The position numbers and the translations under genes are program-made. Below the pieces are notes generated by a model. The model made no database searches and was not told the origin of the DNA. It saw only the letters and a list, made by a program, of their open reading frames with translations. From positions 1-64,000 of the forward strand of contig DVHE01000058.1 of NCBI GenBank assembly GCA_018712245.1: DNA of 64,000 bases. The letters run 5' to 3'. This document shows, piece after piece, positions 1 through 64,000 of the stretch; positions within the stretch are counted from its first letter, which is position 1; each line of letters opens with the position of its first letter. The stretch is from Candidatus Avoscillospira avicola (GTDB lineage Bacteria; Bacillota; Clostridia; Oscillospirales; Oscillospiraceae).

Positions 1-92
1 GCCTGGGTCTGGTTTGGTGCGTCCATTTTAGACATATATGCGCAGATTTTTCTGTAATTTCCGTTATTTTAGCCGTCCCAGGCAGAAGAAAA

Positions 93-124
93 CCCGTCGC
101 AGAATTTTCCTATTCTGCGACGGG
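93..124 (-). terminator. Intrinsic terminator of the symporter gene
   Basis: Perfect 12-bp stem (arms 93-104 and 113-124, loop of 8). On the minus strand it is followed by a T-rich stretch. It lies 26 bp past the stop of the symporter gene. Bases 1-92 show no supported feature. Confidence 0.85.
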
Positions 125-149
125 CCCTTTCTGTGCTTGGAAACTGCGA

Positions 150-1382
150 TCACTTGGCGGCTTTGGCCTTCTTCTTGGCTTCCCAGTTGGTGACGCAGAC
201 GGAGCAGGCGATGTCGCCGGTGACGTTGAGGCAGGTGCGGCCCATGTCGAAGAGCCGGTCCACCGCGACGATCAGGCCGATGTAGGACACCGGTACGCCG
301 ATGGCTTCCAGCACCATGGCCAGCATGATCATGCCCGCGCCGGAGACGCCGGCGGTGCCGATGGAGGCCAGGGTGGCGGTGACGACGACCATGACCATCT
401 GGCCGAGGGTCAGGTCCATACCGGCGCAGCTGGCCAGGAAGACCGTGGCCACGCACTGGTAGATGGCGGTGCCGTCCATGTTGATGGTGGAGCCCAGGGG
501 CAGGACGAAGGAAGCAACGTCCTTGTCGGCGCCCATTTCATCAGCGCACTCCTTGGAGACTGGCAGGGTAGCGGCAGAGGAGGTGGAGGTGAAGGCGAAG
601 ATCATGGCCGGAGAGGCCAGGCGGAAAAACTTCAGGGGGCTGATCTTGCCGAAGACCTTGGCGGAGAAGGAGTAGATCACCACGGCGTGGACGATGTAGC
701 CGACGTAGGCGCACAGCAGCACCAAGGCCAGAGAGCCGAGGATCTCGGCGCCCTGGGTGGCCACCACCCAGGACATATAGGTGAATACGCCGATGGGAGC
801 CAGGGAGATGACGAACATCATCAGCTTCTCGATGACGGAGTAGAAGGAGCTTACAATGTCGCGGCAGAGGCGGGCTTTTTCGCCGGCTGCCAGGATGGCG
901 CCGCCAAAGAACAGGGCGATGACGATGACCTGGAGCATGTTGGCTGTGGAGAAGGATTGCCACATATTGCTGGGGAAGATGCTGACCAGGGTGGACATGA
1001 AGCCGCCGAACTCACTGGCAGTGTATTCCTGCTCGGAGCCGTCGAGGATGGGGAACAGGCCGGCGCCCTTGAAGATATTGGCAAACACCAAGCCGATGAC
1101 GCAGGCGATGGCGGTCGTCACCAGGAAGTACAGCACGGTCTTGACGCCCACAGAGCCGACCTTTTTCATGTCGTCCATGGAGAGGATGCCGTCGATCATG
1201 GAGAAGAGAACCACAGGCACCACGATGAACTTCAGAAGGTTGACGAAAATGTCGCCAAAGGGCTTGAGGTAGTCTTCGGTAAAGCCCTCCCACTTGGCAA
1301 AGTAGCAGACCAGACCGACGACAATACCGGCAATCAGCGCGATGAGGATTTGAATGGGGAGACTCAATTTCTTTTTCTTCAT
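150..1382 (-). CDS. Dicarboxylate/amino acid:cation symporter (DAACS family)
   Basis: A 410-residue polytopic membrane protein of the DAACS (GltP/SstT/DctA) family, which imports acidic amino acids or C4-dicarboxylates with Na+ or H+. Seen: the serine-rich hairpin TSTSSAATLP, the NMDGTAIYQ cation-site motif, the GTAGVSGAG second hairpin, and FDMGRTCLNVTGD. In that last motif the Arg corresponds to the arginine that selects acidic substrates in archaeal GltPh, so aspartate, glutamate or a dicarboxylate is the likely substrate (inference). The ATG at 1382 is chosen because GAGGTG lies 8 bases upstream and the protein then opens with a lysine-rich cytosolic tail; a further in-frame start upstream at 1451 lacks a ribosome site. 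Monocistronic, with its own promoter and terminator. Confidence 0.93.
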   Translation of the reverse strand: MKKKKLSLPIQILIALIAGIVVGLVCYFAKWEGFTEDYLKPFGDIFVNLLKFIVVPVVLFSMIDGILSMDDMKKVGSVGVKTVLYFLVTTAIACVIGLVFANIFKGAGLFPILDGSEQEYTASEFGGFMSTLVSIFPSNMWQSFSTANMLQVIVIALFFGGAILAAGEKARLCRDIVSSFYSVIEKLMMFVISLAPIGVFTYMSWVVATQGAEILGSLALVLLCAYVGYIVHAVVIYSFSAKVFGKISPLKFFRLASPAMIFAFTSTSSAATLPVSKECADEMGADKDVASFVLPLGSTINMDGTAIYQCVATVFLASCAGMDLTLGQMVMVVVTATLASIGTAGVSGAGMIMLAMVLEAIGVPVSYIGLIVAVDRLFDMGRTCLNVTGDIACSVCVTNWEAKKKAKAAK

Positions 1383-1464
1383 TTCTTTCACCTCGTTTAT
1401 TTTGGCCGAAATGTGCGGCTTCTCTTGACGAGAGATTAAGAAGTCGCTCACAACAGGTAGCTAC

Positions 1465-1493
1465 ATTATACCAAGACAGCTTGTAAAAGTAAA
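1465..1493 (-). promoter_or_regulatory. Sigma-A-type promoter of the symporter gene
   Basis: Minus strand: -35 TTTACT (1488-1493), 17-bp spacer, consensus -10 TATAAT (1465-1470). The predicted leader is about 75 nt. Confidence 0.75.
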
Positions 1494-1590
1494 GTAAAAC
1501 TGTGCAGAATTCATATATCTTATCAAAAATCACAATAACACATAGAAAAGCTGCTAAAATTCCATGAAGAAGTGCGTTCCGGGCGGAGCG

Positions 1591-1619
1591 CAAAAAAGAG
1601 GCCGGCCCGAAGGCCGGCC
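1591..1619 (-). terminator. Terminator of the nucleoside ABC operon
   Basis: 8-bp GGCCGGCC stem (1600-1607 and 1612-1619) around a tetraloop. On the minus strand it is followed by a run of six T. It lies just after the stop of the BMP lipoprotein gene. Confidence 0.85.
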
Positions 1620-1637
1620 CCTGGAGGCGCGGAATGC

Positions 1638-2750
1638 TTACTGCATAAAGGTGCCGTCAATCATCTGCTGGATGTACTGCTGATACAGATCCTGCTTCTC
1701 AGCGGGGACCAGATCGCTGACAGCGCCGGCGGACAAGGCGCCGTTCTGCATGGTGCCGTAGATCACTTCACCGCCGAAGGTGCCGTCTTCCACGGCGGTC
1801 ATGCACAGACCCACCAGGGAGGCGTTGTCCGTGACCTGGCTGCCGATGATGCACTCGTTCTGACCCAGCAGGTCGGAAGGCTGGGCGATGTCGTAGATGG
1901 TGACGGAGCCATTGGTGGCGTTGCGCTCGTCGATGGCCTGGCGGGCGCCGGAGTCGACGGCAGAGGCGTCACCGAAGAACACGTCGGCGCCGTTGTCCAT
2001 CATGGCGTTGGCGAACTCGATGCCCTTGTCGGAGGCGGAGAAGGAGTTGGTGTAGACGCAGTCGAGGGTGGTGACGGTCTTGCCGTTCTGCTCGCCGACG
2101 TAGGCAGCGGCTTCCTTGTAGCCCTCATACTTGCCCTTGGTGGTATCCAGTTCCATACCGCCGATGAAGGCGATGGTGCCGGTCTCGGTCATCAGGCCGG
2201 CCAGCGCGCCGGCGATCCAGCCGACCTGGGTGGCGTCGGGCAGCAGGGAGGTGACGTTGCCGTTGACGGCCTGGCCGGGGGTGTCCTCGCCGCCGTTAAG
2301 CAGGGCAAAGCAGACGTCCGGATATTCCTCAGCAGCCTGGAGAACGGCGTCGGTGTACTGGTTGCCGGGGGCGTAGATCAGGTCGAAGCCCAGCTGGCAG
2401 TAGGCGATGATGGAGTCGTAGTAGGCGGACTGATCGATGCTGTCGGAGACCTCGGTGGTCCAGCCGTGTTCGGCGGCGGCGTCCACCATGGCGTTGTAGC
2501 AGCTCATGCCCCAGCCGCCGTCGGAGATGCTGGAGTCGCAGATCATGGCGACCTTGAAATCGCCGGTGGGAGCGGCTTCGTCGGTGGTGTCGTCGGCGGT
2601 CTCATCGCCGGTGGTCTCGGCGGTGCTGTCACCGGTGGTCTCCGCGGTGTCAGCGGTGTCGGTGTTCTGACTGGTTGTGTCGGTGCTGGCGCAGGCGACC
2701 AGACCGAAGATCATGGTCAGCACCAGCAACAAGGCGAGAATCTTTTTCAT
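1638..2750 (-). CDS. BMP-family ABC transporter substrate-binding lipoprotein (nucleoside type)
   Basis: 370 residues. The signal peptide has a lipobox ending at Cys20 (LVAC), followed by a Thr/Asp-rich linker to about residue 62 and then the BMP (PnrA/Med-like) fold, beginning near FKVAMICD. Members of this family bind nucleosides, purines or related ligands at the outer face. It is the last gene of an operon with the ATPase and two permeases encoded upstream. In Bacillus yufNOPQ and many relatives the lipoprotein gene comes first, so the order is rearranged here. It has its own strong ribosome site (GGAGGAAA) and a 94-bp gap before it, as suits a component needed in excess. Confidence 0.92.
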   Translation of the reverse strand: MKKILALLLVLTMIFGLVACASTDTTSQNTDTADTAETTGDSTAETTGDETADDTTDEAAPTGDFKVAMICDSSISDGGWGMSCYNAMVDAAAEHGWTTEVSDSIDQSAYYDSIIAYCQLGFDLIYAPGNQYTDAVLQAAEEYPDVCFALLNGGEDTPGQAVNGNVTSLLPDATQVGWIAGALAGLMTETGTIAFIGGMELDTTKGKYEGYKEAAAYVGEQNGKTVTTLDCVYTNSFSASDKGIEFANAMMDNGADVFFGDASAVDSGARQAIDERNATNGSVTIYDIAQPSDLLGQNECIIGSQVTDNASLVGLCMTAVEDGTFGGEVIYGTMQNGALSAGAVSDLVPAEKQDLYQQYIQQMIDGTFMQ

Positions 2751-2844
2751 GGGATATTTCCTCCTGAAAAGTATTTATGACAACAGCAGAAGCTGGCGTC
2801 AACAGAAATGGGTGGCGGCGCTGCCCCTGAAGGGGAGGCGTCTC

Positions 2845-3774
2845 TTACCGCTCTTCCTTGCGGTAGGGCTTGCCGACGGCCTTGGGGCCGGCCTTCTTGG
2901 CGCCAATGAGGGCCAGGACCACCACAGTGGCGACATACGGGATCATCTGGAAGAACTGGTAGGGGATGCCGGAGGAGCCCACCTGGAGACGGATCTGCAG
3001 GGCGTCGCAGAAGCCGAAGAACAGGCAGGCCAGCACCACGCCGCCGGCGCTCCAGCGGCCGAAGATCACAGCTGCCAGGGCGATGAAGCCGCGGCCGGCC
3101 ACGTTGCCGTCCACATAGGTGGTGGAGTAGCAGGTGGTGAGGTACGCGCCGCCGATACCGGCCAGGGCGCCGCAGATGACGCTGGCCAGGTACTTGATGC
3201 CGATGACCGGGATGCCCAGGGTCGCGGCGGCTTTGGGATGTTCACCCACGGCCTTGTAGTTGAGGCCGGACTTGGTCTTATTGAAATAGATGGCCGTGAA
3301 GATGACCAGGGCGTAGGCCAGATAGACCATGGGGGTCTGATCGAAGAGCAGGGGGCCGATAAAGGGGATGTCCTTGAGACCGGGGATGGCCACGGTGGAC
3401 ATGAGCTTTACCTGGACCAGCTCAGAGCCGGCGCCGAAATAGACCCGGTAGATAAACGCGGCCAGGGCCGGGGCGAAGATGTTGATGGCCATGCCGTAGA
3501 CGATCTGCTCCGCGCAGAGATGGATGGTGGCGAAGGCATAGATCATATTGACCGCGATGCCCACCACAGCGCCGGCCAGCACGCCCAGGAAGGGGTCGCC
3601 GGTAATGAGGCATACCAGGAAGCCCACCAGGGAGCCGATGGACGCCAGGCCCTCCAGGCCGATGTGGACCAGGCCGGCCCGCTGGGAGTACAGCTCCGCC
3701 AGGGCCAGGAAGATCAGGGGCGTGGCCATGCGGACACTGGCCAAAATCAGATTCGAAACGAAAGTCCAATCCAT
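2845..3774 (-). CDS. ABC transporter permease, nucleoside type (NupQ/YufQ-like)
   Basis: 309 residues with about 8-9 hydrophobic segments, in the BPD_transp_2 (branched-chain amino acid/ribose-type permease) family. Sequence such as SQRAGLVHIGLEGL matches the NxGxEG-type signature near the N-terminus of nucleoside permeases of the BmpA-dependent systems. It forms the membrane channel with the product of the gene immediately upstream, whose stop is 2 bp away. The very basic C-terminal tail (PYRKEER) is cytosolic. Substrate inferred from the BMP lipoprotein and the two-domain ATPase of the same operon. Confidence 0.92.
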   Translation of the reverse strand: MDWTFVSNLILASVRMATPLIFLALAELYSQRAGLVHIGLEGLASIGSLVGFLVCLITGDPFLGVLAGAVVGIAVNMIYAFATIHLCAEQIVYGMAINIFAPALAAFIYRVYFGAGSELVQVKLMSTVAIPGLKDIPFIGPLLFDQTPMVYLAYALVIFTAIYFNKTKSGLNYKAVGEHPKAAATLGIPVIGIKYLASVICGALAGIGGAYLTTCYSTTYVDGNVAGRGFIALAAVIFGRWSAGGVVLACLFFGFCDALQIRLQVGSSGIPYQFFQMIPYVATVVVLALIGAKKAGPKAVGKPYRKEER

Positions 3775-3776
3775 GT

Positions 3777-4853
3777 TCAGCCCTCCTTCTTGGTGGTGCG
3801 CTTCTGGATCGCTGCCTGGAACTGGGGCAGCTTGACCATGGCGAGACCGGCCACGGCAAAGACGATGACCAGGGCCTGGATGATATCCGACACGCTGGTG
3901 GGCACGCCGGTGGCGGCCTGCATGGTGGTGGAGCCGGTGCGCAGCGCGGCGAAGAAGATGGCCACCACCACGGTCGCCAGGGGGTGCAGCTGGCCGATCA
4001 GCGCCATGGAGACGCCGTCAAAGCCGTAGCCGTTGCCGAAGTTGTTGATGAGGCGGTACTGGGTGCCCAGCAGCTCGGCGCTGCCGCCGAGGCCGGCGAT
4101 GATACCGGAGATCAGGAAGCTCATCAGGATGTACCGCTTGACGGCGAAGCCGTTGAACTGGGCGGCCGTCATGTTGTAACCCACAGCCCGGAGCTGGAAG
4201 CCCTTGGAGGTGTAGAACAGGAAGTAATAAATGAGCAGGCCTACCACCACGGCGATGATGAAGGCGGCGGTGAACCGCATGCCGAAGAGCCGGGTCAGCT
4301 GGGTCTCTTTGGGCACGGCCACGGTCTGGGGCACGGAGCCGTCCCGCATCCAGGCGGTGTAAATGACGCCCATGAAGAGGGTGGCCACATAGTTGAGCAT
4401 GATGGAGATGATCATTTCGTTCTGTCCCCGGAAGATCTTCAGAAGGCCGGGGATCAGGGCCCAGAGGCCGCCGGCCACGGCGCCGGCCACCAGGCAGAGG
4501 AGAATGGCGGGCAGGCCGGTGAAGGGGACTTTGGTGGCGATGACGCAGCAGACGATACTGCCCATCAGGAACTGGCCTTCGCCGCCCAGGTTAAAGACGC
4601 CGCAGCGGTAGGCGAAGCAGGCGCACAGGCCGGTGAAGATCAGGGGCGTGGCCTTGTTGAGGGTGATGCCCAGGTTGGCCAGACTGCCGAAGGCGCCGAC
4701 CCACAGGTATTGCAGCGCCTCAAAGGGGTTTTTTCCCAGGATGACCATGATCAGGCAGCCCAGCACAAAGGCCAGCAGCACCGAGACCACGGGCACGGCG
4801 ACGTTCAGGAGCTTGGTGCCCCGGATTCCGCCGCGAGCTTTCGTTCTTTCCAT
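3777..4853 (-). CDS. ABC transporter permease, nucleoside type (NupP/YufP-like)
   Basis: 358 residues, BPD_transp_2 family, a little longer than its partner permease as is usual for the NupP/YufP subunit. Visible signatures are FNLGGEGQFLMG, corresponding to the conserved N-[IL]-G-x-E-G-Q motif, and NEMIISIMLNYVA, a highly conserved helix of this subunit type. It is followed after 2 bp by the second permease gene and preceded by the ATPase gene by 10 bp, so translation is probably coupled. Confidence 0.93.
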   Translation of the reverse strand: MERTKARGGIRGTKLLNVAVPVVSVLLAFVLGCLIMVILGKNPFEALQYLWVGAFGSLANLGITLNKATPLIFTGLCACFAYRCGVFNLGGEGQFLMGSIVCCVIATKVPFTGLPAILLCLVAGAVAGGLWALIPGLLKIFRGQNEMIISIMLNYVATLFMGVIYTAWMRDGSVPQTVAVPKETQLTRLFGMRFTAAFIIAVVVGLLIYYFLFYTSKGFQLRAVGYNMTAAQFNGFAVKRYILMSFLISGIIAGLGGSAELLGTQYRLINNFGNGYGFDGVSMALIGQLHPLATVVVAIFFAALRTGSTTMQAATGVPTSVSDIIQALVIVFAVAGLAMVKLPQFQAAIQKRTTKKEG

Positions 4854-4863
4854 CGCGCTTCCC

Positions 4864-6372
4864 TCACTTTCCGGCCATGGCCAGGCTGATCTCTTCGATG
4901 GGCGGGTTCTTGCCGTCGTACTCGCCGAGGATCCGGCCCTCGAACATCACCACGATCCGGTCAGACATCTCGAGGATCTCGTCGAAGTCCGCGGAGATCA
5001 ACAGCACGCCGCAGCCGGCCTCCCGGGCCTCGATCATGGTGTCGTGGACGTAGCGGGTGGCGCCGATGTCCAGGCCCCGGGTGGGGTGGACGGCGATGAG
5101 GATATCCGGCCGGGCTTCCAGCTCCCGGGCCAGAATGATCTTTTGCTGGTTGCCGCCGGAGAGGTTGCGGGCCTCCTGCTCGATGGAGGCGCAGCGGATG
5201 TCGTACTTCTGCTGCATCTGCAGAGCGTAGTCCCGAATGGCTTTTTTCTTCAGAAGCCAGCCCTTGGCGCGGCTGAACCGCGGCTCACCGGTGGATTTGA
5301 GGACGATATTGTCCTTGACGCTCATGTCGCCGATGAGGCCCATTTTGTTGCGGTCCTCGGGGATGTGGCTGACGCCTTCTTCAATAAAGGACTGGGGCAT
5401 GAACTTGGCCACCTTGCTGTCCTTGAGGTCCACCTTGCCGCCGTCAGGGGCGATGACGCCGGTGATCAGCTGGGCAAGCTGGCTTTGGCCGTTGCCGTCC
5501 ACGCCGGCCACGCCGACGATCTCACCCTTGCCGATGGTCAGGGTGATGCCGTTGAGGCCGGCGTGCTTGGACGCCTTGTGGTAGTCCACGTTTTGAAGGG
5601 CCACCACCGGATCGTCGGTGACGGTGCGTTTTTCATAGTGGGAGGGACTCAGCTCCCGGCCGATCATCAGGTTGGCCAGTTCCTGGCCGGAGGTTTCGCC
5701 GCGGTCCAGGGTGCAGACCGTCTCGCCGGCGCGGAGAATGGTGATCCGGTCGGAAACCCGCAGCACCTCGCGCATCTTGTGGCTGATAAAGATGATGCTC
5801 TTGCCCTCGGAGGTGAGCTTTTCGATGATGGCGAAGAGACCCTCCACTTCGATATCTGTCAGGGCGGCGGTGGGCTCGTCCAGCACCAGCAGTTCCGCGC
5901 CCCGGTAGAGCGCCTTGAGAATCTCCACGCGCTGCTGCTCGCCCACGGAAATCTCCGTGATCAGCTTGTCCAGCTGGACCTCCAGGCCGTACTTCTCGGC
6001 CAGCTCCAGAATCTCCTTGCGGCGGGCGTCCTTCTGGATGAACACGCCCTTGGCGTTCTTGTCACCCAGGATGATGTTTTCAAAGACCGTCATGGCCTCC
6101 ACCAGCATGAAGTGCTGATGCACCATACCGATGCCCAGCTGCACGGCCTTGGCGGGATTGTCGATCTTCACCGGCTGGCCATTGAGATAGATCTGCCCCT
6201 CGGTAGGCTGGTAAAGCCCGATGAGGACGTTCATCAGCGTGGATTTGCCCGCGCCGTTCTCGCCCAGCAGCGTATGGACCTCGCCCTTTCGGACCGTCAG
6301 ATTGATGTCCCGGTTGGCGTACAGATCGCCGAAGCGCTTGGTGATATGTTCCATGCGCAGAAACTCTTCCAT
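4864..6372 (-). CDS. ABC transporter ATP-binding protein with two ABC domains (NupO/YufO-like)
   Basis: 502 residues with duplicated nucleotide-binding domains. The first has an intact Walker A (GENGAGKST), signature (SVGEQQR) and Walker B (LLVLDEPTAAL). The second has a degenerate Walker A (GVDGNGQSQ, Lys replaced by Gln) but a good signature (LSGGNQQK), the asymmetric pattern normal for ribose/nucleoside-type ATPases. ATG at 6372 is preferred because GGGAG lies about 8 bases upstream; an in-frame start 14 codons earlier is unsupported. It is the first gene of the four-gene operon, with a promoter at 6462-6489. Confidence 0.93.
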   Translation of the reverse strand: MEEFLRMEHITKRFGDLYANRDINLTVRKGEVHTLLGENGAGKSTLMNVLIGLYQPTEGQIYLNGQPVKIDNPAKAVQLGIGMVHQHFMLVEAMTVFENIILGDKNAKGVFIQKDARRKEILELAEKYGLEVQLDKLITEISVGEQQRVEILKALYRGAELLVLDEPTAALTDIEVEGLFAIIEKLTSEGKSIIFISHKMREVLRVSDRITILRAGETVCTLDRGETSGQELANLMIGRELSPSHYEKRTVTDDPVVALQNVDYHKASKHAGLNGITLTIGKGEIVGVAGVDGNGQSQLAQLITGVIAPDGGKVDLKDSKVAKFMPQSFIEEGVSHIPEDRNKMGLIGDMSVKDNIVLKSTGEPRFSRAKGWLLKKKAIRDYALQMQQKYDIRCASIEQEARNLSGGNQQKIILARELEARPDILIAVHPTRGLDIGATRYVHDTMIEAREAGCGVLLISADFDEILEMSDRIVVMFEGRILGEYDGKNPPIEEISLAMAGK

Positions 6373-6461
6373 GGCGTCATCTCCCTTCAAAAAAAGAGCC
6401 GTGGGAGCGGGCACTCCCAGAGCCCGTCTCGCCGCGTCTTGCTATGATTTCCCTTATAATA

Positions 6462-6489
6462 AGGATACAGGAATTTTGAGTAAAGTCAA
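6462..6489 (-). promoter_or_regulatory. Promoter of the nucleoside ABC operon
   Basis: Minus strand: -35 TTGACT (6484-6489), 16-bp spacer, -10 TATCCT (6462-6467). An alternative TATTAT lies just downstream but at a poor 22-bp spacing. The GH3 gene starts about 100 bp away on the other strand; its own promoter is not clear (TATGAT at 6549-6554 with a weak upstream hexamer). Confidence 0.55.
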
Positions 6490-6590
6490 GAAGTTTTCGG
6501 ACTGCCGGGCGAAGGATGGCGATTTGCCTCTTTTGCCCGGACAGAAAATATGATACACTATAAAAAGAATGTACTTAGGAGGTTTCTTCT

Positions 6591-8690
6591 ATGGAATATA
6601 CACCCCGAATGCTCCAGAATATGCTCACGGCCCGCGCCGCTGCCGCAGGGAGCATGGTGCTTTTGAAGAATGTCAATGGCACGCTGCCGCTCCGGCCCCA
6701 GGGCTCGGAGAAGCTGCCGGTGGCCGTGTTCGGCACCGGCCAGGTGCGGACGGTGTTTGCCTGCCCGGAATTTGAGCTTTACCACACAGTCAGCGTGCTG
6801 GACGGCCTGGCGGCCTCGGATCTGGTGGCTCCCGACGGCCTCCTGGCGCACAAGTACCGGGCCTGGGCTTTGAACAATCCCACCGGCGCCATGCCCTGGC
6901 GCAGCCTTTCCATGGAGGAGCTGGCTGAGAACAACGCCGCCGCGGTGGTGGTTCTCTCCCGCAACGAGGACGCCTACGATCCCATCGTCAACAACGAGGA
7001 GCTGGCGTTGATCGAAGCCGTGACGCAGGCCTTTTCCAGGACGGTGCTGGTCCTCAATACCCCCGGCTATATGGAGGTGGCCAAGGCGGCGGCCCTGTGC
7101 GGCGCGGTGGTCTATATGGGCATCCCCGGCCAAGAGGGCGGTGCGGCCCTGGCCGACCTGCTCACCGGCCAGGCCATCTTCCAGGGCCACCTGAACCAGA
7201 GCTGGCCCCGGCGGCGGGCCGACTTCATCCAGGCCAATCAGAAAATGGATATCTACTGCGGCTACCGCTACTTTGACAGCTTCGGCACGGAGCTTTTGTA
7301 CGACTTCGGCCACGGCCTTACTTATGGCGCAGCGGAGCTGGAGTCCGTCGGCGTGGCGGTGGATGGGACGGAGCTGGTGGTCACGGCCCGGGTGGTCAAC
7401 ACCGGGGAGACGTGGCCCGTGTCTCAGGTGGTGCAGGCTTACGTCTCCAGCCCCGCCGGCAAGCTGCCCCAGCCCAAGCATGTCCTGGTGGGCTTTGCCC
7501 GGACGAAGCTCCTGGACCCGGGCCAGGGCCAGCAGGTGGAGATTCGGGTAAATCTGGCCAATCTGACTTCCTATTCCGAGGCTTCTGCCGCGTTTTTGCT
7601 GGAGGCGGGATACTATGACGTCCGGGTGGGCTTCTCCGCCCGGGCCACGGTGGTGGCGGGCTCGCTCTACCTCAATCGCGACGCGCTTTTGGCGCCGGTG
7701 CTGCCGCTGCCCATGGAGCCCACGGCCAACCGCACCCCCGGCCTGCCCTATACCTATCCCGGTGAGGCCGAGGAGATCGCCCAGGCCCGGAAGCGGGCCA
7801 TCCGCCTCTCCGGCTGGAACCTCACCAAGACGCCCATCCGCCGGCCCAAGCCCGCGGCCCTCTGCCGCGGCGTGGACCATCCAGTGCGGCTGGAGGACGT
7901 GAAGGCCGGCAGGGCCAGCGTCTATGAGCTGGCAGCAGCCATGGACGATGTCTCCCTCCGGCACCTGGTGCTGGACTTCGGCCTGTGCCCCGGCGGCCCT
8001 GCGGGCGCCCTGGGAGCCTCGGCGGACCTGATGGAGGACTGGGGCATTCCCCAAATGACCATTGCCGCCGGCGCCGACGGCCTGCTTCTGACGAAAGAGA
8101 TCATCGATCCCGAAAGCGGCGCGGTGACGGCCCGCCAGTACTGCACGGCCTTCCCGGCTTCCAGCCTGCTGGGGTGCAGCTGGGATTTGGAGCTGGTGGC
8201 CGGTGTGGGCGCGGCAGTGGGCCGCGAGATGGCCGAGTACGGGGTGGACCTGTGGCTGGCACCGGGCGCGGATGTGCTGCGGGGCCCCAGCCAGCGCCAC
8301 AACAGCCGCTGCTGGTCGGAGGACCCCCTGATGGCCGGGCGGTATGCGGCGGCCCTTTCCGGCGGCGTCAGCCGCTGGGGCGGCGCGGTTCTCCGGTCCG
8401 TTTCCATGGAGTACTATACCGACGTCACCCTTCGGGCCTACCTGGAGCTCTACAGCCGGAGTTTTGCCCTGGCTGCCCCCACGGCGGCAGCGGTGCTGAT
8501 CCCCACCGAACGGCTCAACGGCCAGGTGTGCAGCGAAGATTCGCCCCTCTCCCAGCTGCTGCGCCAGCAGTGGAAGTTCAAGGGCCTCTTCCTGGCCGAC
8601 GACGAGCGCTTTGTCCGCGAGCCGGACCGGCTGATGCTGGAGCAGGCCGCGCTGCCGATTTTGCGCTTCGCCCTGACGAGAAAAGGATAA
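6591..8690 (+). CDS. Glycoside hydrolase family 3-like protein, domains in swapped order, degenerate catalytic domain
   Basis: 699 residues, no signal peptide. The usual GH3 order is reversed. Residues about 10-250 resemble the GH3 C-terminal alpha/beta sandwich (AAAAGSMVLLKN, GYRYFDSFGTELLYDFGHGLTY). About 250-365 is a fibronectin III-like module. About 435-690 resembles the N-terminal TIM barrel. Swapped GH3 enzymes are known, for example in ruminal Ruminococcus. In the barrel the conserved Lys-His pair is replaced by Arg-Ser (VLRSVSMEY) and the fingerprint before SEDP is altered. The nucleophile region reads GLFLADD, so the nucleophile Asp may remain but the family SDW is lost. Activity on glycosides is therefore doubtful; a binding or regulatory role is possible. 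Ribosome site AGGAGG upstream of the ATG. Confidence 0.85.
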   Translation: MEYTPRMLQNMLTARAAAAGSMVLLKNVNGTLPLRPQGSEKLPVAVFGTGQVRTVFACPEFELYHTVSVLDGLAASDLVAPDGLLAHKYRAWALNNPTGAMPWRSLSMEELAENNAAAVVVLSRNEDAYDPIVNNEELALIEAVTQAFSRTVLVLNTPGYMEVAKAAALCGAVVYMGIPGQEGGAALADLLTGQAIFQGHLNQSWPRRRADFIQANQKMDIYCGYRYFDSFGTELLYDFGHGLTYGAAELESVGVAVDGTELVVTARVVNTGETWPVSQVVQAYVSSPAGKLPQPKHVLVGFARTKLLDPGQGQQVEIRVNLANLTSYSEASAAFLLEAGYYDVRVGFSARATVVAGSLYLNRDALLAPVLPLPMEPTANRTPGLPYTYPGEAEEIAQARKRAIRLSGWNLTKTPIRRPKPAALCRGVDHPVRLEDVKAGRASVYELAAAMDDVSLRHLVLDFGLCPGGPAGALGASADLMEDWGIPQMTIAAGADGLLLTKEIIDPESGAVTARQYCTAFPASSLLGCSWDLELVAGVGAAVGREMAEYGVDLWLAPGADVLRGPSQRHNSRCWSEDPLMAGRYAAALSGGVSRWGGAVLRSVSMEYYTDVTLRAYLELYSRSFALAAPTAAAVLIPTERLNGQVCSEDSPLSQLLRQQWKFKGLFLADDERFVREPDRLMLEQAALPILRFALTRKG

Positions 8691-8696
8691 AAATAG

Positions 8697-8724
8697 TCCG
8701 CCGCCGTGTTCCTCCGGCGGCGGA
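8697..8724. terminator. Bidirectional terminator between GH3-like and TRIC genes
   Basis: 10-bp GC-rich stem (8697-8706 and 8715-8724). On the plus strand it is followed by TTTGTCTT, and on the minus strand by CTATTTTTA. Confidence 0.75.
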
Positions 8725-8734
8725 TTTGTCTTGC

Positions 8735-9379
8735 TTACGGGGCGTGGGGGAGATTCCAGTGATAATAGGTAGCCAGCATCCGCAGCGCGAACACCGTGAA
8801 GATCACGGCGCCGGATGTGACCAGCTGCGGCGCGCCCAGGCGGTAGCACAGGAGGTAGAGGGCAGCGCCGATGATGACCGGCAGGGCATAGACGTGCTTG
8901 CGCAGCACCACCGGCATCCGCATGACGAAGAGGTCCCGGAGGATGCCGCCGCCGATGCCGGTGAGGAGGCCCAGGAAGACCAGCAGAAAGCCGTTGTCGG
9001 AAAAACCTGCGTTGATGCCCGCTTGGACGCCCACCACGGTAAAGGCGCCGAGGCCCAGGGCGTCGAAGATATTGGCCAGGGCCTCGACCTTGGTCTCGTA
9101 GTCGTGATAGCGGCCCCGGGAGATCACAGCCGCCAAAAACACCAGCAGAGCTGTCACCACCGCCACCAGCAGGTAGCGGTAATCCTGGAACATGGCTGGC
9201 GGGATGCGGCCGATGATGAGGTCCCGGACGACGCCGCCGCCCAGGGAGACAGTGACGCTGACCAGGATGACGCCGAAGAGGTCCAGATGGTACTTGAGCC
9301 CCACCAGCGCGCCGTTGAGGGCGAAGGCCACCATGCCGATCATTTCCACCACGGTGAGGAGAAATAAGGACCAGTCCAT
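8735..9379 (-). CDS. Trimeric intracellular cation (TRIC) channel family protein, UPF0126
   Basis: 214 residues with about seven membrane helices, made of two repeats of a UPF0126/TRIC half. Each half carries a glycine-rich motif and a following RD dipeptide (SLGGGVVRDLIIGR and GIGGGILRDLFVMR), the hallmark of prokaryotic TRIC channels, which conduct monovalent cations. ATG at 9379 follows GAAGGAGGG and lies 11 bp after the NUDIX gene stop; a longer reading frame into the NUDIX gene is rejected. Probably cotranscribed with the NUDIX gene. Confidence 0.92.
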   Translation of the reverse strand: MDWSLFLLTVVEMIGMVAFALNGALVGLKYHLDLFGVILVSVTVSLGGGVVRDLIIGRIPPAMFQDYRYLLVAVVTALLVFLAAVISRGRYHDYETKVEALANIFDALGLGAFTVVGVQAGINAGFSDNGFLLVFLGLLTGIGGGILRDLFVMRMPVVLRKHVYALPVIIGAALYLLCYRLGAPQLVTSGAVIFTVFALRMLATYYHWNLPHAP

Positions 9380-9390
9380 GGCACCCTCCT

Positions 9391-9864
9391 TCAGGCCGGG
9401 GGCAGCGGCGTCCCGTCGAGGACGGCCTCCGCCAGATGATCGTCTTGATACGTGAGCTTCAGGGAGAAAAAGGGCGCGTCCCGGGCGATCAGGGAGAGGA
9501 AAATCCGGTCCCCGGGCCAGAGGTTCAGCGCCGGCACCTCCGCTTTCGGGACCCACCGCAGGTCGCCCTCGTCGCAGGGCGTGAGTTCGCCTTCCCACTG
9601 GTCGGCGGTGAAGAGGTGCATGTACTCCGCCTCGTCCTGGTTGTTTATGAAGGTGACGATGCCCCGGAACTGCCAGCGCTTCAGCGTCAGGCCGGTCTCC
9701 TCCCGGACCTCCCGCAGCAGGCATTCCTCCGGGCTCTCCTGGAATTCAAATTTGCCGCCCACACCGATCCACTTGCCGTGGTTGATGTCGTGGTTCTTTT
9801 TTACCCGGTGGAGCATCAGATAGGCGTCGTCCCGGGTGAGGTAGCACAAGGTGGTGTTCAGCAA
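9391..9864 (-). CDS. NUDIX hydrolase (MutT/8-oxo-dGTPase-like)
   Basis: 157 residues. The NUDIX box is complete (G-x5-E-x7-REVREETGL, in the stretch beginning GGKFEFQE), with Mg2+-binding glutamates intact. Family members cleave nucleoside diphosphates linked to another moiety; the N-terminal pattern (TLCYLTRDDAYLMLHR, GKWIGVGGK) is closest to the MutT/8-oxo-dGTP diphosphatase group, but substrate cannot be fixed from sequence. First gene of a two-gene minus-strand unit with the TRIC channel. Confidence 0.92.
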   Translation of the reverse strand: MLNTTLCYLTRDDAYLMLHRVKKNHDINHGKWIGVGGKFEFQESPEECLLREVREETGLTLKRWQFRGIVTFINNQDEAEYMHLFTADQWEGELTPCDEGDLRWVPKAEVPALNLWPGDRIFLSLIARDAPFFSLKLTYQDDHLAEAVLDGTPLPPA

Positions 9865-9987
9865 GGAAACGGCCTCCCTTTCAAAAAACTACCGTGATTA
9901 TAGCATGGGCCGGGGTGAAACGCAATGACGGGGAGAGGATGGGGAAAACGCACAAAAAGGGGGAGTAAATATTGGAAAATGTGCTGC

Positions 9988-10016
9988 TTGAGGTCGTGGA
10001 TAACCTGTGGTAAAAT
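9988..10016 (+). promoter_or_regulatory. Promoter of the MsmX-type ATPase gene
   Basis: -35 TTGAGG (9988-9993), 17-bp spacer, -10 TAAAAT (10011-10016). Expected start near 10023, leaving a leader of about 180 nt. Confidence 0.75.
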
Positions 10017-10205
10017 ACACCTGTATTATAGCCGGCCATGGGTACTCCACTGAATACCTTTGGCAGGTGAAAAAAAGGAGGAAAAGCACCATCCGCCTGA
10101 CTAGCGGTGCGGCAGTGTGGAGACCTGTCGTAACGCGGCGCCTGCCAGCGCGCAGGGCCGTGAGATCACAGCTTGCGGAGGCACTGTGGTCATAGTCGTA
10201 AACGC
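10017..10205 (+). other. Long leader of the ATPase gene with an orphan Shine-Dalgarno
   Basis: The leader holds a perfect AAAGGAGG (10074-10081) that is not followed by ATG, GTG or TTG at proper spacing; ATC sits at the expected place. The real start at 10206 has only a weak or distant ribosome site (GGAGG about 24 bases upstream). No riboswitch class is recognised. The interval 9865-9987 shows nothing beyond the two divergent starts. Confidence 0.4.
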
Positions 10206-11408
10206 ATGGCAAAAGTTATCCTGAAGAACGTCAAGAAGATCTATCCTTTCGTCAGCGGTGAGAACAAGAAGAAAAAGAAGAAGAAGGACGACGAGCCCCA
10301 GAAGGAAAAGGCCAATCTGCAAATTACCGATAAGGGCGTTGTGGCGGTGCAGGAGTTCAACCTGGAAATCGCCGACAAGGAATTTATCGTGTTGGTCGGC
10401 CCCTCCGGCTGCGGCAAGTCCACCACCCTTCGCATGGTCGCCGGTCTGGAAGAAATCACGGAAGGCGAGCTGTGGATTGGCGAAAAGCTGGTCAACGACG
10501 TGGCCCCCAAGGACCGTGATATCGCCATGGTCTTCCAGAACTACGCGCTGTATCCCCACATGACCGTGTATGACAACATGGCCTTCTCTCTCAAGCTGAA
10601 GAAGACGCCGAAGGATGAAATCGACCGCAAGGTCCGCGAAGCTGCCGAGATCCTGGATATTACCCAGTACCTCAACCGGAAGCCCAAGGCCCTGTCCGGC
10701 GGTCAGCGCCAGCGTGTTGCTATCGGCCGCGCCATCGTGCGTGATCCTCAGGTGTTCCTGATGGACGAGCCTCTGTCCAACTTGGACGCCAAGCTCCGTA
10801 ACCAGATGCGTGCGGAAATCATCAAGCTGCGGCAGAAGATCAACACCACCTTTATTTATGTTACCCACGACCAGACCGAAGCCATGACCCTGGGCGATCG
10901 CATCGTCATCATGCGTGACGGCTTCATCCAGCAGATCGGCACCCCCCAGGAAGTGTTCGATCATCCCGCCAACCTCTTCGTGGCCGGCTTCATCGGCACG
11001 CCTCAGATGAACTTCTTCGACGCCACCCTGGAGAAGAGCGGCGACACCTACTATGTCAACACCTGCGGCGTCCGCATTGACCTGCCCGACGACAAGCAGG
11101 CCGCGCTGAAAGCCGGCAATGTGCAGCCCCAGCCCATCACCCTGGGCATCCGTCCCGACCACATTGTCCTGTGCGACCCCGCTGCGCCGCATGCCATCGA
11201 CGCCCGCGTGGACGTCACCGAGCTGATGGGCAGCACCATCCATATGCACGTCAACATCAACGGCAAGGATGCCATCGTCATCCTGCCCACCATCGACCTG
11301 GCCAACGAGAACAAGAACGGCTTCAACTATGGTGATAAGATCGACATCACCTTCGGTGGCAACGTCGTGCATCTGTTCAGCAAGGAAACCGAGAAGAACC
11401 TCATCTAA
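10206..11408 (+). CDS. ABC transporter ATPase of the MsmX/UgpC/MalK type
   Basis: 400 residues. Walker [10 protein letters not shown] (Lys71), signature LSGGQRQR, Walker B VFLMDEPLSNLD, switch-His region YVTHDQTEA, then a C-terminal TOBE/regulatory domain from about residue 250. Members energise many CUT1 sugar importers. No permease adjoins it, whereas the CUT1 system at 36.2-39.9 kb lacks an ATPase, so this is its likely partner (inference). Odd feature: a lysine-rich insertion at residues about 20-44 (seven consecutive Lys, then Asp/Glu) between the first beta strand and the rest of the fold. The ATG at 10206 gives the family N-terminus MAKVILKNVKKIYP; a TTG at 10173 is possible but non-homologous. 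Confidence 0.93.
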   Translation: MAKVILKNVKKIYPFVSGENKKKKKKKDDEPQKEKANLQITDKGVVAVQEFNLEIADKEFIVLVGPSGCGKSTTLRMVAGLEEITEGELWIGEKLVNDVAPKDRDIAMVFQNYALYPHMTVYDNMAFSLKLKKTPKDEIDRKVREAAEILDITQYLNRKPKALSGGQRQRVAIGRAIVRDPQVFLMDEPLSNLDAKLRNQMRAEIIKLRQKINTTFIYVTHDQTEAMTLGDRIVIMRDGFIQQIGTPQEVFDHPANLFVAGFIGTPQMNFFDATLEKSGDTYYVNTCGVRIDLPDDKQAALKAGNVQPQPITLGIRPDHIVLCDPAAPHAIDARVDVTELMGSTIHMHVNINGKDAIVILPTIDLANENKNGFNYGDKIDITFGGNVVHLFSKETEKNLI

Positions 11409-11427
11409 TTTTCCCCCTACATTACGT

Positions 11428-11466
11428 AAAAAATCAGTCGGCCCAATCGGGCCGGCTGATTTTTTG
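11428..11466. terminator. Bidirectional terminator between ATPase and gluQ genes
   Basis: Stem ATCAGTCGGCCC/GGGCCGGCTGAT (11433-11444, 11449-11460, one G-U pair) flanked by A-run and T-run, so it works in both directions. Confidence 0.88.
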
Positions 11467-11488
11467 TGTGTTTGGGCAAGGAATGCGG

Positions 11489-12400
11489 CTATCCGTTGCC
11501 GCCGACGGTGACGGCCTCCCGCGGCACCAGTGCCCAGTCGAACATCGGAATCAACTCCTGGGCGGAGATGGCTTCCGGCGCCGGCAGCAGTCCGGCCCAG
11601 TGGGCCAGCAGACCCAGGATGTCCTCAGGTTTCCGGCTTTGGCGCAGCACGCCCAGGTCCAGGTCCCGATCCCGCTTACTCAGGCGGCGGCCATCGGGGG
11701 AGAGGAGCAGCGGCACGTGGGTAAAGCGGGGCGGCGTCAGGCCCAGCAGGTGGTAGAGATAGAGCTGCCGCGGCGTGGAGGAGAGGAGGTCCATGCCCCG
11801 CACTACTTCGGTGACGCCGCCGGCGGCGTCGTCCACCACCACCGCCAGCTGATAGGCGTAGACTCCGTCGGCCCGGCGGATGATAAAATCGCCGCAGTTC
11901 CGGGCCAGATTCTCCTCGTAGTGCCCCTGGAGGCCGTCCTCCACTGCCCAGACCTGATCCGGTACCGCCAGCCGCCAGGCCGGCGGCTTGGTCTTGGCGG
12001 CCCGCTGACCCGGGCTCAGATTCCGGCAGGTACCGGCGTAGATCACCTGCCCGTCGGCGGCGTGGGGCGCCGAGGCCGCGTGCAGCTCCGTGCGGCTGCA
12101 ATAGCAGGGGTAGACCAGCCCCCGGGACTCCAGCCGGGCAAAGGCTTCGGCGTAGGCCGCGCTCCGGCGGCTCTGGGGCGTCTGCTCGCGGTCCCAGGTG
12201 AGGCCCAGCCACCGGAGGTCTTCCTTTAAGGTTTCGATGTATGCGCCCTTGCACCGGTCCGGGTCTAGGTCCTCGATGCGCAAAATCAGCTCGCCGCCCT
12301 GGCTGCGCACCGAAAGCCAGCTGAGGAGCGCCGCGAAGACGTTGCCCAGGTGCATCCGCCCGGAGGGGCTGGGGGCGAACCGCCCCACCACGTTATTCAT
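11489..12400 (-). CDS. gluQ: Glutamyl-Q tRNA(Asp) synthetase
   Basis: 303 residues, the size of GluQRS (YadB), which lacks the anticodon-binding half of GluRS and attaches glutamate to queuosine in tRNA(Asp). Seen: GRFAPSPSGRMHLGN at the N-terminus (HIGH-like region), zinc ligands in YPCYCSRTEL and YAGTCR, and the KMSKS-like LSKRD near residue 255. It starts inside the end of the upstream membrane-protein gene (8-bp overlap), which indicates translational coupling in the GntR operon. A longer N-terminal reading is rejected because the conserved start is MNNVVGRFAPSPSG. Confidence 0.92.
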   Translation of the reverse strand: MNNVVGRFAPSPSGRMHLGNVFAALLSWLSVRSQGGELILRIEDLDPDRCKGAYIETLKEDLRWLGLTWDREQTPQSRRSAAYAEAFARLESRGLVYPCYCSRTELHAASAPHAADGQVIYAGTCRNLSPGQRAAKTKPPAWRLAVPDQVWAVEDGLQGHYEENLARNCGDFIIRRADGVYAYQLAVVVDDAAGGVTEVVRGMDLLSSTPRQLYLYHLLGLTPPRFTHVPLLLSPDGRRLSKRDRDLDLGVLRQSRKPEDILGLLAHWAGLLPAPEAISAQELIPMFDWALVPREAVTVGGNG

Positions 12401-13760
12401 AGCGCGCCTCCGAAACTTGGGCATAGAGCGCCTCCACGCCGTCGCCACCGAAGAAGTAAGCCCGGTCCGCCGTCTCCAGCAGCAAAAACGGCGGGGACTC
12501 CGGATTCAGGCAGAGGGTGGAGAGGCCGTAGCCCTCTACGTTGAAGCTGCCCTTGAGCAGGTCCTCCATGCCGGTGCCGGCCACACGCCAGCAGTCGGGC
12601 AGCTCCTCCAGCAGCACCGCATCGGTGATTTCCTCCAGGCCCACCCGGTAGGTGCTGAGGGCCTGGCTGGCTACCACGGCGTCGTCCTCCAGCCGCAGCT
12701 CCAGCGGCGAGAACTCCTCCAGCATCAGCCAGACGCCCAGCAGCGGCAGCAGCAGAATCATGGCTGCCGTGATGCCCATGAGCCACTTGGCCGCGGGCCG
12801 GGCCAGGTTCATGGACATCCCCATGCCCACCCGCTCGTTGACCATCAGGTGGGTGTTGTTGGGATTGTAGTAGAAAAGGCCCCAGAGCCAGTAGTCGTCC
12901 TCGTCCACCAGGGGCGTCTCGGTGCGGCCCAGGGTCAGCCGCCGCTGGGCCCGGCGGGCGGCGAATTCGGTCTGAAGGCTGGCCACCAGCAGCGCCACGC
13001 AGTAGACGCCGGTCCAAATCATGTACCAGGCCATGTTGCCGCCGGAGGCCCAGATGGCCAGGGAATAGGCGGCGGTCAGATACGACATCAGAAGCCAGCA
13101 CTTGGTCCAGTTGTACCGGCGGACCCGGGTCAGGGCGGCGGAGAGGGTCTGGTCGGCGTCCAGGGCGTCCAGCCGCTGGCGGTAGACCAGGGGATAGAAC
13201 AGCAGGCTCATGGCCGTAATTAAGACGCACATCCCGACGGTGGTGCCCAGCACCACCGCCACGTCGAGGGTCCAGGGATCCAGGGCCAGGGAGATCAGCG
13301 GCAGAGCCGAGAGCAGCACCGGTGGCAGGAACCACGCGGTGGGCGTCCGGTGCATGGGTTTGGCCGGGGGCAGCTCCACCACGGTCTTGCCCTGGGTGGG
13401 GGCGTACCAGCCCCGGGCCTTTTTCAGCGCCTTGAGGGTATTGTGGGCCTTGCCGAAGAGATAGTAGGGCAGGACAATGGCCGCGATCAGCCACAGGCAT
13501 CCGAGGGTGGTGACGATGGAGACCCAGGGCAGACAGGCAATGCCCACCATCACCACCGTGAGAATCAAGAACATCCAGAGAAGCTGCCGGCGGAAGTCCT
13601 GGCAGACGGCCTCCACCTCCGGGGCGCGGCGCCCCTCGGGCGTCAGCGTGACGGCAAGGATCAGGTTGTTGCGCTCCTTGGAGTTGTTCCGCAGGACGAC
13701 ATAGAGAATCGGCAGGGCCAGGTAAAAGCATCCGGCCAGGAAAATATTGCCCCAGGACAT
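12393..13760 (-). CDS. Membrane protein with DUF5808-like domain
   Basis: 455 residues with about nine hydrophobic segments. A conserved cytosolic block around WLWGLFYYNPNNTHLMV, followed by ERVGMGMSMNLARP, is typical of DUF5808/YtrA-associated membrane proteins (family recalled, function unknown). A C-terminal soluble part after the last helix (about 355-455) is predicted outside or in the cytosol. ATG at 13760 follows AAGGGGG. The gene lies 13 bp after the stop of a YtrA-type GntR repressor and overlaps gluQ by 8 bp. Such GntR/membrane-protein pairs often respond to cell-envelope stress (inference). Confidence 0.8.
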   Translation of the reverse strand: MSWGNIFLAGCFYLALPILYVVLRNNSKERNNLILAVTLTPEGRRAPEVEAVCQDFRRQLLWMFLILTVVMVGIACLPWVSIVTTLGCLWLIAAIVLPYYLFGKAHNTLKALKKARGWYAPTQGKTVVELPPAKPMHRTPTAWFLPPVLLSALPLISLALDPWTLDVAVVLGTTVGMCVLITAMSLLFYPLVYRQRLDALDADQTLSAALTRVRRYNWTKCWLLMSYLTAAYSLAIWASGGNMAWYMIWTGVYCVALLVASLQTEFAARRAQRRLTLGRTETPLVDEDDYWLWGLFYYNPNNTHLMVNERVGMGMSMNLARPAAKWLMGITAAMILLLPLLGVWLMLEEFSPLELRLEDDAVVASQALSTYRVGLEEITDAVLLEELPDCWRVAGTGMEDLLKGSFNVEGYGLSTLCLNPESPPFLLLETADRAYFFGGDGVEALYAQVSEARYE

Positions 13761-13773
13761 GAGAATCCCCCTT

Positions 13774-14136
13774 TCAAGCTCCGCCATAGACCTGGCGGCA
13801 TTGCTCCAACACGGTTTCCAGCGGTACTCCGGCAGCCCGGGCCTCGGTGACCGCCAGACGCAGGGCCTGGCGGGTGGCCTCGGGCAGTGTGCCGGTCTGA
13901 CAGGGTGCTACCACCGTACCGCTGCGCCGGTCCGCCTGGAGATAGCCCTCCTGCTTCAACAGCCCGTAGGCTTTGCTGACGGTCATCATGTTCACCCCCA
14001 GGCTCTCGGCCAGGGTGCGGATGGGCGGCATTTGGGTGCCCGGCGACAGCGTCCCGCCGGCGATACCGGCGACGATCTCGTTTCGAATCTGCTGGTATAT
14101 GGGCGTATCCAGGGAAAAGTCCAGATGCAGCAGCAT
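13774..14136 (-). CDS. GntR-family transcriptional regulator, YtrA subfamily
   Basis: 120 residues: winged helix-turn-helix (DTPIYQQIRNEIVAGI, TLAESLGVNMMTVSKAYGLLKQEGYL) followed by only a short helical tail, as in YtrA-type repressors with no ligand domain. ATG at 14136 is preceded by AGGAGG. First gene of the operon with the DUF5808 membrane protein and gluQ. The promoter lies inside a perfect 19-bp inverted repeat, strongly suggesting autorepression. Confidence 0.92.
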   Translation of the reverse strand: MLLHLDFSLDTPIYQQIRNEIVAGIAGGTLSPGTQMPPIRTLAESLGVNMMTVSKAYGLLKQEGYLQADRRSGTVVAPCQTGTLPEATRQALRLAVTEARAAGVPLETVLEQCRQVYGGA

Positions 14137-14147
14137 GGGCCACCTCC

Positions 14148-14197
14148 TTTGCATTCTTTGTATTATTGAGTATAATACAAAGAATGCAAAAAGTCAA
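14148..14197 (-). promoter_or_regulatory. Autoregulated promoter with perfect GntR operator
   Basis: Minus strand: -35 TTGACT (14192-14197), 17-bp spacer, -10 TATACT (14169-14174). A perfect inverted repeat with 19-bp arms TTTGCATTCTTTGTATTAT (14148-14166) and its complement (14172-14190), 5-bp centre, covers the spacer, the -10 and the start site and touches the ribosome site. Binding would block initiation. Confidence 0.88.
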
Positions 14198-14306
14198 GCA
14201 ACCCAATGGCTGGCATGCTTCCGTCATAAGGACTGATGCGCACATCGTCTCGCTGATTTGCGATGTCTGAACCCCTCCGTCAAACGCACCAGGACGCGAT
14301 TCTGCC

Positions 14307-14701
14307 GTAGGGGCGCGCATTGCGCGTCCGCCTGGCTGCAATGCCAGAGCGCTGTCGCCGAACGAAGCGGCCCAAAGCCTCCCCTTGGTGCCCAAGGGGA
14401 GGTGGCGCAAAGTGCCGGAGGGGATCAGAACTTGCGTCTACAGCAGGGTGACAACCCCTCCGTCATGGCTTCGCCATGCCCCCGGGTTGCCGCTAAGCCT
14501 TCCCGGCCCGCGTTGCGGTCCGCCAAGGCAAGCGGCTGCCCAATCGCTGCGGTCGCTTGTTCTGCCACTGGCAGCGCTCCCTTGCGGGCCCTTTACACAA
14601 GGGGGCCTTTGAGGTGCAGTGGTATGAACGGGCTTTTCGCAACTGTCGCACCTTTCATGAAATGCCGCTTCGCGGCGCGGACGCGCAATGCGCGCCCCTA
14701 C
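14307..14701. repeat. 395-bp non-coding element with 24-bp terminal inverted repeats
   Basis: The ends 14307-14330 and 14678-14701 are exact inverted copies (start GTAGGGGCGCGCATTGCGCG). Inside are an 11-bp stem CCTCCCCTTGG/CCAAGGGGAGG (14378-14402), a small ATGGCTTCGCCAT hairpin, and no supported gene. The same 24-mer recurs at 17266-17289. It looks like a mobilised or recombined BIME/MITE-like repeat. It occupies most of the 700-bp gap between the GntR and racemase-like genes, and the remaining flanks show nothing. Confidence 0.8.
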
Positions 14702-14834
14702 GACAATAACGGAGGTTGGCACGTTTGGAGCAAGTATTCTGTCAGCACGGCTGACCATGCAGGCCGCTCCTGAGGCGACCCCGCCGGCACTTTGCACCCT
14801 CGGGTTTTCAGTCTGCTCTGCCATGGCGCGAAAA

Positions 14835-14877
14835 ACAGCCGGAGAGCGCTGCCGTCTTGGCAGCTCTCTCCGGCTGT
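14835..14877 (-). terminator. Terminator of the femX-alr unit
   Basis: Stem ACAGCCGGAGAG/CTCTCCGGCTGT (14835-14846, 14866-14877) with an inner GCTGCC/GGCAGC helix; on the minus strand a run of five T follows. Confidence 0.88.
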
Positions 14878-14917
14878 TTCTCTTTCAAAATCCTGCATTG
14901 CGGTGCAAGTCCGGTTT

Positions 14918-16000
14918 TCAGAGAAAGCGGATCTCCATACCTCGGACCAGCAGGGGGTTGATGTCCAGAATGGCGGTGTCGCCCACGGAGCAGGTGGCGT
15001 TGGTGACATCGCAGACGGTGTGGAGCATCCCTACATGGCCCAGCACCGGGCAGAGGGAGCCGTTGATGCGGACATAGAGCTTTTTTCGCCGCAAAATGTT
15101 CAAAAATGCCCGGATCATGGCCCGAATGCAGTCCCGGAACCGGAAAATATCGTCGCCGTAGGTAACGGCAAAGCCGTGGTACCAGCCTACGGGGATCACG
15201 GCGATGCGGGTGGGGCGGCGGGCCTTCCAGGCGGCGCCGTAGCCGGTGGTGTGGCCGGTGGGGAGCCAGCGAATCTCGTCCACGGTGGCCTCGCAGCGGC
15301 CCACCCGCCGGAGGTCGGCCTTGACCAGGACCCGGCCCAGCAGCGCCGAGCCGATTCGCGCGCCGTTCATGTGCAGCTCCGGCCAGCGGAGGAAGGCGGT
15401 GGAGTTGCAGCAGTGGGCTGCGCCGGGCTCCACGCCTGCCTTCTCCAAAGCGGCGATGACCCCTTTGAATGTCTCCGCTTGGGCGAAGACGGAATTTTCG
15501 TTGCAGAAGGCCGAGTGGAAGTGGGTATAGATCCCGGTGACGGCCAGGTTGTCGTTGTGGCGGTAGACCGAGAGAATCTTCTCGGTCTCATGGGGCATGA
15601 AGCCGTAGCGGCCCATGCCGGTATCCACCTTCACGTGGACCTCGGCCACGGTACCCCGCTGGAGGGCCAGGCTGTTGAGGGCCGCGGCCTCGGCGGAGCA
15701 GGAGATGGTGGCGATGACGTCCAGGTCCAGCATCTGCTGGAGCTCTTCCGGGTCGGTGGTGGGCCGGAGCATGAGAATCTCTGCCTGGGCGAACTGGGCG
15801 CGAATCTCCAGAGCCTCGGCGATTTCCGTCACGGCGAAGCGGCGGATGCCCGCTTCCCAGCACAGCTGCGCCATGGGGCCCACGCCCAGACCGTAGCCGT
15901 TGCCCTTGAGAACGGCCCAGAGGGGCGTCTTCCCGGCCAGCGTCAGAAGCCGGTCCAGGTTGTAGCGGATGGCCGCTGTTTCTACACAATATGCCTTCAA
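14918..16000 (-). CDS. Alanine racemase-family PLP protein with altered active site
   Basis: 360 residues, fold type III PLP enzyme (Alr). The PLP lysine is Lys32 (AVLKGNGYG) and the catalytic tyrosine of the YGA motif is kept (Tyr254). Two usual positions differ. The G-Y-A-D-G loop is GWYHG, placing Trp273 where Geobacillus Alr has Tyr284. The C-M-D segment is G-M-L. Substrate specificity may therefore differ from L/D-alanine, and racemase activity is not certain. TTG start at 16000 preceded by GGTGAGG. It follows femX by 9 bp, so an envelope amino acid role (supplying or interconverting a bridge residue) is a reasonable inference. Confidence 0.82.
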   Translation of the reverse strand: MKAYCVETAAIRYNLDRLLTLAGKTPLWAVLKGNGYGLGVGPMAQLCWEAGIRRFAVTEIAEALEIRAQFAQAEILMLRPTTDPEELQQMLDLDVIATISCSAEAAALNSLALQRGTVAEVHVKVDTGMGRYGFMPHETEKILSVYRHNDNLAVTGIYTHFHSAFCNENSVFAQAETFKGVIAALEKAGVEPGAAHCCNSTAFLRWPELHMNGARIGSALLGRVLVKADLRRVGRCEATVDEIRWLPTGHTTGYGAAWKARRPTRIAVIPVGWYHGFAVTYGDDIFRFRDCIRAMIRAFLNILRRKKLYVRINGSLCPVLGHVGMLHTVCDVTNATCSVGDTAILDINPLLVRGMEIRFL

Positions 16001-16009
16001 ATCCTCACC

Positions 16010-17080
16010 TTATTTCTCTTTTCTGCCGCGATTTTTGATGAGATAGACGCTCTTGCGCAGGTCCTTAAAGATGCTGGTGCCCTTCTCCACGAAGGCGTAG
16101 ACGGGCCGGTTGAGGACCAGATCCATCTCGCCGACGAACTCAGTGAAGTCGCCGCCAAAGCCCTTCTTGAAGCGGTAGAGGCCGTAGAGGGGGTTGTCCT
16201 CGCTGATGTCGCCCGAGACGCCCCGGAAGTCGTAAATGCGGCACTTCTCCTCGATGGCCCACTGGATCATCCGCCACTGGAGGAGGTAGTTGGGCATCAG
16301 GTTCCGATCCTCGTTGGACGAGGCGCCGTAGAGGTACCAGACCTTGTCGCCGTAGTGGATGGCCAGGGTGCCGGCGATGGGCCGATCCTCGTGGAAGGCC
16401 ATGTAGAGCCGGCAATGCTCGCCCAGATTCTCCAGCATATTGGCGAAGTACTCCGGCTGGCGGGTGACGAAGCCGTCCCGGACGCCGGTGGTCAGCATCA
16501 GGTCGGCAAAGGCGGGGATCATCTCCTTGCCGCAGATCTTCACTTCCACGCCCTTTTTCTGGGCCACGCGGATGTTATAGCGCCACTTCTGGTGGAAGCC
16601 GGCCTGAATCTCTTCCTCGGTCTTGCCCTCGACGTTGAGGCGGAAGACGTACCGGGGCTGGATGGCCTCGAAATTCTTCCCGCCCTCCTTGCTCTCGAAG
16701 CCAAAGCTCCGCAGGAGGTTGTAAAAGCCGGTGTTGGAGGAGGGGACGTCGGGGTCGATCTTGATGACGTAGGACTTGTATTCCTTGGCCAGCGCCTTGG
16801 CTCCGGCCAGCAGCTGGCCAAAGGTGTCCCGGTCGTCCAGATCGCACACCGGGCCGCGGCAACCGTACATCAGCGTCCGGCCCACGATGGGCATCTTGCG
16901 GATCATTACCGCCAGGGAACCCTTGATCTTGCCGTCGTCGCCCCGGACGGCGATGGCCTTCCAGACCCACATGGGCTTCTGCTTGCCCCAGAGATAGCTC
17001 TGGGCAAAGTTGCCCTTAGGGTGGGACTGGACAAAGGCTTCGTATTCCGCCAGGGTCTCCTGGGTAATCAGTTCGTACAT
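16010..17080 (-). CDS. FemA/FemB/FemX-family aminoacyltransferase (peptidoglycan bridge)
   Basis: 356 residues, two GNAT-like halves. FemX-type enzymes attach amino acids from aminoacyl-tRNA to the lipid II stem peptide at the inner membrane face. Seen: QSYLWGKQKPMW near the N-terminus, FHQKWRYNIRVAQKKGVEV (FemABX core), WYLYGASSNEDRNLMPNYLLQW, and YDFRGVSGD, all family-typical. ATG at 17080 has GGAGT 9 bases upstream; the reading frame continues upstream through repeat DNA but without a start signal. First gene of a two-gene unit with the racemase-like gene. Confidence 0.93.
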   Translation of the reverse strand: MYELITQETLAEYEAFVQSHPKGNFAQSYLWGKQKPMWVWKAIAVRGDDGKIKGSLAVMIRKMPIVGRTLMYGCRGPVCDLDDRDTFGQLLAGAKALAKEYKSYVIKIDPDVPSSNTGFYNLLRSFGFESKEGGKNFEAIQPRYVFRLNVEGKTEEEIQAGFHQKWRYNIRVAQKKGVEVKICGKEMIPAFADLMLTTGVRDGFVTRQPEYFANMLENLGEHCRLYMAFHEDRPIAGTLAIHYGDKVWYLYGASSNEDRNLMPNYLLQWRMIQWAIEEKCRIYDFRGVSGDISEDNPLYGLYRFKKGFGGDFTEFVGEMDLVLNRPVYAFVEKGTSIFKDLRKSVYLIKNRGRKEK

Positions 17081-17122
17081 GGTATCAGACTCCAAATCGT
17101 TGTAATGTATCGGTATCGCGGC

Positions 17123-17362
17123 GTAGGGGTGGCGATCAGCCGCCCGGAGACTGCCGCAGGCCCCAATAACCCAAACTTCCTTTTGTAGGGGCCGATGCCT
17201 ACATCGGCCCGAACCGACCATGGGTCGGTCCGTTTGGCAAAAAGGTGTTTGGAAACGCCGGATTTCGGACGCGCAATGCGCGCCCCTACGGGGTTGTGCG
17301 GTCGGCGTACTGCGGCAGGAAGCGCCACCGGGCGGGCCGATGAAGGGCATCGGCCCGTACGA
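17123..17362. repeat. Mosaic of REP/BIME-like palindromes between femX and the methyltransferase gene
   Basis: Consecutive units: GTAGGGG plus GGCGATCAGCCGCC (17123 on); GTAGGGGCCGATG with CATCGGCCC (17185-17210, 9-bp stem); the 24-mer ending GCGCGCCCCTAC (17266-17289), identical to the ends of the 14.3-kb element; and GGGCCGATG/CATCGGCCC (17334-17356). Together they fill nearly the whole intergenic space. Confidence 0.8.
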
Positions 17363-17374
17363 ATTGGTGCCAGA

Positions 17375-18547
17375 TTACAGCACCTGGACGATCAGGCCCT
17401 TTAAATACAGGGCGTGTTCGGCGGTGAGGCAGGCCGGGTGATCCCGGGACTGCATCAGCGTCTCGATGAGGCGGATGGGCCGGCCCACGTCGCCGGCGGC
17501 CTCGGTCAGCATCTTTTCAAAAAGAGGCGGCGTCATGAATTGACTGCAGGAGCAAGTCACCAGGAAGCCGCCGGGCTCGGTGAGCTTCAGGCACCGCAGG
17601 TTCAGCTCCTTATAGCCCCGGTACGCGGCCTCCAGTGCCTTGCGGCTCTTGGCGAAGGCCGGCGGGTCGCAGATCACCAGGCCGAACTGGCGCCCGGCTT
17701 CGTCGTATTCCTTGACCAGGTCGAAGACGTTGGCGCAGGTGGTGGCGACCTCCACGCCGTTCTCGGCGGCGTTCTTCCGCACCAGTGCCAGGGCCTCCTC
17801 CGAGACGTCCACGCACTCCACCGAGGCGGCCCCATAGAGGGCGGCGTGGATGCCGAAGCCGCCGCTGTGGCAGCAGAGGTCCAGCACAGTCTTCCCCGGG
17901 GCGTAGGGCTTTAACCGGCCCCGGTTTTCCTGCTGGTCCAAAAAGTGGCCGGTCTTCTGGCCGTGGAGCAGGTCGGCGTAGAGCCAGGCGTCGTGTTCTT
18001 TGAGCCGCACCAGCTCCGGCAGCGTGCCATAGACCACCGCCGCCTCCTGGGAAAGTCCTTCCTTCTCCCGCACCGGCACGTCATTTCTGGCGCAGATGGC
18101 CCGGGGTGCGAAAAGGTCAATCAGGGTTTGGACGATGGTGTCCTTCCACTGCTCCATGCCCAGGGAGACGATCTGGTAGGAGAGATAGTCTCCGAATTTG
18201 TCCACGGTGAGGCCTGGCAGGCCATCGCTCTCCCCGAAGACCACCCGGCAGGAGTCGGAAAAGCCCAGCTGCCGCCGGAAGGCCCAGGCCGCCTCGATCC
18301 GGCGGCGGAAGAAGGCCGCGTCAATGACTTCATCCGCGTCCCGGGTCAGGATGCGGACGGTGATTTTGCTCCGGGGGTTGAAGTAGCCCCGGGCCACGAA
18401 TTTGTGGCGGCTGTCGATGACGTCCACGATGCCGCCCGCGGGGCAGATGTCGTCATACCAGTCGATTTCGTTGTCGTAAATCCAAAAGCCGCCCCGGCGG
18501 AGGTCCAGTTCCTCGCCCCGCCGCAGGCATACTTTGCCGTATTCCAT
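17375..18547 (-). CDS. Class I SAM-dependent rRNA methyltransferase, RlmI-like
   Basis: 390 residues: N-terminal PUA-like domain (about 1-75), a central beta-rich part, and a C-terminal Rossmann methyltransferase domain. Seen: TGHFLDQQENR, VLDLCCHSGGFG (SAM motif I), LVICDPPAFAKS (motif IV) and CSCSQF (catalytic cysteine block). The family methylates C5 of cytosine in 23S rRNA (C1962 for E. coli RlmI); the exact site here is inferred. ATG at 18547 has AAAGGAGA upstream. Both flanks are palindromic repeats, so it is probably its own transcription unit or read through from the trmD operon. Confidence 0.9.
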   Translation of the reverse strand: MEYGKVCLRRGEELDLRRGGFWIYDNEIDWYDDICPAGGIVDVIDSRHKFVARGYFNPRSKITVRILTRDADEVIDAAFFRRRIEAAWAFRRQLGFSDSCRVVFGESDGLPGLTVDKFGDYLSYQIVSLGMEQWKDTIVQTLIDLFAPRAICARNDVPVREKEGLSQEAAVVYGTLPELVRLKEHDAWLYADLLHGQKTGHFLDQQENRGRLKPYAPGKTVLDLCCHSGGFGIHAALYGAASVECVDVSEEALALVRKNAAENGVEVATTCANVFDLVKEYDEAGRQFGLVICDPPAFAKSRKALEAAYRGYKELNLRCLKLTEPGGFLVTCSCSQFMTPPLFEKMLTEAAGDVGRPIRLIETLMQSRDHPACLTAEHALYLKGLIVQVL

Positions 18548-18583
18548 AAGGTCTCCTTTGTTGCCTGATTTTCCGAACGGTCT

Positions 18584-18689
18584 GTAGGGGCCGATGCCCA
18601 CATCGGCCCACGCCGCATCAGCGGCTTCTCAACCGCTTCCCAGGACCGGCCTCCGGCCGGTTCGGGTCGATGTAGGCATCGACCCCTAC
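18584..18689. repeat. BIME-like double palindrome
   Basis: Left unit GTAGGGGCCGATG plus CATCGGCCC (18584-18609), right unit GGGTCGATG plus CATCGACCCCTAC (to 18689), in inverted orientation around an unrelated 50-bp middle. The right end supplies the TAG stop codon (18686-18688) of the sirtuin gene. Confidence 0.85.
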
Positions 18690-19411
18690 GAACCCAGCAC
18701 CGCGTCGCCCAGCACCTGGCCGATGGGGTCCCGCAGGACCAGGTCGGCCCGGGTGTCCAGCGGCGTGGCGTCCCGGTTGATGAGGACCAGCCGGTGGCCC
18801 CGGTAGTATTGGAGCAGGCCCGCCGCCGGATAGACCGTCAGGCTGGTACCGCCGACGATGAGCAGGTCGGCCTGGGCGATGGCCATGACCGAGCCCTGGA
18901 TTGTGTCACTGTCCAACCCCTCCTCGTAAAGCACCACGTCGGGCTTGATGAGGCCGCCGCAGGTACAGCGGGGGATGCCGGTGGAGTGGAGGATGTCTTC
19001 GGCGGTGTAGGCCTTGCCGCATTTCCGGCAGTAATTGCGGTGGACGGAGCCGTGCAGCTCGTAGACCCGCTTGCTGCCGGCGGCCTGGTGGAGGCCGTCA
19101 ATATTCTGCGTGACGATGGCCGAGAGCTTCCCCTGTTCCTCCAGCCGCGCCAAGGCCAGATGGGCCCGGTTGGGCTGAGCGGTGAGGCAGAGCATCTTGG
19201 CCCGGTAGAAACGGTAAAATTCCTCGGTGTTGGCGTAGAAGAAGCTGTGGCTCAGGATCGTCTCGGGCGGGTAGTCGTACTGCTGGTGGTAGAGGCCGTC
19301 CTGGCTGCGGAAATCCGGGATACCTGATTCCGTGCTGACGCCGGCGCCGCCGAAGAAGACGATCCGCCGGCTCTCCTCAATCCAGCTTTTTAGGGTCGAA
19401 CGATTGTCCAT
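18686..19411 (-). CDS. Sir2-family NAD-dependent protein deacylase
   Basis: 241 residues. NAD-binding GGAGVSTESGIPDFR, TQNIDGLH and the catalytic His in LHGS are present, as are the four zinc cysteines (C-x2-C in YCRKC, C-x-C in RCTCGG). It removes acyl groups from lysines using NAD+. It begins inside trmD (35-bp overlap, different frame), so the two are translationally coupled. ATG at 19411 is chosen because the family N-terminus starts a few residues before the GAG motif. Its stop codon lies in a palindromic repeat, so the C-terminus has been set by repeat insertion, though little or nothing seems lost. Confidence 0.92.
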   Translation of the reverse strand: MDNRSTLKSWIEESRRIVFFGGAGVSTESGIPDFRSQDGLYHQQYDYPPETILSHSFFYANTEEFYRFYRAKMLCLTAQPNRAHLALARLEEQGKLSAIVTQNIDGLHQAAGSKRVYELHGSVHRNYCRKCGKAYTAEDILHSTGIPRCTCGGLIKPDVVLYEEGLDSDTIQGSVMAIAQADLLIVGGTSLTVYPAAGLLQYYRGHRLVLINRDATPLDTRADLVLRDPIGQVLGDAVLGS

Positions 19412-20147
19412 ACTCTTCCTCCATTTCCCGGAGGAGCTTCCGCTCCTGCTTTGTCTCAAAACGAAGGGTTTTATATAGATCCGGCCGCCGCCGGTAGGTG
19501 CGCAGGAGGGATTGCTTCCGCCGCCAGCGGTCCACGGCGGCGTGGTTGCCCGAGAGGAGAATTTTGGGCACGGCCAGGCCGTGCCAGACCTCCGGGCGGG
19601 AGTACTGGGGATATTCCAGCGTGCCGGCCCAGTGGCTCTCGTCGGTGTAGCACATTTCGTCGCCCAGGACGCCGGGCACCAGCCGCGCCACGGCGTCGGC
19701 CACGGCCATGGCCGGAATCTCGCCGCCGGTGAGAACGAAGTCCCCCAGGGAGATCTCCTCGTCCACGCACTCGTCAATGAACCGCTGGTCGATGCCCTCG
19801 TAGTGGCCGCAGACCAGGATGAGGTTTTCCACGGTGTCCCGGAGGCGCACGGCGTCTTTTTGGGTGAAGGTCTTGCCGCAGGGGGAGAGATACACCGTGT
19901 GGACCGGGCCGCCGACCTCGTCGCAGACGGCCTCCCAGCAGCGGTAGAGGGGATCGGCCTGGAGGACGGCCCCGTGGCCGCCGCCGTAGGGATAGTCGTC
20001 CACCTGGTTCTGCTTGCTGGCGGTATAGTCCCGAATCTGCCAGGCTTCGATGCGGATGAGGTCCCGCTCCTGGGCCCGGCCCAGGATGCTCTCGTGCATC
20101 ATGTCGCCCACGGTGTCGGGGAAGAGCGTGAGAATGTCAATCCGCAT
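19377..20147 (-). CDS. trmD: tRNA (guanine37-N1)-methyltransferase
   Basis: 256 residues, full length. Trefoil-knot SPOUT enzyme making m1G37 in tRNAs that read CNN codons. Seen: MRIDILTLFP start, DDYPYGGGHG (PYGGG-type motif), VCGHYEGIDQR, SLGDFVLTGGE and the C-terminal domain ending QSFDPKKLD. It overlaps rimM by 11 bp, the conserved ribosome-maturation pairing; neither rpsP nor rplS, often linked, is in this window. Confidence 0.97.
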   Translation of the reverse strand: MRIDILTLFPDTVGDMMHESILGRAQERDLIRIEAWQIRDYTASKQNQVDDYPYGGGHGAVLQADPLYRCWEAVCDEVGGPVHTVYLSPCGKTFTQKDAVRLRDTVENLILVCGHYEGIDQRFIDECVDEEISLGDFVLTGGEIPAMAVADAVARLVPGVLGDEMCYTDESHWAGTLEYPQYSRPEVWHGLAVPKILLSGNHAAVDRWRRKQSLLRTYRRRPDLYKTLRFETKQERKLLREMEEEYGQSFDPKKLD

Positions 20148-20634
20148 CTGCTTCCATCCCTTCGATGAGGCGCACCCGGACGTAGCCTGCCTCGGGGTTC
20201 AGCTCCTCAATGAACTCCTTCACCGCGGGGATCAGGTACTCCTGCTGGCCCTTGACCACATAGACGTCGTTGGCCGGCGGCGTGAGGACCTCGGTAATTT
20301 TGCCCAGCTCCCGCTCGCCGCAGTAGACCGGCAGGCCAATGAGGTCTGCGATGAAGACCACGCCCTCCTCCAGCTCCACGTCTGCCCTGGCGATGGCAAG
20401 CTCCTTGCCCCGGAGCTTGACGGCGTCCTCCAGGGTGTCGATGCCCTCCAGCTTCAGCAGTACCATGGACTTTTGAAGAGAACTGTGTTCCACCGCGTAT
20501 TCAGTTCCGTCGATGAAAAAGCGGTCAAAGTCCAAGAGGTCCGCCGGGTCATCGGCCCAGGGCATGACCTTGACCAGGCCCTTTAAGCCATGGGTGTTGA
20601 CGATCTGGCCGGTGGGAAGGAAGGGTGATTTCAT
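20137..20634 (-). CDS. rimM: Ribosome maturation factor RimM
   Basis: 165 residues: N-terminal RimM beta barrel (GQIVNTHGLKGLVKV) and C-terminal PRC barrel (PANDVYVVKG...LIPAVKEFI). It assists 30S head assembly by binding S19. The ATG at 20634 is preferred to one five codons upstream because GAGGAGG sits correctly only for the former. First gene of rimM-trmD-sir2. Confidence 0.95.
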   Translation of the reverse strand: MKSPFLPTGQIVNTHGLKGLVKVMPWADDPADLLDFDRFFIDGTEYAVEHSSLQKSMVLLKLEGIDTLEDAVKLRGKELAIARADVELEEGVVFIADLIGLPVYCGERELGKITEVLTPPANDVYVVKGQQEYLIPAVKEFIEELNPEAGYVRVRLIEGMEADAD

Positions 20635-20670
20635 GGTGCGCCTCCTCAAATACGGGGGGAATTTTTATTG

Positions 20671-20700
20671 ATTATACCACATACCGCCGTTCGTTTACAA
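20671..20700 (-). promoter_or_regulatory. Promoter of the rimM-trmD-sir2 operon
   Basis: Minus strand: -35 TTGTAA (20695-20700), 18-bp spacer, -10 TATAAT (20671-20676) preceded by TGG, an extended -10. It diverges from the pst promoter. Confidence 0.8.
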
Positions 20701-20731
20701 TGGAGCCGGGAAAATTCTCGGGGATTTCGGG

Positions 20732-20796
20732 TTAAAATCAGTTTACACACAATTAACACACCATGACTTTTCGACTTAACATTGGATTTTTATAAT
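20732..20796 (+). promoter_or_regulatory. Phosphate-regulated promoter with PhoP-box-like repeats
   Basis: Direct repeats matching the TT(A/C/T)ACA core of Gram-positive PhoP boxes: TTAAAA (20732), TTTACA (20742), TTAACA (20753) and TTAACA (20776). A perfect -10 TATAAT lies at 20791-20796 and the -35 is poor, as expected for an activated promoter. The repeats step by 10-11 bp over the first three. Confidence 0.8.
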
Positions 20797-20845
20797 GGCG
20801 GTGTACTGAAAAACAGCAACACAATACAAAAAGGAGACACAAATC

Positions 20846-21820
20846 ATGAAAAAGATTCTTGCGCTGATGCTGGCGCTGACGCTGGTGCTGGGCCTGGCTG
20901 CCTGCGCCGGAAACAACGACCAGAGCGAAACCAATCAGACCGAAACCAACCAGACGGAAGATACCGCCGCGCCCGAGACCGGCGATGAAACCGCTGCCGA
21001 CGCTGAGACCGACGCCGAGACGGAAGGCGACACTGCCGCTGCCATGTCCGGCCCCATCACCGTCATCTCCCGTGAAGAGGGCTCCGGCACTCGCGGCGCC
21101 TTTGTGGAGCTGATGGGTGTGGAGACCGACGAGGGCGACATGACCACCGTGGACGCTGAGATCGCCAACTCCACCTCTCTGGTGCAGAGCACTGTGGCCG
21201 GCAACTCCAACGCCATCGGCTACATCTCCCTGGGCTCCTATGATGCTTCCGCTGTCAAGGCTGTGAAGGTGGACGGCGTGGAAGTCAGCGTGGACACCAT
21301 CAAGGCCGGTGACTATGCCGTCTCCCGTCCCTTCGTGGTCTGCTACAAGGAAGAGAACCTCAGCGAGCTGGGCAAAGACTTCGTAAGCTATATCATGAGC
21401 GCCGAGGGCCAGGCGATCCTCAGCGAAGAGGGCTACATCGCTGCCGATGACGCCGCCGAGAGCTACACCGCCGCCGGCCTCTCCGGAAACCTGAGCATCA
21501 ACGGCTCCACCTCCGTGGGCCCTGTGATGGAAGTCCTGGCCGAGGCCTATAAGGCCCTGAACCCCGATGTGGTCATCGACGTCCAGCAGACCGGCTCCGG
21601 CACCGGCATCACCTCCGCCATCGACGGCTCCTGCGAGATCGGCATGAGTTCCCGCGCCCTGAAGGACGAGGAAATTGCTGAGGGCCTGGTCCCCGTGACC
21701 ATCGCCCTGGACGGCATCGCCGTGATTGTCAATCAGCAGAACCCGGTGGAGGACCTGACCTCCGAGCAGATCCAGAAGATCTACATCGGTGAGATCACCG
21801 ACTGGAGCCAGCTGGGATAA
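20846..21820 (+). CDS. pstS: Phosphate ABC transporter substrate-binding lipoprotein, circularly permuted
   Basis: 324 residues. Lipoprotein signal with Cys20 (LAAC), acidic linker to about residue 68, then a phosphate-binding fold in permuted order. The block usually found in the second half (ISREEGSGTRGAF...GYISLG) comes first. The usual first half (INGSTSVGPVMEVL...QTGSGTG...GMSSRALKDEE...ALDGIAVIVN) comes second, and the protein stops right after GEITDWSQLG, exactly where the standard protein would continue into the REEGSGTR block. All phosphate-contact motifs are present. It heads the pst operon; ribosome site AAGGAGA. Confidence 0.94.
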   Translation: MKKILALMLALTLVLGLAACAGNNDQSETNQTETNQTEDTAAPETGDETAADAETDAETEGDTAAAMSGPITVISREEGSGTRGAFVELMGVETDEGDMTTVDAEIANSTSLVQSTVAGNSNAIGYISLGSYDASAVKAVKVDGVEVSVDTIKAGDYAVSRPFVVCYKEENLSELGKDFVSYIMSAEGQAILSEEGYIAADDAAESYTAAGLSGNLSINGSTSVGPVMEVLAEAYKALNPDVVIDVQQTGSGTGITSAIDGSCEIGMSSRALKDEEIAEGLVPVTIALDGIAVIVNQQNPVEDLTSEQIQKIYIGEITDWSQLG

Positions 21821-21839
21821 TTCCCCCGAAACGATCCAA

Positions 21840-21867
21840 CCCCACCGGAGCGGATGCTCCGGTGGGG
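21840..21867 (+). other. Intercistronic hairpin after pstS
   Basis: Perfect 12-bp stem CCCCACCGGAGC (21840-21851) and its complement (21856-21867), loop GGAT, with no T-run. It probably protects the pstS message end or partly attenuates the permease genes, so that more binding protein than channel is made. Confidence 0.7.
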
Positions 21868-21973
21868 CGTACCCTTGCCTCAGTCCCGGGGAGGGAGCGG
21901 TGTCGGCCCGGAGGGCCGGACCGAGACCAGTCCCGCCGCCAGACTGCGGCCCAATATACGAAAGGAGCGCTTT

Positions 21974-22822
21974 ATGGCCAAATTCAAGGAAACCGCCATG
22001 CACTATGTGTTTTTACTGACCGCGTGTGTATCCATCGCGGCGGTGGCGGTCATCTGCGTGTATCTGCTGGCCAACGGTATCCCCACCATCGCCGAAATCG
22101 GCCTGGGGAACTTCTTCGGCCTCACCTGGAAGCCCAGCCAGAATCTCTACGGTATCGTCCCCTTCATCGTCGGCTCCATCTATGTCACCGCCGGCGCCAT
22201 CATCGTGGGCGTGCCGGTGGGCATCCTCTGTGCGGTGTTCCTGGCCCGGTTTTGCCCCCGGCGGCTCTACCAGGTTTTAAACCCCGCTGTGCGGCTGATG
22301 GCCGGCATCCCCTCCATCGTCTACGGCTTCTTCGGCCTGATGGTCATCGTTCCGGTGGTGCAGCAGCTGACCGGTACCTCCGGCAAGGGCCTGCTGACGG
22401 CCTCACTGCTGCTGGGTATTATGATCCTGCCCACCATCATCGGCACCGCCGAGCCCGCCCTGCGGGCCGTGCCCCAGAGCTACTATGAGGGCGCCCTGGC
22501 CCTGGGCGCCACCCACGAGCGCAGCACCTTTACCGCCGTCCTCCCCGCCGCCGCCTCGGGCGTCATGTCCGGCGTGATTTTGGGCGTGGGCCGGGCCATC
22601 GGCGAGACCATGGCCGTCATTATGATCGCCGGCAACCAAGCCCGGATGCCCGGCGGCCTGCTGGATGGCCTGCGGACCATGACCAGCAACATCGTGCTGG
22701 AGATGGGCTATTCCACCGGCCTCCACCGCCAGGCGCTGATCGCCACCGGCGTGGTGCTGTTTGTGTTCATTCTGATCATCAACACCTGCTTTTCCCTGAT
22801 GAAACGGAGGAGTGAGACATGA
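21974..22822 (+). CDS. pstC: Phosphate ABC transporter permease PstC
   Basis: 282 residues with about six membrane helices. The permease signature includes GIPSIVYGFFGL and the cytosolic EGALALGATHERSTFTAVLP loop, equivalent to the EAA motif that contacts PstB; the conserved GRAIGETMAV follows. ATG at 21974 has AAAGGAG upstream; a longer frame starting near 21854 runs through the hairpin region and is not used. It overlaps pstA by 4 bp (ATGA). Confidence 0.96.
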   Translation: MAKFKETAMHYVFLLTACVSIAAVAVICVYLLANGIPTIAEIGLGNFFGLTWKPSQNLYGIVPFIVGSIYVTAGAIIVGVPVGILCAVFLARFCPRRLYQVLNPAVRLMAGIPSIVYGFFGLMVIVPVVQQLTGTSGKGLLTASLLLGIMILPTIIGTAEPALRAVPQSYYEGALALGATHERSTFTAVLPAAASGVMSGVILGVGRAIGETMAVIMIAGNQARMPGGLLDGLRTMTSNIVLEMGYSTGLHRQALIATGVVLFVFILIINTCFSLMKRRSET

Positions 22823-23772
22823 GAAGCAGCAATCCTGCCCAGCCCTTTCCCGCCAATGCTTCCGGAAATGCCAGGACCGCTTCAGAGATCATGGCCCGGG
22901 CCAGAGGCCAGCGCTACTACTCATGGGTTTTGAAGATTTTGGTCTGGCTGGCTGCCTTGCTGACCGCGGGCGTCATCCTGCTGATGGTGGGCTATATCCT
23001 GGTGACGGGCGTGCCCAATCTGACGCTGGACCTCTTCGCCTGGACCTTCACCACCGACAATCAGTCCATGATGCCGGCATTGGTGAATACCGTGGTGATG
23101 ACGCTTCTGACGCTTTTGATCGCCGTCCCCATCGGCGTGGGCGCCGCCATCTATATGGTGGAGTATGCCAAGCGGGGCAATAAGCTGGTCAAGCTGGTGC
23201 GGCTGACCGCTGAGACCCTCTCGGGTATCCCCTCCATCGTCTACGGCCTCTTCGGCATGATGCTCTTCAACATCGCCTTCGGCTGGAGCTATTCCATGCT
23301 GGCGGGCATCTGCACCCTGGCCATTATGATCCTGCCCCTGATCCTCCGCACCACGGAGGAAGCACTGATCTCCGTGCCGGACAGCTACCGCGAGGGCTCC
23401 TTCGGCCTGGGCGCCGGCAAGCTCCGGACGGTGTTCAAGGTCATTTTGCCTCCCGCCATGCCGGGCGTCCTTTCGGGCATCATCCTGGCCATCGGGCGCA
23501 TCGTCGGCGAGAGCGCCGCGCTGATCTTCACCTCCGGCTCCGGCAAGGACAACCTGATGCTGGGCAAGACCGGCAACTTCTTCGCCGACCTCTTCGCGCC
23601 GCTGTTCCAGTCCACCCGGACGCTGTCGGTGCATATGTATAACCTGATGAGCGAAGGCCTCCATATGGAAGAGGCCCAGGCCACCGCCGTGGTGCTGCTG
23701 GTGCTGGTCATCGCCATCAACGCCGGTTCCGCCCACCTGGCCAAAAAGCTCACCGCCAACGGCCAGGGTTAA
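22819..23772 (+). CDS. pstA: Phosphate ABC transporter permease PstA
   Basis: 317 residues, six predicted helices, N-terminal extension of about 35 hydrophilic residues. Contains LSGIPSIVYGLFG, the EAA-type loop REGSFGLGAGKLRTVFKVILP and GRIVGESAALIFTSG, all typical for PstA. It forms the channel with PstC. The start overlaps the pstC stop. A BIME-like repeat fills the space before pstB. Confidence 0.96.
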   Translation: MRSSNPAQPFPANASGNARTASEIMARARGQRYYSWVLKILVWLAALLTAGVILLMVGYILVTGVPNLTLDLFAWTFTTDNQSMMPALVNTVVMTLLTLLIAVPIGVGAAIYMVEYAKRGNKLVKLVRLTAETLSGIPSIVYGLFGMMLFNIAFGWSYSMLAGICTLAIMILPLILRTTEEALISVPDSYREGSFGLGAGKLRTVFKVILPPAMPGVLSGIILAIGRIVGESAALIFTSGSGKDNLMLGKTGNFFADLFAPLFQSTRTLSVHMYNLMSEGLHMEEAQATAVVLLVLVIAINAGSAHLAKKLTANGQG

Positions 23773-23806
23773 GGCCAGCCGGACGCGGGAAGCGCGAACC
23801 CTGGCC

Positions 23807-23885
23807 GTAGGGGTCGATGCCTACATCGACCCGCGCCGCAAAGCGGCCTGACGGCCGTCGGGCGGATGTGGGCATCCGCCCCTAC
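23807..23885. repeat. BIME-like double palindrome within the pst operon
   Basis: Left unit GTAGGGGTCGATG plus CATCGACCC (from 23807), right unit GGGCGGATG plus CATCCGCCCCTAC (to 23885). Same layout as the 18.6-kb copy, but with different stem bases that keep pairing. Confidence 0.85.
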
Positions 23886-23936
23886 ATCCGACATTCGAAG
23901 ACGCAATCCACTCTCCCCACTTCAAAGGAGTTTTCG

Positions 23937-24686
23937 ATGAACAAGATTACCGTTACCGATTTGAACCTCTATTACGGCCAGTTCCACGCCCTCAAGGGCA
24001 TCAACCTGGCCTTTCCCGCCCGGGAGATCACGGCCCTGATCGGCCCCTCGGGCTGCGGCAAATCCACCCTTCTGAAGACCCTCAACCGCATGAACGACCT
24101 GGTGGAGGGCTGCCGGATCACCGGCTCGGTGAAGCTGGATGACCAGGAAATCTACGGCGGCATGGACGTCAATACCCTCCGCAAGCGGGTGGGCATGGTG
24201 TTCCAGAAGCCCAATCCCTTCCCCATGAGCATTTACGACAACATCGCCTACGGCCCCCGGACCCACGGCGTCCGCTCCCGAGTGATGCTGGACGAGATCG
24301 TGGAGCGGAGCCTCACCCAGGCTGCCATCTGGGACGAGGTCAAGGACCGGCTCAAAAAGAGTGCCCTGGGCCTCTCCGGCGGCCAGCAGCAGCGGCTGTG
24401 CATCGCCCGCGCCCTGGCCGTGGAACCGGAGGTGCTGTTGATGGACGAGAGTACCTCGGCTCTGGACCCCATCTCCACCGGTAAGATCGAGGAGCTGGCC
24501 ATGGAGCTGAAAAAGCAGTACACCATTATCACCGTCACCCACAATATGCAGCAGGCGGCCCGGATCTCCGACAACACCGCCTTCTTCCTGCTGGGCGACA
24601 TGGTGGAGTACGGCAAGACGGAACAGATTTTCTCCTTCCCCCAGGACAAGCGGACGGAGGACTACATCACCGGGAGGTTTGGATAA
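23937..24686 (+). CDS. pstB: Phosphate ABC transporter ATP-binding protein PstB
   Basis: 249 residues. Walker [10 protein letters not shown] (Lys42), the PstB-specific LNRMNDLV and [14 protein letters not shown], signature LSGGQQQR, Walker [14 protein letters not shown], switch [12 protein letters not shown] at 23937 after AAAGGAG. The phoU start codon shares a base with the pstB stop (TAATG). Confidence 0.97.
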
Positions 24687-25363
24687 TGCGCACACAATTC
24701 GACCAGCAGCTGGGCAAGCTCAATGTGGAACTCATCACCATGGGCGCCCTCTGCGAAGAGGCCATCGGCTTGGTGGCCGCCGCCCTGACCCGGGGCGACA
24801 CCGTCCACTCCCAGGAGATCAGCTCTCTGGAGGTGCGGATCGACCACAAGGAGCGGGACATCGAGAGCCTTTGCATGAAGCTCCTCTTGCAGCAGCAGCC
24901 GGTGGCCGGCGACCTGCGGGTGATTTCCTCGGCGCTGAAGATGATTTCCGACATGGAGCGCATCGGCGACCAGGCCGCCGACATCGCGGAGACGCTCCAG
25001 TATATCACCGACACCGAAGCCGAGAGCAAGAGCCACATCGCGGAAATGGCCGCAGCGGCGGGCCGCATGGTGACGGACGCTGTCAGCGCCTTTGTCGGCA
25101 AGGACCTTCACCAGGCCCAGGCTGTCGTGGCCTACGATGACCGGGTGGACGCCCTTTTCACCCAGGTGAAGTCGGAGCTGACGGCCATGATTCTGGAAAA
25201 TCCCCAGAATGGAGAAAATTGTCTTGACCTTTTGATGATTGCCAAGTATTTTGAACGTATCGGCGATCACGCCGTCAATATTGCCGAGTGGGTGATGTTC
25301 TCCATCACCGGGCGGCATGTGGAGGCGCAAGACAATGCAGAAACGGATCGCAGCGATCCATGA
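24686..25363 (+). CDS. phoU: Phosphate signalling regulator PhoU
   Basis: 225 residues, all-helical, two PhoU repeats each with the metal-binding E/DxxxD pattern (MISDMERIGDQAADIAE and IAKYFERIGDHAVNIAE). It links Pst transport state to the PhoR kinase. Start overlaps the pstB stop by one base; the end overlaps the following kinase gene by 29 bp. Confidence 0.96.
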   Translation: MRTQFDQQLGKLNVELITMGALCEEAIGLVAAALTRGDTVHSQEISSLEVRIDHKERDIESLCMKLLLQQQPVAGDLRVISSALKMISDMERIGDQAADIAETLQYITDTEAESKSHIAEMAAAAGRMVTDAVSAFVGKDLHQAQAVVAYDDRVDALFTQVKSELTAMILENPQNGENCLDLLMIAKYFERIGDHAVNIAEWVMFSITGRHVEAQDNAETDRSDP

Positions 25364-26216
25364 TTTATCCTGTTTAGGGAAGTGTTCCCTTTCGGTGGTG
25401 CTGCCGGTACTCTCCGCCCTGGGGGCGGAGTGCGTAGCGCTGCCCACGGCCCTGCTGCCGGCCCACTTCGCAGCGCTCCCCGGCGTGGAGGCCCGGCCTC
25501 TGACCGGAGAGATGGAGGAGATTCTAAGCGCCTGGATTCGCGGCGGCGTCACGTTTGACGGCGTCTTCTCCGGATACCTGGCTGGGCCGGAACAGTGCGG
25601 CCTGGTGCTGGAGCTGGCGGAGCGGACGCTGCCGTCGGGTCTCTTGGCGGTGGACCCGGCCATGGCGGACCGGGGCAGGCTGTACCACGGCTACGACCAC
25701 CGCCATGTGGAGGCCATGGGGGCTCTTTGCCGCCGGGCCGATGTGATCGTGCCCAATCTGACAGAAAGCGCCCTGCTGCTGGGGGAGGAGCCCCGGCTGG
25801 AGGGCTGGACCCGGCCGGAGCTGGAGGCGCTGCTGCGGCGCCTTGGGCAGCTGGGCCCCAGCCGGGTGGCCGTCACCGGCGTTGCGCTGGAGGTGGGGAA
25901 GGTGGCCGTGGCCTGCCTGGACGGGACGGAGACGGCGATCTTCCAGCAGCCGCTGGTGCCGGGACATTATAACGGCGCCGGCGACCTCTTTGCCAGTGTC
26001 GTCACCGGCGCCATGGTGCAGCAGGGGCGGGACTTCTTCTCCGCCGTGTCCCGGGCCATGGCCTTTACCAGCGCCGTGGTGGCTGCCACGGCCCAAAACC
26101 CCTGCCACCGGCCCTATGGGCTGGACTTTGAACCGTGCCTGCCCCGGCTGCTGGAAGCGCTGCGCCGGGATGGGCGGGAAAGGAGCGACACCGTTGATCT
26201 ACGTACTGGAGGATGA
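25335..26216 (+). CDS. Pyridoxal/pyridoxamine kinase-like protein (PfkB/ribokinase fold)
   Basis: 293 residues. N-terminal AAIHDLSCLGKCSLSVVLPVLSALG and the central DPAMADRGRLYHGY and PNLTESALLLGEE match PdxY/PdxK-type kinases that phosphorylate B6 vitamers; the nucleotide-site GHYNGAGDLFASVVTG includes the anion-hole GAGD with the catalytic Asp. The ATG at 25335 lies inside phoU and the stop lies 23 bp inside phoP, so it is built into the phosphate operon by overlaps on both sides. A B6 salvage gene here is unusual; it would draw on PLP chemistry when phosphate is limiting (speculative). Confidence 0.87.
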   Translation: MQKRIAAIHDLSCLGKCSLSVVLPVLSALGAECVALPTALLPAHFAALPGVEARPLTGEMEEILSAWIRGGVTFDGVFSGYLAGPEQCGLVLELAERTLPSGLLAVDPAMADRGRLYHGYDHRHVEAMGALCRRADVIVPNLTESALLLGEEPRLEGWTRPELEALLRRLGQLGPSRVAVTGVALEVGKVAVACLDGTETAIFQQPLVPGHYNGAGDLFASVVTGAMVQQGRDFFSAVSRAMAFTSAVVAATAQNPCHRPYGLDFEPCLPRLLEALRRDGRERSDTVDLRTGG

Positions 26217-26865
26217 CGACAACATCCGCAAGCTGATACTCTATACCCTCCGCACCAGCGGCTTCGAGGCCGAGGGCTTTGACCGCCCCAGCGCGTTTTA
26301 TAAGGCCATGGCCCAAACGCTGCCCCGGCTGCTGCTGTTGGACATCATGCTCCCCGAGGAGGACGGGTTGACGGTGCTGGGCAAGCTCCGCCGCGGGCCG
26401 GAGACGGCCGGCCTCCCGGTCATTTTGCTCACGGCCAAGGGCAGCGAGTACGACAAGGTCATCGGCCTGGATTCCGGCGCCGACGACTATCTGCCCAAGC
26501 CCTTCGGCATGATGGAGCTGGTGTCCCGGATCAAGGCGGTGCTGCGCCGCACCGAGCCGGCAGCCCAGGAGGAGTACCGGGTGGGCTCGCTCTACGTCTG
26601 CCCGGCCCGGCACATCGTCCGCGCCGGGGATCAGGAGGTACATCTGGCATTGAAGGAGTTTGAGCTTCTTTGTATGCTGCTGCGCTCCGCCGGCGTGGTG
26701 CTGACCCGGGACGCGCTGCTCAACCAGATCTGGGGCTACAGCTTTGACGGCGAGAGCCGCACCGTGGACGTCCACATCCGCAATCTCCGCAAGAAGCTGG
26801 GCGAGGCGGGCAACTGCATCGAAACCGTCAAGGGCGTGGGCTACAAGGCCAATCTGGGCGTATAA
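26194..26865 (+). CDS. phoP: PhoP/PhoB-type response regulator
   Basis: 223 residues: receiver domain with acidic pocket Glu6-Asp7-Asp8, phosphoacceptor Asp50 (LLLDIMLP) and the conserved Lys in LPKPFG, then an OmpR-type winged helix (VLTRDALLNQIWGYSF, RTVDVHIRNLRKKLG). TTG start at 26194 is chosen because AGGAG stands 8 bases upstream and the protein then opens with IYVLEDDD. Forms a pair with the kinase downstream and presumably binds the boxes at 20.73-20.78 kb. Confidence 0.93.
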   Translation: MIYVLEDDDNIRKLILYTLRTSGFEAEGFDRPSAFYKAMAQTLPRLLLLDIMLPEEDGLTVLGKLRRGPETAGLPVILLTAKGSEYDKVIGLDSGADDYLPKPFGMMELVSRIKAVLRRTEPAAQEEYRVGSLYVCPARHIVRAGDQEVHLALKEFELLCMLLRSAGVVLTRDALLNQIWGYSFDGESRTVDVHIRNLRKKLGEAGNCIETVKGVGYKANLGV

Positions 26866-27003
26866 CGCAATACCCTGTTGTTGCGGCGGAGCCGCAGGGG
26901 CCGCGCAGGCGTCCCCAAGGAGTTTTCTACCGCATTTCGCCGGATTTCCACGGCTTTCCCCGGGGAAACCGCCGGAGTGCCCATTAAATCGGAGGCGCAT
27001 GAC

Positions 27004-28668
27004 ATGGCGAAACGAATTTTTCAGGCGGTCTGCCTGGTGGCGGCGCTGGTGCTGGTGCTGGGCTCCGCGGTTATCATGGCACTCTTTTATGATAACTTTG
27101 TGGACCGCACCGAGCAGGCGCTGCGGGCCGAGACGGCCTATGTGGCCCAGGGACTCAACACCGGCGGCGAATCTTACCTCACCGGCCTCCGGGAAAAGAG
27201 CCGCCGCATCACACTGGTAGATGGCGACGGCACGGTGGTCTACGACAACTCCGCCGACGCCGCGCAGATGGAAAACCATCTGGATCGGGAGGAGATCCAG
27301 GAGGCGCTGGAGACCGGAAGCGGCGAATCCCGCCGGGTGAGCGAGACCCTCTCGCAGGAGACTTTTTATTACGCGGTACGGCTGGAAAACGGCATGGTGC
27401 TGCGGCTGGCTGTGACCCAAAGCTCCATCTGGGCGCTGCTTTTGGCGGTCTCACAGCCGGCGGCGGTGGTGGTCATCGCCGCGCTGATTTTGGGCATCTT
27501 CCTGGCCAATCGGGTGGCCAAGCGCATCGTGTCGCCCATCAACCAGCTGGACCTGGACGACCCGGGCAAGAACCAGAGCTATGAGGAGCTCACGCCGCTG
27601 CTCAGCAAGATTGCCCGGCAGAAGCGCACCATCGAGGCCCAGCTCCAGCAGGCCCGGCGCAACCAGGAAGAGTTTTTGCTGATTACGGAGAATATGTCCG
27701 AGGGCCTGCTGGTCATCGACGCCCAGACCAATCTCCTGAGCTGCAACGGCGCCGCGCTGCGGCTCCTGGGGGCGGAGAAGCAGCCGGACAATCCCAGCGT
27801 CCTGGCCCTCAACCACGCCGAGGCCTTCCGGGCAGTGATCCGGGAAGCCCTGGCGGGACGCCACGGCGAGGGCAGGCTGGAGGTGGGCGGCAGAACGCTC
27901 CAGCTGCTGGCCAACCCGGTACAGCAGGACGGCGAAGCCGCCGGCGCTGTAATTCTGGCCATGGACATCACCGAGCGGGAACAGCGGGAGACCCTCCGGC
28001 GGGAGTTCTCCGCCAACGTCTCCCACGAGCTGAAAACGCCCCTGACCTCCATCTCCGGCTTTGCCGAGCTGATGAAGTCCGGCGTGGTGGCCCCCAAGGA
28101 TGTGACGGACTTCTCCCAGAGCATCTACGACGAGGCCCAGCGGCTCATTCAGATGGTGGAGGACATCATCCGCCTCTCGGAGCTGGATGAGCAGGAGATC
28201 ACCCGGGAGACCGGCCCCATCGATCTCTACGCCTTCTGCGAGAAGGAGGTGGCCCGGATGGCCCCCGAGGCCGCCCGGCGGCAGGTGTCCCTGACGCTTC
28301 AGGGCGAGTCGGCTCAGATCACCGGTAATCCCCAGATCCTAGACGAGCTGGTCTACAACCTGTTGGACAACGCCATCAAGTACAATCGCCCCGGCGGCAG
28401 CGTCACCGTGGCGGTGACGCCCGGCAAGCGGGTGCGGCTGCGGGTGACGGACACCGGAATCGGCATCCCCCGGGAGAGCCAGAGCCGCGTCTTTGAGCGG
28501 TTCTATCGGGCGGACAAGAGCCACTCCAGCGACGTCTCCGGCACGGGGCTGGGCCTCTCCATCGTCAAGCACGCGGCCCGGTTCCACCAGGCCCGGGTCG
28601 AACTGCAAAGCACCGAGGGGAAGGGCACCACGGTCACCGTGACCTTCCCGGCGGAAGACGTAATCTGA
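27004..28668 (+). CDS. phoR: PhoR-type sensor histidine kinase
   Basis: 554 residues: TM1 about 9-28, extracytoplasmic sensor about 30-145, TM2 about 148-170, HAMP-like linker, PAS domain about 225-320, HisKA with phosphorylated His341 (NVSHELKTPL), and HATPase with N-box (NLLDNAIKYN), DTGIGIP and GTGLGLSI. Typical PhoR layout. ATG at 27004 has GGAGG 8 bases upstream; about 40 further upstream in-frame codons lack a signal. Ends at a strong terminator. Confidence 0.94.
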   Translation: MAKRIFQAVCLVAALVLVLGSAVIMALFYDNFVDRTEQALRAETAYVAQGLNTGGESYLTGLREKSRRITLVDGDGTVVYDNSADAAQMENHLDREEIQEALETGSGESRRVSETLSQETFYYAVRLENGMVLRLAVTQSSIWALLLAVSQPAAVVVIAALILGIFLANRVAKRIVSPINQLDLDDPGKNQSYEELTPLLSKIARQKRTIEAQLQQARRNQEEFLLITENMSEGLLVIDAQTNLLSCNGAALRLLGAEKQPDNPSVLALNHAEAFRAVIREALAGRHGEGRLEVGGRTLQLLANPVQQDGEAAGAVILAMDITEREQRETLRREFSANVSHELKTPLTSISGFAELMKSGVVAPKDVTDFSQSIYDEAQRLIQMVEDIIRLSELDEQEITRETGPIDLYAFCEKEVARMAPEAARRQVSLTLQGESAQITGNPQILDELVYNLLDNAIKYNRPGGSVTVAVTPGKRVRLRVTDTGIGIPRESQSRVFERFYRADKSHSSDVSGTGLGLSIVKHAARFHQARVELQSTEGKGTTVTVTFPAEDVI

Positions 28669-28673
28669 CTTAT

Positions 28674-28723
28674 GCCCCAGGCAGCCGGATGTCCCATGGA
28701 CGGGACATCCGGCTGCCTGGGGC
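28674..28723 (+). terminator. Terminator of the pst-pho operon
   Basis: Perfect 22-bp stem (28674-28695 and 28702-28723) with loop ATGGAC, followed by CTTTTG. Confidence 0.9.
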
Positions 28724-28803
28724 CTTTTGCGTCTTGAGCCCGGCGAATAGGCCTGATATAATGGTCAAAACAAGGAAGGTCGAAACGAGGAAGGAGTGGT
28801 ACC

Positions 28804-30957
28804 ATGGAAGCACTGCTGGCCGGGCTCAACAGCGCCCAGCGGGAGGCCGTCACCTCCACCGAGGGCTACGTCCGGGTGATCGCCGGGGCGGGCTCCGGCA
28901 AGACCAGGGCCCTGGCCCACCGGTTTGCGTTCCTGGTGAACGAGCTGGGGATTCTGCCGGGGAATATCCTCTGCGTCACCTTTACCAACAAATCCGCCAA
29001 CGAGATGCGCCAGCGGATTCACAATCTGACCGGCGACAACGACACCGGCTATATCAACACCTTCCACGGCTTCTGCGTCTCCATCCTCCAGGAGGACAGC
29101 CACGCCGTCCAGTATCCCAAGCGGTTCCTGGTGCTGGACAACAGCGACATCGACGCCATGCTCCAGATCATCTACGAGGAGCGGGGCCTCACCCTGCGGG
29201 ACATGACCTTCTCCGCGGCCCGGGACATGATCGAGATTCAGAAGCTGGCCAAAAAGCCGGAGTATTACCGGGACATGATTACCATGTCCCTGGACACCCT
29301 CCGGGAAAAGTACGACCAGGCCCGTTCCACCGAGGACATCATTTTTTACGGCTATCTCTACCAGGAGAAAAAGTGCTTCGGCCTGGACTACAACGACCTG
29401 TTGAAATTCTCCCTCTACATCTTCGAGCAGCACGAGGACATCCGCCTCAAGTGGCAGCAGCGGCTGGAGTATATCATGATCGACGAGTTTCAGGACATCG
29501 ATCTCATCCAGTACCAGCTGATGGAGGTTCTGTGCGGCTACCACCAAAACCTCTTCATTGTCGGCGACCCGGATCAGACCATCTACACCTGGCGCGGCGC
29601 CGACGTCCGGTTCCTCCTGGACTTTGACAAGAACTTCCCGGCGGTGAAGACCATCCTGATGATGGAGAATTACCGCTCCACCCCGGAGATTCTAGCGGCG
29701 GCCAACTCCCTGATCGCCGTCAACGAGACGCGCATCAAAAAGGACCTGCTTCCCACCCGGCCCGGCGGCCCGGAGGTGCTGTGCCACCTGGCCAAGAACC
29801 AGGAGGGCGAGGCCCGGTGGATGGTAGAGGAGATGGAGCGGCTCCACAGCCAGGGCGTGGCCTACCGGGATATGACCGTTCTCTACCGGGCCCACTATGT
29901 CTCCAGGGCCGTGGAGGAGGCGCTGCTGGCGGCGAAGGTCCCCTACACCATCTACAGCGGCGTGCAGTTCTTTGACCGCCGGGAGATCAAGGACGCCCTT
30001 TCCTATCTGCGGATGATCGCCTACCGGGACGATCTCTCCTTCCGCCGCATTGCCAACGTGCCCAAGCGGAACCTGGGCAAGCGGCGCATGGCCTTCCTGG
30101 AGGATTACACCGCCGCCCACGGCGGCACGCTCTACGAGGCGCTCCAAGTCAATTTGGACGATCCCATCTTCCGGGGCACCAGGGCTGGCCAGTTTCTCTC
30201 GCTGATCGAGGCCTTCTCCCAGGACTACCAGGGCCGCCCGGTCTCCGAGGTGCTGGCGGCCATTCTCAACGAGAGCGGTTATGAGGCCATGCTCCGCACC
30301 GAGGGCAGCCAGGAGCGGCTGGACAACCTGGCGGAGCTGAAGCAATCGATCTATGAATTTGAGACCACCTGCGGTGAGGAGAGTACCCTGGAGCAATACC
30401 TCTCCCATGTGGCGCTCTTCTCCGGCGGCGACCTGGCCGAGACCGGCGACAAGGTGAAGCTGATGACCGTCCACGCCGCCAAGGGCCTGGAGTTCCCCCA
30501 TGTGTTCCTCTGCGGTATGAACGAGGGCATCTTTCCCTCCCGCAAGGTTCGCACGATGCCGGGGATGGAGGAGGAGCGGCGGCTGGCCTTTGTGGCTCTG
30601 ACCCGGGCGCGGGACCGGCTGTACCTCTCGGAGTCCGGCGGGCGGAACTTTGACGGCTCGCCCCGGTACCCGTCCCGGTTCCTGCTGGACATCGCCCAGG
30701 CGCTGCTGACCTACACCGCGCCCCCGGAGGAGGGGCTCATCCGGGAGACCCGGGAATATGTGGCGGAGAGCCAGCGGCACCTGCCCCAGGAGGAGGCAGC
30801 GTTTTTGCCGCCGGGCCAGCGGGTGCGCCACGCCCAGTTCGGCGCCGGCACTGTGGTGGAGGCCGATCCGGCGCGAAGCGCCCATCTCATTCAGTTCGAC
30901 ACCATGCCCACCCCCCGGCGGATCTCTCTCCGGGCGCGGCTGGAGCTGCTGCCCTGA
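28804..30957 (+). CDS. UvrD/Rep-family ATP-dependent DNA helicase (PcrA-like)
   Basis: 717 residues, superfamily 1A. Walker A AGAGSGKT (Lys33), TFTNKSANEM (Ia), DEFQD (II), GDPDQTIYTWRGAD (III), MENYRSTPEIL (IV), VKLMTVHAAKGLEF (V) and VALTRARDRLYL (VI). The last 60 residues form a small basic Tudor-like module (GQRVRHAQFGAGTV), as in PcrA, where it contacts RNA polymerase. Acts in repair and removal of RecA or transcription obstacles. ATG after GGAGTGGTACC. Slightly shorter than Bacillus PcrA. Confidence 0.93.
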   Translation: MEALLAGLNSAQREAVTSTEGYVRVIAGAGSGKTRALAHRFAFLVNELGILPGNILCVTFTNKSANEMRQRIHNLTGDNDTGYINTFHGFCVSILQEDSHAVQYPKRFLVLDNSDIDAMLQIIYEERGLTLRDMTFSAARDMIEIQKLAKKPEYYRDMITMSLDTLREKYDQARSTEDIIFYGYLYQEKKCFGLDYNDLLKFSLYIFEQHEDIRLKWQQRLEYIMIDEFQDIDLIQYQLMEVLCGYHQNLFIVGDPDQTIYTWRGADVRFLLDFDKNFPAVKTILMMENYRSTPEILAAANSLIAVNETRIKKDLLPTRPGGPEVLCHLAKNQEGEARWMVEEMERLHSQGVAYRDMTVLYRAHYVSRAVEEALLAAKVPYTIYSGVQFFDRREIKDALSYLRMIAYRDDLSFRRIANVPKRNLGKRRMAFLEDYTAAHGGTLYEALQVNLDDPIFRGTRAGQFLSLIEAFSQDYQGRPVSEVLAAILNESGYEAMLRTEGSQERLDNLAELKQSIYEFETTCGEESTLEQYLSHVALFSGGDLAETGDKVKLMTVHAAKGLEFPHVFLCGMNEGIFPSRKVRTMPGMEEERRLAFVALTRARDRLYLSESGGRNFDGSPRYPSRFLLDIAQALLTYTAPPEEGLIRETREYVAESQRHLPQEEAAFLPPGQRVRHAQFGAGTVVEADPARSAHLIQFDTMPTPRRISLRARLELLP

Positions 30958-30982
30958 GGGCGGCATATAGGAGGAGACTACG

Positions 30983-31639
30983 ATGGAACTACAGGGCATC
31001 AAAATCAACTTTCTCGGCGACAGTATCACCGAGGGCGCTGGCGTCAGCGCCCCGGAGCGCCGCTACCCGGACTTGATCGCCGCCGAGACAGGCGCCATCT
31101 GCCGCAATTACGGCATCTCCGGCAGCAGAATCGCCCGGCAGTACCGCCCCTCAGCGGATGTGCGGATGGATCGGGATTTTTGCAGCCGGGTGGCGGAGAT
31201 GGAGCCGGACGCCGACGTGGTGGTGGTCTTTGGCGGCACCAATGACTTCGGCCACGGAGACGCGCCCTTCGGCCAATTCTCGGACCGGACGTCGGACACC
31301 TTCTGCGGTGCCCTCCACGTGCTGTACCGCGCCCTGCTGGAGCGGTATCCCCAGGCGTATATTCTGATTCTCACGCCGCTGCACCGGCTGGAGGAGGACT
31401 GCCCCCGGGGTGATGGCTCCAAGGAGGCTGACGCGCCGCTGCTTCAGACGTACGTGGAGGCCATCCGGGAGACGGCGGCCTATTACGCCCTGCCGGTGCT
31501 GGACCTCTGGGCCACCAGCGGCCTCCAGCCCCAGGTGCCGGTGATTCAAGCGCGCTATATGCCCGACGGCCTTCACCCCAACGACGCGGGACACGAAAAA
31601 CTAGCAGCGGCGATCCTCCGGGTACTGCGCCAGCTGTGA
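30983..31639 (+). CDS. SGNH/GDSL-type hydrolase
   Basis: 218 residues, no signal peptide, so cytosolic. Block I GDSIT (Ser14), block III GGTNDF, block V DGLHPN (Asp195, His198) give a complete Ser-Asp-His set. Probable carbohydrate or lipid esterase; the substrate cannot be read from sequence. Starts 25 bp after pcrA with AGGAGGA before the ATG, so likely cotranscribed with it. Confidence 0.9.
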   Translation: MELQGIKINFLGDSITEGAGVSAPERRYPDLIAAETGAICRNYGISGSRIARQYRPSADVRMDRDFCSRVAEMEPDADVVVVFGGTNDFGHGDAPFGQFSDRTSDTFCGALHVLYRALLERYPQAYILILTPLHRLEEDCPRGDGSKEADAPLLQTYVEAIRETAAYYALPVLDLWATSGLQPQVPVIQARYMPDGLHPNDAGHEKLAAAILRVLRQL

Positions 31640-31645
31640 GAATGC

Positions 31646-31707
31646 AAAGCAAACAGCCACCCCGCCGCGTCTAAAATCAGGCGCGGCGGAATGGCTGTTT
31701 GCTTTTT
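31646..31707. terminator. Bidirectional terminator
   Basis: Long stem (AAAGCAAACAGCCA... against ...TGGCTGTTTGCTTT, with inner CCGCCGCG/CGCGGCGG), T-run on the plus strand. It separates the convergent SGNH and PNPOx-like genes. Confidence 0.85.
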
Positions 31708-31715
31708 TCTTGCCG

Positions 31716-32108
31716 TCAGAAGGTGACGGTCCGGGACGGCGCGGTGAAGGAAGAGAAGGTGGCGGTGCCGTGTTCCAGGGCGAAGATCTGGGTGTTGCCG
31801 TCGCCGGGCTGGTACATGGCCTGGAGCGACGGGTAGGCCTCCAGCATATGCTTTTGGGCCTCGATGCTGGGCTCCTCCACGGCGGTGGCGGCTACACGGA
31901 GCCACTGCTGGCCGTCAAAGGCGCACAGCTCCACCTGGGGATGGGCCAGCATCTGCTGCGAGACGCTTTTGACCTTGCCGGTCTGGATGGTCAGATGCCC
32001 CTCGAAGAGGTCAATGGTGCCGAAGGGCCGCACCCGGGGCTGGTCGCCCTCCAGCGTGGCCAGATAGTAGGTGCCGCACTTTTTGAGAAATTCATAGACT
32101 TCCTGCAT
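31716..32108 (-). CDS. Pyridoxamine 5'-phosphate oxidase-family (flavin-binding split barrel) protein
   Basis: 130 residues, too short for the classical PdxH. Contains the split-barrel strand order with YYLATLEGDQPRVRPFGTIDLF, then LTIQTGKVKSVSQQM and VELCAFDG, typical of small FMN- or haem-binding relatives of unknown reaction. A strong AGGAGG precedes the ATG. It lies next to udk with its own ribosome site; no PLP gene is adjacent. Confidence 0.85.
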   Translation of the reverse strand: MQEVYEFLKKCGTYYLATLEGDQPRVRPFGTIDLFEGHLTIQTGKVKSVSQQMLAHPQVELCAFDGQQWLRVAATAVEEPSIEAQKHMLEAYPSLQAMYQPGDGNTQIFALEHGTATFSSFTAPSRTVTF

Positions 32109-32163
32109 ACAAAAAACCTCCTACTGCGCAAAATACGTGGCCGGGGCGGTACGTCCCGGGAAC

Positions 32164-32799
32164 TTACGGGGAGACCGGCGCCTGGGCCTGGATGTGCTTG
32201 CGGATGCGCTCCATAATCAGCTCCTGGGCCACCAGGTTTTTGCCGCCCTCGGGCACGACCAGGTTGGCGTTTTTCTTGCTGGGCTCCACGAACTGCTCGT
32301 GCATGGGTTTGACGGTGGCCAGGTACTGGGAGATCACCGACTCGATGGTACGGCCCCGCTTTTCCACATCGCGCTTGATGCGGCGGCACAGCCGCACGTC
32401 GGCGTCGGCGTCTACGAAGATGCGGATGTCCATCTGCTCACACAGGGCCTTATTTTCAAAGATCAAAATGCCCTCCACCACGATGACCCGGGTGGGCTCC
32501 ACCAGCAGCACTTCGCGGCTGCGGTTGTGGACGGTGTAGTCGTAGACCGGGCAGTGGATGGGCCGGCCCTTCTTCAGGAGCTTGAGATGCTCGATCATCA
32601 GGTCGGTGTCGAAGGCGTCTGGGTGGTCGTAGTTGAGCGTGGTGCGCTCCTCGTAGGTGAGGTCGTCGTGGGCCTTGTAGTAGTTGTCGTGGCTCAGCAC
32701 CGTCAGCGCGTCGCCAAACTGGGCCTGGAGCCCCTTGACCAGGGTGGTCTTGCCGCTGCCGGAGCCTCCGGCGATGCCGATGATGAGAATATCCTCCAT
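32164..32799 (-). CDS. udk: Uridine kinase
   Basis: 211 residues. P-loop GGSGSGKTT (Lys17), SHDNYYK (nucleoside/Mg2+ site), NYDHPDAFD and PVYDYTVHNR (uridine-cytidine kinase motifs), IVVEGIL (Walker B region), ADADVRLCRRIKRD (lid). Phosphorylates uridine or cytidine in salvage; it would complement the nucleoside importer at 1.6-6.4 kb. ATG after GGGGAGAG. Confidence 0.95.
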   Translation of the reverse strand: MEDILIIGIAGGSGSGKTTLVKGLQAQFGDALTVLSHDNYYKAHDDLTYEERTTLNYDHPDAFDTDLMIEHLKLLKKGRPIHCPVYDYTVHNRSREVLLVEPTRVIVVEGILIFENKALCEQMDIRIFVDADADVRLCRRIKRDVEKRGRTIESVISQYLATVKPMHEQFVEPSKKNANLVVPEGGKNLVAQELIMERIRKHIQAQAPVSP

Positions 32800-32921
32800 G
32801 GTGGCTCTCCCCTCTTTTCTTTCCGTTAGTATACAGGATTTTCAGCCGGATGAAAAGAGCGCCGCGAAAGTTTGGGCATTTTTCCGGAAATGCGGGGCGG
32901 CTGCGGGGCCTCCCGCGAGCC

Positions 32922-34250
32922 TCAGAGGACGATGGGGCCCATGGCGGGGATGGAACGCCCGGCGGCGTCGGTGATGTTGCAGTAGGGGTCGGGGCCGTAG
33001 CCGTAGTAGAGCGCCAGGCCGTGCAGGGCGGCCTCCGGCACAGCCAGGTGGAGTACGGCGGTGTCCCCCTCCAGGGTGACCTTGAAGACCAGCTGCGGGA
33101 GATTGCCCGGCGTCGCGTCCAGCACTGAGAAGCCATGGGGCCTGCCCTCCGCAGTCAGGCGTCCGTGCAGGTTCCGATAGCGGATTTTCAGGCGGGCAAG
33201 GCCGGTCAGAGCGTCGGTCTCCAGCCAGTATGCCTCCAGCTGCGGCGGCGGCAGGCAGCCGCGCCGGTCCGTGCCGAAGACTAGGCAGTACATGGCCTCC
33301 GCTGCTTCGCGGCCCAGAGCGGCCTGGCTGGGGCTGTCCAGATGGATGGCGTCGTCCAGCTCTTTGGTAATGGCGCTGACGGTTAAAAGACGCTCGATTT
33401 CCTCGTCCATGCGCCGCTGCCGCTCCTGGATGATGTCCCACCAGCGGCGGTAGTCGGCGTTGGGACGGGAGACGGTGCGCCCGATCTGCACCTGGACGAT
33501 GGGGAGGTGCTCGCCCATGTCCCGCCGGCAGGCGGCTACAAACTGCTTCATGTTCTCTGTGTAGGCTTCGCAGAGCTGGTCTTCTGCGTCGGAGCAGCCC
33601 TGATACCAAAACATTCCCCGTACGTGGCTGCCGTTTTCCTCCACGCGCCGGACCATGGCGGCATACAGGCTGCGGTCCGGCCCCTGGGGCAGGGCATCGG
33701 GATCCCAGTGATAGGCCAGATTGGTGGCGCCGTGGGCGCAGCAGATCAGCCCCTGGGGCACGCCGGTGTATGCCTGCATAGTGAGGCCGAAGGAAAGACC
33801 GGGCCCGACGCTGATCGCCACGGGTTTGTGGCAGCCGCCCAGCAGGCCGTGGATTTTAAAATGCGCGTCGCCCAGGTCGTGCAGCGCTTCTTTGGCGGGA
33901 GCCCACTCGTTGGACAGATAGAGGGCTCGGACGTCCTCCCGAGGCGTAAAATGATAATCCTCCGCCGTCATATGGCCCAGGCCCTCCATGTTGGACTGCC
34001 CGGCCAAAATCCAGACGTCGCCCACATAGACCGATTCAAAGACCGAATCGCCCAGCGTGACGGTGTAAGGCCCGCCGGTTGGAATTCCCCGGAGCCGGTA
34101 GGCGCCTTCAGCCGCCGGCTCGATGGAAGCGTTGCCCTCCGCAGCGCCGCGATACACGGCGAACGGCGGCAGGGCAGCTGCCTGAATCGTGATGTCGCAG
34201 ACGTTTTCGGGGCCCCGCTGCATGACCATACCAGACTTGATTCCGATCAT
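32922..34250 (-). CDS. Sialate O-acetylesterase-type SGNH esterase (SASA domain)
   Basis: 442 residues, no signal peptide. N-terminal beta-sandwich (about 1-85), then SASA catalytic domain: ILAGQSNMEG with the nucleophile Ser, GMFWYQGCSDA, and DDAIHLDS holding the Asp-His pair, then a C-terminal beta domain. Such enzymes deacetylate sialic acids or other acetylated sugars. It diverges from a LacI gene and the mannoside import/GH38 operon, so removal of O-acetyl groups from imported mannosides is a sound guess. ATG at 34250 after AGGAGG; the long upstream in-frame extension is not supported. Confidence 0.87.
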   Translation of the reverse strand: MIGIKSGMVMQRGPENVCDITIQAAALPPFAVYRGAAEGNASIEPAAEGAYRLRGIPTGGPYTVTLGDSVFESVYVGDVWILAGQSNMEGLGHMTAEDYHFTPREDVRALYLSNEWAPAKEALHDLGDAHFKIHGLLGGCHKPVAISVGPGLSFGLTMQAYTGVPQGLICCAHGATNLAYHWDPDALPQGPDRSLYAAMVRRVEENGSHVRGMFWYQGCSDAEDQLCEAYTENMKQFVAACRRDMGEHLPIVQVQIGRTVSRPNADYRRWWDIIQERQRRMDEEIERLLTVSAITKELDDAIHLDSPSQAALGREAAEAMYCLVFGTDRRGCLPPPQLEAYWLETDALTGLARLKIRYRNLHGRLTAEGRPHGFSVLDATPGNLPQLVFKVTLEGDTAVLHLAVPEAALHGLALYYGYGPDPYCNITDAAGRSIPAMGPIVL

Positions 34251-34297
34251 TGCTTTTCCTCCTAAAATGATTTTTGTTGATTTCGATGGAAACAAGA

Positions 34298-34330
34298 AAC
34301 ATATTTTGTGCATTAAGCACAAAATATGTT
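34298..34330. promoter_or_regulatory. Perfect 14-bp inverted repeat between esterase and lacI genes
   Basis: AACATATTTTGTGC (34298-34311), centre ATTAA, and its exact complement (34317-34330). It ends 5 bp before the -35 of the lacI promoter and lies in the esterase upstream region. It lacks the central CG of LacI operators, so another regulator may use it. Confidence 0.65.
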
Positions 34331-34335
34331 ATATC

Positions 34336-34364
34336 TTGACAAAGAAAGTAGTTAAAAATATAAT
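34336..34364 (+). promoter_or_regulatory. Consensus promoter of the lacI gene
   Basis: Perfect -35 TTGACA (34336-34341), 17-bp spacer, perfect -10 TATAAT (34359-34364). Predicted leader of about 130 nt. Confidence 0.85.
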
Positions 34365-34503
34365 GGTCTATAAGATTGCGTGGGAAACTGGAAAGCGCCT
34401 GGGTGCTGTCGTCGGCCTGCCGGCGCGAATTGAGAAAACCATAGAGGGGAGGGAAGCGCGCGTATCTCAACTGAAAGAGTCTTAGCATACAGAACTATCA
34501 ATA

Positions 34504-35553
34504 ATGAAAGTGGTGCGTTTAGTGGCTGTTATCAAGGACGTTGCGGGACGAGCCGGTCTATCCGTATCGGTGGTATCCAAATACTTAAAAGCTCCCAGCA
34601 GTGTGCGAAGCGATACCAGAGAGAAAATTGAACGGGCAATTAAAGAACTGAACTATGTGCCAAGCACACAGGCGCGTGCGCTGCGCACTGGGAAGACGGG
34701 GCTGATTTCCATCATCAGCCCCAATATAACAAACCCGTTTTTTGCGGAACTCTTCAGCGCGATTCAAAGCAAGGCCCTCCAACTGGGCTATACCGCTATT
34801 TTGCAGACGATCCCCACAGTGCAGAAAACGGATAATTCCGTTGTATCCCACCCCTTTGCGGTGTCATCCAGCAGCAGGGTGGACGGCATGATCATCTGTT
34901 TCCCGGATGAAGAGGAAATCGTATCCTTCCTGCGGCAGCAGTGGAAATGCCTGCCGATGGTGCTGCTGTCGTGGAATGCCGCCAAGGAGGCCGACGCGAA
35001 CATCATTGTGGACGTGGCCAAGGGGACGTATGAAACGACCAGATACCTGCTGGGGCAGGGGCATCGGAGCATCGGCTATGTGGGCGCGCCGGAGAACAGT
35101 GCCACATCGCAGGAAAAGCAGAAGGGCTATATCCGCGCCTTGCTGGAAGGCGGCATGGCTGTGCGGCCGGAGATGATTTTCCATGGCCCCTACTGCCCGG
35201 AGACGGGCTACCAGGCGGCGGAGACATTCTGGCGCGGGGCAGAGCGCCCGACGGCGATCATTACAGAGGCGGATATCTTTGCGGTGGGGTGCATCAAATA
35301 CTGCCATAAAAAGAACATCGATGTGCCGGGCGAGATGGCCGTGGTGGGATTTGACGATATTCCCATGGCGGCTCTGTATCATCCCTCCATCACCACGGTG
35401 CGGCTGCCCATTGGAAAGTTGGGCGACTGTGCCGTGGAAACGCTGCGGCGGATGCTGGATGCAAAGGATCAGGCGCGGCAGCCGGCGGTTCATTTTGACA
35501 CCGAGCTGATCGAGCGGAAGTCCACCAATCCGGCGTATGTGGAAGAAATCTGA
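34504..35553 (+). CDS. LacI-family transcriptional regulator
   Basis: 349 residues: helix-turn-helix (VIKDVAGRAGLSVSVVSKYLKAPSSVRSDTREKI), hinge LNYVPSTQARALRTGKTG, then a periplasmic-binding-protein-like sensor domain ending in FDDIPMAALYHPSITTVRLPI. Base composition is a little less GC-rich than its neighbours at the start. Start uncertain: the ATG at 34504 has no good ribosome site, and a GTG at 34522 preceded by AAAGTGGTG is an alternative. Likely represses the downstream mannoside operon through the palindromes at 35.68 and 35.81 kb. Confidence 0.9.
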   Translation: MKVVRLVAVIKDVAGRAGLSVSVVSKYLKAPSSVRSDTREKIERAIKELNYVPSTQARALRTGKTGLISIISPNITNPFFAELFSAIQSKALQLGYTAILQTIPTVQKTDNSVVSHPFAVSSSSRVDGMIICFPDEEEIVSFLRQQWKCLPMVLLSWNAAKEADANIIVDVAKGTYETTRYLLGQGHRSIGYVGAPENSATSQEKQKGYIRALLEGGMAVRPEMIFHGPYCPETGYQAAETFWRGAERPTAIITEADIFAVGCIKYCHKKNIDVPGEMAVVGFDDIPMAALYHPSITTVRLPIGKLGDCAVETLRRMLDAKDQARQPAVHFDTELIERKSTNPAYVEEI

Positions 35554-35679
35554 AACGTCCTCTATCATAGCGGCGCGGCATGGGATGGGGCAATCAAAAG
35601 CCGGACCCAGCAATAGGACCGTGCCGCAGCGGTACTTTTGAGGAAGCGCTGCCAAGCAGGGCGATGTTCGCTTGGATTA

Positions 35680-35691
35680 TGGATCGATACA
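35680..35691. promoter_or_regulatory. Upstream auxiliary LacI-type operator
   Basis: TGGATCGATACA, one mismatch from the perfect palindrome TGTATCGATACA at 35806-35817. The centres are 126 bp apart, about 12 helical turns, suited to looping. Confidence 0.6.
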
Positions 35692-35797
35692 CAGTATAGA
35701 CCACGGCGCGCTGCCCTGTCAATATATGCCGCAGGCACATTTTGCAGGATTAAGCAACTTGGACAAAAAAGAAAAAAAGTTTTGTGAATGTTGTGCG

Positions 35798-35826
35798 TTG
35801 ATTTATGTATCGATACACATTAAAAT
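35798..35826 (+). promoter_or_regulatory. Promoter of the mannoside operon with operator inside the spacer
   Basis: -35 TTGATT (35798-35803), 17-bp spacer, -10 TAAAAT (35821-35826). The perfect palindrome TGTATCGATACA (35806-35817) with the central CG of LacI-family operators fills the spacer, so repressor and polymerase cannot bind together. Confidence 0.8.
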
Positions 35827-35832
35827 GAAATC

Positions 35833-36180
35833 AGAATTTTGAATAAAGAACGATATTCGCTGGGGAGAATGTTTGTGCGGATGGCACAGTCCGGCAGCTT
35901 GCCCGGCAGCCTTCAAAATTTTGCTTTCTTTTTTCGGCGCCTATGCTGGGCAGCTGCGGATGGGGGGGATGGCACACGACAGCGGAGAATGCGCATGCCG
36001 CGCCGCAAAGAGAGGCCTTTCAGAACGAAAAATCGCCCCGGTGCGGGGCGCCGGACCGTATGGACAGGACGCCGAGTCCTGGAACGGCGGCAATGAACCA
36101 GCCTGCAGCGTGCAGCGGGGATATGAAAAAGACGGCGGGATTGCTTCCGCCGAATTCAGCGAGAGGAAAGGAGATCTATC
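35833..36180 (+). other. Long untranslated leader of the mannoside operon
   Basis: About 350 nt from the predicted start to the binding-protein gene. Short reading frames occur (for example 35873-36184) but none has a convincing ribosome site or protein-like composition. A small CGCCCC/GGGGCG hairpin is visible near 36.04 kb. No known riboswitch is recognised. The interval 35554-35679 holds nothing supported. Confidence 0.4.
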
Positions 36181-37884
36181 ATGAACACATGGAAACTACG
36201 TATTTTGGCTTTGGTTCTGGCGATGACCTGCCTGCTTGGGCTTTCTGCCTGCGCCGCGTCGGACGAGGGGACCACGGCTTCGCCGGACGGGCAGACCAGC
36301 TCCGACGATGCCTCCGCGACGCAGTCCGGAACGGACGCTGAGGAGGCGCCCGATCCTTTTGGAAAGTATGAGGAGCCCATCACCATCAACGTCGTGCGCA
36401 TTTTGGACTCCACGACCAAGTTCGACGAAAACTATCCCGAGACAAAATCTCTGGAAGACAACATTTGGTCCCATGCTTATGAGGACATGCTGGGCATCAA
36501 GCTCAACTATCTCTGGACGCCTTCGGGGACGGAGTATCCCACCAAGTGGAACATGGCCATGATATCCGGCGATCTGCCCGATATGGGCGTCGTGGATGCG
36601 GCGACCTACCTGAAGCTGGTGGAGGGCGGCCTGGTGGAGGATATGACGGATTACTTCGACCAGTATGCTTCGGATTATTACAAGGCCCAGGTGGAGGCGG
36701 AAAACGGCATTTCTGTCGACTATATGACCTTTGACGGCCGGATGCTGGGTCTGCCCATCACCGGCGCCACCCCCGACAGCGCCAACTTCCTCTTTGTCCG
36801 CCAGGACTGGCTGGACGCGGTGGGCATGGAAGCGCCGACGACCATCGACGAACTGATGGAAGTGGCCCAGGCCTTTAAGGACGCGCAGCTGGGAGGCCCT
36901 GACACCTATGGCATCTGCATGGGACCCTATGAGTTCTCCGGCGACTGCGACTGGGAGGGCTTCCTGAACGGCTACGGCGCCTATTACAACCTCTGGCTCG
37001 AGGGCGAGGACGGGAAGCTTGCCTATTCCAACACCCTGCCGGAAATGCGTGAGGCAATTCTGGGTATGAAGGAACTCTATGACAGAGGACTCATCAGCCA
37101 GGAATTCGCGATCAACGGAAGCATCACGGAGGATCTGGTGGCCGGCAAAGTCGGCATTTGCTACGGCACATACTGGGCGCCGATCATGTCCATCCAGAAC
37201 CAGATGAACAGCGACCCCGATTCCAAGTGGATCGCGCTGGAGCTGCCCACGGTGGACGGCTCACCCGCCAAGACCCAGGCTTGGGGCAGCGGCGCGCCCA
37301 GCAGCTTCTTCTTTGTACGCAAGGGCTATGAGCACCCCGAGGCTGCTGTGAAGCTCATCAACCTCGGCTTCAAGCTGGATGTGGAAGATCCCATGACCTA
37401 CAATTTCCATGAGGAGAGCCAGATCCAGGTCCACGCCTATCGCATTGCCGCCCCCTGGGAGCCCTGGCGCAATGTCAACAACAACATTCTGGTGTGGGAT
37501 GCGCTGGAGAGCGGCGACACCTCCGCCCTCGCGGCCAACAACATGGACATGTATAATAACATCATCAAATATCGCGAAGGCACGCTGGAGCGGGAAAAGC
37601 AGGGCTATATGCTGGTCAATGAGACGGAAGGCTCGACCTATGCCATCATCAATAAAATGAAAAATGAGGACCGGATCGTGCTGGACCAGTACCGCACGCT
37701 GCCGACCCCGCAATTCTCCGAGCAGCTGACAGTGCTGATGAACGACCTCTACCAGGTCATGGTCCAGGTCATCACGGGCGACGATATTTCCGAATTTGAC
37801 AAAGCGGTGGAGAAATGGTACGCGGACGGCGGCGAGGCGCTGACCCAGGAGGTCAACGAGTGGTATGCCGCTTCCAAGAGCTGA
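36181..37884 (+). CDS. Extracellular sugar-binding lipoprotein (CUT1, LplA/YtcQ-like)
   Basis: 567 residues. Lipobox LSAC with Cys24, Ser/Thr/Asp-rich linker to about 58, then a large cluster-type solute-binding protein. Features such as MISGDLPDMGVVD, LVEDMTDYFDQY, FVRQDWLDAVGM-APTTIDELMEVAQAF and KWYADGGEALTQEVNEWYA are common to long LplA/YtcQ proteins that bind oligosaccharides. Followed by two LplB/LplC permeases and a mannosidase, so a mannose-containing oligosaccharide or N-glycan fragment is the likely cargo. AAAGGAGA precedes the ATG. Confidence 0.92.
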   Translation: MNTWKLRILALVLAMTCLLGLSACAASDEGTTASPDGQTSSDDASATQSGTDAEEAPDPFGKYEEPITINVVRILDSTTKFDENYPETKSLEDNIWSHAYEDMLGIKLNYLWTPSGTEYPTKWNMAMISGDLPDMGVVDAATYLKLVEGGLVEDMTDYFDQYASDYYKAQVEAENGISVDYMTFDGRMLGLPITGATPDSANFLFVRQDWLDAVGMEAPTTIDELMEVAQAFKDAQLGGPDTYGICMGPYEFSGDCDWEGFLNGYGAYYNLWLEGEDGKLAYSNTLPEMREAILGMKELYDRGLISQEFAINGSITEDLVAGKVGICYGTYWAPIMSIQNQMNSDPDSKWIALELPTVDGSPAKTQAWGSGAPSSFFFVRKGYEHPEAAVKLINLGFKLDVEDPMTYNFHEESQIQVHAYRIAAPWEPWRNVNNNILVWDALESGDTSALAANNMDMYNNIIKYREGTLEREKQGYMLVNETEGSTYAIINKMKNEDRIVLDQYRTLPTPQFSEQLTVLMNDLYQVMVQVITGDDISEFDKAVEKWYADGGEALTQEVNEWYAASKS

Positions 37885-37930
37885 GAACTGCTGCGGCCCG
37901 TTCTGAACCGCTGCGACTTGCTAGGCACAT

Positions 37931-37962
37931 CCGGCGTCCCTTCTTCCGGGAAGGGACGCCGG
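37931..37962 (+). other. Intercistronic hairpin after the sugar-binding protein gene
   Basis: Perfect 13-bp stem CCGGCGTCCCTTC and complement (37931-37943, 37950-37962), loop of 6, no T-run. It resembles the hairpin placed after pstS and after the capsid gene. Confidence 0.7.
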
Positions 37963-37990
37963 GAGATCTCTGAAATTGCGAGGAAATACT

Positions 37991-38887
37991 ATGCTGAACA
38001 AAGGGAAATATGTTCGCTCGATGCATCTGATGATGCTGCTTCCGGTGATTTTCATTTTCATTTACAACTATCTTCCCATGCTTGGCGCTGTTATCGCATT
38101 CGAGCGTTTCAATCCTGCGTTGGGCTTCTTCAAATCTGAATTTGTAGGCTTTCAGAATTTCGCCACGCTGTTCCGTGACGAAACGTTCCTCCGGGTACTT
38201 TATAACACAATCTCCATATCGCTGGGGAAAATCATCTTCGGACTTGCGGTGCCGCTGGTGGTGTCGCTCCTTTTGAACGAAATACGCCTGCGCTTCGTCA
38301 AAAGAACCGTCCAGACGCTGATCTATCTGCCGTATTTTCTCTCCTGGGTCGTCATGGCGTCCATCACCATTCAGATCCTCTCGCCAAACCATGGCTTGGT
38401 GAACGAGTTCCTGGGGCTGTTTAGTGTGGAGCCGATTTTTTTCCTGGGCGATGAGAACCTGTTCCCGGGCGTTATCGTTGCGACGGATGTCTGGAAACAG
38501 TTTGGCTGGAATACGATCATTTTCCTCTCCGCCTTCGCCGGGATTGACCCGGGCCTTTATGAAGCCGCCGCCGTGGACGGAGCCGGGCGCTGGCAGCAGC
38601 TGCTGCATGTCACCCTGCCGGGAATTTTCTCCACGATTATCCTGGTGCTGACGCTGAACATGGCCAATATTCTGAACGCGGGCTTCGACCAGGTGCAAAA
38701 CCTGATCAGTCCCATGACCTTGGATACCGGCGACATCCTGGATACCTTTGTCTATCGCTACGGTATGCAGAACGCGCAGTTTGGGCTTGCCACAGCGGCG
38801 GGACTCTTTAAGTCCACGGTGTCTTGCCTGCTGCTCATGCTGTCGTATAAGTTGGCGGACAAGCTGACAGGCTTTAAAGTCATCTGA
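37991..38887 (+). CDS. CUT1 sugar ABC transporter permease (LplB-like)
   Basis: 298 residues, six predicted helices. The EAA loop reads YEAAAVDGAGRWQQLLHVTLPGI, the contact site for the ATPase. The N-terminus is short and basic (MLNKGKYVRSMH). ATG at 37991 has GAGGAA 6 bases upstream; a TTG five codons earlier overlaps the ribosome site. Pairs with the permease gene downstream. No ATPase gene is present in this operon. Confidence 0.94.
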   Translation: MLNKGKYVRSMHLMMLLPVIFIFIYNYLPMLGAVIAFERFNPALGFFKSEFVGFQNFATLFRDETFLRVLYNTISISLGKIIFGLAVPLVVSLLLNEIRLRFVKRTVQTLIYLPYFLSWVVMASITIQILSPNHGLVNEFLGLFSVEPIFFLGDENLFPGVIVATDVWKQFGWNTIIFLSAFAGIDPGLYEAAAVDGAGRWQQLLHVTLPGIFSTIILVLTLNMANILNAGFDQVQNLISPMTLDTGDILDTFVYRYGMQNAQFGLATAAGLFKSTVSCLLLMLSYKLADKLTGFKVI

Positions 38888-38912
38888 TGCCTGCCGGGCG
38901 CACAGCCGAAGG

Positions 38913-38941
38913 GACAGGACGGGCGCTTCGCCCGGCCTGTC
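38913..38941 (+). other. Hairpin between the two permease genes
   Basis: GACAGG/CCTGTC outer stem around a CGGGCG/CGCCCG inner stem in the 130-bp gap; no T-run, no gene seen in the gap. Confidence 0.5.
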
Positions 38942-39017
38942 GGCGGCTTCCATGCTGGTCTGCCGCCCTTGGAGAGGGGCGTAAATCACTACTACGCGGT
39001 TGGTGAGGATTGATCCC

Positions 39018-39902
39018 ATGCAGAAAAAATATAACCAGTCACGCGCGGGCGTGATATTCGACGTCTTCAACTACATCTTTTTGATTCTTTTGGCGGTTGT
39101 TTGCGTGCTGCCGATGGTGCATCTGTTCGCCATTTCGCTCAGCTCCAAAACGGCTATCACCGCCGGCGCGGTGGGCATCTTCCCGGTGGATGCCAGCCTG
39201 GAGGCCTATGCGAACCTTCTGAAGGAGAGCGAATTCTTCCGGGCAGGGCTGATTTCCGTCGAGCGGACGGTTTTGGGCGTTGCCATCAATATGCTGCTGA
39301 CCATTCTGGCGGCTTATCCGCTGTCGAAATCCACGGCCACCTTTCGGGCGCGCCAGAAATATGTGTGGTTTTTCCTGATTTCGATGCTGTTTACCGGCGG
39401 CATGATCCCGACGTATCTGATCGTCCGATATACCGGACTGATCGACACCATTTGGTCGCTGATTTTGCCGACGGCTGTGCCGGTCTTCTCGGTGATCCTG
39501 CTGCAAAACTATTTCAAGGGCCTCCCCGGGGAGTTGAGCGAATCGGCGCAGATCGACGGCGCGAGCCACTGGCGCATTCTCTTCCAGCTGTATCTGCCGC
39601 TTTCCAAGCCGGTTTTGGCCGTCCTGGTTTTGTTCTCGGCGTTCAACCATTGGAACTCCTGGGTGGATGGTATGCTGTATATCAACGACACAACCAAATA
39701 CCCATTGCAGACCTACCTCCAGACCATTGTGGTGGATGTGGATCCCACGCGCATCAACAGCCTGCGAGACATCGGGGAACTCTGCCAGGAGAACAGCAAC
39801 GCGGCCCAGGTATTCCTTTCGATCATCCCTATTTTGCTGATTTATCCCTTCCTGCAAAAGCACTTTGCCAACGGCATCGTGCTGGGCGCGGTAAAGGGCT
39901 AG
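39018..39902 (+). CDS. CUT1 sugar ABC transporter permease (LplC-like)
   Basis: 294 residues, six predicted helices, EAA loop LSESAQIDGASHWRILFQLYLPLSKP. Typical LplC/YtcP features: ALSKSTATFRARQ-like basic loop, FTGGMIPTYLIV and the end ANGIVLGAVKG. ATG at 39018 follows GGTGAGG. With the LplB-like partner and the lipoprotein it makes an importer that must borrow an ATPase, most likely the MsmX-type protein encoded at 10.2 kb. Confidence 0.94.
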   Translation: MQKKYNQSRAGVIFDVFNYIFLILLAVVCVLPMVHLFAISLSSKTAITAGAVGIFPVDASLEAYANLLKESEFFRAGLISVERTVLGVAINMLLTILAAYPLSKSTATFRARQKYVWFFLISMLFTGGMIPTYLIVRYTGLIDTIWSLILPTAVPVFSVILLQNYFKGLPGELSESAQIDGASHWRILFQLYLPLSKPVLAVLVLFSAFNHWNSWVDGMLYINDTTKYPLQTYLQTIVVDVDPTRINSLRDIGELCQENSNAAQVFLSIIPILLIYPFLQKHFANGIVLGAVKG

Positions 39903-39946
39903 GCGGTGCGGAATTTACGCCATCGCCCATGAACAGGAGGATTCCC

Positions 39947-42694
39947 ATGTTTGAGAAGTTCCTAGTACACGTTGTGCCCCACACCCATTGGGACAGGGAG
40001 TGGTACTTCACCTTTGAGGAGTTCCGCTACCGGCTGGTAAAGATGATGGACCGGCTGCTGGACCTGATGGAGCGCGGAGAAATCCAGTATTTCACTGCCG
40101 ACGGCCACACATTATTGATCGACGACTATCTGGAGATCCGCCCGGAGCGCGAGGCGGAGGTCCGGGAGATGCTCGCGGCGGGCCGGCTGCTGCTGGGCCC
40201 CTGGTACACCCAGCCCAATGTCTATATGTCCGACGCGGAGGCGCAGGTCCGCAATCTGCTCCGGGGCCGGAAAGAAATGAAAAAGTACGGCGATACCATG
40301 GCCATGGCCCCCATCAATTATCTGCCGGATATGTTCGGCTACCATGCCCAGCTGCCGCAGATGATGCAGGGCTTTGGAATGACGCATCTGGTGGGCGCCA
40401 GAGGAATGCCCTTGGGCAGCCCCAATTACTTCCGCTGGAAGGGCGCCGACGGCAGCGAGGTCAAGGTCTGCTCCCTGCTCAACTCCTATAACAACGGCAA
40501 CGGCCTCTCGGACCGGGAGGAGCCGCAGGTGTTTAAAGTCTTCGGCGAGCCGATCGTCATGCCGTCGCTGCCGGATCAGCTGAAGCTGATTTTGGATGAC
40601 CGGAGCGAGACGGCCCGGGCCAACGCGCCGCAGCTCCTTCTGATGAACGGCGTGGATCATATGTGGGCCAACCCCACCATGGAGCGGACGCTCCGCAAGA
40701 TCGAAGCCCTGCGGCCCTCGCTGAAGACGGTGCAAAGCACGATACCGCGGTACATCGCCGCCGTGGAGGAAACCCTGGCGGAGCCGCTGAAGCTCTATGA
40801 AGGGGAGCACCGCGACCCGCGGCAGGTCTTGATTTTGCCCGGATCCCAGTCCATGCGCATGGACATCAAGAAGTATAACCGCCGCATGGAAGATCTTCTG
40901 GAGCGCCGGGTGGAGCCTATGATGGCCCGGATGATGTGCCTGGGAGAGAAGGATCTGCCGGTGGCGATGCTGGAGAAGGCCTGGGAATACCTGCTGATGA
41001 ACCAGGCGCACGACAGCCTCTGCTGCGCCAACTCGGAGCCCAGCTACCGGGAGATCTACACCCGCTTTGAAAAGGCCAACGACATCGCCCGGGAGATCCA
41101 CACGGAGCTGGAGCAGCGCCTGTTCCGGCGGCTGCGCCCGGAGCCCGGCGAATCGGTGATGATCTACAATCCCACGCCCGAACAGCGCGGCGGCGTTCTG
41201 TCCATGGACATCATTGCGCCGCACGACGCGCTGTACACCCAGCCGCACCTGCTGTGCGGCGGGCGGGAAATCCCCGTCTATGTCCAGTCGGTCCGGGAGG
41301 ACGCGCTGCTCAGGTATGTGCCCTTCTCCGGCCTGGTGGGGCAGCTGCCGGTCCGCATCTTCCGCGTCACCGCGCAGGTGGACGAGGTGCCGCCTACCGG
41401 CTATCAGCTTCTGGAGGTGCGCATGGACGCGCCGCATCCGCGCCCGGTGGAGGGGATCTGCGTGGCCCAGCGGGTGTTGGAGAATGAATACCTCCGGGTG
41501 TCGGTCAACGACGACGCGACGCTGGACGTCACCGTCAAGGAGACGGGCAGGCGGTACCGGCAGGTGCATCAATTCCTGGATGAGGGAGAGGCAGGCTGCG
41601 GATTTATGCACATCCCGCCCCTCCAGGATCCCATGTATGTCAGCACAGGCTGCCGGATGAGCCTGAGCATCCGGGAGAACAACCCCTTGCAGGGCGTCAT
41701 CCGTATCCGGCAGACCATGCGTGTGCCTGAAGATATTCAGAGCGACGGCAACGCCAGAAGCGCGCGCTATACGGACCTGACCATCGAGACCGATGTGATC
41801 CTGCGCAAGGGAAGCCGCTTCGTGGAATTTGAGACCTGCCTGGACAACACCGCCAAGAGCCACCGGCTGCGGGTCGCCTTCCCCACGGACATCCAGAGCG
41901 ACGAGAGCTATTCCGGCCTGCCCTTCGACGTGATCCGGCGGCCCATCCAGCCGGAAAATGTAAACTACGTGGCCCCGGGGACGTATGAAGCCTACTATGG
42001 CTATCACCCCATGCATGATTTCTGCGGCATCAGCGACGGAGAATCCGGCGCGGCGGTGGCCGGCGATGGGATCCTGGAGTTTGAGGTTTTGCCCATGCGG
42101 CGGACGCTCTGCATGACGCTGCTGCGGGCGACGGAGCATCTCCATGTGGGCGTCCTCTACCGCGGCAGCAAGTTCAATCTGCCCGCGGCCCAGCTGCAGG
42201 GCAAGCAGCGCTATCGCTATGCCTTCATCCCCCACCAGGGCGATTACCCCAACGCCCTCGCCCAGGTGGAATACTTCCGCCATCCGCTCTACAGCGTGCA
42301 GAAGGATTTCCTGGAAGAGGAATCTATGCCGGACTATGTGCCGCCGGCCCGGGATCTGGACTGGACGGGCGGCTTTGTCCAGGTGACGGGCGGCTGCCGG
42401 ACCACGGCCATCAAGCCCGCGGAGGATGGAAACGGGATCGTGCTCCGGGTATTCAACCCCTGCCTGGAGGAATGCCCGGTGCAGGTGGAGGTGCCGCAGC
42501 CCCTGGCGCTGACCGCCGCATGGCTGACCCGCATGGATGAGACGGATTTGGAACAGCTGGCCGTGGAAGATAACGGCGTCACGCTGGCGGCTGCGCCCAA
42601 GAAAATCGTCACACTGCGGCTGCACGTGACCCAGAACCCAAAATACCCGGAGGCGGAAGCGCCGGAAACAACAGAAAGAAGAGATACGCCATGA
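39947..42694 (+). CDS. Glycoside hydrolase family 38 alpha-mannosidase
   Basis: 915 residues, cytosolic. N-terminal VVPHTHWDREWY carries the zinc ligands His14 and Asp16; YLPDMFGYHAQ carries the nucleophile Asp128; NQAHDSLCC supplies the late zinc His. Then come the GH38 middle helical and C-terminal beta domains. Family enzymes hydrolyse alpha-mannosides with retention; bacterial members of this length include mannosylglycerate hydrolase-type and alpha-1,3/1,6 enzymes. ATG at 39947 with AGGAGG 6 bases upstream; the frame is open far upstream across the permease gene but this is compositional. Overlaps the isomerase gene by 4 bp. Confidence 0.94.
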   Translation: MFEKFLVHVVPHTHWDREWYFTFEEFRYRLVKMMDRLLDLMERGEIQYFTADGHTLLIDDYLEIRPEREAEVREMLAAGRLLLGPWYTQPNVYMSDAEAQVRNLLRGRKEMKKYGDTMAMAPINYLPDMFGYHAQLPQMMQGFGMTHLVGARGMPLGSPNYFRWKGADGSEVKVCSLLNSYNNGNGLSDREEPQVFKVFGEPIVMPSLPDQLKLILDDRSETARANAPQLLLMNGVDHMWANPTMERTLRKIEALRPSLKTVQSTIPRYIAAVEETLAEPLKLYEGEHRDPRQVLILPGSQSMRMDIKKYNRRMEDLLERRVEPMMARMMCLGEKDLPVAMLEKAWEYLLMNQAHDSLCCANSEPSYREIYTRFEKANDIAREIHTELEQRLFRRLRPEPGESVMIYNPTPEQRGGVLSMDIIAPHDALYTQPHLLCGGREIPVYVQSVREDALLRYVPFSGLVGQLPVRIFRVTAQVDEVPPTGYQLLEVRMDAPHPRPVEGICVAQRVLENEYLRVSVNDDATLDVTVKETGRRYRQVHQFLDEGEAGCGFMHIPPLQDPMYVSTGCRMSLSIRENNPLQGVIRIRQTMRVPEDIQSDGNARSARYTDLTIETDVILRKGSRFVEFETCLDNTAKSHRLRVAFPTDIQSDESYSGLPFDVIRRPIQPENVNYVAPGTYEAYYGYHPMHDFCGISDGESGAAVAGDGILEFEVLPMRRTLCMTLLRATEHLHVGVLYRGSKFNLPAAQLQGKQRYRYAFIPHQGDYPNALAQVEYFRHPLYSVQKDFLEEESMPDYVPPARDLDWTGGFVQVTGGCRTTAIKPAEDGNGIVLRVFNPCLEECPVQVEVPQPLALTAAWLTRMDETDLEQLAVEDNGVTLAAAPKKIVTLRLHVTQNPKYPEAEAPETTERRDTP

Positions 42695-43383
42695 AAAGAT
42701 CGGAATTGAACAAAATCCTGCAGGAAAATGTCGACTTCATCGCCGGCATGAACTTCAAACTTCCGCCCTTTGCCTTTTGGACCGCAGAGGACTGGAAGAA
42801 TAAGGACGACAGATACTGCGAGATCAAAGACAATATGCTGGGCTGGGACATCACGGATTTCGGGTATGGGGATTTCCACAAAATCGGCCTTTTGATGTTC
42901 ACCATCCGCAACGGCTCCCTGGTGGATGCGCGCTATCCCAAGCCCTATGCGGAGAAGCTGCTGATCACGGAAGAAAACCAAGTGACGCCCTACCACTACC
43001 ACTATCAGAAGATGGAGGACATCATCAACCGCGGCGGCGGCAACTTGCTGGTGAAGCTCTATAACCGCACGGAGGACGACGGCCTGGACCAGGAGAGTCC
43101 TGTGACGGTTTATGTGGACGGCTTCCGCAATGAGGTTCCCGCCGGTACGGTGATCCGCCTCCAGCCCGGCGAAAGCATCACCCTCTACCCCGGCGTCTAT
43201 CACAGCTTCTGGGGTGAAGAGGGCTGCGGAAAGATCTTGGTGGGAGAAGTCTCCAAGGTCAATGACGACCGCACGGATAACCACTTCCTGGAGAAGACGG
43301 GCCGCTTCCCTGAGATCGAAGAAGATGAGGCGCCGCTGTATCTGCTCTATCAGGACTACGCCGAGATGGGCACGAAGGCCTGA
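42691..43383 (+). CDS. D-lyxose/D-mannose ketol-isomerase
   Basis: 230 residues, cupin fold. Metal-binding residues are visible in TPYHYHYQKMED (two His and a Glu) and GVYHSFWG (His). The family (YdaE-type, EC 5.3.1.15) interconverts D-lyxose/D-xylulose and D-mannose/D-fructose. Directly coupled to the GH38 gene (ATGA overlap), it would turn released mannose into fructose, giving the operon a complete entry route. A kinase for fructose is not encoded here. Confidence 0.93.
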   Translation: MKRSELNKILQENVDFIAGMNFKLPPFAFWTAEDWKNKDDRYCEIKDNMLGWDITDFGYGDFHKIGLLMFTIRNGSLVDARYPKPYAEKLLITEENQVTPYHYHYQKMEDIINRGGGNLLVKLYNRTEDDGLDQESPVTVYVDGFRNEVPAGTVIRLQPGESITLYPGVYHSFWGEEGCGKILVGEVSKVNDDRTDNHFLEKTGRFPEIEEDEAPLYLLYQDYAEMGTKA

Positions 43384-43421
43384 TCGCGGCTGACGATCCC
43401 GAGAGAAACTTGAAAAGCCAC

Positions 43422-43464
43422 ATACACGGCCCCTCCAGAGCAACTGCCTGGAGGGGCCGTGTAT
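43422..43464 (+). terminator. Hairpin closing the mannoside operon
   Basis: Perfect 17-bp stem (43422-43438, 43448-43464) 40 bp past the isomerase stop. A T-run is missing on the plus strand, so termination may be factor-dependent or partial. Confidence 0.6.
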
Positions 43465-43468
43465 CAAA

Positions 43469-43497
43469 AACCGCCCGGCCTTCTTGGCCGGGCGGTT
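43469..43497 (-). terminator. Terminator of the lipid-kinase operon
   Basis: 12-bp stem AACCGCCCGGCC and complement (43469-43480, 43486-43497); on the minus strand it runs into five T. Confidence 0.85.
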
Positions 43498-43502
43498 GCT
43501 GT

Positions 43503-44399
43503 TTATGATGCCGGGACGATGATCTGTACGGCGCGGTTGTGGTTGACGATCTCCACGTCGGTGTGGGCGCCGCCGAACTCGCCGTCCACGGTCCACTTGA
43601 CCTCCCCGGGGAACTGGAAGCGGATTTTTGCCACCTGGAACCGGTGGAAGAAGGCCGGGTCGAATTCCCGCCGCAGCAGCAGTGTGCCCAGGGCGTTGAG
43701 GTCTGCCGGCGAGGTGATGTTCTTGGCCAGCAGCACTTCAAAGAGGCCGTCGTCCAGCTTGACGCCCATGTCCTGCCGCGCCCGGAAACCGCCCACGCTG
43801 GTGGTGGAGCAGACCAGACCCAGCAGCACGTCGTCCTCAATGGTCTCGGTATCCGTCTCCACGCGCACGTGGATGGGCCGAATTTCGCCCAGGCTCTTGA
43901 CGCCGTTCAAGAGGTAGGCCAGGCGGCCGAAGATCCGCTTGTCCTGCTGGGGCGTCTGGTAAGAGACGTCGGTGAAGGCGCCGAAGCCGGCCACATAGGT
44001 GAACCAGCGGTCCTGGCCCAGACTGCCGATGTCGATGGCGTAGGGCGTGCCGCCGATCACCGTGCGGGCCGCCTCCACCGGGTCGCGGCTCAGGCCCAGC
44101 GTGGCGGCCACGTCGTTGACGGTGCCGGCGGGCAGGTAGCCCAGGGGCGGCTTGTGTTCCAGCTGCATCAGCCCGGAGACGGTCTCGTTGAGGGTGCCGT
44201 CCCCGCCGGCGCAGACCACCAGATCGTAGTGTTCCGCCTCCTGGATCAGAAAGGACGTCAGGTCGCCGGCGCCCAAGGTGGTATGCACGGTGACGTCATA
44301 GCCCGCCGCCGTGAACACCGAGAGAACCTCCATCAGGCGGTTGCGCAGCTCCAGCTGCCCCGCCTTGGGATTGACAAAAAAGAGCATTTTGCGGTTCAT
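43503..44399 (-). CDS. Diacylglycerol kinase-family lipid kinase (DgkB/YegS-like)
   Basis: 298 residues, DAGK catalytic domain. Seen: FVNPKAG at the N-terminus, VVCAGGDGTLNE (nucleotide loop GGDGT), LPAGTVNDVA (P-x-GT-x-ND) and WTVDGEFGG (catalytic Glu region). Phosphorylates diacylglycerol or a similar lipid on the inner leaflet. Last gene of a three-gene minus-strand unit with two PrsA/SurA-like proteins (24-bp gap). Confidence 0.93.
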   Translation of the reverse strand: MNRKMLFFVNPKAGQLELRNRLMEVLSVFTAAGYDVTVHTTLGAGDLTSFLIQEAEHYDLVVCAGGDGTLNETVSGLMQLEHKPPLGYLPAGTVNDVAATLGLSRDPVEAARTVIGGTPYAIDIGSLGQDRWFTYVAGFGAFTDVSYQTPQQDKRIFGRLAYLLNGVKSLGEIRPIHVRVETDTETIEDDVLLGLVCSTTSVGGFRARQDMGVKLDDGLFEVLLAKNITSPADLNALGTLLLRREFDPAFFHRFQVAKIRFQFPGEVKWTVDGEFGGAHTDVEIVNHNRAVQIIVPAS

Positions 44400-44422
44400 G
44401 GCGCACCCCCTGGCGTGGCGGA

Positions 44423-46153
44423 CTATTCGGCGTCGGCGGCGTCGGTCTCAGCCGCCGTGTCGGTGGTGCTGTCTGCCTCGCCGTTGCCGCCGGTCTCACT
44501 CGCGCCGGCGGTCTCGCCGGATTCCGTGACTTCGGCGGTGCCGGCGGTTCCCTCGGTCTCGGCGGTGGGTACCGTGGGGGTGTTGCGGTCCAGAATGGCG
44601 CACAGGCCTTCGTCAGAGGTCATGGCGTAGCTTTCGGTGAGGGTGGTCAGCTGCTCGCTGAAGGCCTCGTTGCGGAGCATACTCTCCACGGCCATCTTCC
44701 AGTAGACGTAGTCGCCCTCGCCGGAGAAGTACATGATGTGGTAGCCGTAGTCGGTCTTGACGATGCCGCTGTCGCTGACGGCGCGGCCCTGCGCAAAGCA
44801 CCAGTCGTTGAAGGGCTGGACCATCTGGCCGGGGTAGACGTCCTCATAGAGGCCGCCGGTACTCTGGGAGCCGGGGTCCTGGGTGTACTCGGTGGCCAGT
44901 GCTGCGAAGCTCTCCTCCGTGGCCTCGCCGGCCTTCCACTCGTCGTAGATCCGCTGAGCTTCCGCTTCAGCCTCGGCCCAGCTCTCCTCGCTCTCGGTGT
45001 CCTCGGGCTGGATCAGGATGTGCCGGACGTTGACCACGTTTTGATCCAGCTTCTCCAGGCCGTAGTTCTCCTGGAGCGTCTGGGCGTTTTCATCATAGTA
45101 ATCGGAGATTTCCTGCTCCGTAAAGCTCCAGGCGTTGGAAAGGCTGTTGGCGTAGCCGCTGGCGATCTGGTTGATCTCCGCAAAGCGCAGGTAGGTCTCC
45201 AGGGAGGCGGCGGGCCCGAAGACGTCGTCCAGGTAGGCCTCGGCGTCGGCCAGGCCGTACTGCTGGGCGATGGAGTTGAGGTCGTCGGCCAGCGCGTCCA
45301 GGGCAGCCTGGGCCGTCTCGTCCAGCTGGTAGCCGTTGGCCATGGCCTCGTCATAGAGGGCGGCGGTCTGGTGGAAGGCTTCCAGCGAGGCGGTGATGAA
45401 GAACTGCTGCCAGGTGCCGTCGCCCATGGGGTTCAGCTGCTCGTCGAAGCCCTTGGTGGTGTCGATCATATACGAGAGGTACATCCCGTAGGACCCGAGG
45501 GAGTTATAGAAGGCGTAATACTGCTGCTGATAGTAGTACAGCAGCTCCCGGTTGGTCAGCTCCAGGCTGCCGCAGGTAGCCACTACCTGGTCCATCAGCG
45601 CTTCCACCTGGGCGTCGTCCAGGGTGACGGTCTCGCTGTCCTGGTTGAGGTAGGAGTAGGTGACGGTGCCGTCTTCCTGGGGGGCGAAGTTCACCGAATA
45701 GGAGCGGTAGCCGTAGGCGTTGTTGTGGAGCGCCGGGTTGGCGGCAGCCTCTTCGTCGGTGACGGGAGTCTGGGTGGGGGCGGTGTCGCCGGTTTCACCC
45801 TGGCTGTCCATGGATTCGGTGGGGGCGCTGCTCTCGGCGCGGCTGCGGTCGTAGGCGCTCTTGCCCACCACCAGGGCCACGGCCAGCGCCGCCGTCAGGA
45901 AAAGGCCCACCAGCAGGCCCACGGGCGCTTTCTTTTTGCTGCTGGGCGCAGCGGTGACTTCCCGGGCATCGGCGGTGGCCTCCTCGGTGGTGGCCTCCTC
46001 AGCGGGGGAATCCTGGGCGACGGGGGCGTCCGTCACGTCTGCCGCGGCGGGCGCGTCGGCGGGAGCTTCCTCCGGCTCCCAGGGCTTGCCGCAGGAGGGA
46101 CAGCTCTGGGCGTCGTCCTCCATGGCGGTGTGGCAGTATTTGCAGAACTTCAT
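44423..46153 (-). CDS. Membrane-anchored parvulin-type peptidylprolyl isomerase with N-terminal zinc ribbon
   Basis: 576 residues. Residues 3-20 form a zinc ribbon (CKYC...CPSC), then an acidic/Ala-rich linker, one membrane helix (about 77-98), a SurA/PrsA-like chaperone segment and a parvulin domain (VRHILIQPED, EESFAALATEYTQDPGSQSTGG, SGIVKTDYGYHIMYF), ending in a Thr/Glu/Ala-rich low-complexity tail. The helix puts the zinc ribbon in the cytosol and the isomerase outside, where it would fold secreted proteins. ATG at 46153 is preferred over a GTG four codons earlier, although neither has a strong ribosome site. Confidence 0.87.
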   Translation of the reverse strand: MKFCKYCHTAMEDDAQSCPSCGKPWEPEEAPADAPAAADVTDAPVAQDSPAEEATTEEATADAREVTAAPSSKKKAPVGLLVGLFLTAALAVALVVGKSAYDRSRAESSAPTESMDSQGETGDTAPTQTPVTDEEAAANPALHNNAYGYRSYSVNFAPQEDGTVTYSYLNQDSETVTLDDAQVEALMDQVVATCGSLELTNRELLYYYQQQYYAFYNSLGSYGMYLSYMIDTTKGFDEQLNPMGDGTWQQFFITASLEAFHQTAALYDEAMANGYQLDETAQAALDALADDLNSIAQQYGLADAEAYLDDVFGPAASLETYLRFAEINQIASGYANSLSNAWSFTEQEISDYYDENAQTLQENYGLEKLDQNVVNVRHILIQPEDTESEESWAEAEAEAQRIYDEWKAGEATEESFAALATEYTQDPGSQSTGGLYEDVYPGQMVQPFNDWCFAQGRAVSDSGIVKTDYGYHIMYFSGEGDYVYWKMAVESMLRNEAFSEQLTTLTESYAMTSDEGLCAILDRNTPTVPTAETEGTAGTAEVTESGETAGASETGGNGEADSTTDTAAETDAADAE

Positions 46154-46189
46154 GGGTTGTGACACTCTCTTTCTTGTGATTTGCAGTGT

Positions 46190-47275
46190 TCAGCCGGCGC
46201 TCTGGGTTTCGTAGAGCCCCTCCGGCGCGGTGATACGGATTTTGTCGTAGTTGACGTAGAAGGTATAGGCGTTGACGATGGTGAGATATTGGTTCTGGTA
46301 CGTCTCGTGGCGCAGGTCGTCCTCAGCCAGGCGCTGCCAGTAGGTCCGCTGGCCGGCGGAGACGAAGTAGCAGATGGCGGCGCTGCCGTCTTCCTCGGTG
46401 ACGACGGCGTGGTCGCCGCTCTGGCGGCTTTCGTCGTAGAACCAGGCTTCCGCCGCCTCGCCGATGGAATCGGGCGTGACCTCCTCCAGCTCGCCGGTCT
46501 GGCCCAGGTTGGCCGCGCCTAAGTTGTTGAGCAGGTCGTGGGTGGCGCCGCCCTCCAGAAAGTCATCGTAGACGGCCTGGGCCTCGCCCCAGGAGTCAAA
46601 GGGGAGATAGACCCCGTGGGGCATGGGCCCGTCCGCCCGGGTGACGCCGTAGTTCTCCAGATATTCTCCGGCGTGGGCTTCATAGTATTCGCGGATCTCC
46701 GCTTCGGTGGGGGCGATGGCCTCGAAGAGGCTGTCGGCGTATTCCGCGGCCAGGTGGGCGCAGCGGAGATAATCCGTGAAGCTCTCTTCCGTGGCGCCGG
46801 GGCCATAGGAGGCGGCCAGATAGGCCTCCAGGTCGGCGTAGCCGTTTTCCTCGGCGGCGGTGCGGAAGGATTCCAGAACCTCCGCCAAATCGGCCTCGCC
46901 CTGGGCGGAGAGGGTGAAGCCCTCCTCCTGGGCGCGGAATACCATGGCCATGGTCTCCCGCACGGTGGAAAGCGCCTCGTCCAGCAGGTAGTCCTGCCAG
47001 GTCTGCTCGTCGCTGTAGGCCTGCTGGTCCAACGGGACGGTCAGGTCTACGACGCCGTCCAGATACTCGCCGTAGGCGCCGGCAAAGTAAAAGTATTCGC
47101 TCCAGTAGTAGTACGCCAGCTGGGTGTTGCTCAGGCGGAAGTCGCCGCAGACCATGACGTCGTCCTCCATGCCTTGGCGGGAGGCGGCGTAGATGCCCAG
47201 CCCCGCCAGCACCAGGAGCGCGGCGATCAGCACCGCCGAAGCAAGGCGCAGGGAGCGCACGGTGTGCTGCTGCAA
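46190..47275 (-). CDS. SurA/PrsA-like membrane-anchored protein with degenerate isomerase domain
   Basis: 361 residues. One N-terminal helix (about 13-35) and an extracytoplasmic part laid out like its neighbour: the block SNTQLAYYYWSEYFYF parallels TNRELLYYYQQQYYAF, and TWQDYLLDEAL parallels TWQQFFITASL. The parvulin region lacks the usual HILI and DxGS motifs, so it is probably a chaperone rather than an isomerase. A TTG at 47275 preceded by AAAGGAGG is the start; 36-bp gap to the paralogue. The pair looks like a duplication followed by loss of catalysis. Confidence 0.8.
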   Translation of the reverse strand: MQQHTVRSLRLASAVLIAALLVLAGLGIYAASRQGMEDDVMVCGDFRLSNTQLAYYYWSEYFYFAGAYGEYLDGVVDLTVPLDQQAYSDEQTWQDYLLDEALSTVRETMAMVFRAQEEGFTLSAQGEADLAEVLESFRTAAEENGYADLEAYLAASYGPGATEESFTDYLRCAHLAAEYADSLFEAIAPTEAEIREYYEAHAGEYLENYGVTRADGPMPHGVYLPFDSWGEAQAVYDDFLEGGATHDLLNNLGAANLGQTGELEEVTPDSIGEAAEAWFYDESRQSGDHAVVTEEDGSAAICYFVSAGQRTYWQRLAEDDLRHETYQNQYLTIVNAYTFYVNYDKIRITAPEGLYETQSAG

Positions 47276-47304
47276 GGGGACCCTCCTTTCCAATCAGTCA
47301 GACT

Positions 47305-47333
47305 AGTCTAGCACAGCGGAGGGTGGGTTTCAA
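47305..47333 (-). promoter_or_regulatory. Promoter of the PrsA-like/lipid kinase operon
   Basis: Minus strand: -35 TTGAAA (47328-47333), 17-bp spacer, -10 TAGACT (47305-47310); start codon 30 bp further on. Confidence 0.65.
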
Positions 47334-47378
47334 TCGAAACACCTTGAACAATTTGTGAATTTCCCTGGGTTTGGCCCC

Positions 47379-48872
47379 TCAGGACTTGTGGTACAGCCGC
47401 TGGCTTTCATAGACCGGCTCGTACGTCACCTGGGCGCCCAGCTTTTTGAACACCGTTTCGTCCACCGGCGAGAGGATGACGGTGGAGTGGACCTGGGCGT
47501 CCCGCAGGCGGCTGAGGGCCTCCATGGCCAGCTCGGCGGTGGGGTTGGTCACGGCGCACATGGACAGGGCGATGAGCATCTCGTCGGTGTGGAGCCGGGG
47601 ATTGCGATTGCCCAGATGCTCCACCTTCAGGTGCTGGATCGGGGCCAGGACCGTGGGGGAGATCAGGTCCACCTGATCGGCGATGCCGGCCAGGTGCTTC
47701 AGGGCATTGAGCATGGCCGCGCAGGAGGCGCCCATCAGGGCCGAGGTCTTGCCGGTGATGACGGTGCCGTCGGACAGCTCGATGGCCATGGCCGGTTCGC
47801 CGGTACGCTGGGCCACAGCCCGGGCAGCGGGCACCGCGGGGCGCATCTCCGGCTCCAGTCCCAGCGACTGCATCAGCACTTCCATCTTGTGCAGCTGCGC
47901 CGGGGCGGCCACGCCCCGCTTGACGGCGCAGGCCGTGGAGAAGTAGCGGCGGATGATCTCCTGGCGGGAGGCCTCACGGCAGATCTCGTCGTCCACGATG
48001 GCGTAGCCCGCCATGTTGACGCCCATGTCCGTGGGGCTCTTGTAGGGGCAGTGGCCGTAGATCTTGCGGAACATGGCCTCCAGCACCGGGAAGATCTCGA
48101 TGTCGCGGTTGTAGTTGACGGTGGTCTCGCCGTAGGCCTCCAGATGGAACGGGTCGATCATGTTGACGTCGTCCAGGTCCACGGTGGCGGCCTCGTAGGC
48201 CAGGTTGACCGGGTGCTTCAGAGGCAGGTTCCACACCGGGAAGGTCTCGTACTTGGCGTAGCCGGCCCGGATGCCCCGGCAATGCTCCTGGTAGAGCTGG
48301 CTCAGGCAGGTGGCCATCTTCCCCGAGCCGGGGCCGGGCGCCGTGATGACCACGATGGGCCGGGTGGTTTCGATATAGTCGTTTTTACCGAAGCCCTCGT
48401 CGGAGACGATCAGCGGGATGTTGGAGGGGTAGTCGTCGATGGGGTAGTGGCGGTAGACCCGGATGCCCATGGCCTCCAGCTTGTGCTGGAACACCTCGGC
48501 GTTGTGCTGGCCGCGGAAGCGCGTCATCACCACGCTGCCTACGTACAGGCCGAATTCCCGGAAGGCGTCGATGAGCCGCATGACGTCCATGTCGTAGGTG
48601 ATGCCCAGGTCGCCCCGGCGCTTGCTTTTCTCAATGTCGTCGGCGGAGATGGCCACCACCAGCTCGGCCTGGTCCCGCAGCTTTAAGAGCATCCGCATTT
48701 TGCTGTCGGGCTGGAAGCCGGGCAGCACCCGGGAGGCATGGTAGTCGTCGAAGAGCTTGCCGCCGAATTCCAGATAGAGCTTGCCGCCGAACTGCTCCAC
48801 GCGGCTGAGAATCCGCTCAGTCTGGAGCGTCAGGTATTTGTCGTTGTCAAATCCAATTTGCTGCACAGTCAT
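47379..48872 (-). CDS. DUF1846 family protein
   Basis: 497 residues, full length for DUF1846, a conserved Firmicutes family with solved structures but no agreed function. Seen: IGFDNDKYLTLQ start, GGKLYLEFGGKLFDDYHASRVLPGF, RRGDLGITYDMDV, ITAPGPGSGKMATCLSQLYQE (a P-loop-like GPGSGK) and HCPYKSPTDMGVNM. The P-loop-like motif suggests nucleotide binding (inference). ATG at 48872; GAGG lies only 2 bases from it, so initiation may depend on a short leader or on the TTG five codons upstream. Confidence 0.92.
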   Translation of the reverse strand: MTVQQIGFDNDKYLTLQTERILSRVEQFGGKLYLEFGGKLFDDYHASRVLPGFQPDSKMRMLLKLRDQAELVVAISADDIEKSKRRGDLGITYDMDVMRLIDAFREFGLYVGSVVMTRFRGQHNAEVFQHKLEAMGIRVYRHYPIDDYPSNIPLIVSDEGFGKNDYIETTRPIVVITAPGPGSGKMATCLSQLYQEHCRGIRAGYAKYETFPVWNLPLKHPVNLAYEAATVDLDDVNMIDPFHLEAYGETTVNYNRDIEIFPVLEAMFRKIYGHCPYKSPTDMGVNMAGYAIVDDEICREASRQEIIRRYFSTACAVKRGVAAPAQLHKMEVLMQSLGLEPEMRPAVPAARAVAQRTGEPAMAIELSDGTVITGKTSALMGASCAAMLNALKHLAGIADQVDLISPTVLAPIQHLKVEHLGNRNPRLHTDEMLIALSMCAVTNPTAELAMEALSRLRDAQVHSTVILSPVDETVFKKLGAQVTYEPVYESQRLYHKS

Positions 48873-48903
48873 CGCCTCATTCCACAATATTATACCATTC
48901 TAA

Positions 48904-48932
48904 ACTATAGCCACTTTTTCCCGAAATTGCAA
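48904..48932 (-). promoter_or_regulatory. Promoter of the DUF1846 gene
   Basis: Minus strand: -35 TTGCAA (48927-48932), 17-bp spacer, -10 TATAGT (48904-48909). A second TATAAT (48889-48894) closer to the gene would give a leader of only about 10 nt. Confidence 0.6.
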
Positions 48933-48960
48933 CTGTGGCTTTTTCCAAAGCGGATCGGGC

Positions 48961-48987
48961 AAAAAAGAGGCGGCGCAGTGCGCCGCC
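48961..48987 (-). terminator. Terminator of birA
   Basis: 9-bp stem GGCGGCGCA and complement (48969-48977, 48979-48987; the central bases close the loop), followed on the minus strand by TCTTTTTT. Confidence 0.85.
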
Positions 48988-49040
48988 GTATCCGCCTCAG
49001 GCGGGGTAGGACCAGTGGACAGGCTGTCCTTCTGCCTCGC

Positions 49041-50027
49041 TCAGACGTAGCCGTAGAGGCCCCGGACCGAGACCTCGCCGGAGCGGACGGTCTCCCGACG
49101 GCCATCCGCCAGCGTGACCACCAGGCCGCCCTCGTCGTCGATGTCCTCGGCGTGGGCCAGGCGGATCTGGTCGCCCTGGAGAATTTGCACATCCTGCCCC
49201 AGTGTGAGGCAGTGGGCCCGATAGCCCGCCAGCCACGGACCGGGATTGGTGAGCATTTCCGAAGCGGCCAGGTGGTACTGGCGGATCATCTCTGCCGCCA
49301 GGGCGCAGCGGTCCACCGGTCTGCCCAGAGCCTGCTCCAGGGAAATGGCCATATCCCGGATCTCCGGCGGGAAGTCCGCCGGCTGCTGGCCGCAGTTGAC
49401 GCCGGTGCCGGGGATGACGTAGCCGGTGAGGCCGGTCTCCGCCTCCAGGGAAAGCTCTGTGAGGATGCCGCAGAGCTTGCGCTTCTCCAGCACCAGATCG
49501 TTGGTCCACTTGATCCCCACATCCAGCCCGGTCTCCGCCGCCAGAGCCCGGCGGGTGGCCTCGGCGATCACTGTGGTGAGGTGCAGCAGCTTCTCCGGCG
49601 GCACGTCGTACCGCAGCACCACCGAGCAATAGATCCCCATGCCCTTGGGCGAGGAGAAGCTCCTGCCCCGGCGGCCTCGGCCCCCGCTCTGGTGGTCCGA
49701 CAGAATCACCGTGCCGTGGGGCGCCCCCTGGGCCGCCACGGCTTTGGCAAAATTGTTGGTGGAATCCACCGTTTCCAGCACCTGGACCAGCCCCTGCCAG
49801 GGGTGGCCCTCCAGCAGCTGTACCACCCCCGCCTGGGTCAGTCGGTTGGGCCGCCCCGTGAGGCAATAGCCCCGGTTGGTGGCCGATTCAATGGTGTAGC
49901 CCTCGGAGCGCAGCCGGTCAATGGCCTTCCATACGGCGGCCCGGCTCAGCCCCAGCTGCTCACTGATCTTCTGGCCGGAGACATACCCGCCCTGGGACAG
50001 CAGCTCCAAAACTGCATCTTTGGTCAT
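49041..50027 (-). CDS. birA: Bifunctional biotin-protein ligase and biotin repressor
   Basis: 328 residues. N-terminal winged helix (VSGQKISEQLGLSRAAVWKAIDRLRSEGY) marks a class II ligase that also represses. Central ligase domain with STNNFAK, GRGRRGRSFSSPKG (biotinyl-AMP loop), KWTNDL and GVNCGQ, then a C-terminal SH3-like domain. It makes biotinyl-AMP, loads carboxylases and, in excess, dimerises on operators such as the one at 50.24-50.28 kb before bioY. ATG at 50027 with GGGGGAAAA upstream. Confidence 0.95.
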   Translation of the reverse strand: MTKDAVLELLSQGGYVSGQKISEQLGLSRAAVWKAIDRLRSEGYTIESATNRGYCLTGRPNRLTQAGVVQLLEGHPWQGLVQVLETVDSTNNFAKAVAAQGAPHGTVILSDHQSGGRGRRGRSFSSPKGMGIYCSVVLRYDVPPEKLLHLTTVIAEATRRALAAETGLDVGIKWTNDLVLEKRKLCGILTELSLEAETGLTGYVIPGTGVNCGQQPADFPPEIRDMAISLEQALGRPVDRCALAAEMIRQYHLAASEMLTNPGPWLAGYRAHCLTLGQDVQILQGDQIRLAHAEDIDDEGGLVVTLADGRRETVRSGEVSVRGLYGYV

Positions 50028-50206
50028 GATATTTTCCCCCCTTGGGCAGCACCGCACAATGGTGTCTGCGGGCTTCGCCCAATCTTTTGACCCATCTGTG
50101 CAGTTATAAAAGAGGGAAATACATACAGTATTCCCGCTCTTTTATAACTTTCGTATGAGCCAAAATCTTTGGCCGAATCCACTTGCCAAATTGTGCGGCT
50201 CTGCCC

Positions 50207-50276
50207 TTGCTTTTTTCTTACTGTTCCGGTATACTCTGTATTGTAAACTGCACGCTTCCAATAAGGTTTACAATAC
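50207..50276 (+). promoter_or_regulatory. bioY promoter with BirA operator
   Basis: -35 TTGCTT (50207-50212), 17-bp spacer, -10 TATACT (50230-50235). The operator is a perfect 11-bp inverted repeat GTATTGTAAAC (50238-50248) and GTTTACAATAC (50266-50276) with a 17-bp centre, the BirA pattern TTGTAAAC-N-GTTTACAA. It covers the transcription start. Confidence 0.92.
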
Positions 50277-50294
50277 GACTGAGAGGTAACGACG

Positions 50295-50855
50295 ATGTCC
50301 AAGACAAAATCCATGATCTTAGCGGCGCTGTTCGCCGCGCTGACGGCGGTGGGTGCGCTGATCCGCATCCCCACGCCCATCTCTTCCTTCACCCTGCAGG
50401 TGTTGTTTGTGGCCATGTCCGGCGTGCTGCTGGGGTGCAAATGGGGCTTTCTCTCCCAGGCGGCCTACATCCTCCTGGGGCTGGTGGGCCTGCCGATCTT
50501 TGTGAGCGGCGGCGGCCCCGGCGCCCTGCTGCAGCCCACCTTCGGCTTCCTGCTGGGCATGGCGGCCATGAGCGCCCTGGTGGGCTATATTGTGGAGCGG
50601 CGCGGCGCCAAATTCTTCACCATCTGCTGGGCCTGTCTGCTGGGCCTGGTGCCGCTGTACGCCATCGGCCTTCCGTATATGCACCTCGTCCTCACGGTGT
50701 ATCTCCAGCGGAGCCAGACCGTCTGGGCGACGCTCTGGGGCGGCATGGTGATCTTCCTGCCTTGGGACATTCTGAAGGTGGCAGCCACAGCGGCGCTCTG
50801 CGCCAAGCTCTATCCGGCGCTGCACCGGAGCGTGCATCCGTCCCCCTCATTGTAA
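50295..50855 (+). CDS. bioY: Biotin transporter substrate-binding component BioY
   Basis: 186 residues, six membrane helices, S component of an ECF transporter. Seen: ALIRIPTPISSFTLQVLFVAMSG, LGCKWGFLSQAAYILLGLVGLPIF and the GGGPGALLQPTFGFLLG biotin-site region. Needs the EcfAT module, not in this window. Preceded by GAGAGGT and by a BirA operator. Divergent from birA, so biotin supply and sensing are paired. Confidence 0.95.
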   Translation: MSKTKSMILAALFAALTAVGALIRIPTPISSFTLQVLFVAMSGVLLGCKWGFLSQAAYILLGLVGLPIFVSGGGPGALLQPTFGFLLGMAAMSALVGYIVERRGAKFFTICWACLLGLVPLYAIGLPYMHLVLTVYLQRSQTVWATLWGGMVIFLPWDILKVAATAALCAKLYPALHRSVHPSPSL

Positions 50856-50952
50856 ACCCTGCATTTCGGATTGTCAACGAAACGCGGAAGGCATTGTCTT
50901 TTCCCCGGGGCTGTGGTACCATAGAAAAAAACACCCGGGAGGAACACGACAG

Positions 50953-51198
50953 ATGCGAACGCTTTACGGCCTCTTCCCCCTGAGCGACCAGGTGCGCCAG
51001 GGCGATATGCGCAGCCTTTTGATCTCGCTCATCATCTATGTGCTGGCCGCCGCCATCACGGCCATGCTCCGGGTGGTGCTGGGCTGGATTCCCCTGGTGG
51101 GGGCGCTGCTGGGCGTGATTTCGGTGTTGCTGAACCTCTACTGCGTGGCAGGAGGCGTGCTGGCGGTGCTGCGATTCTGGCAGGAGCGTCAGAAGTAA
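50953..51198 (+). CDS. Small membrane protein of unknown function
   Basis: 81 residues, two predicted helices (about 22-43 and 45-72), basic C-terminus RFWQERQK. GGGAGGA lies upstream of the ATG. It may belong to the host rather than to the phage-derived set that begins 170 bp later. No family recognised. Confidence 0.65.
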   Translation: MRTLYGLFPLSDQVRQGDMRSLLISLIIYVLAAAITAMLRVVLGWIPLVGALLGVISVLLNLYCVAGGVLAVLRFWQERQK

Positions 51199-51236
51199 AA
51201 AATTTTGCGTTTGCTAGTGAATGGCAGTACCTGCCG

Positions 51237-51285
51237 TGCTATAATAAATACTGGAACCACCGGCAGCGGGCCCGCTGCCGGTGGT
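51237..51285 (+). promoter_or_regulatory. Extended -10 promoter followed by a perfect 30-bp palindrome
   Basis: TGCTATAAT (extended -10, TATAAT at 51240-51245), no good -35. The expected start, about 51252, falls just before ACCACCGGCAGCGGG (51256-51270) and its exact complement (51271-51285), followed by GTTTTAC. The RNA would begin with a very stable hairpin, acting as stabiliser or early terminator. It may also end the upstream small gene. Confidence 0.6.
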
Positions 51286-51370
51286 GTTTTACAAGCGGCT
51301 GCCGAAAGGCGGCCGTTTTCGATTCTCGCTGCAGCAGAGCCAACACACGATCAGAAAGGAAGATGCCAAC

Positions 51371-52477
51371 ATGAGTGAAACCATGAACCTGGCCAGTAAG
51401 TACGCCAAGCGGGTGGACGAGCGCTTCAGCCGCGAATCCCAGGCGATGCTGGCACTCAACAACGACTACAACTTCACCGGCGTCCGGACCGTCAACGTCT
51501 ACTCCATCCCCACCGTGGCGATGAGCGACTACAGCCGCTCCGGCGACCACCGCTATGGCACGCCCAACGACCTGACCCGCAACATCCAGACCCTCACCGT
51601 GGGCCGGGACCGGGCCTTCACCTTCATCATCGACCGGGGCGACAGAGCCCAGTCCCAGATGGTGATGGACGCCGGCAAGGCCCTGGCCCGGCAGCTGAAG
51701 GAGGTGTGGGTACCGGAGTTCGACGCCTATGTCTTCCGCAAACTGGCCGCCGAGGCCACGGCCCGGGGCAACTTCGGCTCCGAGGAAGCCACCAAGGACA
51801 ACGCCTATGAGCTGTTCCTCCAGGCCATGGAGCAGCTGGGCAACCGCAATGTGCCGGACAAGGGGCGGGTGGCCTTCTGCTCCTACCGCTTCGCCAACCT
51901 GCTCAAGCAGGACCCCGCCTTCATGAAGTACGGCGACAGCTCCCAGGAGATGCTCATCAAGGGCGTCATCGGCGAGGTGGACGGCTGTAAGATCGTCAAG
52001 GTGCCCTCCGGGCGGCTGCCCAGCGGCTGCGCCTTCCTGCTGACCCACCCCATGGCCGCCACCGCGCCCCGGCAGCTGGAGGAGTACAAGACCCACAGCG
52101 ATCCCCCCGGCATCAGCGGCTTCCTCGTCGAGGGCCGCGTGGTCTACGACTGCTTCGTCCTGGCGGAGAAGGCCGACGCCATCTACTACCACGGCAACCA
52201 GCCGGTGCTGCGGCAGCTGAACGTCACCGCCGCCCAGACCGGGGCGGGCAAAGTCACCGTGCTGCTGAACCCCGGCACGCCTGAGGACGGCTGCTCCTGG
52301 AGCTACAAGGTGGGTGATGCCGCCGAGACCGTCACCTACGACGGTACCGTCTCCGGCTTCACCGCTCTGCCTGCCTCCGGTACCGAAATCGCCACCGCCG
52401 GCAAGAAGTTCCTCACCGTGGTGGAGCTGAACAGCGAAAGCAAGGCCCGGGCCGTGGGCGTCGTGAAGCTGGCGTAA
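51371..52477 (+). CDS. Phage major capsid protein
   Basis: 368 residues. The first 280 residues match a common Firmicutes prophage capsid type (start MSETMNLASKYAKRVDERF, then FTGVRTVNVYSIPT, DRAFTFIIDRGD, EAGKAL-like DAGKALARQLKEVWVPEFDAY), expected to have the HK97 fold. The last 85 residues (from about LNVTAAQTGAGKVTV) form a Ser/Thr/Gly-rich beta segment that could be an Ig-like surface decoration. No protease or scaffold gene is adjacent. ATG at 51371 after AAAGGAAG. First gene of the cluster; a hairpin follows it. Confidence 0.9.
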   Translation: MSETMNLASKYAKRVDERFSRESQAMLALNNDYNFTGVRTVNVYSIPTVAMSDYSRSGDHRYGTPNDLTRNIQTLTVGRDRAFTFIIDRGDRAQSQMVMDAGKALARQLKEVWVPEFDAYVFRKLAAEATARGNFGSEEATKDNAYELFLQAMEQLGNRNVPDKGRVAFCSYRFANLLKQDPAFMKYGDSSQEMLIKGVIGEVDGCKIVKVPSGRLPSGCAFLLTHPMAATAPRQLEEYKTHSDPPGISGFLVEGRVVYDCFVLAEKADAIYYHGNQPVLRQLNVTAAQTGAGKVTVLLNPGTPEDGCSWSYKVGDAAETVTYDGTVSGFTALPASGTEIATAGKKFLTVVELNSESKARAVGVVKLA

Positions 52478-52512
52478 TCCCGCGATCACCCTGCGGCAAC
52501 AAATCAAAACCG

Positions 52513-52536
52513 CGGCGGGGCCAACCGGCCCCGCCG
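52513..52536 (+). other. Hairpin after the capsid gene
   Basis: Perfect 10-bp stem CGGCGGGGCC and complement (52513-52522, 52527-52536), loop AACC, no T-run. Probably raises capsid message over downstream genes. Confidence 0.65.
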
Positions 52537-52554
52537 GGAAAGGAGGGAAGACCT

Positions 52555-53157
52555 TTGACCTACGGCGAAATGAAGGACTTTGTCCTGCAGCTCATCAACC
52601 AATACTCCGTGGCCGGCAGCCGCGTTCCCCTGACCTATAACGACCAGGCCGACCTGGTGGCCCGCATTCCGGCGCTGATGCGCGACGGCCTGATCTACGT
52701 CGTCACCACGGCCCGGCGGCTGCGGGCTGTGGCCGACCTCACCGACCCCCAGGAGCAGGGCGGACTGCTGATCTACGACCTGCCGGAGGACTGCTACCAG
52801 CTGGCCGGCGGCCTTTTGCGGCTGGAGGGCGGCCGGCTGCGCCGCTTCCAAAACTACCGGCTGCTGGGCGGGCGGCAGGTGGCCATCCCCCGGGAGGCAC
52901 AGGGGCAGTACCAGGTGGAATACTTCCGCTACCCACAGCTGCCCCAGGCCACGCCCATGGACGACGACCGGCTGGACTGCCCGCCGGAGGCCCAGCCGGT
53001 GGTGGCCTACTACGTGGCGGCCCATCTGGTCATGGAGGACAACGCCTTCCTCTATGCCGGGCTCTACAACGAGTTCGAGCGGCGCCTCGCCCGACTGGAG
53101 GAGGGGCCCACAGCCGAGCTGGGCCTGGTGGAGGACGCCTACGACTGCTGTGACTGA
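52555..53157 (+). CDS. Head-tail connector / tail accessory protein (P22 gp4-like)
   Basis: 200 residues, mostly helical at both ends with a central beta part. The start MTYGEMKDFVLQLINQYS, the mid LIYDLPEDCYQLAGG and the late VVAYYVAAHLVMEDNAFLYAGLYNEFERRLARL follow the pattern of gp4-type adaptors of podoviruses, which join portal to tail. TTG start at 52555 after AAAGGAGGG. Strangely, the portal it should bind is missing from the locus. Confidence 0.72.
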   Translation: MTYGEMKDFVLQLINQYSVAGSRVPLTYNDQADLVARIPALMRDGLIYVVTTARRLRAVADLTDPQEQGGLLIYDLPEDCYQLAGGLLRLEGGRLRRFQNYRLLGGRQVAIPREAQGQYQVEYFRYPQLPQATPMDDDRLDCPPEAQPVVAYYVAAHLVMEDNAFLYAGLYNEFERRLARLEEGPTAELGLVEDAYDCCD

Positions 53158-53189
53158 GCCCAGAAAATCGCAAAAAAGGAGGGAAACCA

Positions 53190-55292
53190 TTGGCCAGTTC
53201 CACCATGGCCGCCACCGCCGGCCTGCCCGATCCGCCGGAGGAGCGGTCCATCACCTTTGAAAACCTCTCCGGCGGCCTGAACCTCTGGGAGCTTCCCTAC
53301 CGGATGGATGCCGACCAGAGCCCCGACATGGAGAACCTCTGGTGGCGGGACGGCCTCCTCAGCTGCCGGGACGGCCAGGCATACGTCTCGGAGCCTCTGG
53401 GGCAGGGCATCTGCTGCGCCGAGCGGCTCTACTGGGGCCACGCCATTTTGCACATCGGCGACGGCCTCTACGCCGCCCGGCCCGGCGCCGAAATGGTGCC
53501 GGAAAAGCTCTGCGGCGGCCTCCCCACCACCCGCGGCACCTTCATCCGCTACCGGGACGCCCTGCTCTACAAGACCCGCGGGGCCTTCAAAACCATCCGC
53601 TGGGATGGCGAGGGCGGCTTCACCGCCGAGGACGTGACACCCTACGTGCCGGTGACGTCCATCAACTGCGCCCCGGCCGACGGCGCCGGCGACCTCTACC
53701 AGCCGGAAAACCGCCTCAGTCCCCGGAAGACCCTCTGGTATACCGCCACCCGGGAACGCCGGGGCGTCTCCTTCGCCGGCAACGGCACCGCCGAGGAGTT
53801 CCACTTTGAAACCGAGGACGGCGAGCTGGTCTATCAGGTGGTGCAGGTCTACGTGGGGAGTACCCTGGTTCCGGAAACCGACTACGAGGTCTCCACGACG
53901 GACGGCTGCACCGTCACCCTCAAGGACGCGCCGGGCTTCAACGAGGCCGTCAGCGTGGTCTACGAGGTGGCGGTGCGGGTCTACCACCTGCCGGTGCAGG
54001 AGATCGACGCCGTCGTGTCCTGCACCGTGGACGGCGAGGACGTCACCAACTTTACCGCCGACCTCGAGGCCGGCACCATTACCTTTGCCGTGGCCCCGCC
54101 GATGCAGGACCCGCCGGTCAACAACACCGTGGTCATCACCTACGAAAAGGCCAACTCCGACGCCCAGAAGAGCATCATGGACTGCTGCTACGGCTGCGCC
54201 TACGGCGGTACCGGCGGCGCCGTGCTGGTTTTGGCCGGGTCCGAGGCCCAGCCCAACGCCTACTTCTGGAACGGCAGCCATGTGGCCATGGACCCGGGGT
54301 ACTTCCCCATGGAGTACTACAACCTGGCTGGCGACAGCCTGGAGCCCGTCACCGGCTTCGGCCTCCAGGCGGGCTACCTGATGGTGTTCAAGACCCACGC
54401 CGTGGGCCGGTGCCTGCTGGGGACCGAGACCATCGGGGACCGGGCCTACCTGACCATGGACTACACCCCGGTCAACGCCGCCATCGGCTGCGACCTGCCC
54501 TTCACCATCCGGCTGGTGGAAAACAACCTGGTCTGGTGCAGCACCTACGGCGGCGTTTACCGCCTGGAGGACACCACCGCCGCCCTGGAAAACCAGGTGC
54601 GGTGCATCTCCGGCAACATCAATGGCTGTGCCGGGCGTCCCGGACTTCTCCAGGCCGTCCAGGAGGCCGAAACCGTCTCCGCCCTGGACGACGCCGAGCG
54701 CTACTGGATCGCCGCCGGCGGAAAGGTCTATCTCTGGGACTACCGCCTTTCCTCCGCCGGAAAGCCCAGCTGGTTCTACTTCACCCACATCGACGCCGTG
54801 GACTTCTTTCGGGGCGACACCCGGGACGACGGCGGCGAGGCCTTCACCGGCCCGCTGCGCATCTACCATCTGGACCCCCAGGGCCGCATCAGCCGCTTCG
54901 TGCGGAACTTCCGCGACTACGGCGGCGCCATCCCCAAGGTATTTGAGTTTCCCACCCAGGACTTCGGCGGCCATCTGCGGATGAAGCACATCCGGCGGGT
55001 GATCCTCTCCACCCGATCCGACACCGATACGGTGATCCGCATTCAGTACGAGACCGACTACGGCCTGCGGGAAGATCTCACCCCGGTGGAATGCTTCAGC
55101 TGGCACCTGGCGCCCCGCGATCTGGCCCGGCGAATGCTGGCCATCCGCCGCTTCGCCCACGTGGCCGTGCGCAAGCCGGGCTGCCGCCACGTCCGCCACT
55201 TCACCATGCGGCTTTCCAACAACGAGCCGGGGTGCGACATGTCCCTGGTGTCAGCCCAGATCGTCTTCACCAGCCAGCAGAGAAACCGATAG
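53190..55292 (+). CDS. Tail hub protein, P22 gp10-like beta-propeller candidate
   Basis: 700 residues, beta-rich with many Trp/Tyr/Gly, beginning with the FENLSGGLNLWELPYRM block that opens gp10/tail-tube-B-type proteins, followed by repeated blade-like segments (for example MENLWWRDGLLSCRDG, VWCSTYGGVYRLED, YWIAAGGKVYLWDY). In podoviruses this protein closes the tail under the gp4 ring. TTG start at 53190 after AAGGAGGG. Calling it a propeller is an inference from sequence texture and position. Confidence 0.7.
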   Translation: MASSTMAATAGLPDPPEERSITFENLSGGLNLWELPYRMDADQSPDMENLWWRDGLLSCRDGQAYVSEPLGQGICCAERLYWGHAILHIGDGLYAARPGAEMVPEKLCGGLPTTRGTFIRYRDALLYKTRGAFKTIRWDGEGGFTAEDVTPYVPVTSINCAPADGAGDLYQPENRLSPRKTLWYTATRERRGVSFAGNGTAEEFHFETEDGELVYQVVQVYVGSTLVPETDYEVSTTDGCTVTLKDAPGFNEAVSVVYEVAVRVYHLPVQEIDAVVSCTVDGEDVTNFTADLEAGTITFAVAPPMQDPPVNNTVVITYEKANSDAQKSIMDCCYGCAYGGTGGAVLVLAGSEAQPNAYFWNGSHVAMDPGYFPMEYYNLAGDSLEPVTGFGLQAGYLMVFKTHAVGRCLLGTETIGDRAYLTMDYTPVNAAIGCDLPFTIRLVENNLVWCSTYGGVYRLEDTTAALENQVRCISGNINGCAGRPGLLQAVQEAETVSALDDAERYWIAAGGKVYLWDYRLSSAGKPSWFYFTHIDAVDFFRGDTRDDGGEAFTGPLRIYHLDPQGRISRFVRNFRDYGGAIPKVFEFPTQDFGGHLRMKHIRRVILSTRSDTDTVIRIQYETDYGLREDLTPVECFSWHLAPRDLARRMLAIRRFAHVAVRKPGCRHVRHFTMRLSNNEPGCDMSLVSAQIVFTSQQRNR

Positions 55293-55308
55293 AGAAAGGA
55301 GCGAGACG

Positions 55309-55503
55309 ATGCTTTTGACCATCACCGGCGCGGCGCTGCTGGCCCTGGGCTTTGCCCTGGGCTGGTTCCTGAAGCCCCGCGCCACCGTACCCGCCGCGCC
55401 GCCTCCGGAGGAGCAGGAGCGGGCGGCATTCCAGGAAGAGCGCGCCGCCTTCGCCCAGCTGATGGGCTACAACGCCCGGCGGGCCTACGGCGCGGAAGAG
55501 TAA
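55309..55503 (+). CDS. Small single-helix phage protein
   Basis: 64 residues: one membrane helix (about 3-22), proline linker, then an acidic helical part. AAAGGAG precedes the ATG, and the gene fills the gap between hub and fibre genes. Function unknown; a membrane-acting or spanin-like role is only a guess. Confidence 0.65.
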   Translation: MLLTITGAALLALGFALGWFLKPRATVPAAPPPEEQERAAFQEERAAFAQLMGYNARRAYGAEE

Positions 55504-55515
55504 GGAGGCGCTGCC

Positions 55516-56940
55516 ATGGCTTTTCAATCCATGACCTTTACGAAATCCTGGGAAGATCCCGCGGATTTTCCCACCTACGAGCCGGACGAGGCCCAGGTAC
55601 GGGCGGATTTGCAGTACCTGCACAATGAGATGCGCGACGCCTTCAACGGCCTGGTGGCCAGCCTCAACGCCACTTCCGCCGCGGCCAATCTGCCCATCTC
55701 CGTGCCGGGCCTCTCCGCCGGGACCATCCAGGCGGCCATCGAGGAAACGCTGGCGGAGGTCCAAAAGGCCGCCGCCGGACAGATTGTGGACGGCTCCATC
55801 ACCCGGGAAAAGCTGGCCGCTTCGCTGCTGGCGCGCATTTACGGCGGACGCCTGATCGTCTCCTGGAACACGCCCGGCGCGGCCCAAACCCCCGACAGCG
55901 ACTACCCGGTGGGCCAGCTGTGGCTCCGTCCGGCGCTGGACGTTGCGAACGAGGCCCAACCCAGCTGGAGCCTCTCCGGCTGCACAGCCCAGGAGACAGA
56001 GGGCGGCTGGCGCTTCAACGCAGACCGGACCATGTCCGCCGCCGGCGTCAGCCAGCGGCTGGAGGGCCTGGGCCCCGGCGGCAGCGCGGTGCTGCTCCAT
56101 CTGGCGCTGACCGGGCAGGATTCTGCCCTCACCAGTCTGACGCTCTACTGCAACAGCGCGCCGGTCCAGCTGCCGGAAAGCAGCTGGCTGGAGACCACGC
56201 TGGACAGCAGCGGCAGTCTGGAATTGCAGCTCCAGGCCCAGTGGCCTTCCACCGAGGCGGCGGGCTACTTCCAGGTGGGCGATTTGACCATCGTGCCGGT
56301 GGGCGCGCTGGAGGCATCGCTGCCAGACTGCGCGCCGCCGGAGGACTGGGAAACGCTGCTCCAGAGCCACGTGCCCTTTACCGCCTTCCGCCTGCCCAGG
56401 GCGGTATTTTTACAGGTGGCGCCCGGGCAGTGGGAGACCGTGGACGAGGAGGTGCTGCCGGTCAGCCGGGGCGGCACGGGCCGCAAGGCCGTGGCGGCGG
56501 GGCAGCTCCTCTACGGCGCGGAAAACGGCATGGCGGCGCTGGACCCTCCGGAGGCGTCCGGCGCTGTGCTGGGCTTTTCCGAGGGGCGGCCCGTCTGGCA
56601 GAGCCTGCCCCAGCTGGGCGCCCTCCAAGCCGTTCAGGGCAGCTACACCGGCAATCAGGCAGAGCGCACCATTGACCTGGGCGCCACGCCGCGCCTGTTG
56701 GTGGTGCAGGGCACCTTTGAATCGCCCGCCCTGCTGCTCCAGGGCCAGAGCGTCGCCCAGACCCTCCGCTGCACCCAGGCCTCCGACGGCGCCTATCCCA
56801 CCTACGGCGCCGGACTGACCCTCCAGGGGAGCCGGCTGACCATCTGGCTCAGCGCCTCCCAGGAGGCCGTGGCCTGCGGCGCGGCGGCCCGGGCCTGGAA
56901 CCTGCCGGGCGTCCCGTACGCCTGGCTGGCCCTTTGCTGA
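55516..56940 (+). CDS. Phage tail fibre-like protein
   Basis: 474 residues. N-terminal helical region (about 20-110) likely forms a trimeric stalk, then beta-rich domains. The motif VSRGGTGRKAVAAGQLLYG near residue 315 is the GGTG-type repeat common in tail fibres. The C-terminal 100 residues (ERTIDLGATPRLLVV onward) suit a receptor-binding tip. Preceded by AAGGAGG. It ends just before the next gene. Confidence 0.75.
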   Translation: MAFQSMTFTKSWEDPADFPTYEPDEAQVRADLQYLHNEMRDAFNGLVASLNATSAAANLPISVPGLSAGTIQAAIEETLAEVQKAAAGQIVDGSITREKLAASLLARIYGGRLIVSWNTPGAAQTPDSDYPVGQLWLRPALDVANEAQPSWSLSGCTAQETEGGWRFNADRTMSAAGVSQRLEGLGPGGSAVLLHLALTGQDSALTSLTLYCNSAPVQLPESSWLETTLDSSGSLELQLQAQWPSTEAAGYFQVGDLTIVPVGALEASLPDCAPPEDWETLLQSHVPFTAFRLPRAVFLQVAPGQWETVDEEVLPVSRGGTGRKAVAAGQLLYGAENGMAALDPPEASGAVLGFSEGRPVWQSLPQLGALQAVQGSYTGNQAERTIDLGATPRLLVVQGTFESPALLLQGQSVAQTLRCTQASDGAYPTYGAGLTLQGSRLTIWLSASQEAVACGAAARAWNLPGVPYAWLALC

Positions 56941-56948
56941 GGCCGGCC

Positions 56949-57302
56949 ATGGACGGGATTCTCGCCGCATTTTTCAGCGGCAGCGCGGCCTCGGCGTTGA
57001 TTTCCGGCATCTTCGCCCTGGTGCAGGCCAGACTGCGCCGGGGCAAGCAGCACAGCGACACGGAGCAGGCCCTGGTGGACGGGATGAAGTTCATTCTGCT
57101 GGACGTCATTGCCCAGCGGGCCATGGGCTACATCCAGACCGGGGAGGTGGAGCTCCGGGACAAGCAGCTGCTGCGCAGGATGCATCAGGTATACCACACC
57201 GGCCTGGGCGGCAACGGCGATCTGGACGCGCTGATGGAGCAAGTGGACAAGCTCCCGGTACGACTGGAGCCCTGGGTCGGCGGAGAAAGGGGAGAGACAT
57301 GA
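56949..57302 (+). CDS. Phage protein with one N-terminal helix
   Basis: 117 residues: hydrophobic segment (about 3-27), basic patch QARLRRGKQ, then a helical domain (KFILLDVIAQRAMGYIQTGEVELRDKQLLRRMHQVYH). Position beside fibre genes and the single helix would suit a holin-like or tail-associated protein, but no family is firmly recognised. The ribosome site is weak (GAGG overlapping the preceding stop), so it is likely translated by coupling. Overlaps the next gene by 4 bp. Confidence 0.65.
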   Translation: MDGILAAFFSGSAASALISGIFALVQARLRRGKQHSDTEQALVDGMKFILLDVIAQRAMGYIQTGEVELRDKQLLRRMHQVYHTGLGGNGDLDALMEQVDKLPVRLEPWVGGERGET

Positions 57303-58426
57303 AACTCGAATTATTCGTCCGGGACCGGCGCGTGCGGAAAAAGGGCATCGAACCTCTGGTGGCGGACACCGCCCAGGTGGACACCTTCACCATCGATTTC
57401 GACGCGGAGTGGACCGGGATGGTCAAGGTGGTGGTGTTCCAGAACGGCGACAGCACCGCCCAGCTGCTCTACACCGGCGAGACGCAGATCCCGGCCAACG
57501 TCCTTGCGCCGGGGGAGTTGTACGTCGCCTGCCACGGTTATAAGAAACTGGAGGACTCCATGGCGGTGCTGCGCACCGTGGCCATGGTGCGGCCCATCCC
57601 GGTGCTTCTCTCGGAGCCGGGGGTGACGACTGACCCCACGGTCTACACGCCCACCATGCTTGAGCAGATGCTGACAGCCGTCCAGGCGGCGCAGGAGGCA
57701 GCCTCCACGGTCCGCCAGCTCTGTGCCCAACTCCAGGCAGACCTGGAGGCGGGGCGGTTCAACGGCCCTCAGGGCATCCCGGGGAAGAACGCCACGCTGG
57801 AGATCGACGGCGCCGAGGAGGGGGGACAGCCGGCGGTCTACAATCTCGGCACCGCCCAAAACGCCCGGCTGCGGTTCGTGCTGCCCCGGGGCGTGGGCAT
57901 CCGCGCCCTGGAGGACAACTGGGACGGCACCTGGCGGCTGACTTACTCCGACGGTACGGAGCAGATCCTCCGGGCGCCCGGCGTTACGGACCTGCCGTCG
58001 GAGGAAATGCTGGCAGAGGCGGTGGCGGCGTATCTCACCGAACACCCGCCGGCCCAGGGGGAGCCCGGCGAAGCGGGCCGCAGCGTCACGGCCATCACCT
58101 TCCTGCCGGAGACCAACCAGTGGCGCTATACCTTCTCCGACGGCACCCAGAGCGACGTTCCCGGTCCGACGCTGCCCACCGCTCTCTCCCAGCTGAGCGA
58201 GGATTCCAGCCACCGCACGGTGACAGACACGGAAAAGAGCGGCTGGAACACCGCCAAGACCCAGGCTGCCGCGGCCATGCCCAAGGCGGGTGGCGCCTTC
58301 ACCGGAACCGTCTCTGCCGCCGCTGCTGCTCAGACCCCCGGCACTGCGCTCCTGCGCAACAGCCGCCTTTCCGCCAGCGAGGTCACGCCCGGCAGCAACG
58401 GCGAAATCTGCTGGCAGTATGAGTAG
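57299..58426 (+). CDS. Phage baseplate/receptor-binding upper protein (BppU-like)
   Basis: 375 residues. N-terminal domain (about 1-100, LELFVRDRRVRKKG...VDTFTIDFDAEWTG) resembles the baseplate-anchoring module of Firmicutes phage fibres, followed by a helical stalk (AVQAAQEAASTVRQLCAQL), a collagen-like NGPQGIPGKN, two related beta repeats (WRLTYSDGTEQ and WRYTFSDGTQS) and a C-terminal MPKAGGAFTGTV fibre motif. Begins inside the preceding gene (ATGA). Siphovirus-like baseplate modules next to P22-like hub proteins make the cluster mosaic. Confidence 0.75.
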   Translation: MKLELFVRDRRVRKKGIEPLVADTAQVDTFTIDFDAEWTGMVKVVVFQNGDSTAQLLYTGETQIPANVLAPGELYVACHGYKKLEDSMAVLRTVAMVRPIPVLLSEPGVTTDPTVYTPTMLEQMLTAVQAAQEAASTVRQLCAQLQADLEAGRFNGPQGIPGKNATLEIDGAEEGGQPAVYNLGTAQNARLRFVLPRGVGIRALEDNWDGTWRLTYSDGTEQILRAPGVTDLPSEEMLAEAVAAYLTEHPPAQGEPGEAGRSVTAITFLPETNQWRYTFSDGTQSDVPGPTLPTALSQLSEDSSHRTVTDTEKSGWNTAKTQAAAAMPKAGGAFTGTVSAAAAAQTPGTALLRNSRLSASEVTPGSNGEICWQYE

Positions 58427-58434
58427 GTGAAGCC

Positions 58435-59301
58435 ATGGGACATCGCGTGACCATCGGCGGCACCGGCCACGACATCGCCGGCGGAAAGACGCTGGTATCC
58501 GGCACTGCCCGCACGCTCACCGGCGGGCGGACCCGGGTGGCCGGCACTATTTACGACATCCCTTTAGACCGGTTCGACCCGGTCCTGAACAACAATACCT
58601 GGGAGCAGATTTCCCTGGCCGCCCAAAAGGGTGTGGCGGAGAATGTCTGGCGCGTGGGCGACACCAAGGAGATTACCCTCTCCGGCAGCGTGGGCGGCGT
58701 CAACCTCAGCGGAACCTATCTCTGCTATATCCTGGGCTTCAACCACAACGCCGCCCTGGAGGGCGACAACCGCATCCACTTCCAGCTGGCCAGGTCCACG
58801 GCGGGCAAGGAGCTGTGCTTTTACAGGTATCAGCTGAGTTCCGCCTTCGGCACTGCCGGCGGCTGGGAAACGTGCAGTCTGCGCAATACCCTATTGGGAA
58901 CCGACCCGGCAAATTGCGCCGGGACGATTCTCGGCACGTTCCCGGCGGAGCTGCTGGCGGTGCTGCGCCCGGCGCAGAAATACTCCGACAACGGTTCCGG
59001 CGATCTTGGAAGTGTCAGCGCCACCACGGATTACCTCTGGATTCCCGCGGAAAAAGAGGTGTTCGGCACCGTCACGGAAGGCACTGCCGGACAGGGATCG
59101 CAGCAGGCGCAATACGCCTACTACGCCGCCGGCGGCAGCAAAATCCGCTACGCCCAGAACGATACGCGCAACACCGAGCGGGAATGGTGGCTTCGTTCCC
59201 GGGCCGACGCCTTTACGTTCTGCTACGTGGACGATACCGGAAACGTCATGAACGAGGTTCCCAGCGAGGAGTACGGTGTGGCCCCCATCTTTTGCGTCTG
59301 A
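58435..59301 (+). CDS. DUF6273 (C-type-lectin-like) phage adhesin candidate
   Basis: 288 residues. N-terminal beta repeats (GHRVTIGGTGHDIAGG, GTARTLTGGRTRVAGT) fit an attachment shaft. Then DUF6273: NNNTWEQISLAAQKGVAENVWRVGD, the DYLWIPAEKEVFG block and the closing REWWLRSRADAFTFCYVDDTG...GVAPIFCV. This domain is related to C-type-lectin/FGE folds used by phages for ligand binding. The final WWLRS-to-FCV stretch is where diversity-generating retroelements act in some relatives, but no reverse transcriptase or template repeat is seen here. Confidence 0.8.
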   Translation: MGHRVTIGGTGHDIAGGKTLVSGTARTLTGGRTRVAGTIYDIPLDRFDPVLNNNTWEQISLAAQKGVAENVWRVGDTKEITLSGSVGGVNLSGTYLCYILGFNHNAALEGDNRIHFQLARSTAGKELCFYRYQLSSAFGTAGGWETCSLRNTLLGTDPANCAGTILGTFPAELLAVLRPAQKYSDNGSGDLGSVSATTDYLWIPAEKEVFGTVTEGTAGQGSQQAQYAYYAAGGSKIRYAQNDTRNTEREWWLRSRADAFTFCYVDDTGNVMNEVPSEEYGVAPIFCV

Positions 59302-59336
59302 CTCAGGCGCCGCATCATCAGAAAGGACGTGATTGT

Positions 59337-59693
59337 TTGACCCAGGTCATCCTTGGAGCCCAGCAATACGACGCCGCCGTCAGCGGCAAGACCCGAGACC
59401 CCGACTGGGACTATCGGGCCAGCAAATCCATCACCCTCACCATGGACCACAACACCGCCGCGTCGCTCTTCCAAAACGGCGCGGCCTGGTCCATCCTCTT
59501 TCAGGCTCCGGCCTATGAGGACCCTGAGACCGGCGAGATGGTGACGCCGGAGGCCGTCACTTACGACAACAGCGACTACTGCGTGGCCGGCGACATCACC
59601 GACCACCGCGACGGCACCGTCACCGTGAAGATGGGCCGCCTGACGGCCCTGGAGGAAACCCTGGAGCTGATTTACGGAGGTGATACGCTATGA
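59337..59693 (+). CDS. Phage protein of unknown function
   Basis: 118 residues, beta-rich (LTMDHNTAASLFQNGAAWSILFQ), acidic. TTG start at 59337 with AAAGGA about 10 bases upstream. It overlaps the following micro-gene by 4 bp. Placement after the fibre genes suggests a tail or assembly accessory. Confidence 0.65.
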   Translation: MTQVILGAQQYDAAVSGKTRDPDWDYRASKSITLTMDHNTAASLFQNGAAWSILFQAPAYEDPETGEMVTPEAVTYDNSDYCVAGDITDHRDGTVTVKMGRLTALEETLELIYGGDTL

Positions 59694-59821
59694 GCTTGCG
59701 CGCCAGCGCCATGCTGCTGCTCTACCGCATGGGCCGCATCCAGGCCGACGCCGTCCGTCAGGCCGTGGAGGACGGCATCCTGACCGAGGCGGAGCGGGAC
59801 ATCATTTTGAATTGGAAATAA
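59690..59821 (+). CDS. XkdX-like micro-protein
   Basis: 43 residues: a short helix pair with the pattern LLYRMGRIQADAVRQAVEDG followed by ILTEAERDIIL. Small proteins of this size and type (XkdX family) sit after fibre genes in many Firmicutes prophages. ATG overlaps the preceding stop (ATGA), with GGAGG 8 bases upstream; stop TAA at 59819-59821. Confidence 0.7.
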   Translation: MSLRASAMLLLYRMGRIQADAVRQAVEDGILTEAERDIILNWK

Positions 59822-59833
59822 GGAGGATCATCT

Positions 59834-60103
59834 ATGCAGCCGAGAACCATTTGGGAAAAACTCCGCTCCACGAAGCTCTGGTGCGCCCTGGCGGGCCTCA
59901 TTCTGGGCGCCGCCCTGGCCTTTGGGGCTGACGGCCAGGACTTGCAGCAAATCCTCGGCGCGGTGACGGCCATCGTCTCCGCCGTGACGTATATCGTCAC
60001 CGAGGGCCGCGTGGACGCCGCCTCGGCCCAGGGGCTGGGCCAGGGGCTCGCCGAGCTGCTGGCGCTCTTCGCCGGCGCGGAGGACGAAGACGATGACGCT
60101 TGA
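59834..60103 (+). CDS. Phage holin
   Basis: 89 residues: two predicted membrane helices (about 16-32 and 40-57), charged N-terminus (TIWEKLRSTK) and an acidic tail (AEDEDDDA). It sits directly before an amidase gene that it overlaps by 11 bp, the usual holin-endolysin pair. AAGGAGG precedes the ATG. Confidence 0.82.
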   Translation: MQPRTIWEKLRSTKLWCALAGLILGAALAFGADGQDLQQILGAVTAIVSAVTYIVTEGRVDAASAQGLGQGLAELLALFAGAEDEDDDA

Positions 60104-60809
60104 GGCCATCCCCTGCCGCCGGGAGAACTACGGCGGGCCCCGCACGGGGCCCGTCTCCTACCTGGTGGTCCACTATACCGCGGGTGACGGCGACACGGCC
60201 CGGGCCAACGGGCTCTACTTCTCCCGGAACACCGTGGCGGCCTCAGCCCACTACTTCGTGGACGACGGCGGCGCGGTGGCCTCGGTGCCCGAGACCCACG
60301 TGGCCTGGCACTGCGGCGCGGCCAGCTACCGCCATCCCCACTGCCGCAACGGCAACTCCCTGGGCGTGGAGCTGTGCGACACCAGCGCCGACGGCAGCTA
60401 CGGCTTCACCGAGGCCACGCTGGAGAACGCCCTGACGCTGCTGGCCGACCTGATGGCCCGCCACAGCGTACCCATCGACCATGTGGTGCGCCACTACGAC
60501 GTCACCGGCAAATGCTGCCCGGCCCCCTTCGTCACTGACGAGGCGGCCTGGCGGCAATTTTTGGAGAGATTGGAGGCAAGATCGATGACAGACGAAACCT
60601 TTGCCGCCCTTTGCCAACGCCGCCAGGCAGAGGTGGGGGCGCAGCCGCCCGGCGACTGGTCCGCTGAGGCCCGGGCCTGGGCCGAGGGCCGGGGGCTTCT
60701 GGTGGGGGACAGCGCCGGAATGCGCTACAAGAGCCCCGTCACCCGGGAGGAGCTGGTGCAGGTACTTTACCGCTTGACGAAGGAGGACAGCCATGGCGAC
60801 ACTGAGTAA
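60093..60809 (+). CDS. N-acetylmuramoyl-L-alanine amidase (phage endolysin)
   Basis: 238 residues, Amidase_2/PGRP fold at about 15-160: zinc ligands in VVHYTAG (His), VRHYDVTGKCCP (His and the Cys of the GKxCP-like end), plus AHYFVDDGG and HVAWHCG. Cleaves the MurNAc-L-Ala bond. A C-terminal piece (about 190-235, AEARAWAEGRGLLVG, VTREELVQVLYRL) looks like one SLH module, a possible wall-binding part. Overlaps the last gene by 17 bp. Ribosome site weak, translation coupled to the holin. Confidence 0.9.
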   Translation: MTLEAIPCRRENYGGPRTGPVSYLVVHYTAGDGDTARANGLYFSRNTVAASAHYFVDDGGAVASVPETHVAWHCGAASYRHPHCRNGNSLGVELCDTSADGSYGFTEATLENALTLLADLMARHSVPIDHVVRHYDVTGKCCPAPFVTDEAAWRQFLERLEARSMTDETFAALCQRRQAEVGAQPPGDWSAEARAWAEGRGLLVGDSAGMRYKSPVTREELVQVLYRLTKEDSHGDTE

Positions 60810-62322
60810 AGCCGACCAAACCTATTTGACCGAATCCCAGCAGCAGGAGATTCTGGCCCTAAAGGACGCCTGGGCCAAGGCCAACGCTGCCGGCGACGAG
60901 GCCGGCAAAAAGGCCGCCAACCAGCAGGCCGAGGCCATCCGGGCCACTGCCGGCTACCAGGGCGGCGCCGATGGCACCGGCTACACCAAGATCAACGCGG
61001 GGGCGGGCGGCCAGTCGGCCCAGAATGTAAAAAAGTGGGTGGAGGAATATCAGTACACCAACTACGACCCCCAGAACGGCTGGGTCAACGGCTTCTCCAC
61101 CGAGATGAACCTCCGAAGCATGGCCAACTACATCCGCCAGCAGATGGAGGCCAATTCCCAGGCCTGGGCCGGGGCCGATCAGGCCACCCAGCAGTATCTC
61201 CATGACCAGAACGTCCAGCTGGCGGAGATCCTCCGGGACGCCACCGGCGGCGCCACCAGCACCTACAACGAGGAAAAGGGCCGCTGGGAGACCGACAACG
61301 CCAACCTGGGCTACGGCTACAACGTGGGCCAGTACAACGACCTGGACTGGTACAAGAACTTCTACCGCATGACCGACGAGCAGATCGCGGCCTACCGGGC
61401 CGACACCAACCGCTACCGCAACTACGTCGACCAGGGGCTGATCCGCAACTGGGTGGATGAATCCAGCGGCTATACCGGCGTCTACAGCCAGTTCGTCAAC
61501 GGTCCCTACGCCCAGCTGCTGACCGGCTCCAAGTCCAGCAACGTGAACCCCACCACGTATAAGGACGTGATCGGCGACGGCTTCAACGAGAAGGAGTACG
61601 TGCCGCCCCTGGACGCCAGCGGCAACGTGGTGCCCCAGCCGCCCAAGCTGAAAAACAACAACTCCATGACCGACTACACCCGGCAGTTTACCTCCTATGT
61701 GGATGAAAACGGCGTTATCCAGCCGGGACTGCTGCTCCAAACCACGCCTGCCGGTGCCCGGCGGCGGAGCGCCTCCCCCGGGCCGCTCTCGGTCTCAGGC
61801 GGCGGCAGCGCCTCCCTGGGGGGATGGAAGGAAGCCGCGGAGCAGCAGGCCATCAATATGCGGGACTACGCCGTGGACCAGGCGGTGGCCCAGCTTTTGC
61901 AGGCGGAATCGGAGGCCCTGGCCCAGTACCAGACCCAGCGGGACCAGATCGAGGGAGAATCCCGCAACGCCCTGGACAACGCCGCCCTCTACGCCGAGAC
62001 CCGGGGAGATCGGGGCGGCATCGGCCAGGCCCAGTACAACACCATCCAGGCCACGGCGGCCAAGAACCGCCAGGCCGTCAACCTGGCCCAGACCCAGATG
62101 ACGGCCCAGACCGCCCAGCAGGCGGCCCAGCTCCGGGCCCAGGGTGAATTTGAAAAGGCCGACGACCTCCTGGAGATCGCCCAGACCTACATCCTCAAGC
62201 TGCTGGAGATGGAGCAGTGGGCCGCGGAGTACCAGCTGGACACGGCCAAGTTTCAGGCCAGCCTCTACCAGTGGCAGCAGGAGTTCCAGCTGAGCGCCGC
62301 CAAGGCCATGGCCAAGGGCTAA
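60793..62322 (+). CDS. Long coiled-coil phage protein, candidate ejection/internal virion protein
   Basis: 509 residues, rich in Gln, Ala, Asn and Tyr. N-terminal helix (ESQQQEILALKDAWAKA), Tyr/Asn-rich middle (WVEEYQYTNYDPQNGW, TSTYNEEKGRWETDNANLGYGY) and a long C-terminal helical region from about 350 with heptad-like Ala/Gln spacing (AAEQQAINMRDYAVDQAVAQ, ENRQ-like repeats). Podovirus ejection proteins have such composition, and gp4/gp10-type genes are present, which supports but does not prove the role. No enzymatic motif seen. AGGAGGACAGCC precedes the ATG. Confidence 0.65.
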   Translation: MATLSKADQTYLTESQQQEILALKDAWAKANAAGDEAGKKAANQQAEAIRATAGYQGGADGTGYTKINAGAGGQSAQNVKKWVEEYQYTNYDPQNGWVNGFSTEMNLRSMANYIRQQMEANSQAWAGADQATQQYLHDQNVQLAEILRDATGGATSTYNEEKGRWETDNANLGYGYNVGQYNDLDWYKNFYRMTDEQIAAYRADTNRYRNYVDQGLIRNWVDESSGYTGVYSQFVNGPYAQLLTGSKSSNVNPTTYKDVIGDGFNEKEYVPPLDASGNVVPQPPKLKNNNSMTDYTRQFTSYVDENGVIQPGLLLQTTPAGARRRSASPGPLSVSGGGSASLGGWKEAAEQQAINMRDYAVDQAVAQLLQAESEALAQYQTQRDQIEGESRNALDNAALYAETRGDRGGIGQAQYNTIQATAAKNRQAVNLAQTQMTAQTAQQAAQLRAQGEFEKADDLLEIAQTYILKLLEMEQWAAEYQLDTAKFQASLYQWQQEFQLSAAKAMAKG

Positions 62323-62340
62323 CACGGCAGACAAACTGTG

Positions 62341-62362
62341 CGCCCCGGCAAAAGCCGGGGCG
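62341..62362 (+). terminator. Terminator of the phage-derived cluster
   Basis: 9-bp stem CGCCCCGGC and complement (62341-62349, 62354-62362), loop AAAA, followed by TATATTTGG. Confidence 0.8.
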
Positions 62363-62386
62363 TATATTTGGATTTCCTGGAAACAG

Positions 62387-62416
62387 TTGACGAGGCGCGG
62401 TGGTTTCTGGTATGCT
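62387..62416 (+). promoter_or_regulatory. Promoter of the DUF624 gene
   Basis: -35 TTGACG (62387-62392), 18-bp spacer, -10 TATGCT (62411-62416). It gives the gene its own transcription apart from the phage cluster. Confidence 0.65.
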
Positions 62417-62464
62417 TTATGAAAGGCTGGGTTCCGGCCACTTTGATCCTGGGAGGCTTTTGCA

Positions 62465-63115
62465 ATGTCTATTTTCCGACTCGATTCGCCCCTGATGCGG
62501 GGACTCACCAAGCTGGCGGATCTGATGCTGCTCAACATACTGGCGGTGGTATGCTCCATCCCGATTATTACCCTCGGCGCCTCTGCCAGCGCGCTTTACT
62601 ATGCCGTCGGGCATTTGCAGGAAGACGAAGGCAGCCCCACCCGGGACTTTTTCCACGCGTTTCGTCAAAATTTGAAACAGGCCACCGTTATTTGGCTGAT
62701 TTTGGCCGTCACCGGCGCGGCGCTGCTGTTTGCGACCCTCTACTACCTGGCGGTCAACATGACCGGCGGCACGATTCTGCTGACCATCACCTGCCTTGCC
62801 TGGCTGCTGTGGGCCTTCCTGTTTTCATGGGTATTCCCGCTCCAGTGCAAGTTTGAAAATACCGTCCGCAACACGTTGAACAATGCGCTGCTGCTGAGCC
62901 TGGGCTACTTTCCCCGCTCTCTGCTGATGGCTGTGATCAACGCCGTCCCGGTGGTGCTGGCGCTGCTGCTGCCGCGGCATTTCCTGGCCGGCGGCATCGT
63001 CTGGCTGGGCATCTGGTTCTCCCTGGCCGCCTCCATTAACTGGCGGCTCCTCAAAAAGCCTCTGGAGCGGCTGATCGCCTCCAGCGAGGTGCAGGAGCAG
63101 GACGAGCAAGCGTGA
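62465..63115 (+). CDS. YesL/DUF624-family membrane protein
   Basis: 216 residues, about five to six helices. The opening RLDSPLMRGLTKLADLMLLNILAVVCSIPIITLGAS is the hallmark of the YesL (DUF624) family, often found beside CUT1 sugar transport genes in Firmicutes; here no sugar gene is adjacent. Function unknown. GGGAGG precedes the ATG. Confidence 0.9.
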   Translation: MSIFRLDSPLMRGLTKLADLMLLNILAVVCSIPIITLGASASALYYAVGHLQEDEGSPTRDFFHAFRQNLKQATVIWLILAVTGAALLFATLYYLAVNMTGGTILLTITCLAWLLWAFLFSWVFPLQCKFENTVRNTLNNALLLSLGYFPRSLLMAVINAVPVVLALLLPRHFLAGGIVWLGIWFSLAASINWRLLKKPLERLIASSEVQEQDEQA

Positions 63116-63185
63116 CTTGCCGAAATTTTGAGACTGTCAAAAAACTATGATTAAAATTTCCGCGATAGAGCAGCGGGGGATGGGT

Positions 63186-63290
63186 GCAGGGGGCAAAGGG
63201 CCCCCTGCGCGTTCAATAAGGGTGTTTTTGCAACTTTCATAAAGTTGCAAAAACTAGGGCAGCGTGTCGAAAATACTTTTTCGACACGCT
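63186..63290. repeat. Array of consecutive hairpins
   Basis: Three perfect stems in a row: GCAGGGGGC (63186-63194/63200-63208), GTTTTTGCAACTTT (63224-63237/63241-63254) and AGCGTGTCGAAAA (63261-63273/63278-63290), followed directly by the tRNA terminator hairpin. They lie between DUF624 and tRNA-Arg; no gene seen. Confidence 0.8.
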
Positions 63291-63291
63291 G

Positions 63292-63325
63292 AAAAATCCC
63301 ACCTGCTTTGGCAGGTGGGATTTTT
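63292..63325 (-). terminator. Terminator of tRNA-Arg
   Basis: Perfect 15-bp inverted repeat AAAAATCCCACCTGC and complement with loop of 4. It begins at the last base of the encoded CCA and ends in five T on the minus strand. Confidence 0.9.
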
Positions 63326-63401
63326 GGTACGCCCGACACGATTCGAACGTGCGACCTACAGAGTCGGAGTCTGTCACTCTATCCAGCTGAGCTACGAGCG
63401 C
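63325..63401 (-). tRNA. tRNA-Arg (anticodon CCG)
   Basis: 77 nt including encoded CCA. Acceptor GCGCTCG/CGGGCGT, D stem GCTC/GAGT, anticodon stem ACAGA/TCTGT with loop CTCCGAC (anticodon CCG, reads CGG), T stem GCACG/CGTGT with TTCGAAT loop. All arms pair, with a few G-U pairs including the first acceptor pair. Confidence 0.97.
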
Positions 63402-63468
63402 ATATCAAATAGCCTAATGATTATAGCAAAGTTTTTGTGGCTTGTAAAGAGGAAAAATGATTTAATTT

Positions 63469-63499
63469 CGCAGGGCGCGGGTTTTTCCCGCGCCCTGCG
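63469..63499 (-). terminator. Hairpin after galT
   Basis: 13-bp GC-rich stem CGCAGGGCGCGGG and complement (63469-63481, 63487-63499), loop of 5. On the minus strand the tail is AAATTAAATCATTTTT, so a weak intrinsic terminator. Confidence 0.65.
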
Positions 63500-63511
63500 G
63501 CATTTTGCGTT

Positions 63512-64000
63512 TTACCGGGCGTTGACGTAGTCGATGAACCGCTGGAAGGCGGCCTGGCCGGCCTCATTGCGGCCATAGACGCCGGCGTGTTCCAGCACCT
63601 TGGCGAAGACCTGGCCCACCTCTTCCCGCAGGATGGAGGCCGTGTTCTCGGCGGTGAAGGTATAGCGGGTCTTCAGCTCCTCCACCCAGGGCGCGTGCTT
63701 TTCCAGCTCGCCGGTCAGGGGGCTGCCGCTGAGGATGGCCTTTTCCAGCTCGGCCAGCTCGCCCTTGAGTCGCGCCGGCAGCACTGCCAGGCCCATGACC
63801 TCGATGAGGCCGATGTTTTCCTTCTTGATATGGTGCAGCTCCGCGTGGGGATGGTATACGCCCAGGGGATGCTCGGCGGTGGTGATGTTGTTGCGCAGCA
63901 CCAGGTCCAGCTCGTAGTTCCCGTCCCGGCGGCGGGCGATGGGGGTGATGGTGCTGTGGGGCACGCCGTCGGTCTCGGCGAAGATAAAGGCGGCTTCGTC
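63512..64000 (-). CDS. galT: UDP-glucose--hexose-1-phosphate uridylyltransferase, C-terminal part
   Basis: At least 162 residues, cut by the window edge. AETDGVPHSTITPIARRRDG, DLVLRNNITTAEHPLGVYHPH and HHIKKENIGLIEVMGLAVLPARL are characteristic of class II GalT of Firmicutes (Leloir pathway: galactose-1-phosphate plus UDP-glucose to glucose-1-phosphate plus UDP-galactose). The C-terminus is complete, ending FIDYVNAR. The rest, with the active-site region, lies outside. Confidence 0.92.
   Translation of the reverse strand, partial: DEAAFIFAETDGVPHSTITPIARRRDGNYELDLVLRNNITTAEHPLGVYHPHAELHHIKKENIGLIEVMGLAVLPARLKGELAELEKAILSGSPLTGELEKHAPWVEELKTRYTFTAENTASILREEVGQVFAKVLEHAGVYGRNEAGQAAFQRFIDYVNAR

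Follow-up and report, generated by a model that had tools for sequence, protein, structure and literature searches.

A circularly permuted PstS of the pneumococcal PstS2 type heads a pstSCAB–phoU set in Candidatus Avoscillospira avicola

The open reading frame at positions 20846–21820 (+ strand, 324 aa) of a 64,000-nucleotide stretch of DNA from the gut bacterium Candidatus Avoscillospira avicola, referred to here as the window, carries the sequence motifs of the phosphate-binding protein PstS in an unusual succession, which raises the question of whether it codes for one complete domain with exchanged halves, and of how such a protein arose and what it does. REEGSGTR (residues 76–83) and GYISLG (125–130) come first, followed by SRPF and EGQAIL..GYI ahead of a junction, while GSTSVGPV (220–227), GSGTG (250–254), GMSSR (266–270), and DGIAVIVN (289–296) make up the second half; the motifs quoted in the sequence-only reading are all matched. 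The chain ends with GEITDWSQLG (315–324), which includes the last residue. The canonical order, with the GSTSV part before the SGTR part, is absent.

The profile matches fall in families of phosphate-binding and type II binding proteins. TIGR02136 is matched at 213.9 bits (cut-off 206.6) in two exchanged stretches and PF12849 (PBP_like_2) at 137.7 bits (cut-off 27), also in two stretches; since the protein passes TIGR02136 but has the exchanged order, it was classed as a permuted PstS. When compared with PDB sequences by phmmer, the canonical proteins 4q8r, 4gd5, 1twy, and 4exl all align as two exchanged stretches. For 4q8r these score 113–114 bits each, window residues 214–324 falling on chain residues 4–114 and window residues 69–198 on 118–243. 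In contrast, 4h1x, the pneumococcal PstS 2, aligns as a single stretch, window 65–323 on 5–264, with 217 bits. As a sequence signal, the exchange of the halves is far beyond chance. The permuted order claimed in the sequence-only reading is therefore borne out, and so is its placing of the C-terminus where canonical PstS proceeds to the first block: in the 4q8r alignment the window chain stops three residues short of that continuation. The parts of the protein and the genes downstream of it are the following:

20846–20905, + strand: signal peptide and lipobox (LAAC, Cys20) of the permuted PstS, read from the sequence
20906–21043, + strand: acidic low-complexity tether, residues 21–66, read from the sequence; pLDDT block means 48–53 up to residue 60
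21044–21322, + strand: putative first part of lobe II, residues 67–159, carrying the REEGSGTR phosphate loop and corresponding to the middle of canonical PstS (phmmer, fold match; boundary transferred from PhoX)
21323–21445, + strand: putative lobe I, canonical C-terminal strand and helices, residues 160–200 (phmmer, model; mapped from PhoX)
21446–21484, + strand: junction linker bridging the former C- and N-termini, about residues 200–213 (linker survey of permuted proteins)
21485–21709, + strand: lobe I, canonical N-terminal part, residues 214–288, with GSTSVGPV, GSGTG, and GMSSR (phmmer, model, pocket alignment)
21710–21820, + strand: putative hinge strand and second part of lobe II, residues 289–324, new C-terminus, and stop (phmmer, model; mapped from PhoX)
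21974–22822, + strand: pstC permease, PF00528 at 4.4e-18 (searched from 21980; ATG at 21974 taken from the sequence)
22819–23772, + strand: pstA permease, PF00528 at 8.6e-21
23937–24686, + strand: pstB ATPase, PF00005 at 2.1e-31
24686–25363, + strand: phoU, PF01895 at 2e-44, two stretches
25335–26216: pyridoxamine-kinase-like gene, between phoU and the PhoB/PnpS-like pair
26194–26865, + strand: PhoB-like response regulator, TIGR02154 at 206.9 bits, under the curated cut-off of 296.2
26878–28668, + strand: PnpS/PhoR-like histidine kinase, NF046044 at 303.3 bits, under the curated cut-off of 400

The fold was predicted with AlphaFold2 from alignment A3, comprising the window protein and 71 relatives (72 rows), in which Cys20 is nearly invariant; a single-sequence model (pLDDT 32) was discarded. 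The mean pLDDT of the model is 87.9, with about 97 in the body and block means of 94–98 across residues 71–320. As modelled, the window PstS is one closed, complete two-lobed domain in permuted form, with no duplicated or incomplete domain in the structure check that the sequence-only reading had proposed. The whole-length match is to 4H1X (Foldseek, VIA-align 2: Z 36.5, rmsd 1.4 Å, 253 of 257 residues aligned, 47% identity), model residues 69–324 lying on chain residues 35–291 in identical chain order. The next PstS by the same procedure, 1twy (Z 12.2, 133 residues), matches in one piece only, as do 4gd5 and 4q8r (both Z 11.1, with 135 and 134 residues).

Domain I of Xanthomonas citri PhoX is delimited (PMC5439949) as residues 26–100, 252–265, and 277–340, domain II as 101–251, and the hinge strand as 93–108; for CpPstS, another paper (PMC12421899) gives an NTD of residues 24–111 and 279–324. 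By phmmer alignment, E. coli PstS residues 4–112 correspond to window residues 216–321. The offset between PhoX and E. coli residue numbers we take to be 24, from the pocket residues. With the PhoX boundaries so mapped, lobe I would consist of residues 160–288 and now be unbroken, and lobe II of residues 67–159 and 289–324 and now be split, while in canonical PstS the unbroken lobe is lobe II; both termini and the lipid anchor would have shifted from lobe I to lobe II. A linker of 14–15 residues would connect the former chain ends on lobe I, and the new opening would lie in a lobe II loop, flanked by the helix that terminates in GEITDW and by the strand running into REEGSGTR. Of 98 permuted proteins that were parsed, 89 have a junction linker of 14–15 residues, and all 98 have Y or F in it; the pneumococcal PstS2, like the window protein, has a short aromatic linker. 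At Tyr207 of the junction, 81% of 109 permuted rows have Tyr, and 98% of 43 canonical rows are gapped. The length of the tether from Cys to the first strand does not differ in its median (20 for 123 permuted ORFs vs. 19 for 46 canonical ones, with copies counted).

For the phosphate pocket, the same 109 permuted and 43 canonical rows were aligned in one register. S221 and S251 are conserved in 100% of both groups, S269 in 100% of the permuted and 98% of the canonical rows, R76 in 99 and 100%, S80 in 98 and 100%, G81 in 99 and 100%, and T82 in 99 and 98%, respectively; the earlier claim that all phosphate-binding motifs were kept agrees with this conservation of 98–100% among the permuted rows. 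Few positions distinguish the groups: 100% of the canonical proteins have Gly at position 250, where 72% of the permuted ones have Asp, the window protein having Gly. We take these positions to be the published phosphate contacts partly through E. coli numbering, with Asn201 of PhoX left without an assigned counterpart; at the place of window Ser269, E. coli PstS and PhoX presumably have, by mapping, an aspartate. As far as the model and the alignment go, the domain and pocket of the window PstS are those of canonical TIGR02136-type PstS. Its ligand is probably phosphate, which it should bind in the interlobe cleft and then pass to PstCA.

The permuted form is widespread, being found in Clostridia, Negativicutes, Erysipelotrichaceae, Streptococcus, Coriobacteriia, and on a Treponema plasmid, and nearly always heads pstCAB. 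In a junction-based scan, the best 80 of 567 candidates all carry the junction, 79 matching the whole junction query and one over residues 10–110. Among these 80 are Clostridia, Lachnospiraceae, Peptococcaceae, Acidaminococcaceae, and Erysipelotrichaceae (Traorella), Streptococcus ferus and S. penaeicida, and also Slackia, Gordonibacter, Parvibacter, Adlercreutzia, and Paraeggerthella. The window PstS is located in a pstSCAB–phoU set, and pstC, pstA, and pstB lie downstream of the permuted pstS in 67 of the same 80 loci; less than 4.5 kb of contig is left in 12 of the other 13. In the genome surveys, where a contiguous match was called permuted, a sample of 299 genomes spread over the phylum gave 11 permuted proteins from 10 genomes, 194 of the 299 having any match; a Streptococcus-centred sample of the phylum largely overlaps it and was not counted again. 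Permuted matches occur in 15 of 60 genomes of relatives and in 8 of 296 Actinomycetota, the centre genome included. Of eight genomes of the window's genus, five have the permuted form, one the canonical, and two no match; four genomes of the genus other than that of the window carry the junction at 78–95% identity. Both orders thus exist side by side, as the comparison of permuted with classical order suggested for Clostridia in the sequence-only reading revealed, and the permuted one recurs across Clostridia and beyond.

Among 15 genomes searched whole, the permuted form is the sole match at 1e-6 in 13, a threshold at which a distant canonical PstS could be missed; two streptococci have an extra canonical-type or half match (canonical in L150, one half recognised in L149). 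Permuted pstS with pstCAB–phoU is also found on plasmids, pTS2 of Treponema saccharophilum and plasmid 3 of Monoglobus pectinilyticus. The pTS2 gene (L200, 4905–5774) has by eye no clear lipobox, and its product may be untethered. Among viral contigs, 49 pattern matches included no relative of permuted PstS. In one genome of the window's genus (G301) the pst operon is canonical (L197), its PstS and PstC grouping with other families, which suggests operon exchange.

A divergent permuted subclade, represented by L046 (1405–2274), L014, L047, and L048 from genomes G313, G145, G339, and G333, differs in its motifs: SGTR is replaced by SGTK, and the SR after FGM by SE. L046 stays below the TIGR02136 cut-off (181 vs. 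206.6 bits), and in L196 an SGTK-type pstS leads pstC–pstA–pstB–phoU and a response regulator. Proteins of this subclade may bind another oxyanion.

As to the origin of the permutation, the 196 ORFs that were classified, of which 141 are permuted and 55 canonical (repeated copies of one locus included), show only these two orders, and no fused or doubled PstS intermediate was found among them, neither half being present twice. Doubled proteins hinted at by long open frames (G090/G461) were rejected as two separate tandem canonical genes. Tandem pairs of canonical pstS are present in L189 and L190 of the same phylum (in L190 the contig stops within the second copy), and a Eubacterium locus (L080) has two permuted pstS in tandem, at about 7524 and 8806; such pairs represent raw material for a duplication model. 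In a tree of PstC, a protein that was not rearranged, one branch separates the permuted operons from the canonical ones (63 vs. 34 rows, SH-aLRT 97), and a smaller tree groups them at 100/98 (22 vs. 30 rows). Some PstC alignment columns differ between the two groups, with no docking role read into them. This grouping, together with the common junction of 14–15 residues, makes a single ancient permutation, inherited with its partner permease, the best reading, although the PstC grouping alone is no proof of partner adaptation. Most likely the permutation would have arisen once, e.g., through a tandem duplication that was fused and trimmed, and thereafter moved with its own pstC lineage.

The trees of PstS itself are less clear, with one change and a weak SH-aLRT of 64 for 70 permuted vs. 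43 canonical rows, but two changes in a careful tree of 54 rows, in which a single permuted clade appears in 22% of bootstraps and the four SGTK rows stand apart from the other 19 permuted rows. This separation and the differing pocket motif would fit independent origins, at the same site, of the main clade and the SGTK subclade (L014, L046, L047, L048). We consider such a double origin unlikely, as one permuted clade is not rejected by the AU test (p-AU 0.53, the constrained tree being 0.45 log units higher), PstC unites all permuted operons, and the SGTK four share the cut and the aromatic linker; the weakness of the one-origin signal in PstS is due to the divergence of this subclade. A single origin is hence preferred.

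Still less probable is that the permuted PstS has become a sensor or a binder of another oxyanion and no longer belongs to a phosphate importer. The downstream PhoU and PhoB/PnpS-like pair, the additional presence of a canonical operon in some genomes (G030, G313), and the altered pocket of the SGTK subclade point that way, but the window protein retains the pocket residues and a complete pstCAB, no other site in its genome (a draft of 87 contigs, 84% complete) exceeds the PF12849 cut-off, the permuted form is the sole match in the 13 genomes mentioned, with the proviso on distant canonical PstS given there, and PMC4913102 presents the Pst2 system of the pneumococcus as a transporter of phosphate. 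The draft state of the genome and the existence of tandem canonical pstS pairs might also evoke an artefact of assembly or annotation, in which a metagenome contig had wrongly joined or collapsed two neighbouring canonical genes. The probability of this is negligible: the junction is present in all of the best 80 of 567 loci, including isolates, e.g., of Slackia, Gordonibacter, and Streptococcus, the permuted order recurs in complete plasmids and in the four further genomes of the genus, and it is seen in the crystal structure 4H1X. The artefact is refuted by the independent isolates and by that structure.

The closest known system is Streptococcus pneumoniae PstS2 (SP_2084, PDB 4H1X), which is like the window protein in its permuted order, fold, linker region, and pst–phoU operon; the two proteins are 47% identical, and the pneumococcus also has a canonical PstS1 operon, whereas the window draft genome has no second PstS above the cut-off. 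Canonical TIGR02136-type proteins (4q8r/4gd5 of Clostridium perfringens, 1twy of Vibrio cholerae) match strongly with each half and share the pocket motifs, but their halves are reversed and, by mapping, they end on lobe I and the window protein on lobe II. E. coli PstS (1ixh) and X. citri PhoX have the same two-lobed type II phosphate-binding fold in canonical order, with remote sequences. Another naturally permuted, tethered ABC binding protein is TpMglB-2 of Treponema pallidum (type Ic, cluster Bc), with Gram-positive gut relatives (PMC4990184); with its type I sugar-binding fold, it would differ from the window protein in opening site, an extra cross-over, and family, and its authors also raised tethering as a possible reason for the permutation. 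The arrangement itself is not new, 4H1X with the same permutation having been released in 2012, yet it seems largely unremarked: no paper describing PstS as permuted was found in searches of open-licence papers, and the accessible part of PMC4913102, which regards Pst1 and Pst2 of the pneumococcus as distinct in evolution, has no word that begins with 'permut'.

The open reading frame is thus very probably the phosphate-binding lipoprotein of a complete pstSCAB–phoU importer, in the permuted form solved in pneumococcal PstS2; it is real and presumably ordinary in function. Annotation is affected by the permutation: profile matches are split in two, L046 misses the TIGR02136 cut-off, and the two plasmid copies bear only the name 'substrate-binding domain-containing protein'. 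A more far-reaching proposal, which we put forward tentatively and regard as doubtful, is that a one-time permutation founded a separate Pst2-type importer class, that the shift of the anchor from lobe I to lobe II altered docking on PstC/PstA, and that partners have not been swapped with canonical operons since, during the spread across Bacillota and Coriobacteriia and into a Treponema plasmid. Because canonical and permuted forms coexist in one genus, this natural and common permutation of a textbook binding protein lends itself to testing what the site of the tether and the connectivity of the chain do to opening, closing, and docking.

Follow-up and report, generated by a model that had tools for sequence, protein, structure and literature searches.

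A capsid-tail-lysis operon of Candidatus Avoscillospira avicola, probably part of a split gene transfer agent

The capsid, tail and lysis genes of Candidatus Avoscillospira avicola probably belong to a gene transfer agent (GTA). The agent would derive from a short-tailed phage that was domesticated and divided between two operons under common control. This reading fits the capsid, nozzle, fibre and lysis genes, the separate terminase-portal operon found in congeners, the lack of replication and lysogeny genes and the long maintenance of the element. The analysed window, a stretch of 64,000 nucleotides, lies on contig C82 of the A. avicola MAG (G000; 2.41 Mb, 87 contigs, 84.29% complete). It would hold the capsid-tail-lysis operon of the agent, with the terS, terL and portal genes, usually with a scaffold gene, at a second chromosomal site in the genus. 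An earlier note on the window had proposed either a split prophage with its packaging genes elsewhere or a domesticated particle unable to package DNA. The evidence favors a merger of these alternatives, an element that is both domesticated and split. Domestication agrees with the presence of the block in seven of eight congeners, with purifying selection and with the absence of lysogeny genes. The split is seen in the congeners. An inability to package DNA is unlikely for the genus because six of the eight congeners carry a packaging operon, preceded in three of them by the promoter of the capsid operon.

Gene content of the capsid-tail-lysis block

The block (positions 51371 to 62322) consists of 13 intact genes on the plus strand, most of which overlap or are separated by a few bases. 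None is broken, as the earlier note had stated, and the capsid, hub, fibres, holin, amidase, promoter and terminator that it had named were all located. As in GTAs, intact phage-like capsid and tail genes are thereby kept in the host genome. The first gene (51371 to 52477) encodes the major capsid protein (PHROG 422, "major head protein," E value of 2.5e-57), and the Pfam match in its C terminus (PF18316) is an S-layer-like accessory domain. The tail nozzle or hub protein (53190 to 55292; 700 residues) gave a confident AlphaFold model (pLDDT of 87). Its best Foldseek matches in the PDB were the podoviral tail nozzles of cyanophage A4, T7 (gp12) and P22 (gp10), with E values down to 5e-21, in line with the previous description of a gp10-like hub. 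The gene between capsid and hub (52555 to 53157) is present as described, but its identity as a gp4-like head-tail connector comes from a PHROG of unknown function (13046) and from its position. It is treated here as a candidate, as are the holins, which were assigned by position and weak matches.

Downstream of the hub, a small membrane protein (55309 to 55503) has, according to tblastn and blastp, a homologue between terL and portal in relatives with a contiguous element. The tail fibre (55516 to 56940) has a conserved N terminus and a variable C terminus, and outside the genus its homology is restricted to about 100 N-terminal residues. It is followed by a small protein that is possibly a holin (56949 to 57302; PHROG 4105, unknown function), a BppU-like or fibre protein with a collagen-like stretch (57299 to 58426; weak match to PHROG 8780, minor tail) and a DUF6273 protein that is a candidate for receptor binding (58435 to 59301; PF19789, 5.5e-8; PHROG 37900, 4.5e-45). 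Two further small proteins had no Pfam match: one is conserved (59337 to 59693), with homologues in congeners G001, G004 and G007, and the other, of 43 amino acids (59690 to 59821), looks XkdX-like by eye. A small hydrophobic protein (59834 to 60103), weakly conserved in the contiguous relatives, is a holin candidate encoded directly 5' of the N-acetylmuramoyl-L-alanine amidase, the endolysin (60093 to 60809; Amidase_2, PF01510, 2.8e-26). The last gene (60793 to 62322) encodes a helical protein whose C-terminal 150 or so residues are conserved across genera. Its AlphaFold model was too poor to interpret (pLDDT of 56), and its role as an ejection or internal virion protein is conjectured from where it lies and how well it is conserved. 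The tRNA-Gln that ARAGORN placed inside this gene (62046 to 62129, minus strand) is probably spurious. At 63325 to 63401 on the minus strand there is a plausible tRNA-Arg (CCG).

The upstream host flank (49041 to 51198) comprises birA on the minus strand and bioY and a small membrane gene on the plus strand. No terminase, portal or integrase adjoins the block, as noted before. Integrase, repressor and replication genes are all absent from the block, no integrase or repressor lies beside it, and no direct repeats resembling attachment sites were found flanking it. The block thus lacks the integrase and repressor of a temperate prophage. Nor does it look like a tailocin, a tail without a capsid, as the earlier note had also judged: the capsid is kept, together with a short-tail nozzle.

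Packaging operon and shared promoter in the genus

The genomes of the genus were searched for TerL with a query from G011, a genome of another genus. TerL was found in six of eight congeners, in a terS-terL-portal operon that usually includes the scaffold gene and lies apart from the capsid operon. If the locus were universal in the eight species, 6.4 matches would be expected given MAG completeness; seven were observed for the capsid and six for TerL. In G007, the packaging operon is located between host genes on a contig other than that of the capsid, and in G001, G005 and G006 it is on separate short contigs. In G003, it is divergent from the capsid at a distance of 4 kb, with genes for isocitrate dehydrogenase and another metabolic enzyme in between. 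The scaffold homologue of G003 (L027, about 19879 to 19998) belongs to the capsid operon, where it comes after the helical protein, and does not follow the portal. TerL has Terminase_6N and Terminase_6C domains, the portal is of the P22 type, and no recognizable DNA-binding domain was detected in TerS. Replication, integration and lysogeny genes are absent from this second operon as well, so that both operons have the gene content expected of a GTA in this respect.

The A. avicola MAG yielded no packaging operon; neither the congener portal nor the portal profile had any match in it. A terminase on contig C35 was rejected as the packaging gene of the block. It belongs to a separate, unrelated prophage (L036, about 46 to 58 kb) that has a terminase, a portal and a capsid of its own. 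The site that holds the packaging operon in a congener was also inspected: the flanking transglutaminase operon is present on contig C57, followed by S-layer genes and no packaging genes. In four congeners, the packaging operon sits on contigs of 3.0, 4.4, 4.7 and 6.2 kb. In G007, terL and portal are separated by a repeat (L045, 7322 to 7889) of which the A. avicola genome has dozens of copies. This dispersed repeat (about 110 to 160 bp, 83 to 94% identical) occurs there in more than 30 places, including positions 14454 to 14611, 73746 to 73877 and 91933 to 92063 of contig C82. Because the operon is mostly on short contigs or beside repeats in congeners, its loss during assembly or binning is a plausible reason for its absence from this MAG. 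Since the MAG itself lacks the operon, we infer the split in A. avicola from its congeners.

The capsid operon is preceded by a promoter (51210 to 51245, plus strand) in which a 10-bp direct repeat (TTTGCTAGT/GAATGGCAGT) takes the place of the -35 box. The sequence 5' of the capsid reads TTTGCTAGTGAATGGCAGTACCTGCCGTGCTATAAT, in which the direct repeat precedes a perfect -10 box, TATAAT, at 51240 to 51245. The promoter is alignable 5' of the capsid in G004, G006 and G007, and the pattern occurs once in the A. avicola genome. In congeners, this promoter type (TAGTGAATGGCAGTA-type) precedes both operons. In the whole genome of G007, the pattern was found exactly twice, 5' of the capsid and 5' of terS, and the reversed control gave no match. 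The version of the promoter in G003 likewise occurs exactly twice in that genome, at the same two places. The two operon promoters are nearly identical in G001 and share weaker similarity in G005. G001 has two further copies at contig ends (G001:C53:6-34 and G001:C163:6-34; L117 and L119), with the downstream genes cut off; these genes could also belong to the regulon. GTA genes may be spread over several loci that are expressed together, and the dispersal and shared promoter in the congeners predict such joint expression.

Both operons have terminator-like hairpins between the promoter and the first gene (z-scores of -2.1 to -5.7), which suggests that both are controlled by antitermination. 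In the window, the first leader hairpin (51256 to 51285, plus strand) has a 13-bp stem, the leader has a z-score of -5.65, and similar hairpins are present in G006 and G007. The second (51293 to 51318, plus strand), terminator-like and followed by TTTT, lies 5' of the first gene at a position conserved in G004, G006 and G007. The claim that the block has its own promoter and terminator held for the promoter, with its clear -10 box, but less well for the terminator, as the terminal hairpin (62337 to 62366, plus strand) has a weak T tail.

Conservation in the genus and relatives outside it

The capsid gene was found in seven of the eight Candidatus Avoscillospira genomes examined, with 80 to 87% identity, and the matches include the named records Candidatus Avoscillospira stercoripullorum and A. 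stercorigallinarum. The complete gene order of the block is kept in G004 and G007. The order birA-bioY-membrane gene is kept 5' of the capsid in G006, and in G007 the membrane gene lies 5' of the capsid at the contig edge. The dN/dS values of the capsid, connector, hub and helical protein relative to the congeners were mostly 0.2 to 0.35 (range, 0.16 to 0.46), compared with 0.24 for birA and 0.14 for bioY. Fibre and receptor-type genes had values of about 0.3 to 0.8; the BppU-like protein gave 0.43 to 0.56 in three of four comparisons, and the DUF6273 gene was the fastest-evolving of the block (0.6 to 0.8). The identity of the hub to that of the window (79% in G007, 71% in G004, 68% in G001, 62% in G003 and 60% in G005) followed the same order as that of a host gene (96, 92, 90, 83 and 83%, respectively). 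The block is not a decaying remnant, since seven of eight congeners carry it, the dN/dS of its core genes is low and its divergence tracks that of the host gene. The comparison of synteny and dN/dS proposed in the earlier note showed an intact block with core genes under purifying selection. The chromosomal site of each operon varies between species, and so the operons are not inherited strictly in place. Long-term vertical maintenance under purifying selection, a property of GTAs, is nevertheless seen, although the site moves.

Genomes of other genera, namely G011, G014 and several named MAGs, have the homologous element in one contiguous piece of about 13 kb between conserved host flanks. 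Its order is terS, terL, small membrane gene, portal, scaffold, capsid, connector, hub and fibre, with the helical protein at the end. These contiguous elements of other Oscillospiraceae had no integrase or other lysogeny genes. The full-length capsid is patchy across the family, and the capsid match in G044 was discarded because it belongs to an ordinary siphophage-like prophage. The portal profile matched in 133 of 394 Oscillospirales genomes, usually with one copy each, and the sampled portal loci of other families include compact clusters resembling FpGTA I. In a quick portal tree (midpoint root, several long branches), the FpGTA-I-like portals of other families were separated by a long branch (SH-aLRT of 100) from a clade of Oscillospiraceae and viral portals that contains Avoscillospira. 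Viral contigs with the same hub and portal, some of 37 to 85 kb, interleave with chromosomal elements in this clade, and the hub/portal family probably includes true phages. On a related viral contig (L181, 7944 to 8651; an IMG/VR contig of 85 kb), the capsid gene seems to be interrupted by a separate open reading frame resembling a homing endonuclease.

Known systems and alternative explanations

PBSX of Bacillus subtilis is likewise a domesticated Gram-positive particle; it packages host DNA, whereas packaging by the Avoscillospira element is predicted. Unlike this element, PBSX is long-tailed and encoded at a single contiguous locus. Podophages of the P22/T7 type share the P22-like portal and the nozzle fold of T7 gp12 and P22 gp10. 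The Avoscillospira block differs from them in lacking replication and lysogeny genes, in its arrangement in two operons and in its conservation with the host lineage.

The closest described system is FpGTA of Faecalibacterium prausnitzii, which has two unlinked operons, podovirus-type parts and a TerS without an obvious DNA-binding domain, and whose 40-nm particles contain host DNA fragments of about 9 kb (PMC12946183). The Avoscillospira element resembles it in all three features of its genes, and also in its holin and endolysin, the lack of replication genes and a gut Oscillospirales host. FpGTA I comprises terS, terL, portal, scaffold and capsid, and FpGTA II comprises baseplate, fibre and lysis genes (PMC12946183). 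In Avoscillospira, by contrast, the capsid is located with the nozzle, fibres and lysis genes, and the packaging genes stand alone. Judged from the published gene content of FpGTA, the FpGTA-I-like clusters and the separate portal clade, the two systems were likely domesticated independently. GTA-like packaging has been seen in Oscillospiraceae (Onthomonas) and in Gemmiger, with an operon identified only in Faecalibacterium (PMC12946183). A literature search on GTAs in the genus Avoscillospira found nothing further. CcGTA of Caulobacter crescentus combines an activator-driven promoter with terminators that must be bypassed and is coordinated with accessory genes elsewhere (PMC11150451). The likeness to CcGTA, from a different phylum, lies in the layout and the placement of hairpins that would accord with an activator plus antitermination.

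As a GTA, the element would work as follows. A putative activator would bind the 10-bp repeats of the promoter common to both operons, which would be turned on together when transcription passes the terminators in their leaders. TerL would then load fragments of host DNA non-specifically into the capsid by way of the portal, and addition of the nozzle and fibres would finish the tail. The holin and amidase would lyse the producer cell, and the particles would deliver host DNA to related cells. A PBSX-like defective particle, used as a weapon whose capsids with host DNA kill related cells and deliver nothing, would account for the rapid evolution of the receptor-binding genes (dN/dS of 0.5 to 0.8) and for the retained lysis genes. 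Such killing is known from particles with long tails, which counts against this reading, and the complete podoviral nozzle and the conserved candidate ejection protein suggest a tail for DNA delivery. We consider a weapon unlikely, even with PBSX as a Gram-positive precedent (PMC12946183).

The viral contigs of 37 to 85 kb that share the hub and portal would be consistent with the remnant of an ordinary temperate or lytic phage, cut in two by rearrangement. This origin is improbable given the intact genes under purifying selection in seven of eight congeners, the promoter common to both loci and the absence of lysogeny genes and attachment repeats. If this species had truly lost the packaging operon and kept a domesticated capsid-tail particle that stays empty, this would explain why the MAG has no packaging gene; as the MAG is only 84% complete, and short contigs in four congeners and dispersed repeats in G007 point to an operon that is difficult to assemble, we regard true loss as very improbable. 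Least credible is an artefact of assembly or binning that joined viral sequence to a host contig. The genome is a MAG, but the same genes occur in the same setting in independent MAGs from other samples, and G006 and G007 refute this explanation.

The two-operon element is a concrete GTA candidate in Oscillospiraceae, and its promoter signature links both operons in the congeners tested. The chances are about even that it represents a second lineage of gut GTAs, which arose from podophages of Oscillospiraceae by a domestication separate from that of FpGTA and was convergently split, with a regulon that would be governed by the repeat promoter and leader antitermination. The separation of packaging and particle genes would prevent the element from transferring itself whole, and the comparison suggests that this separation arose more than once. 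Together, the two halves of the element probably form particles that move fragments of host DNA from one cell to another.
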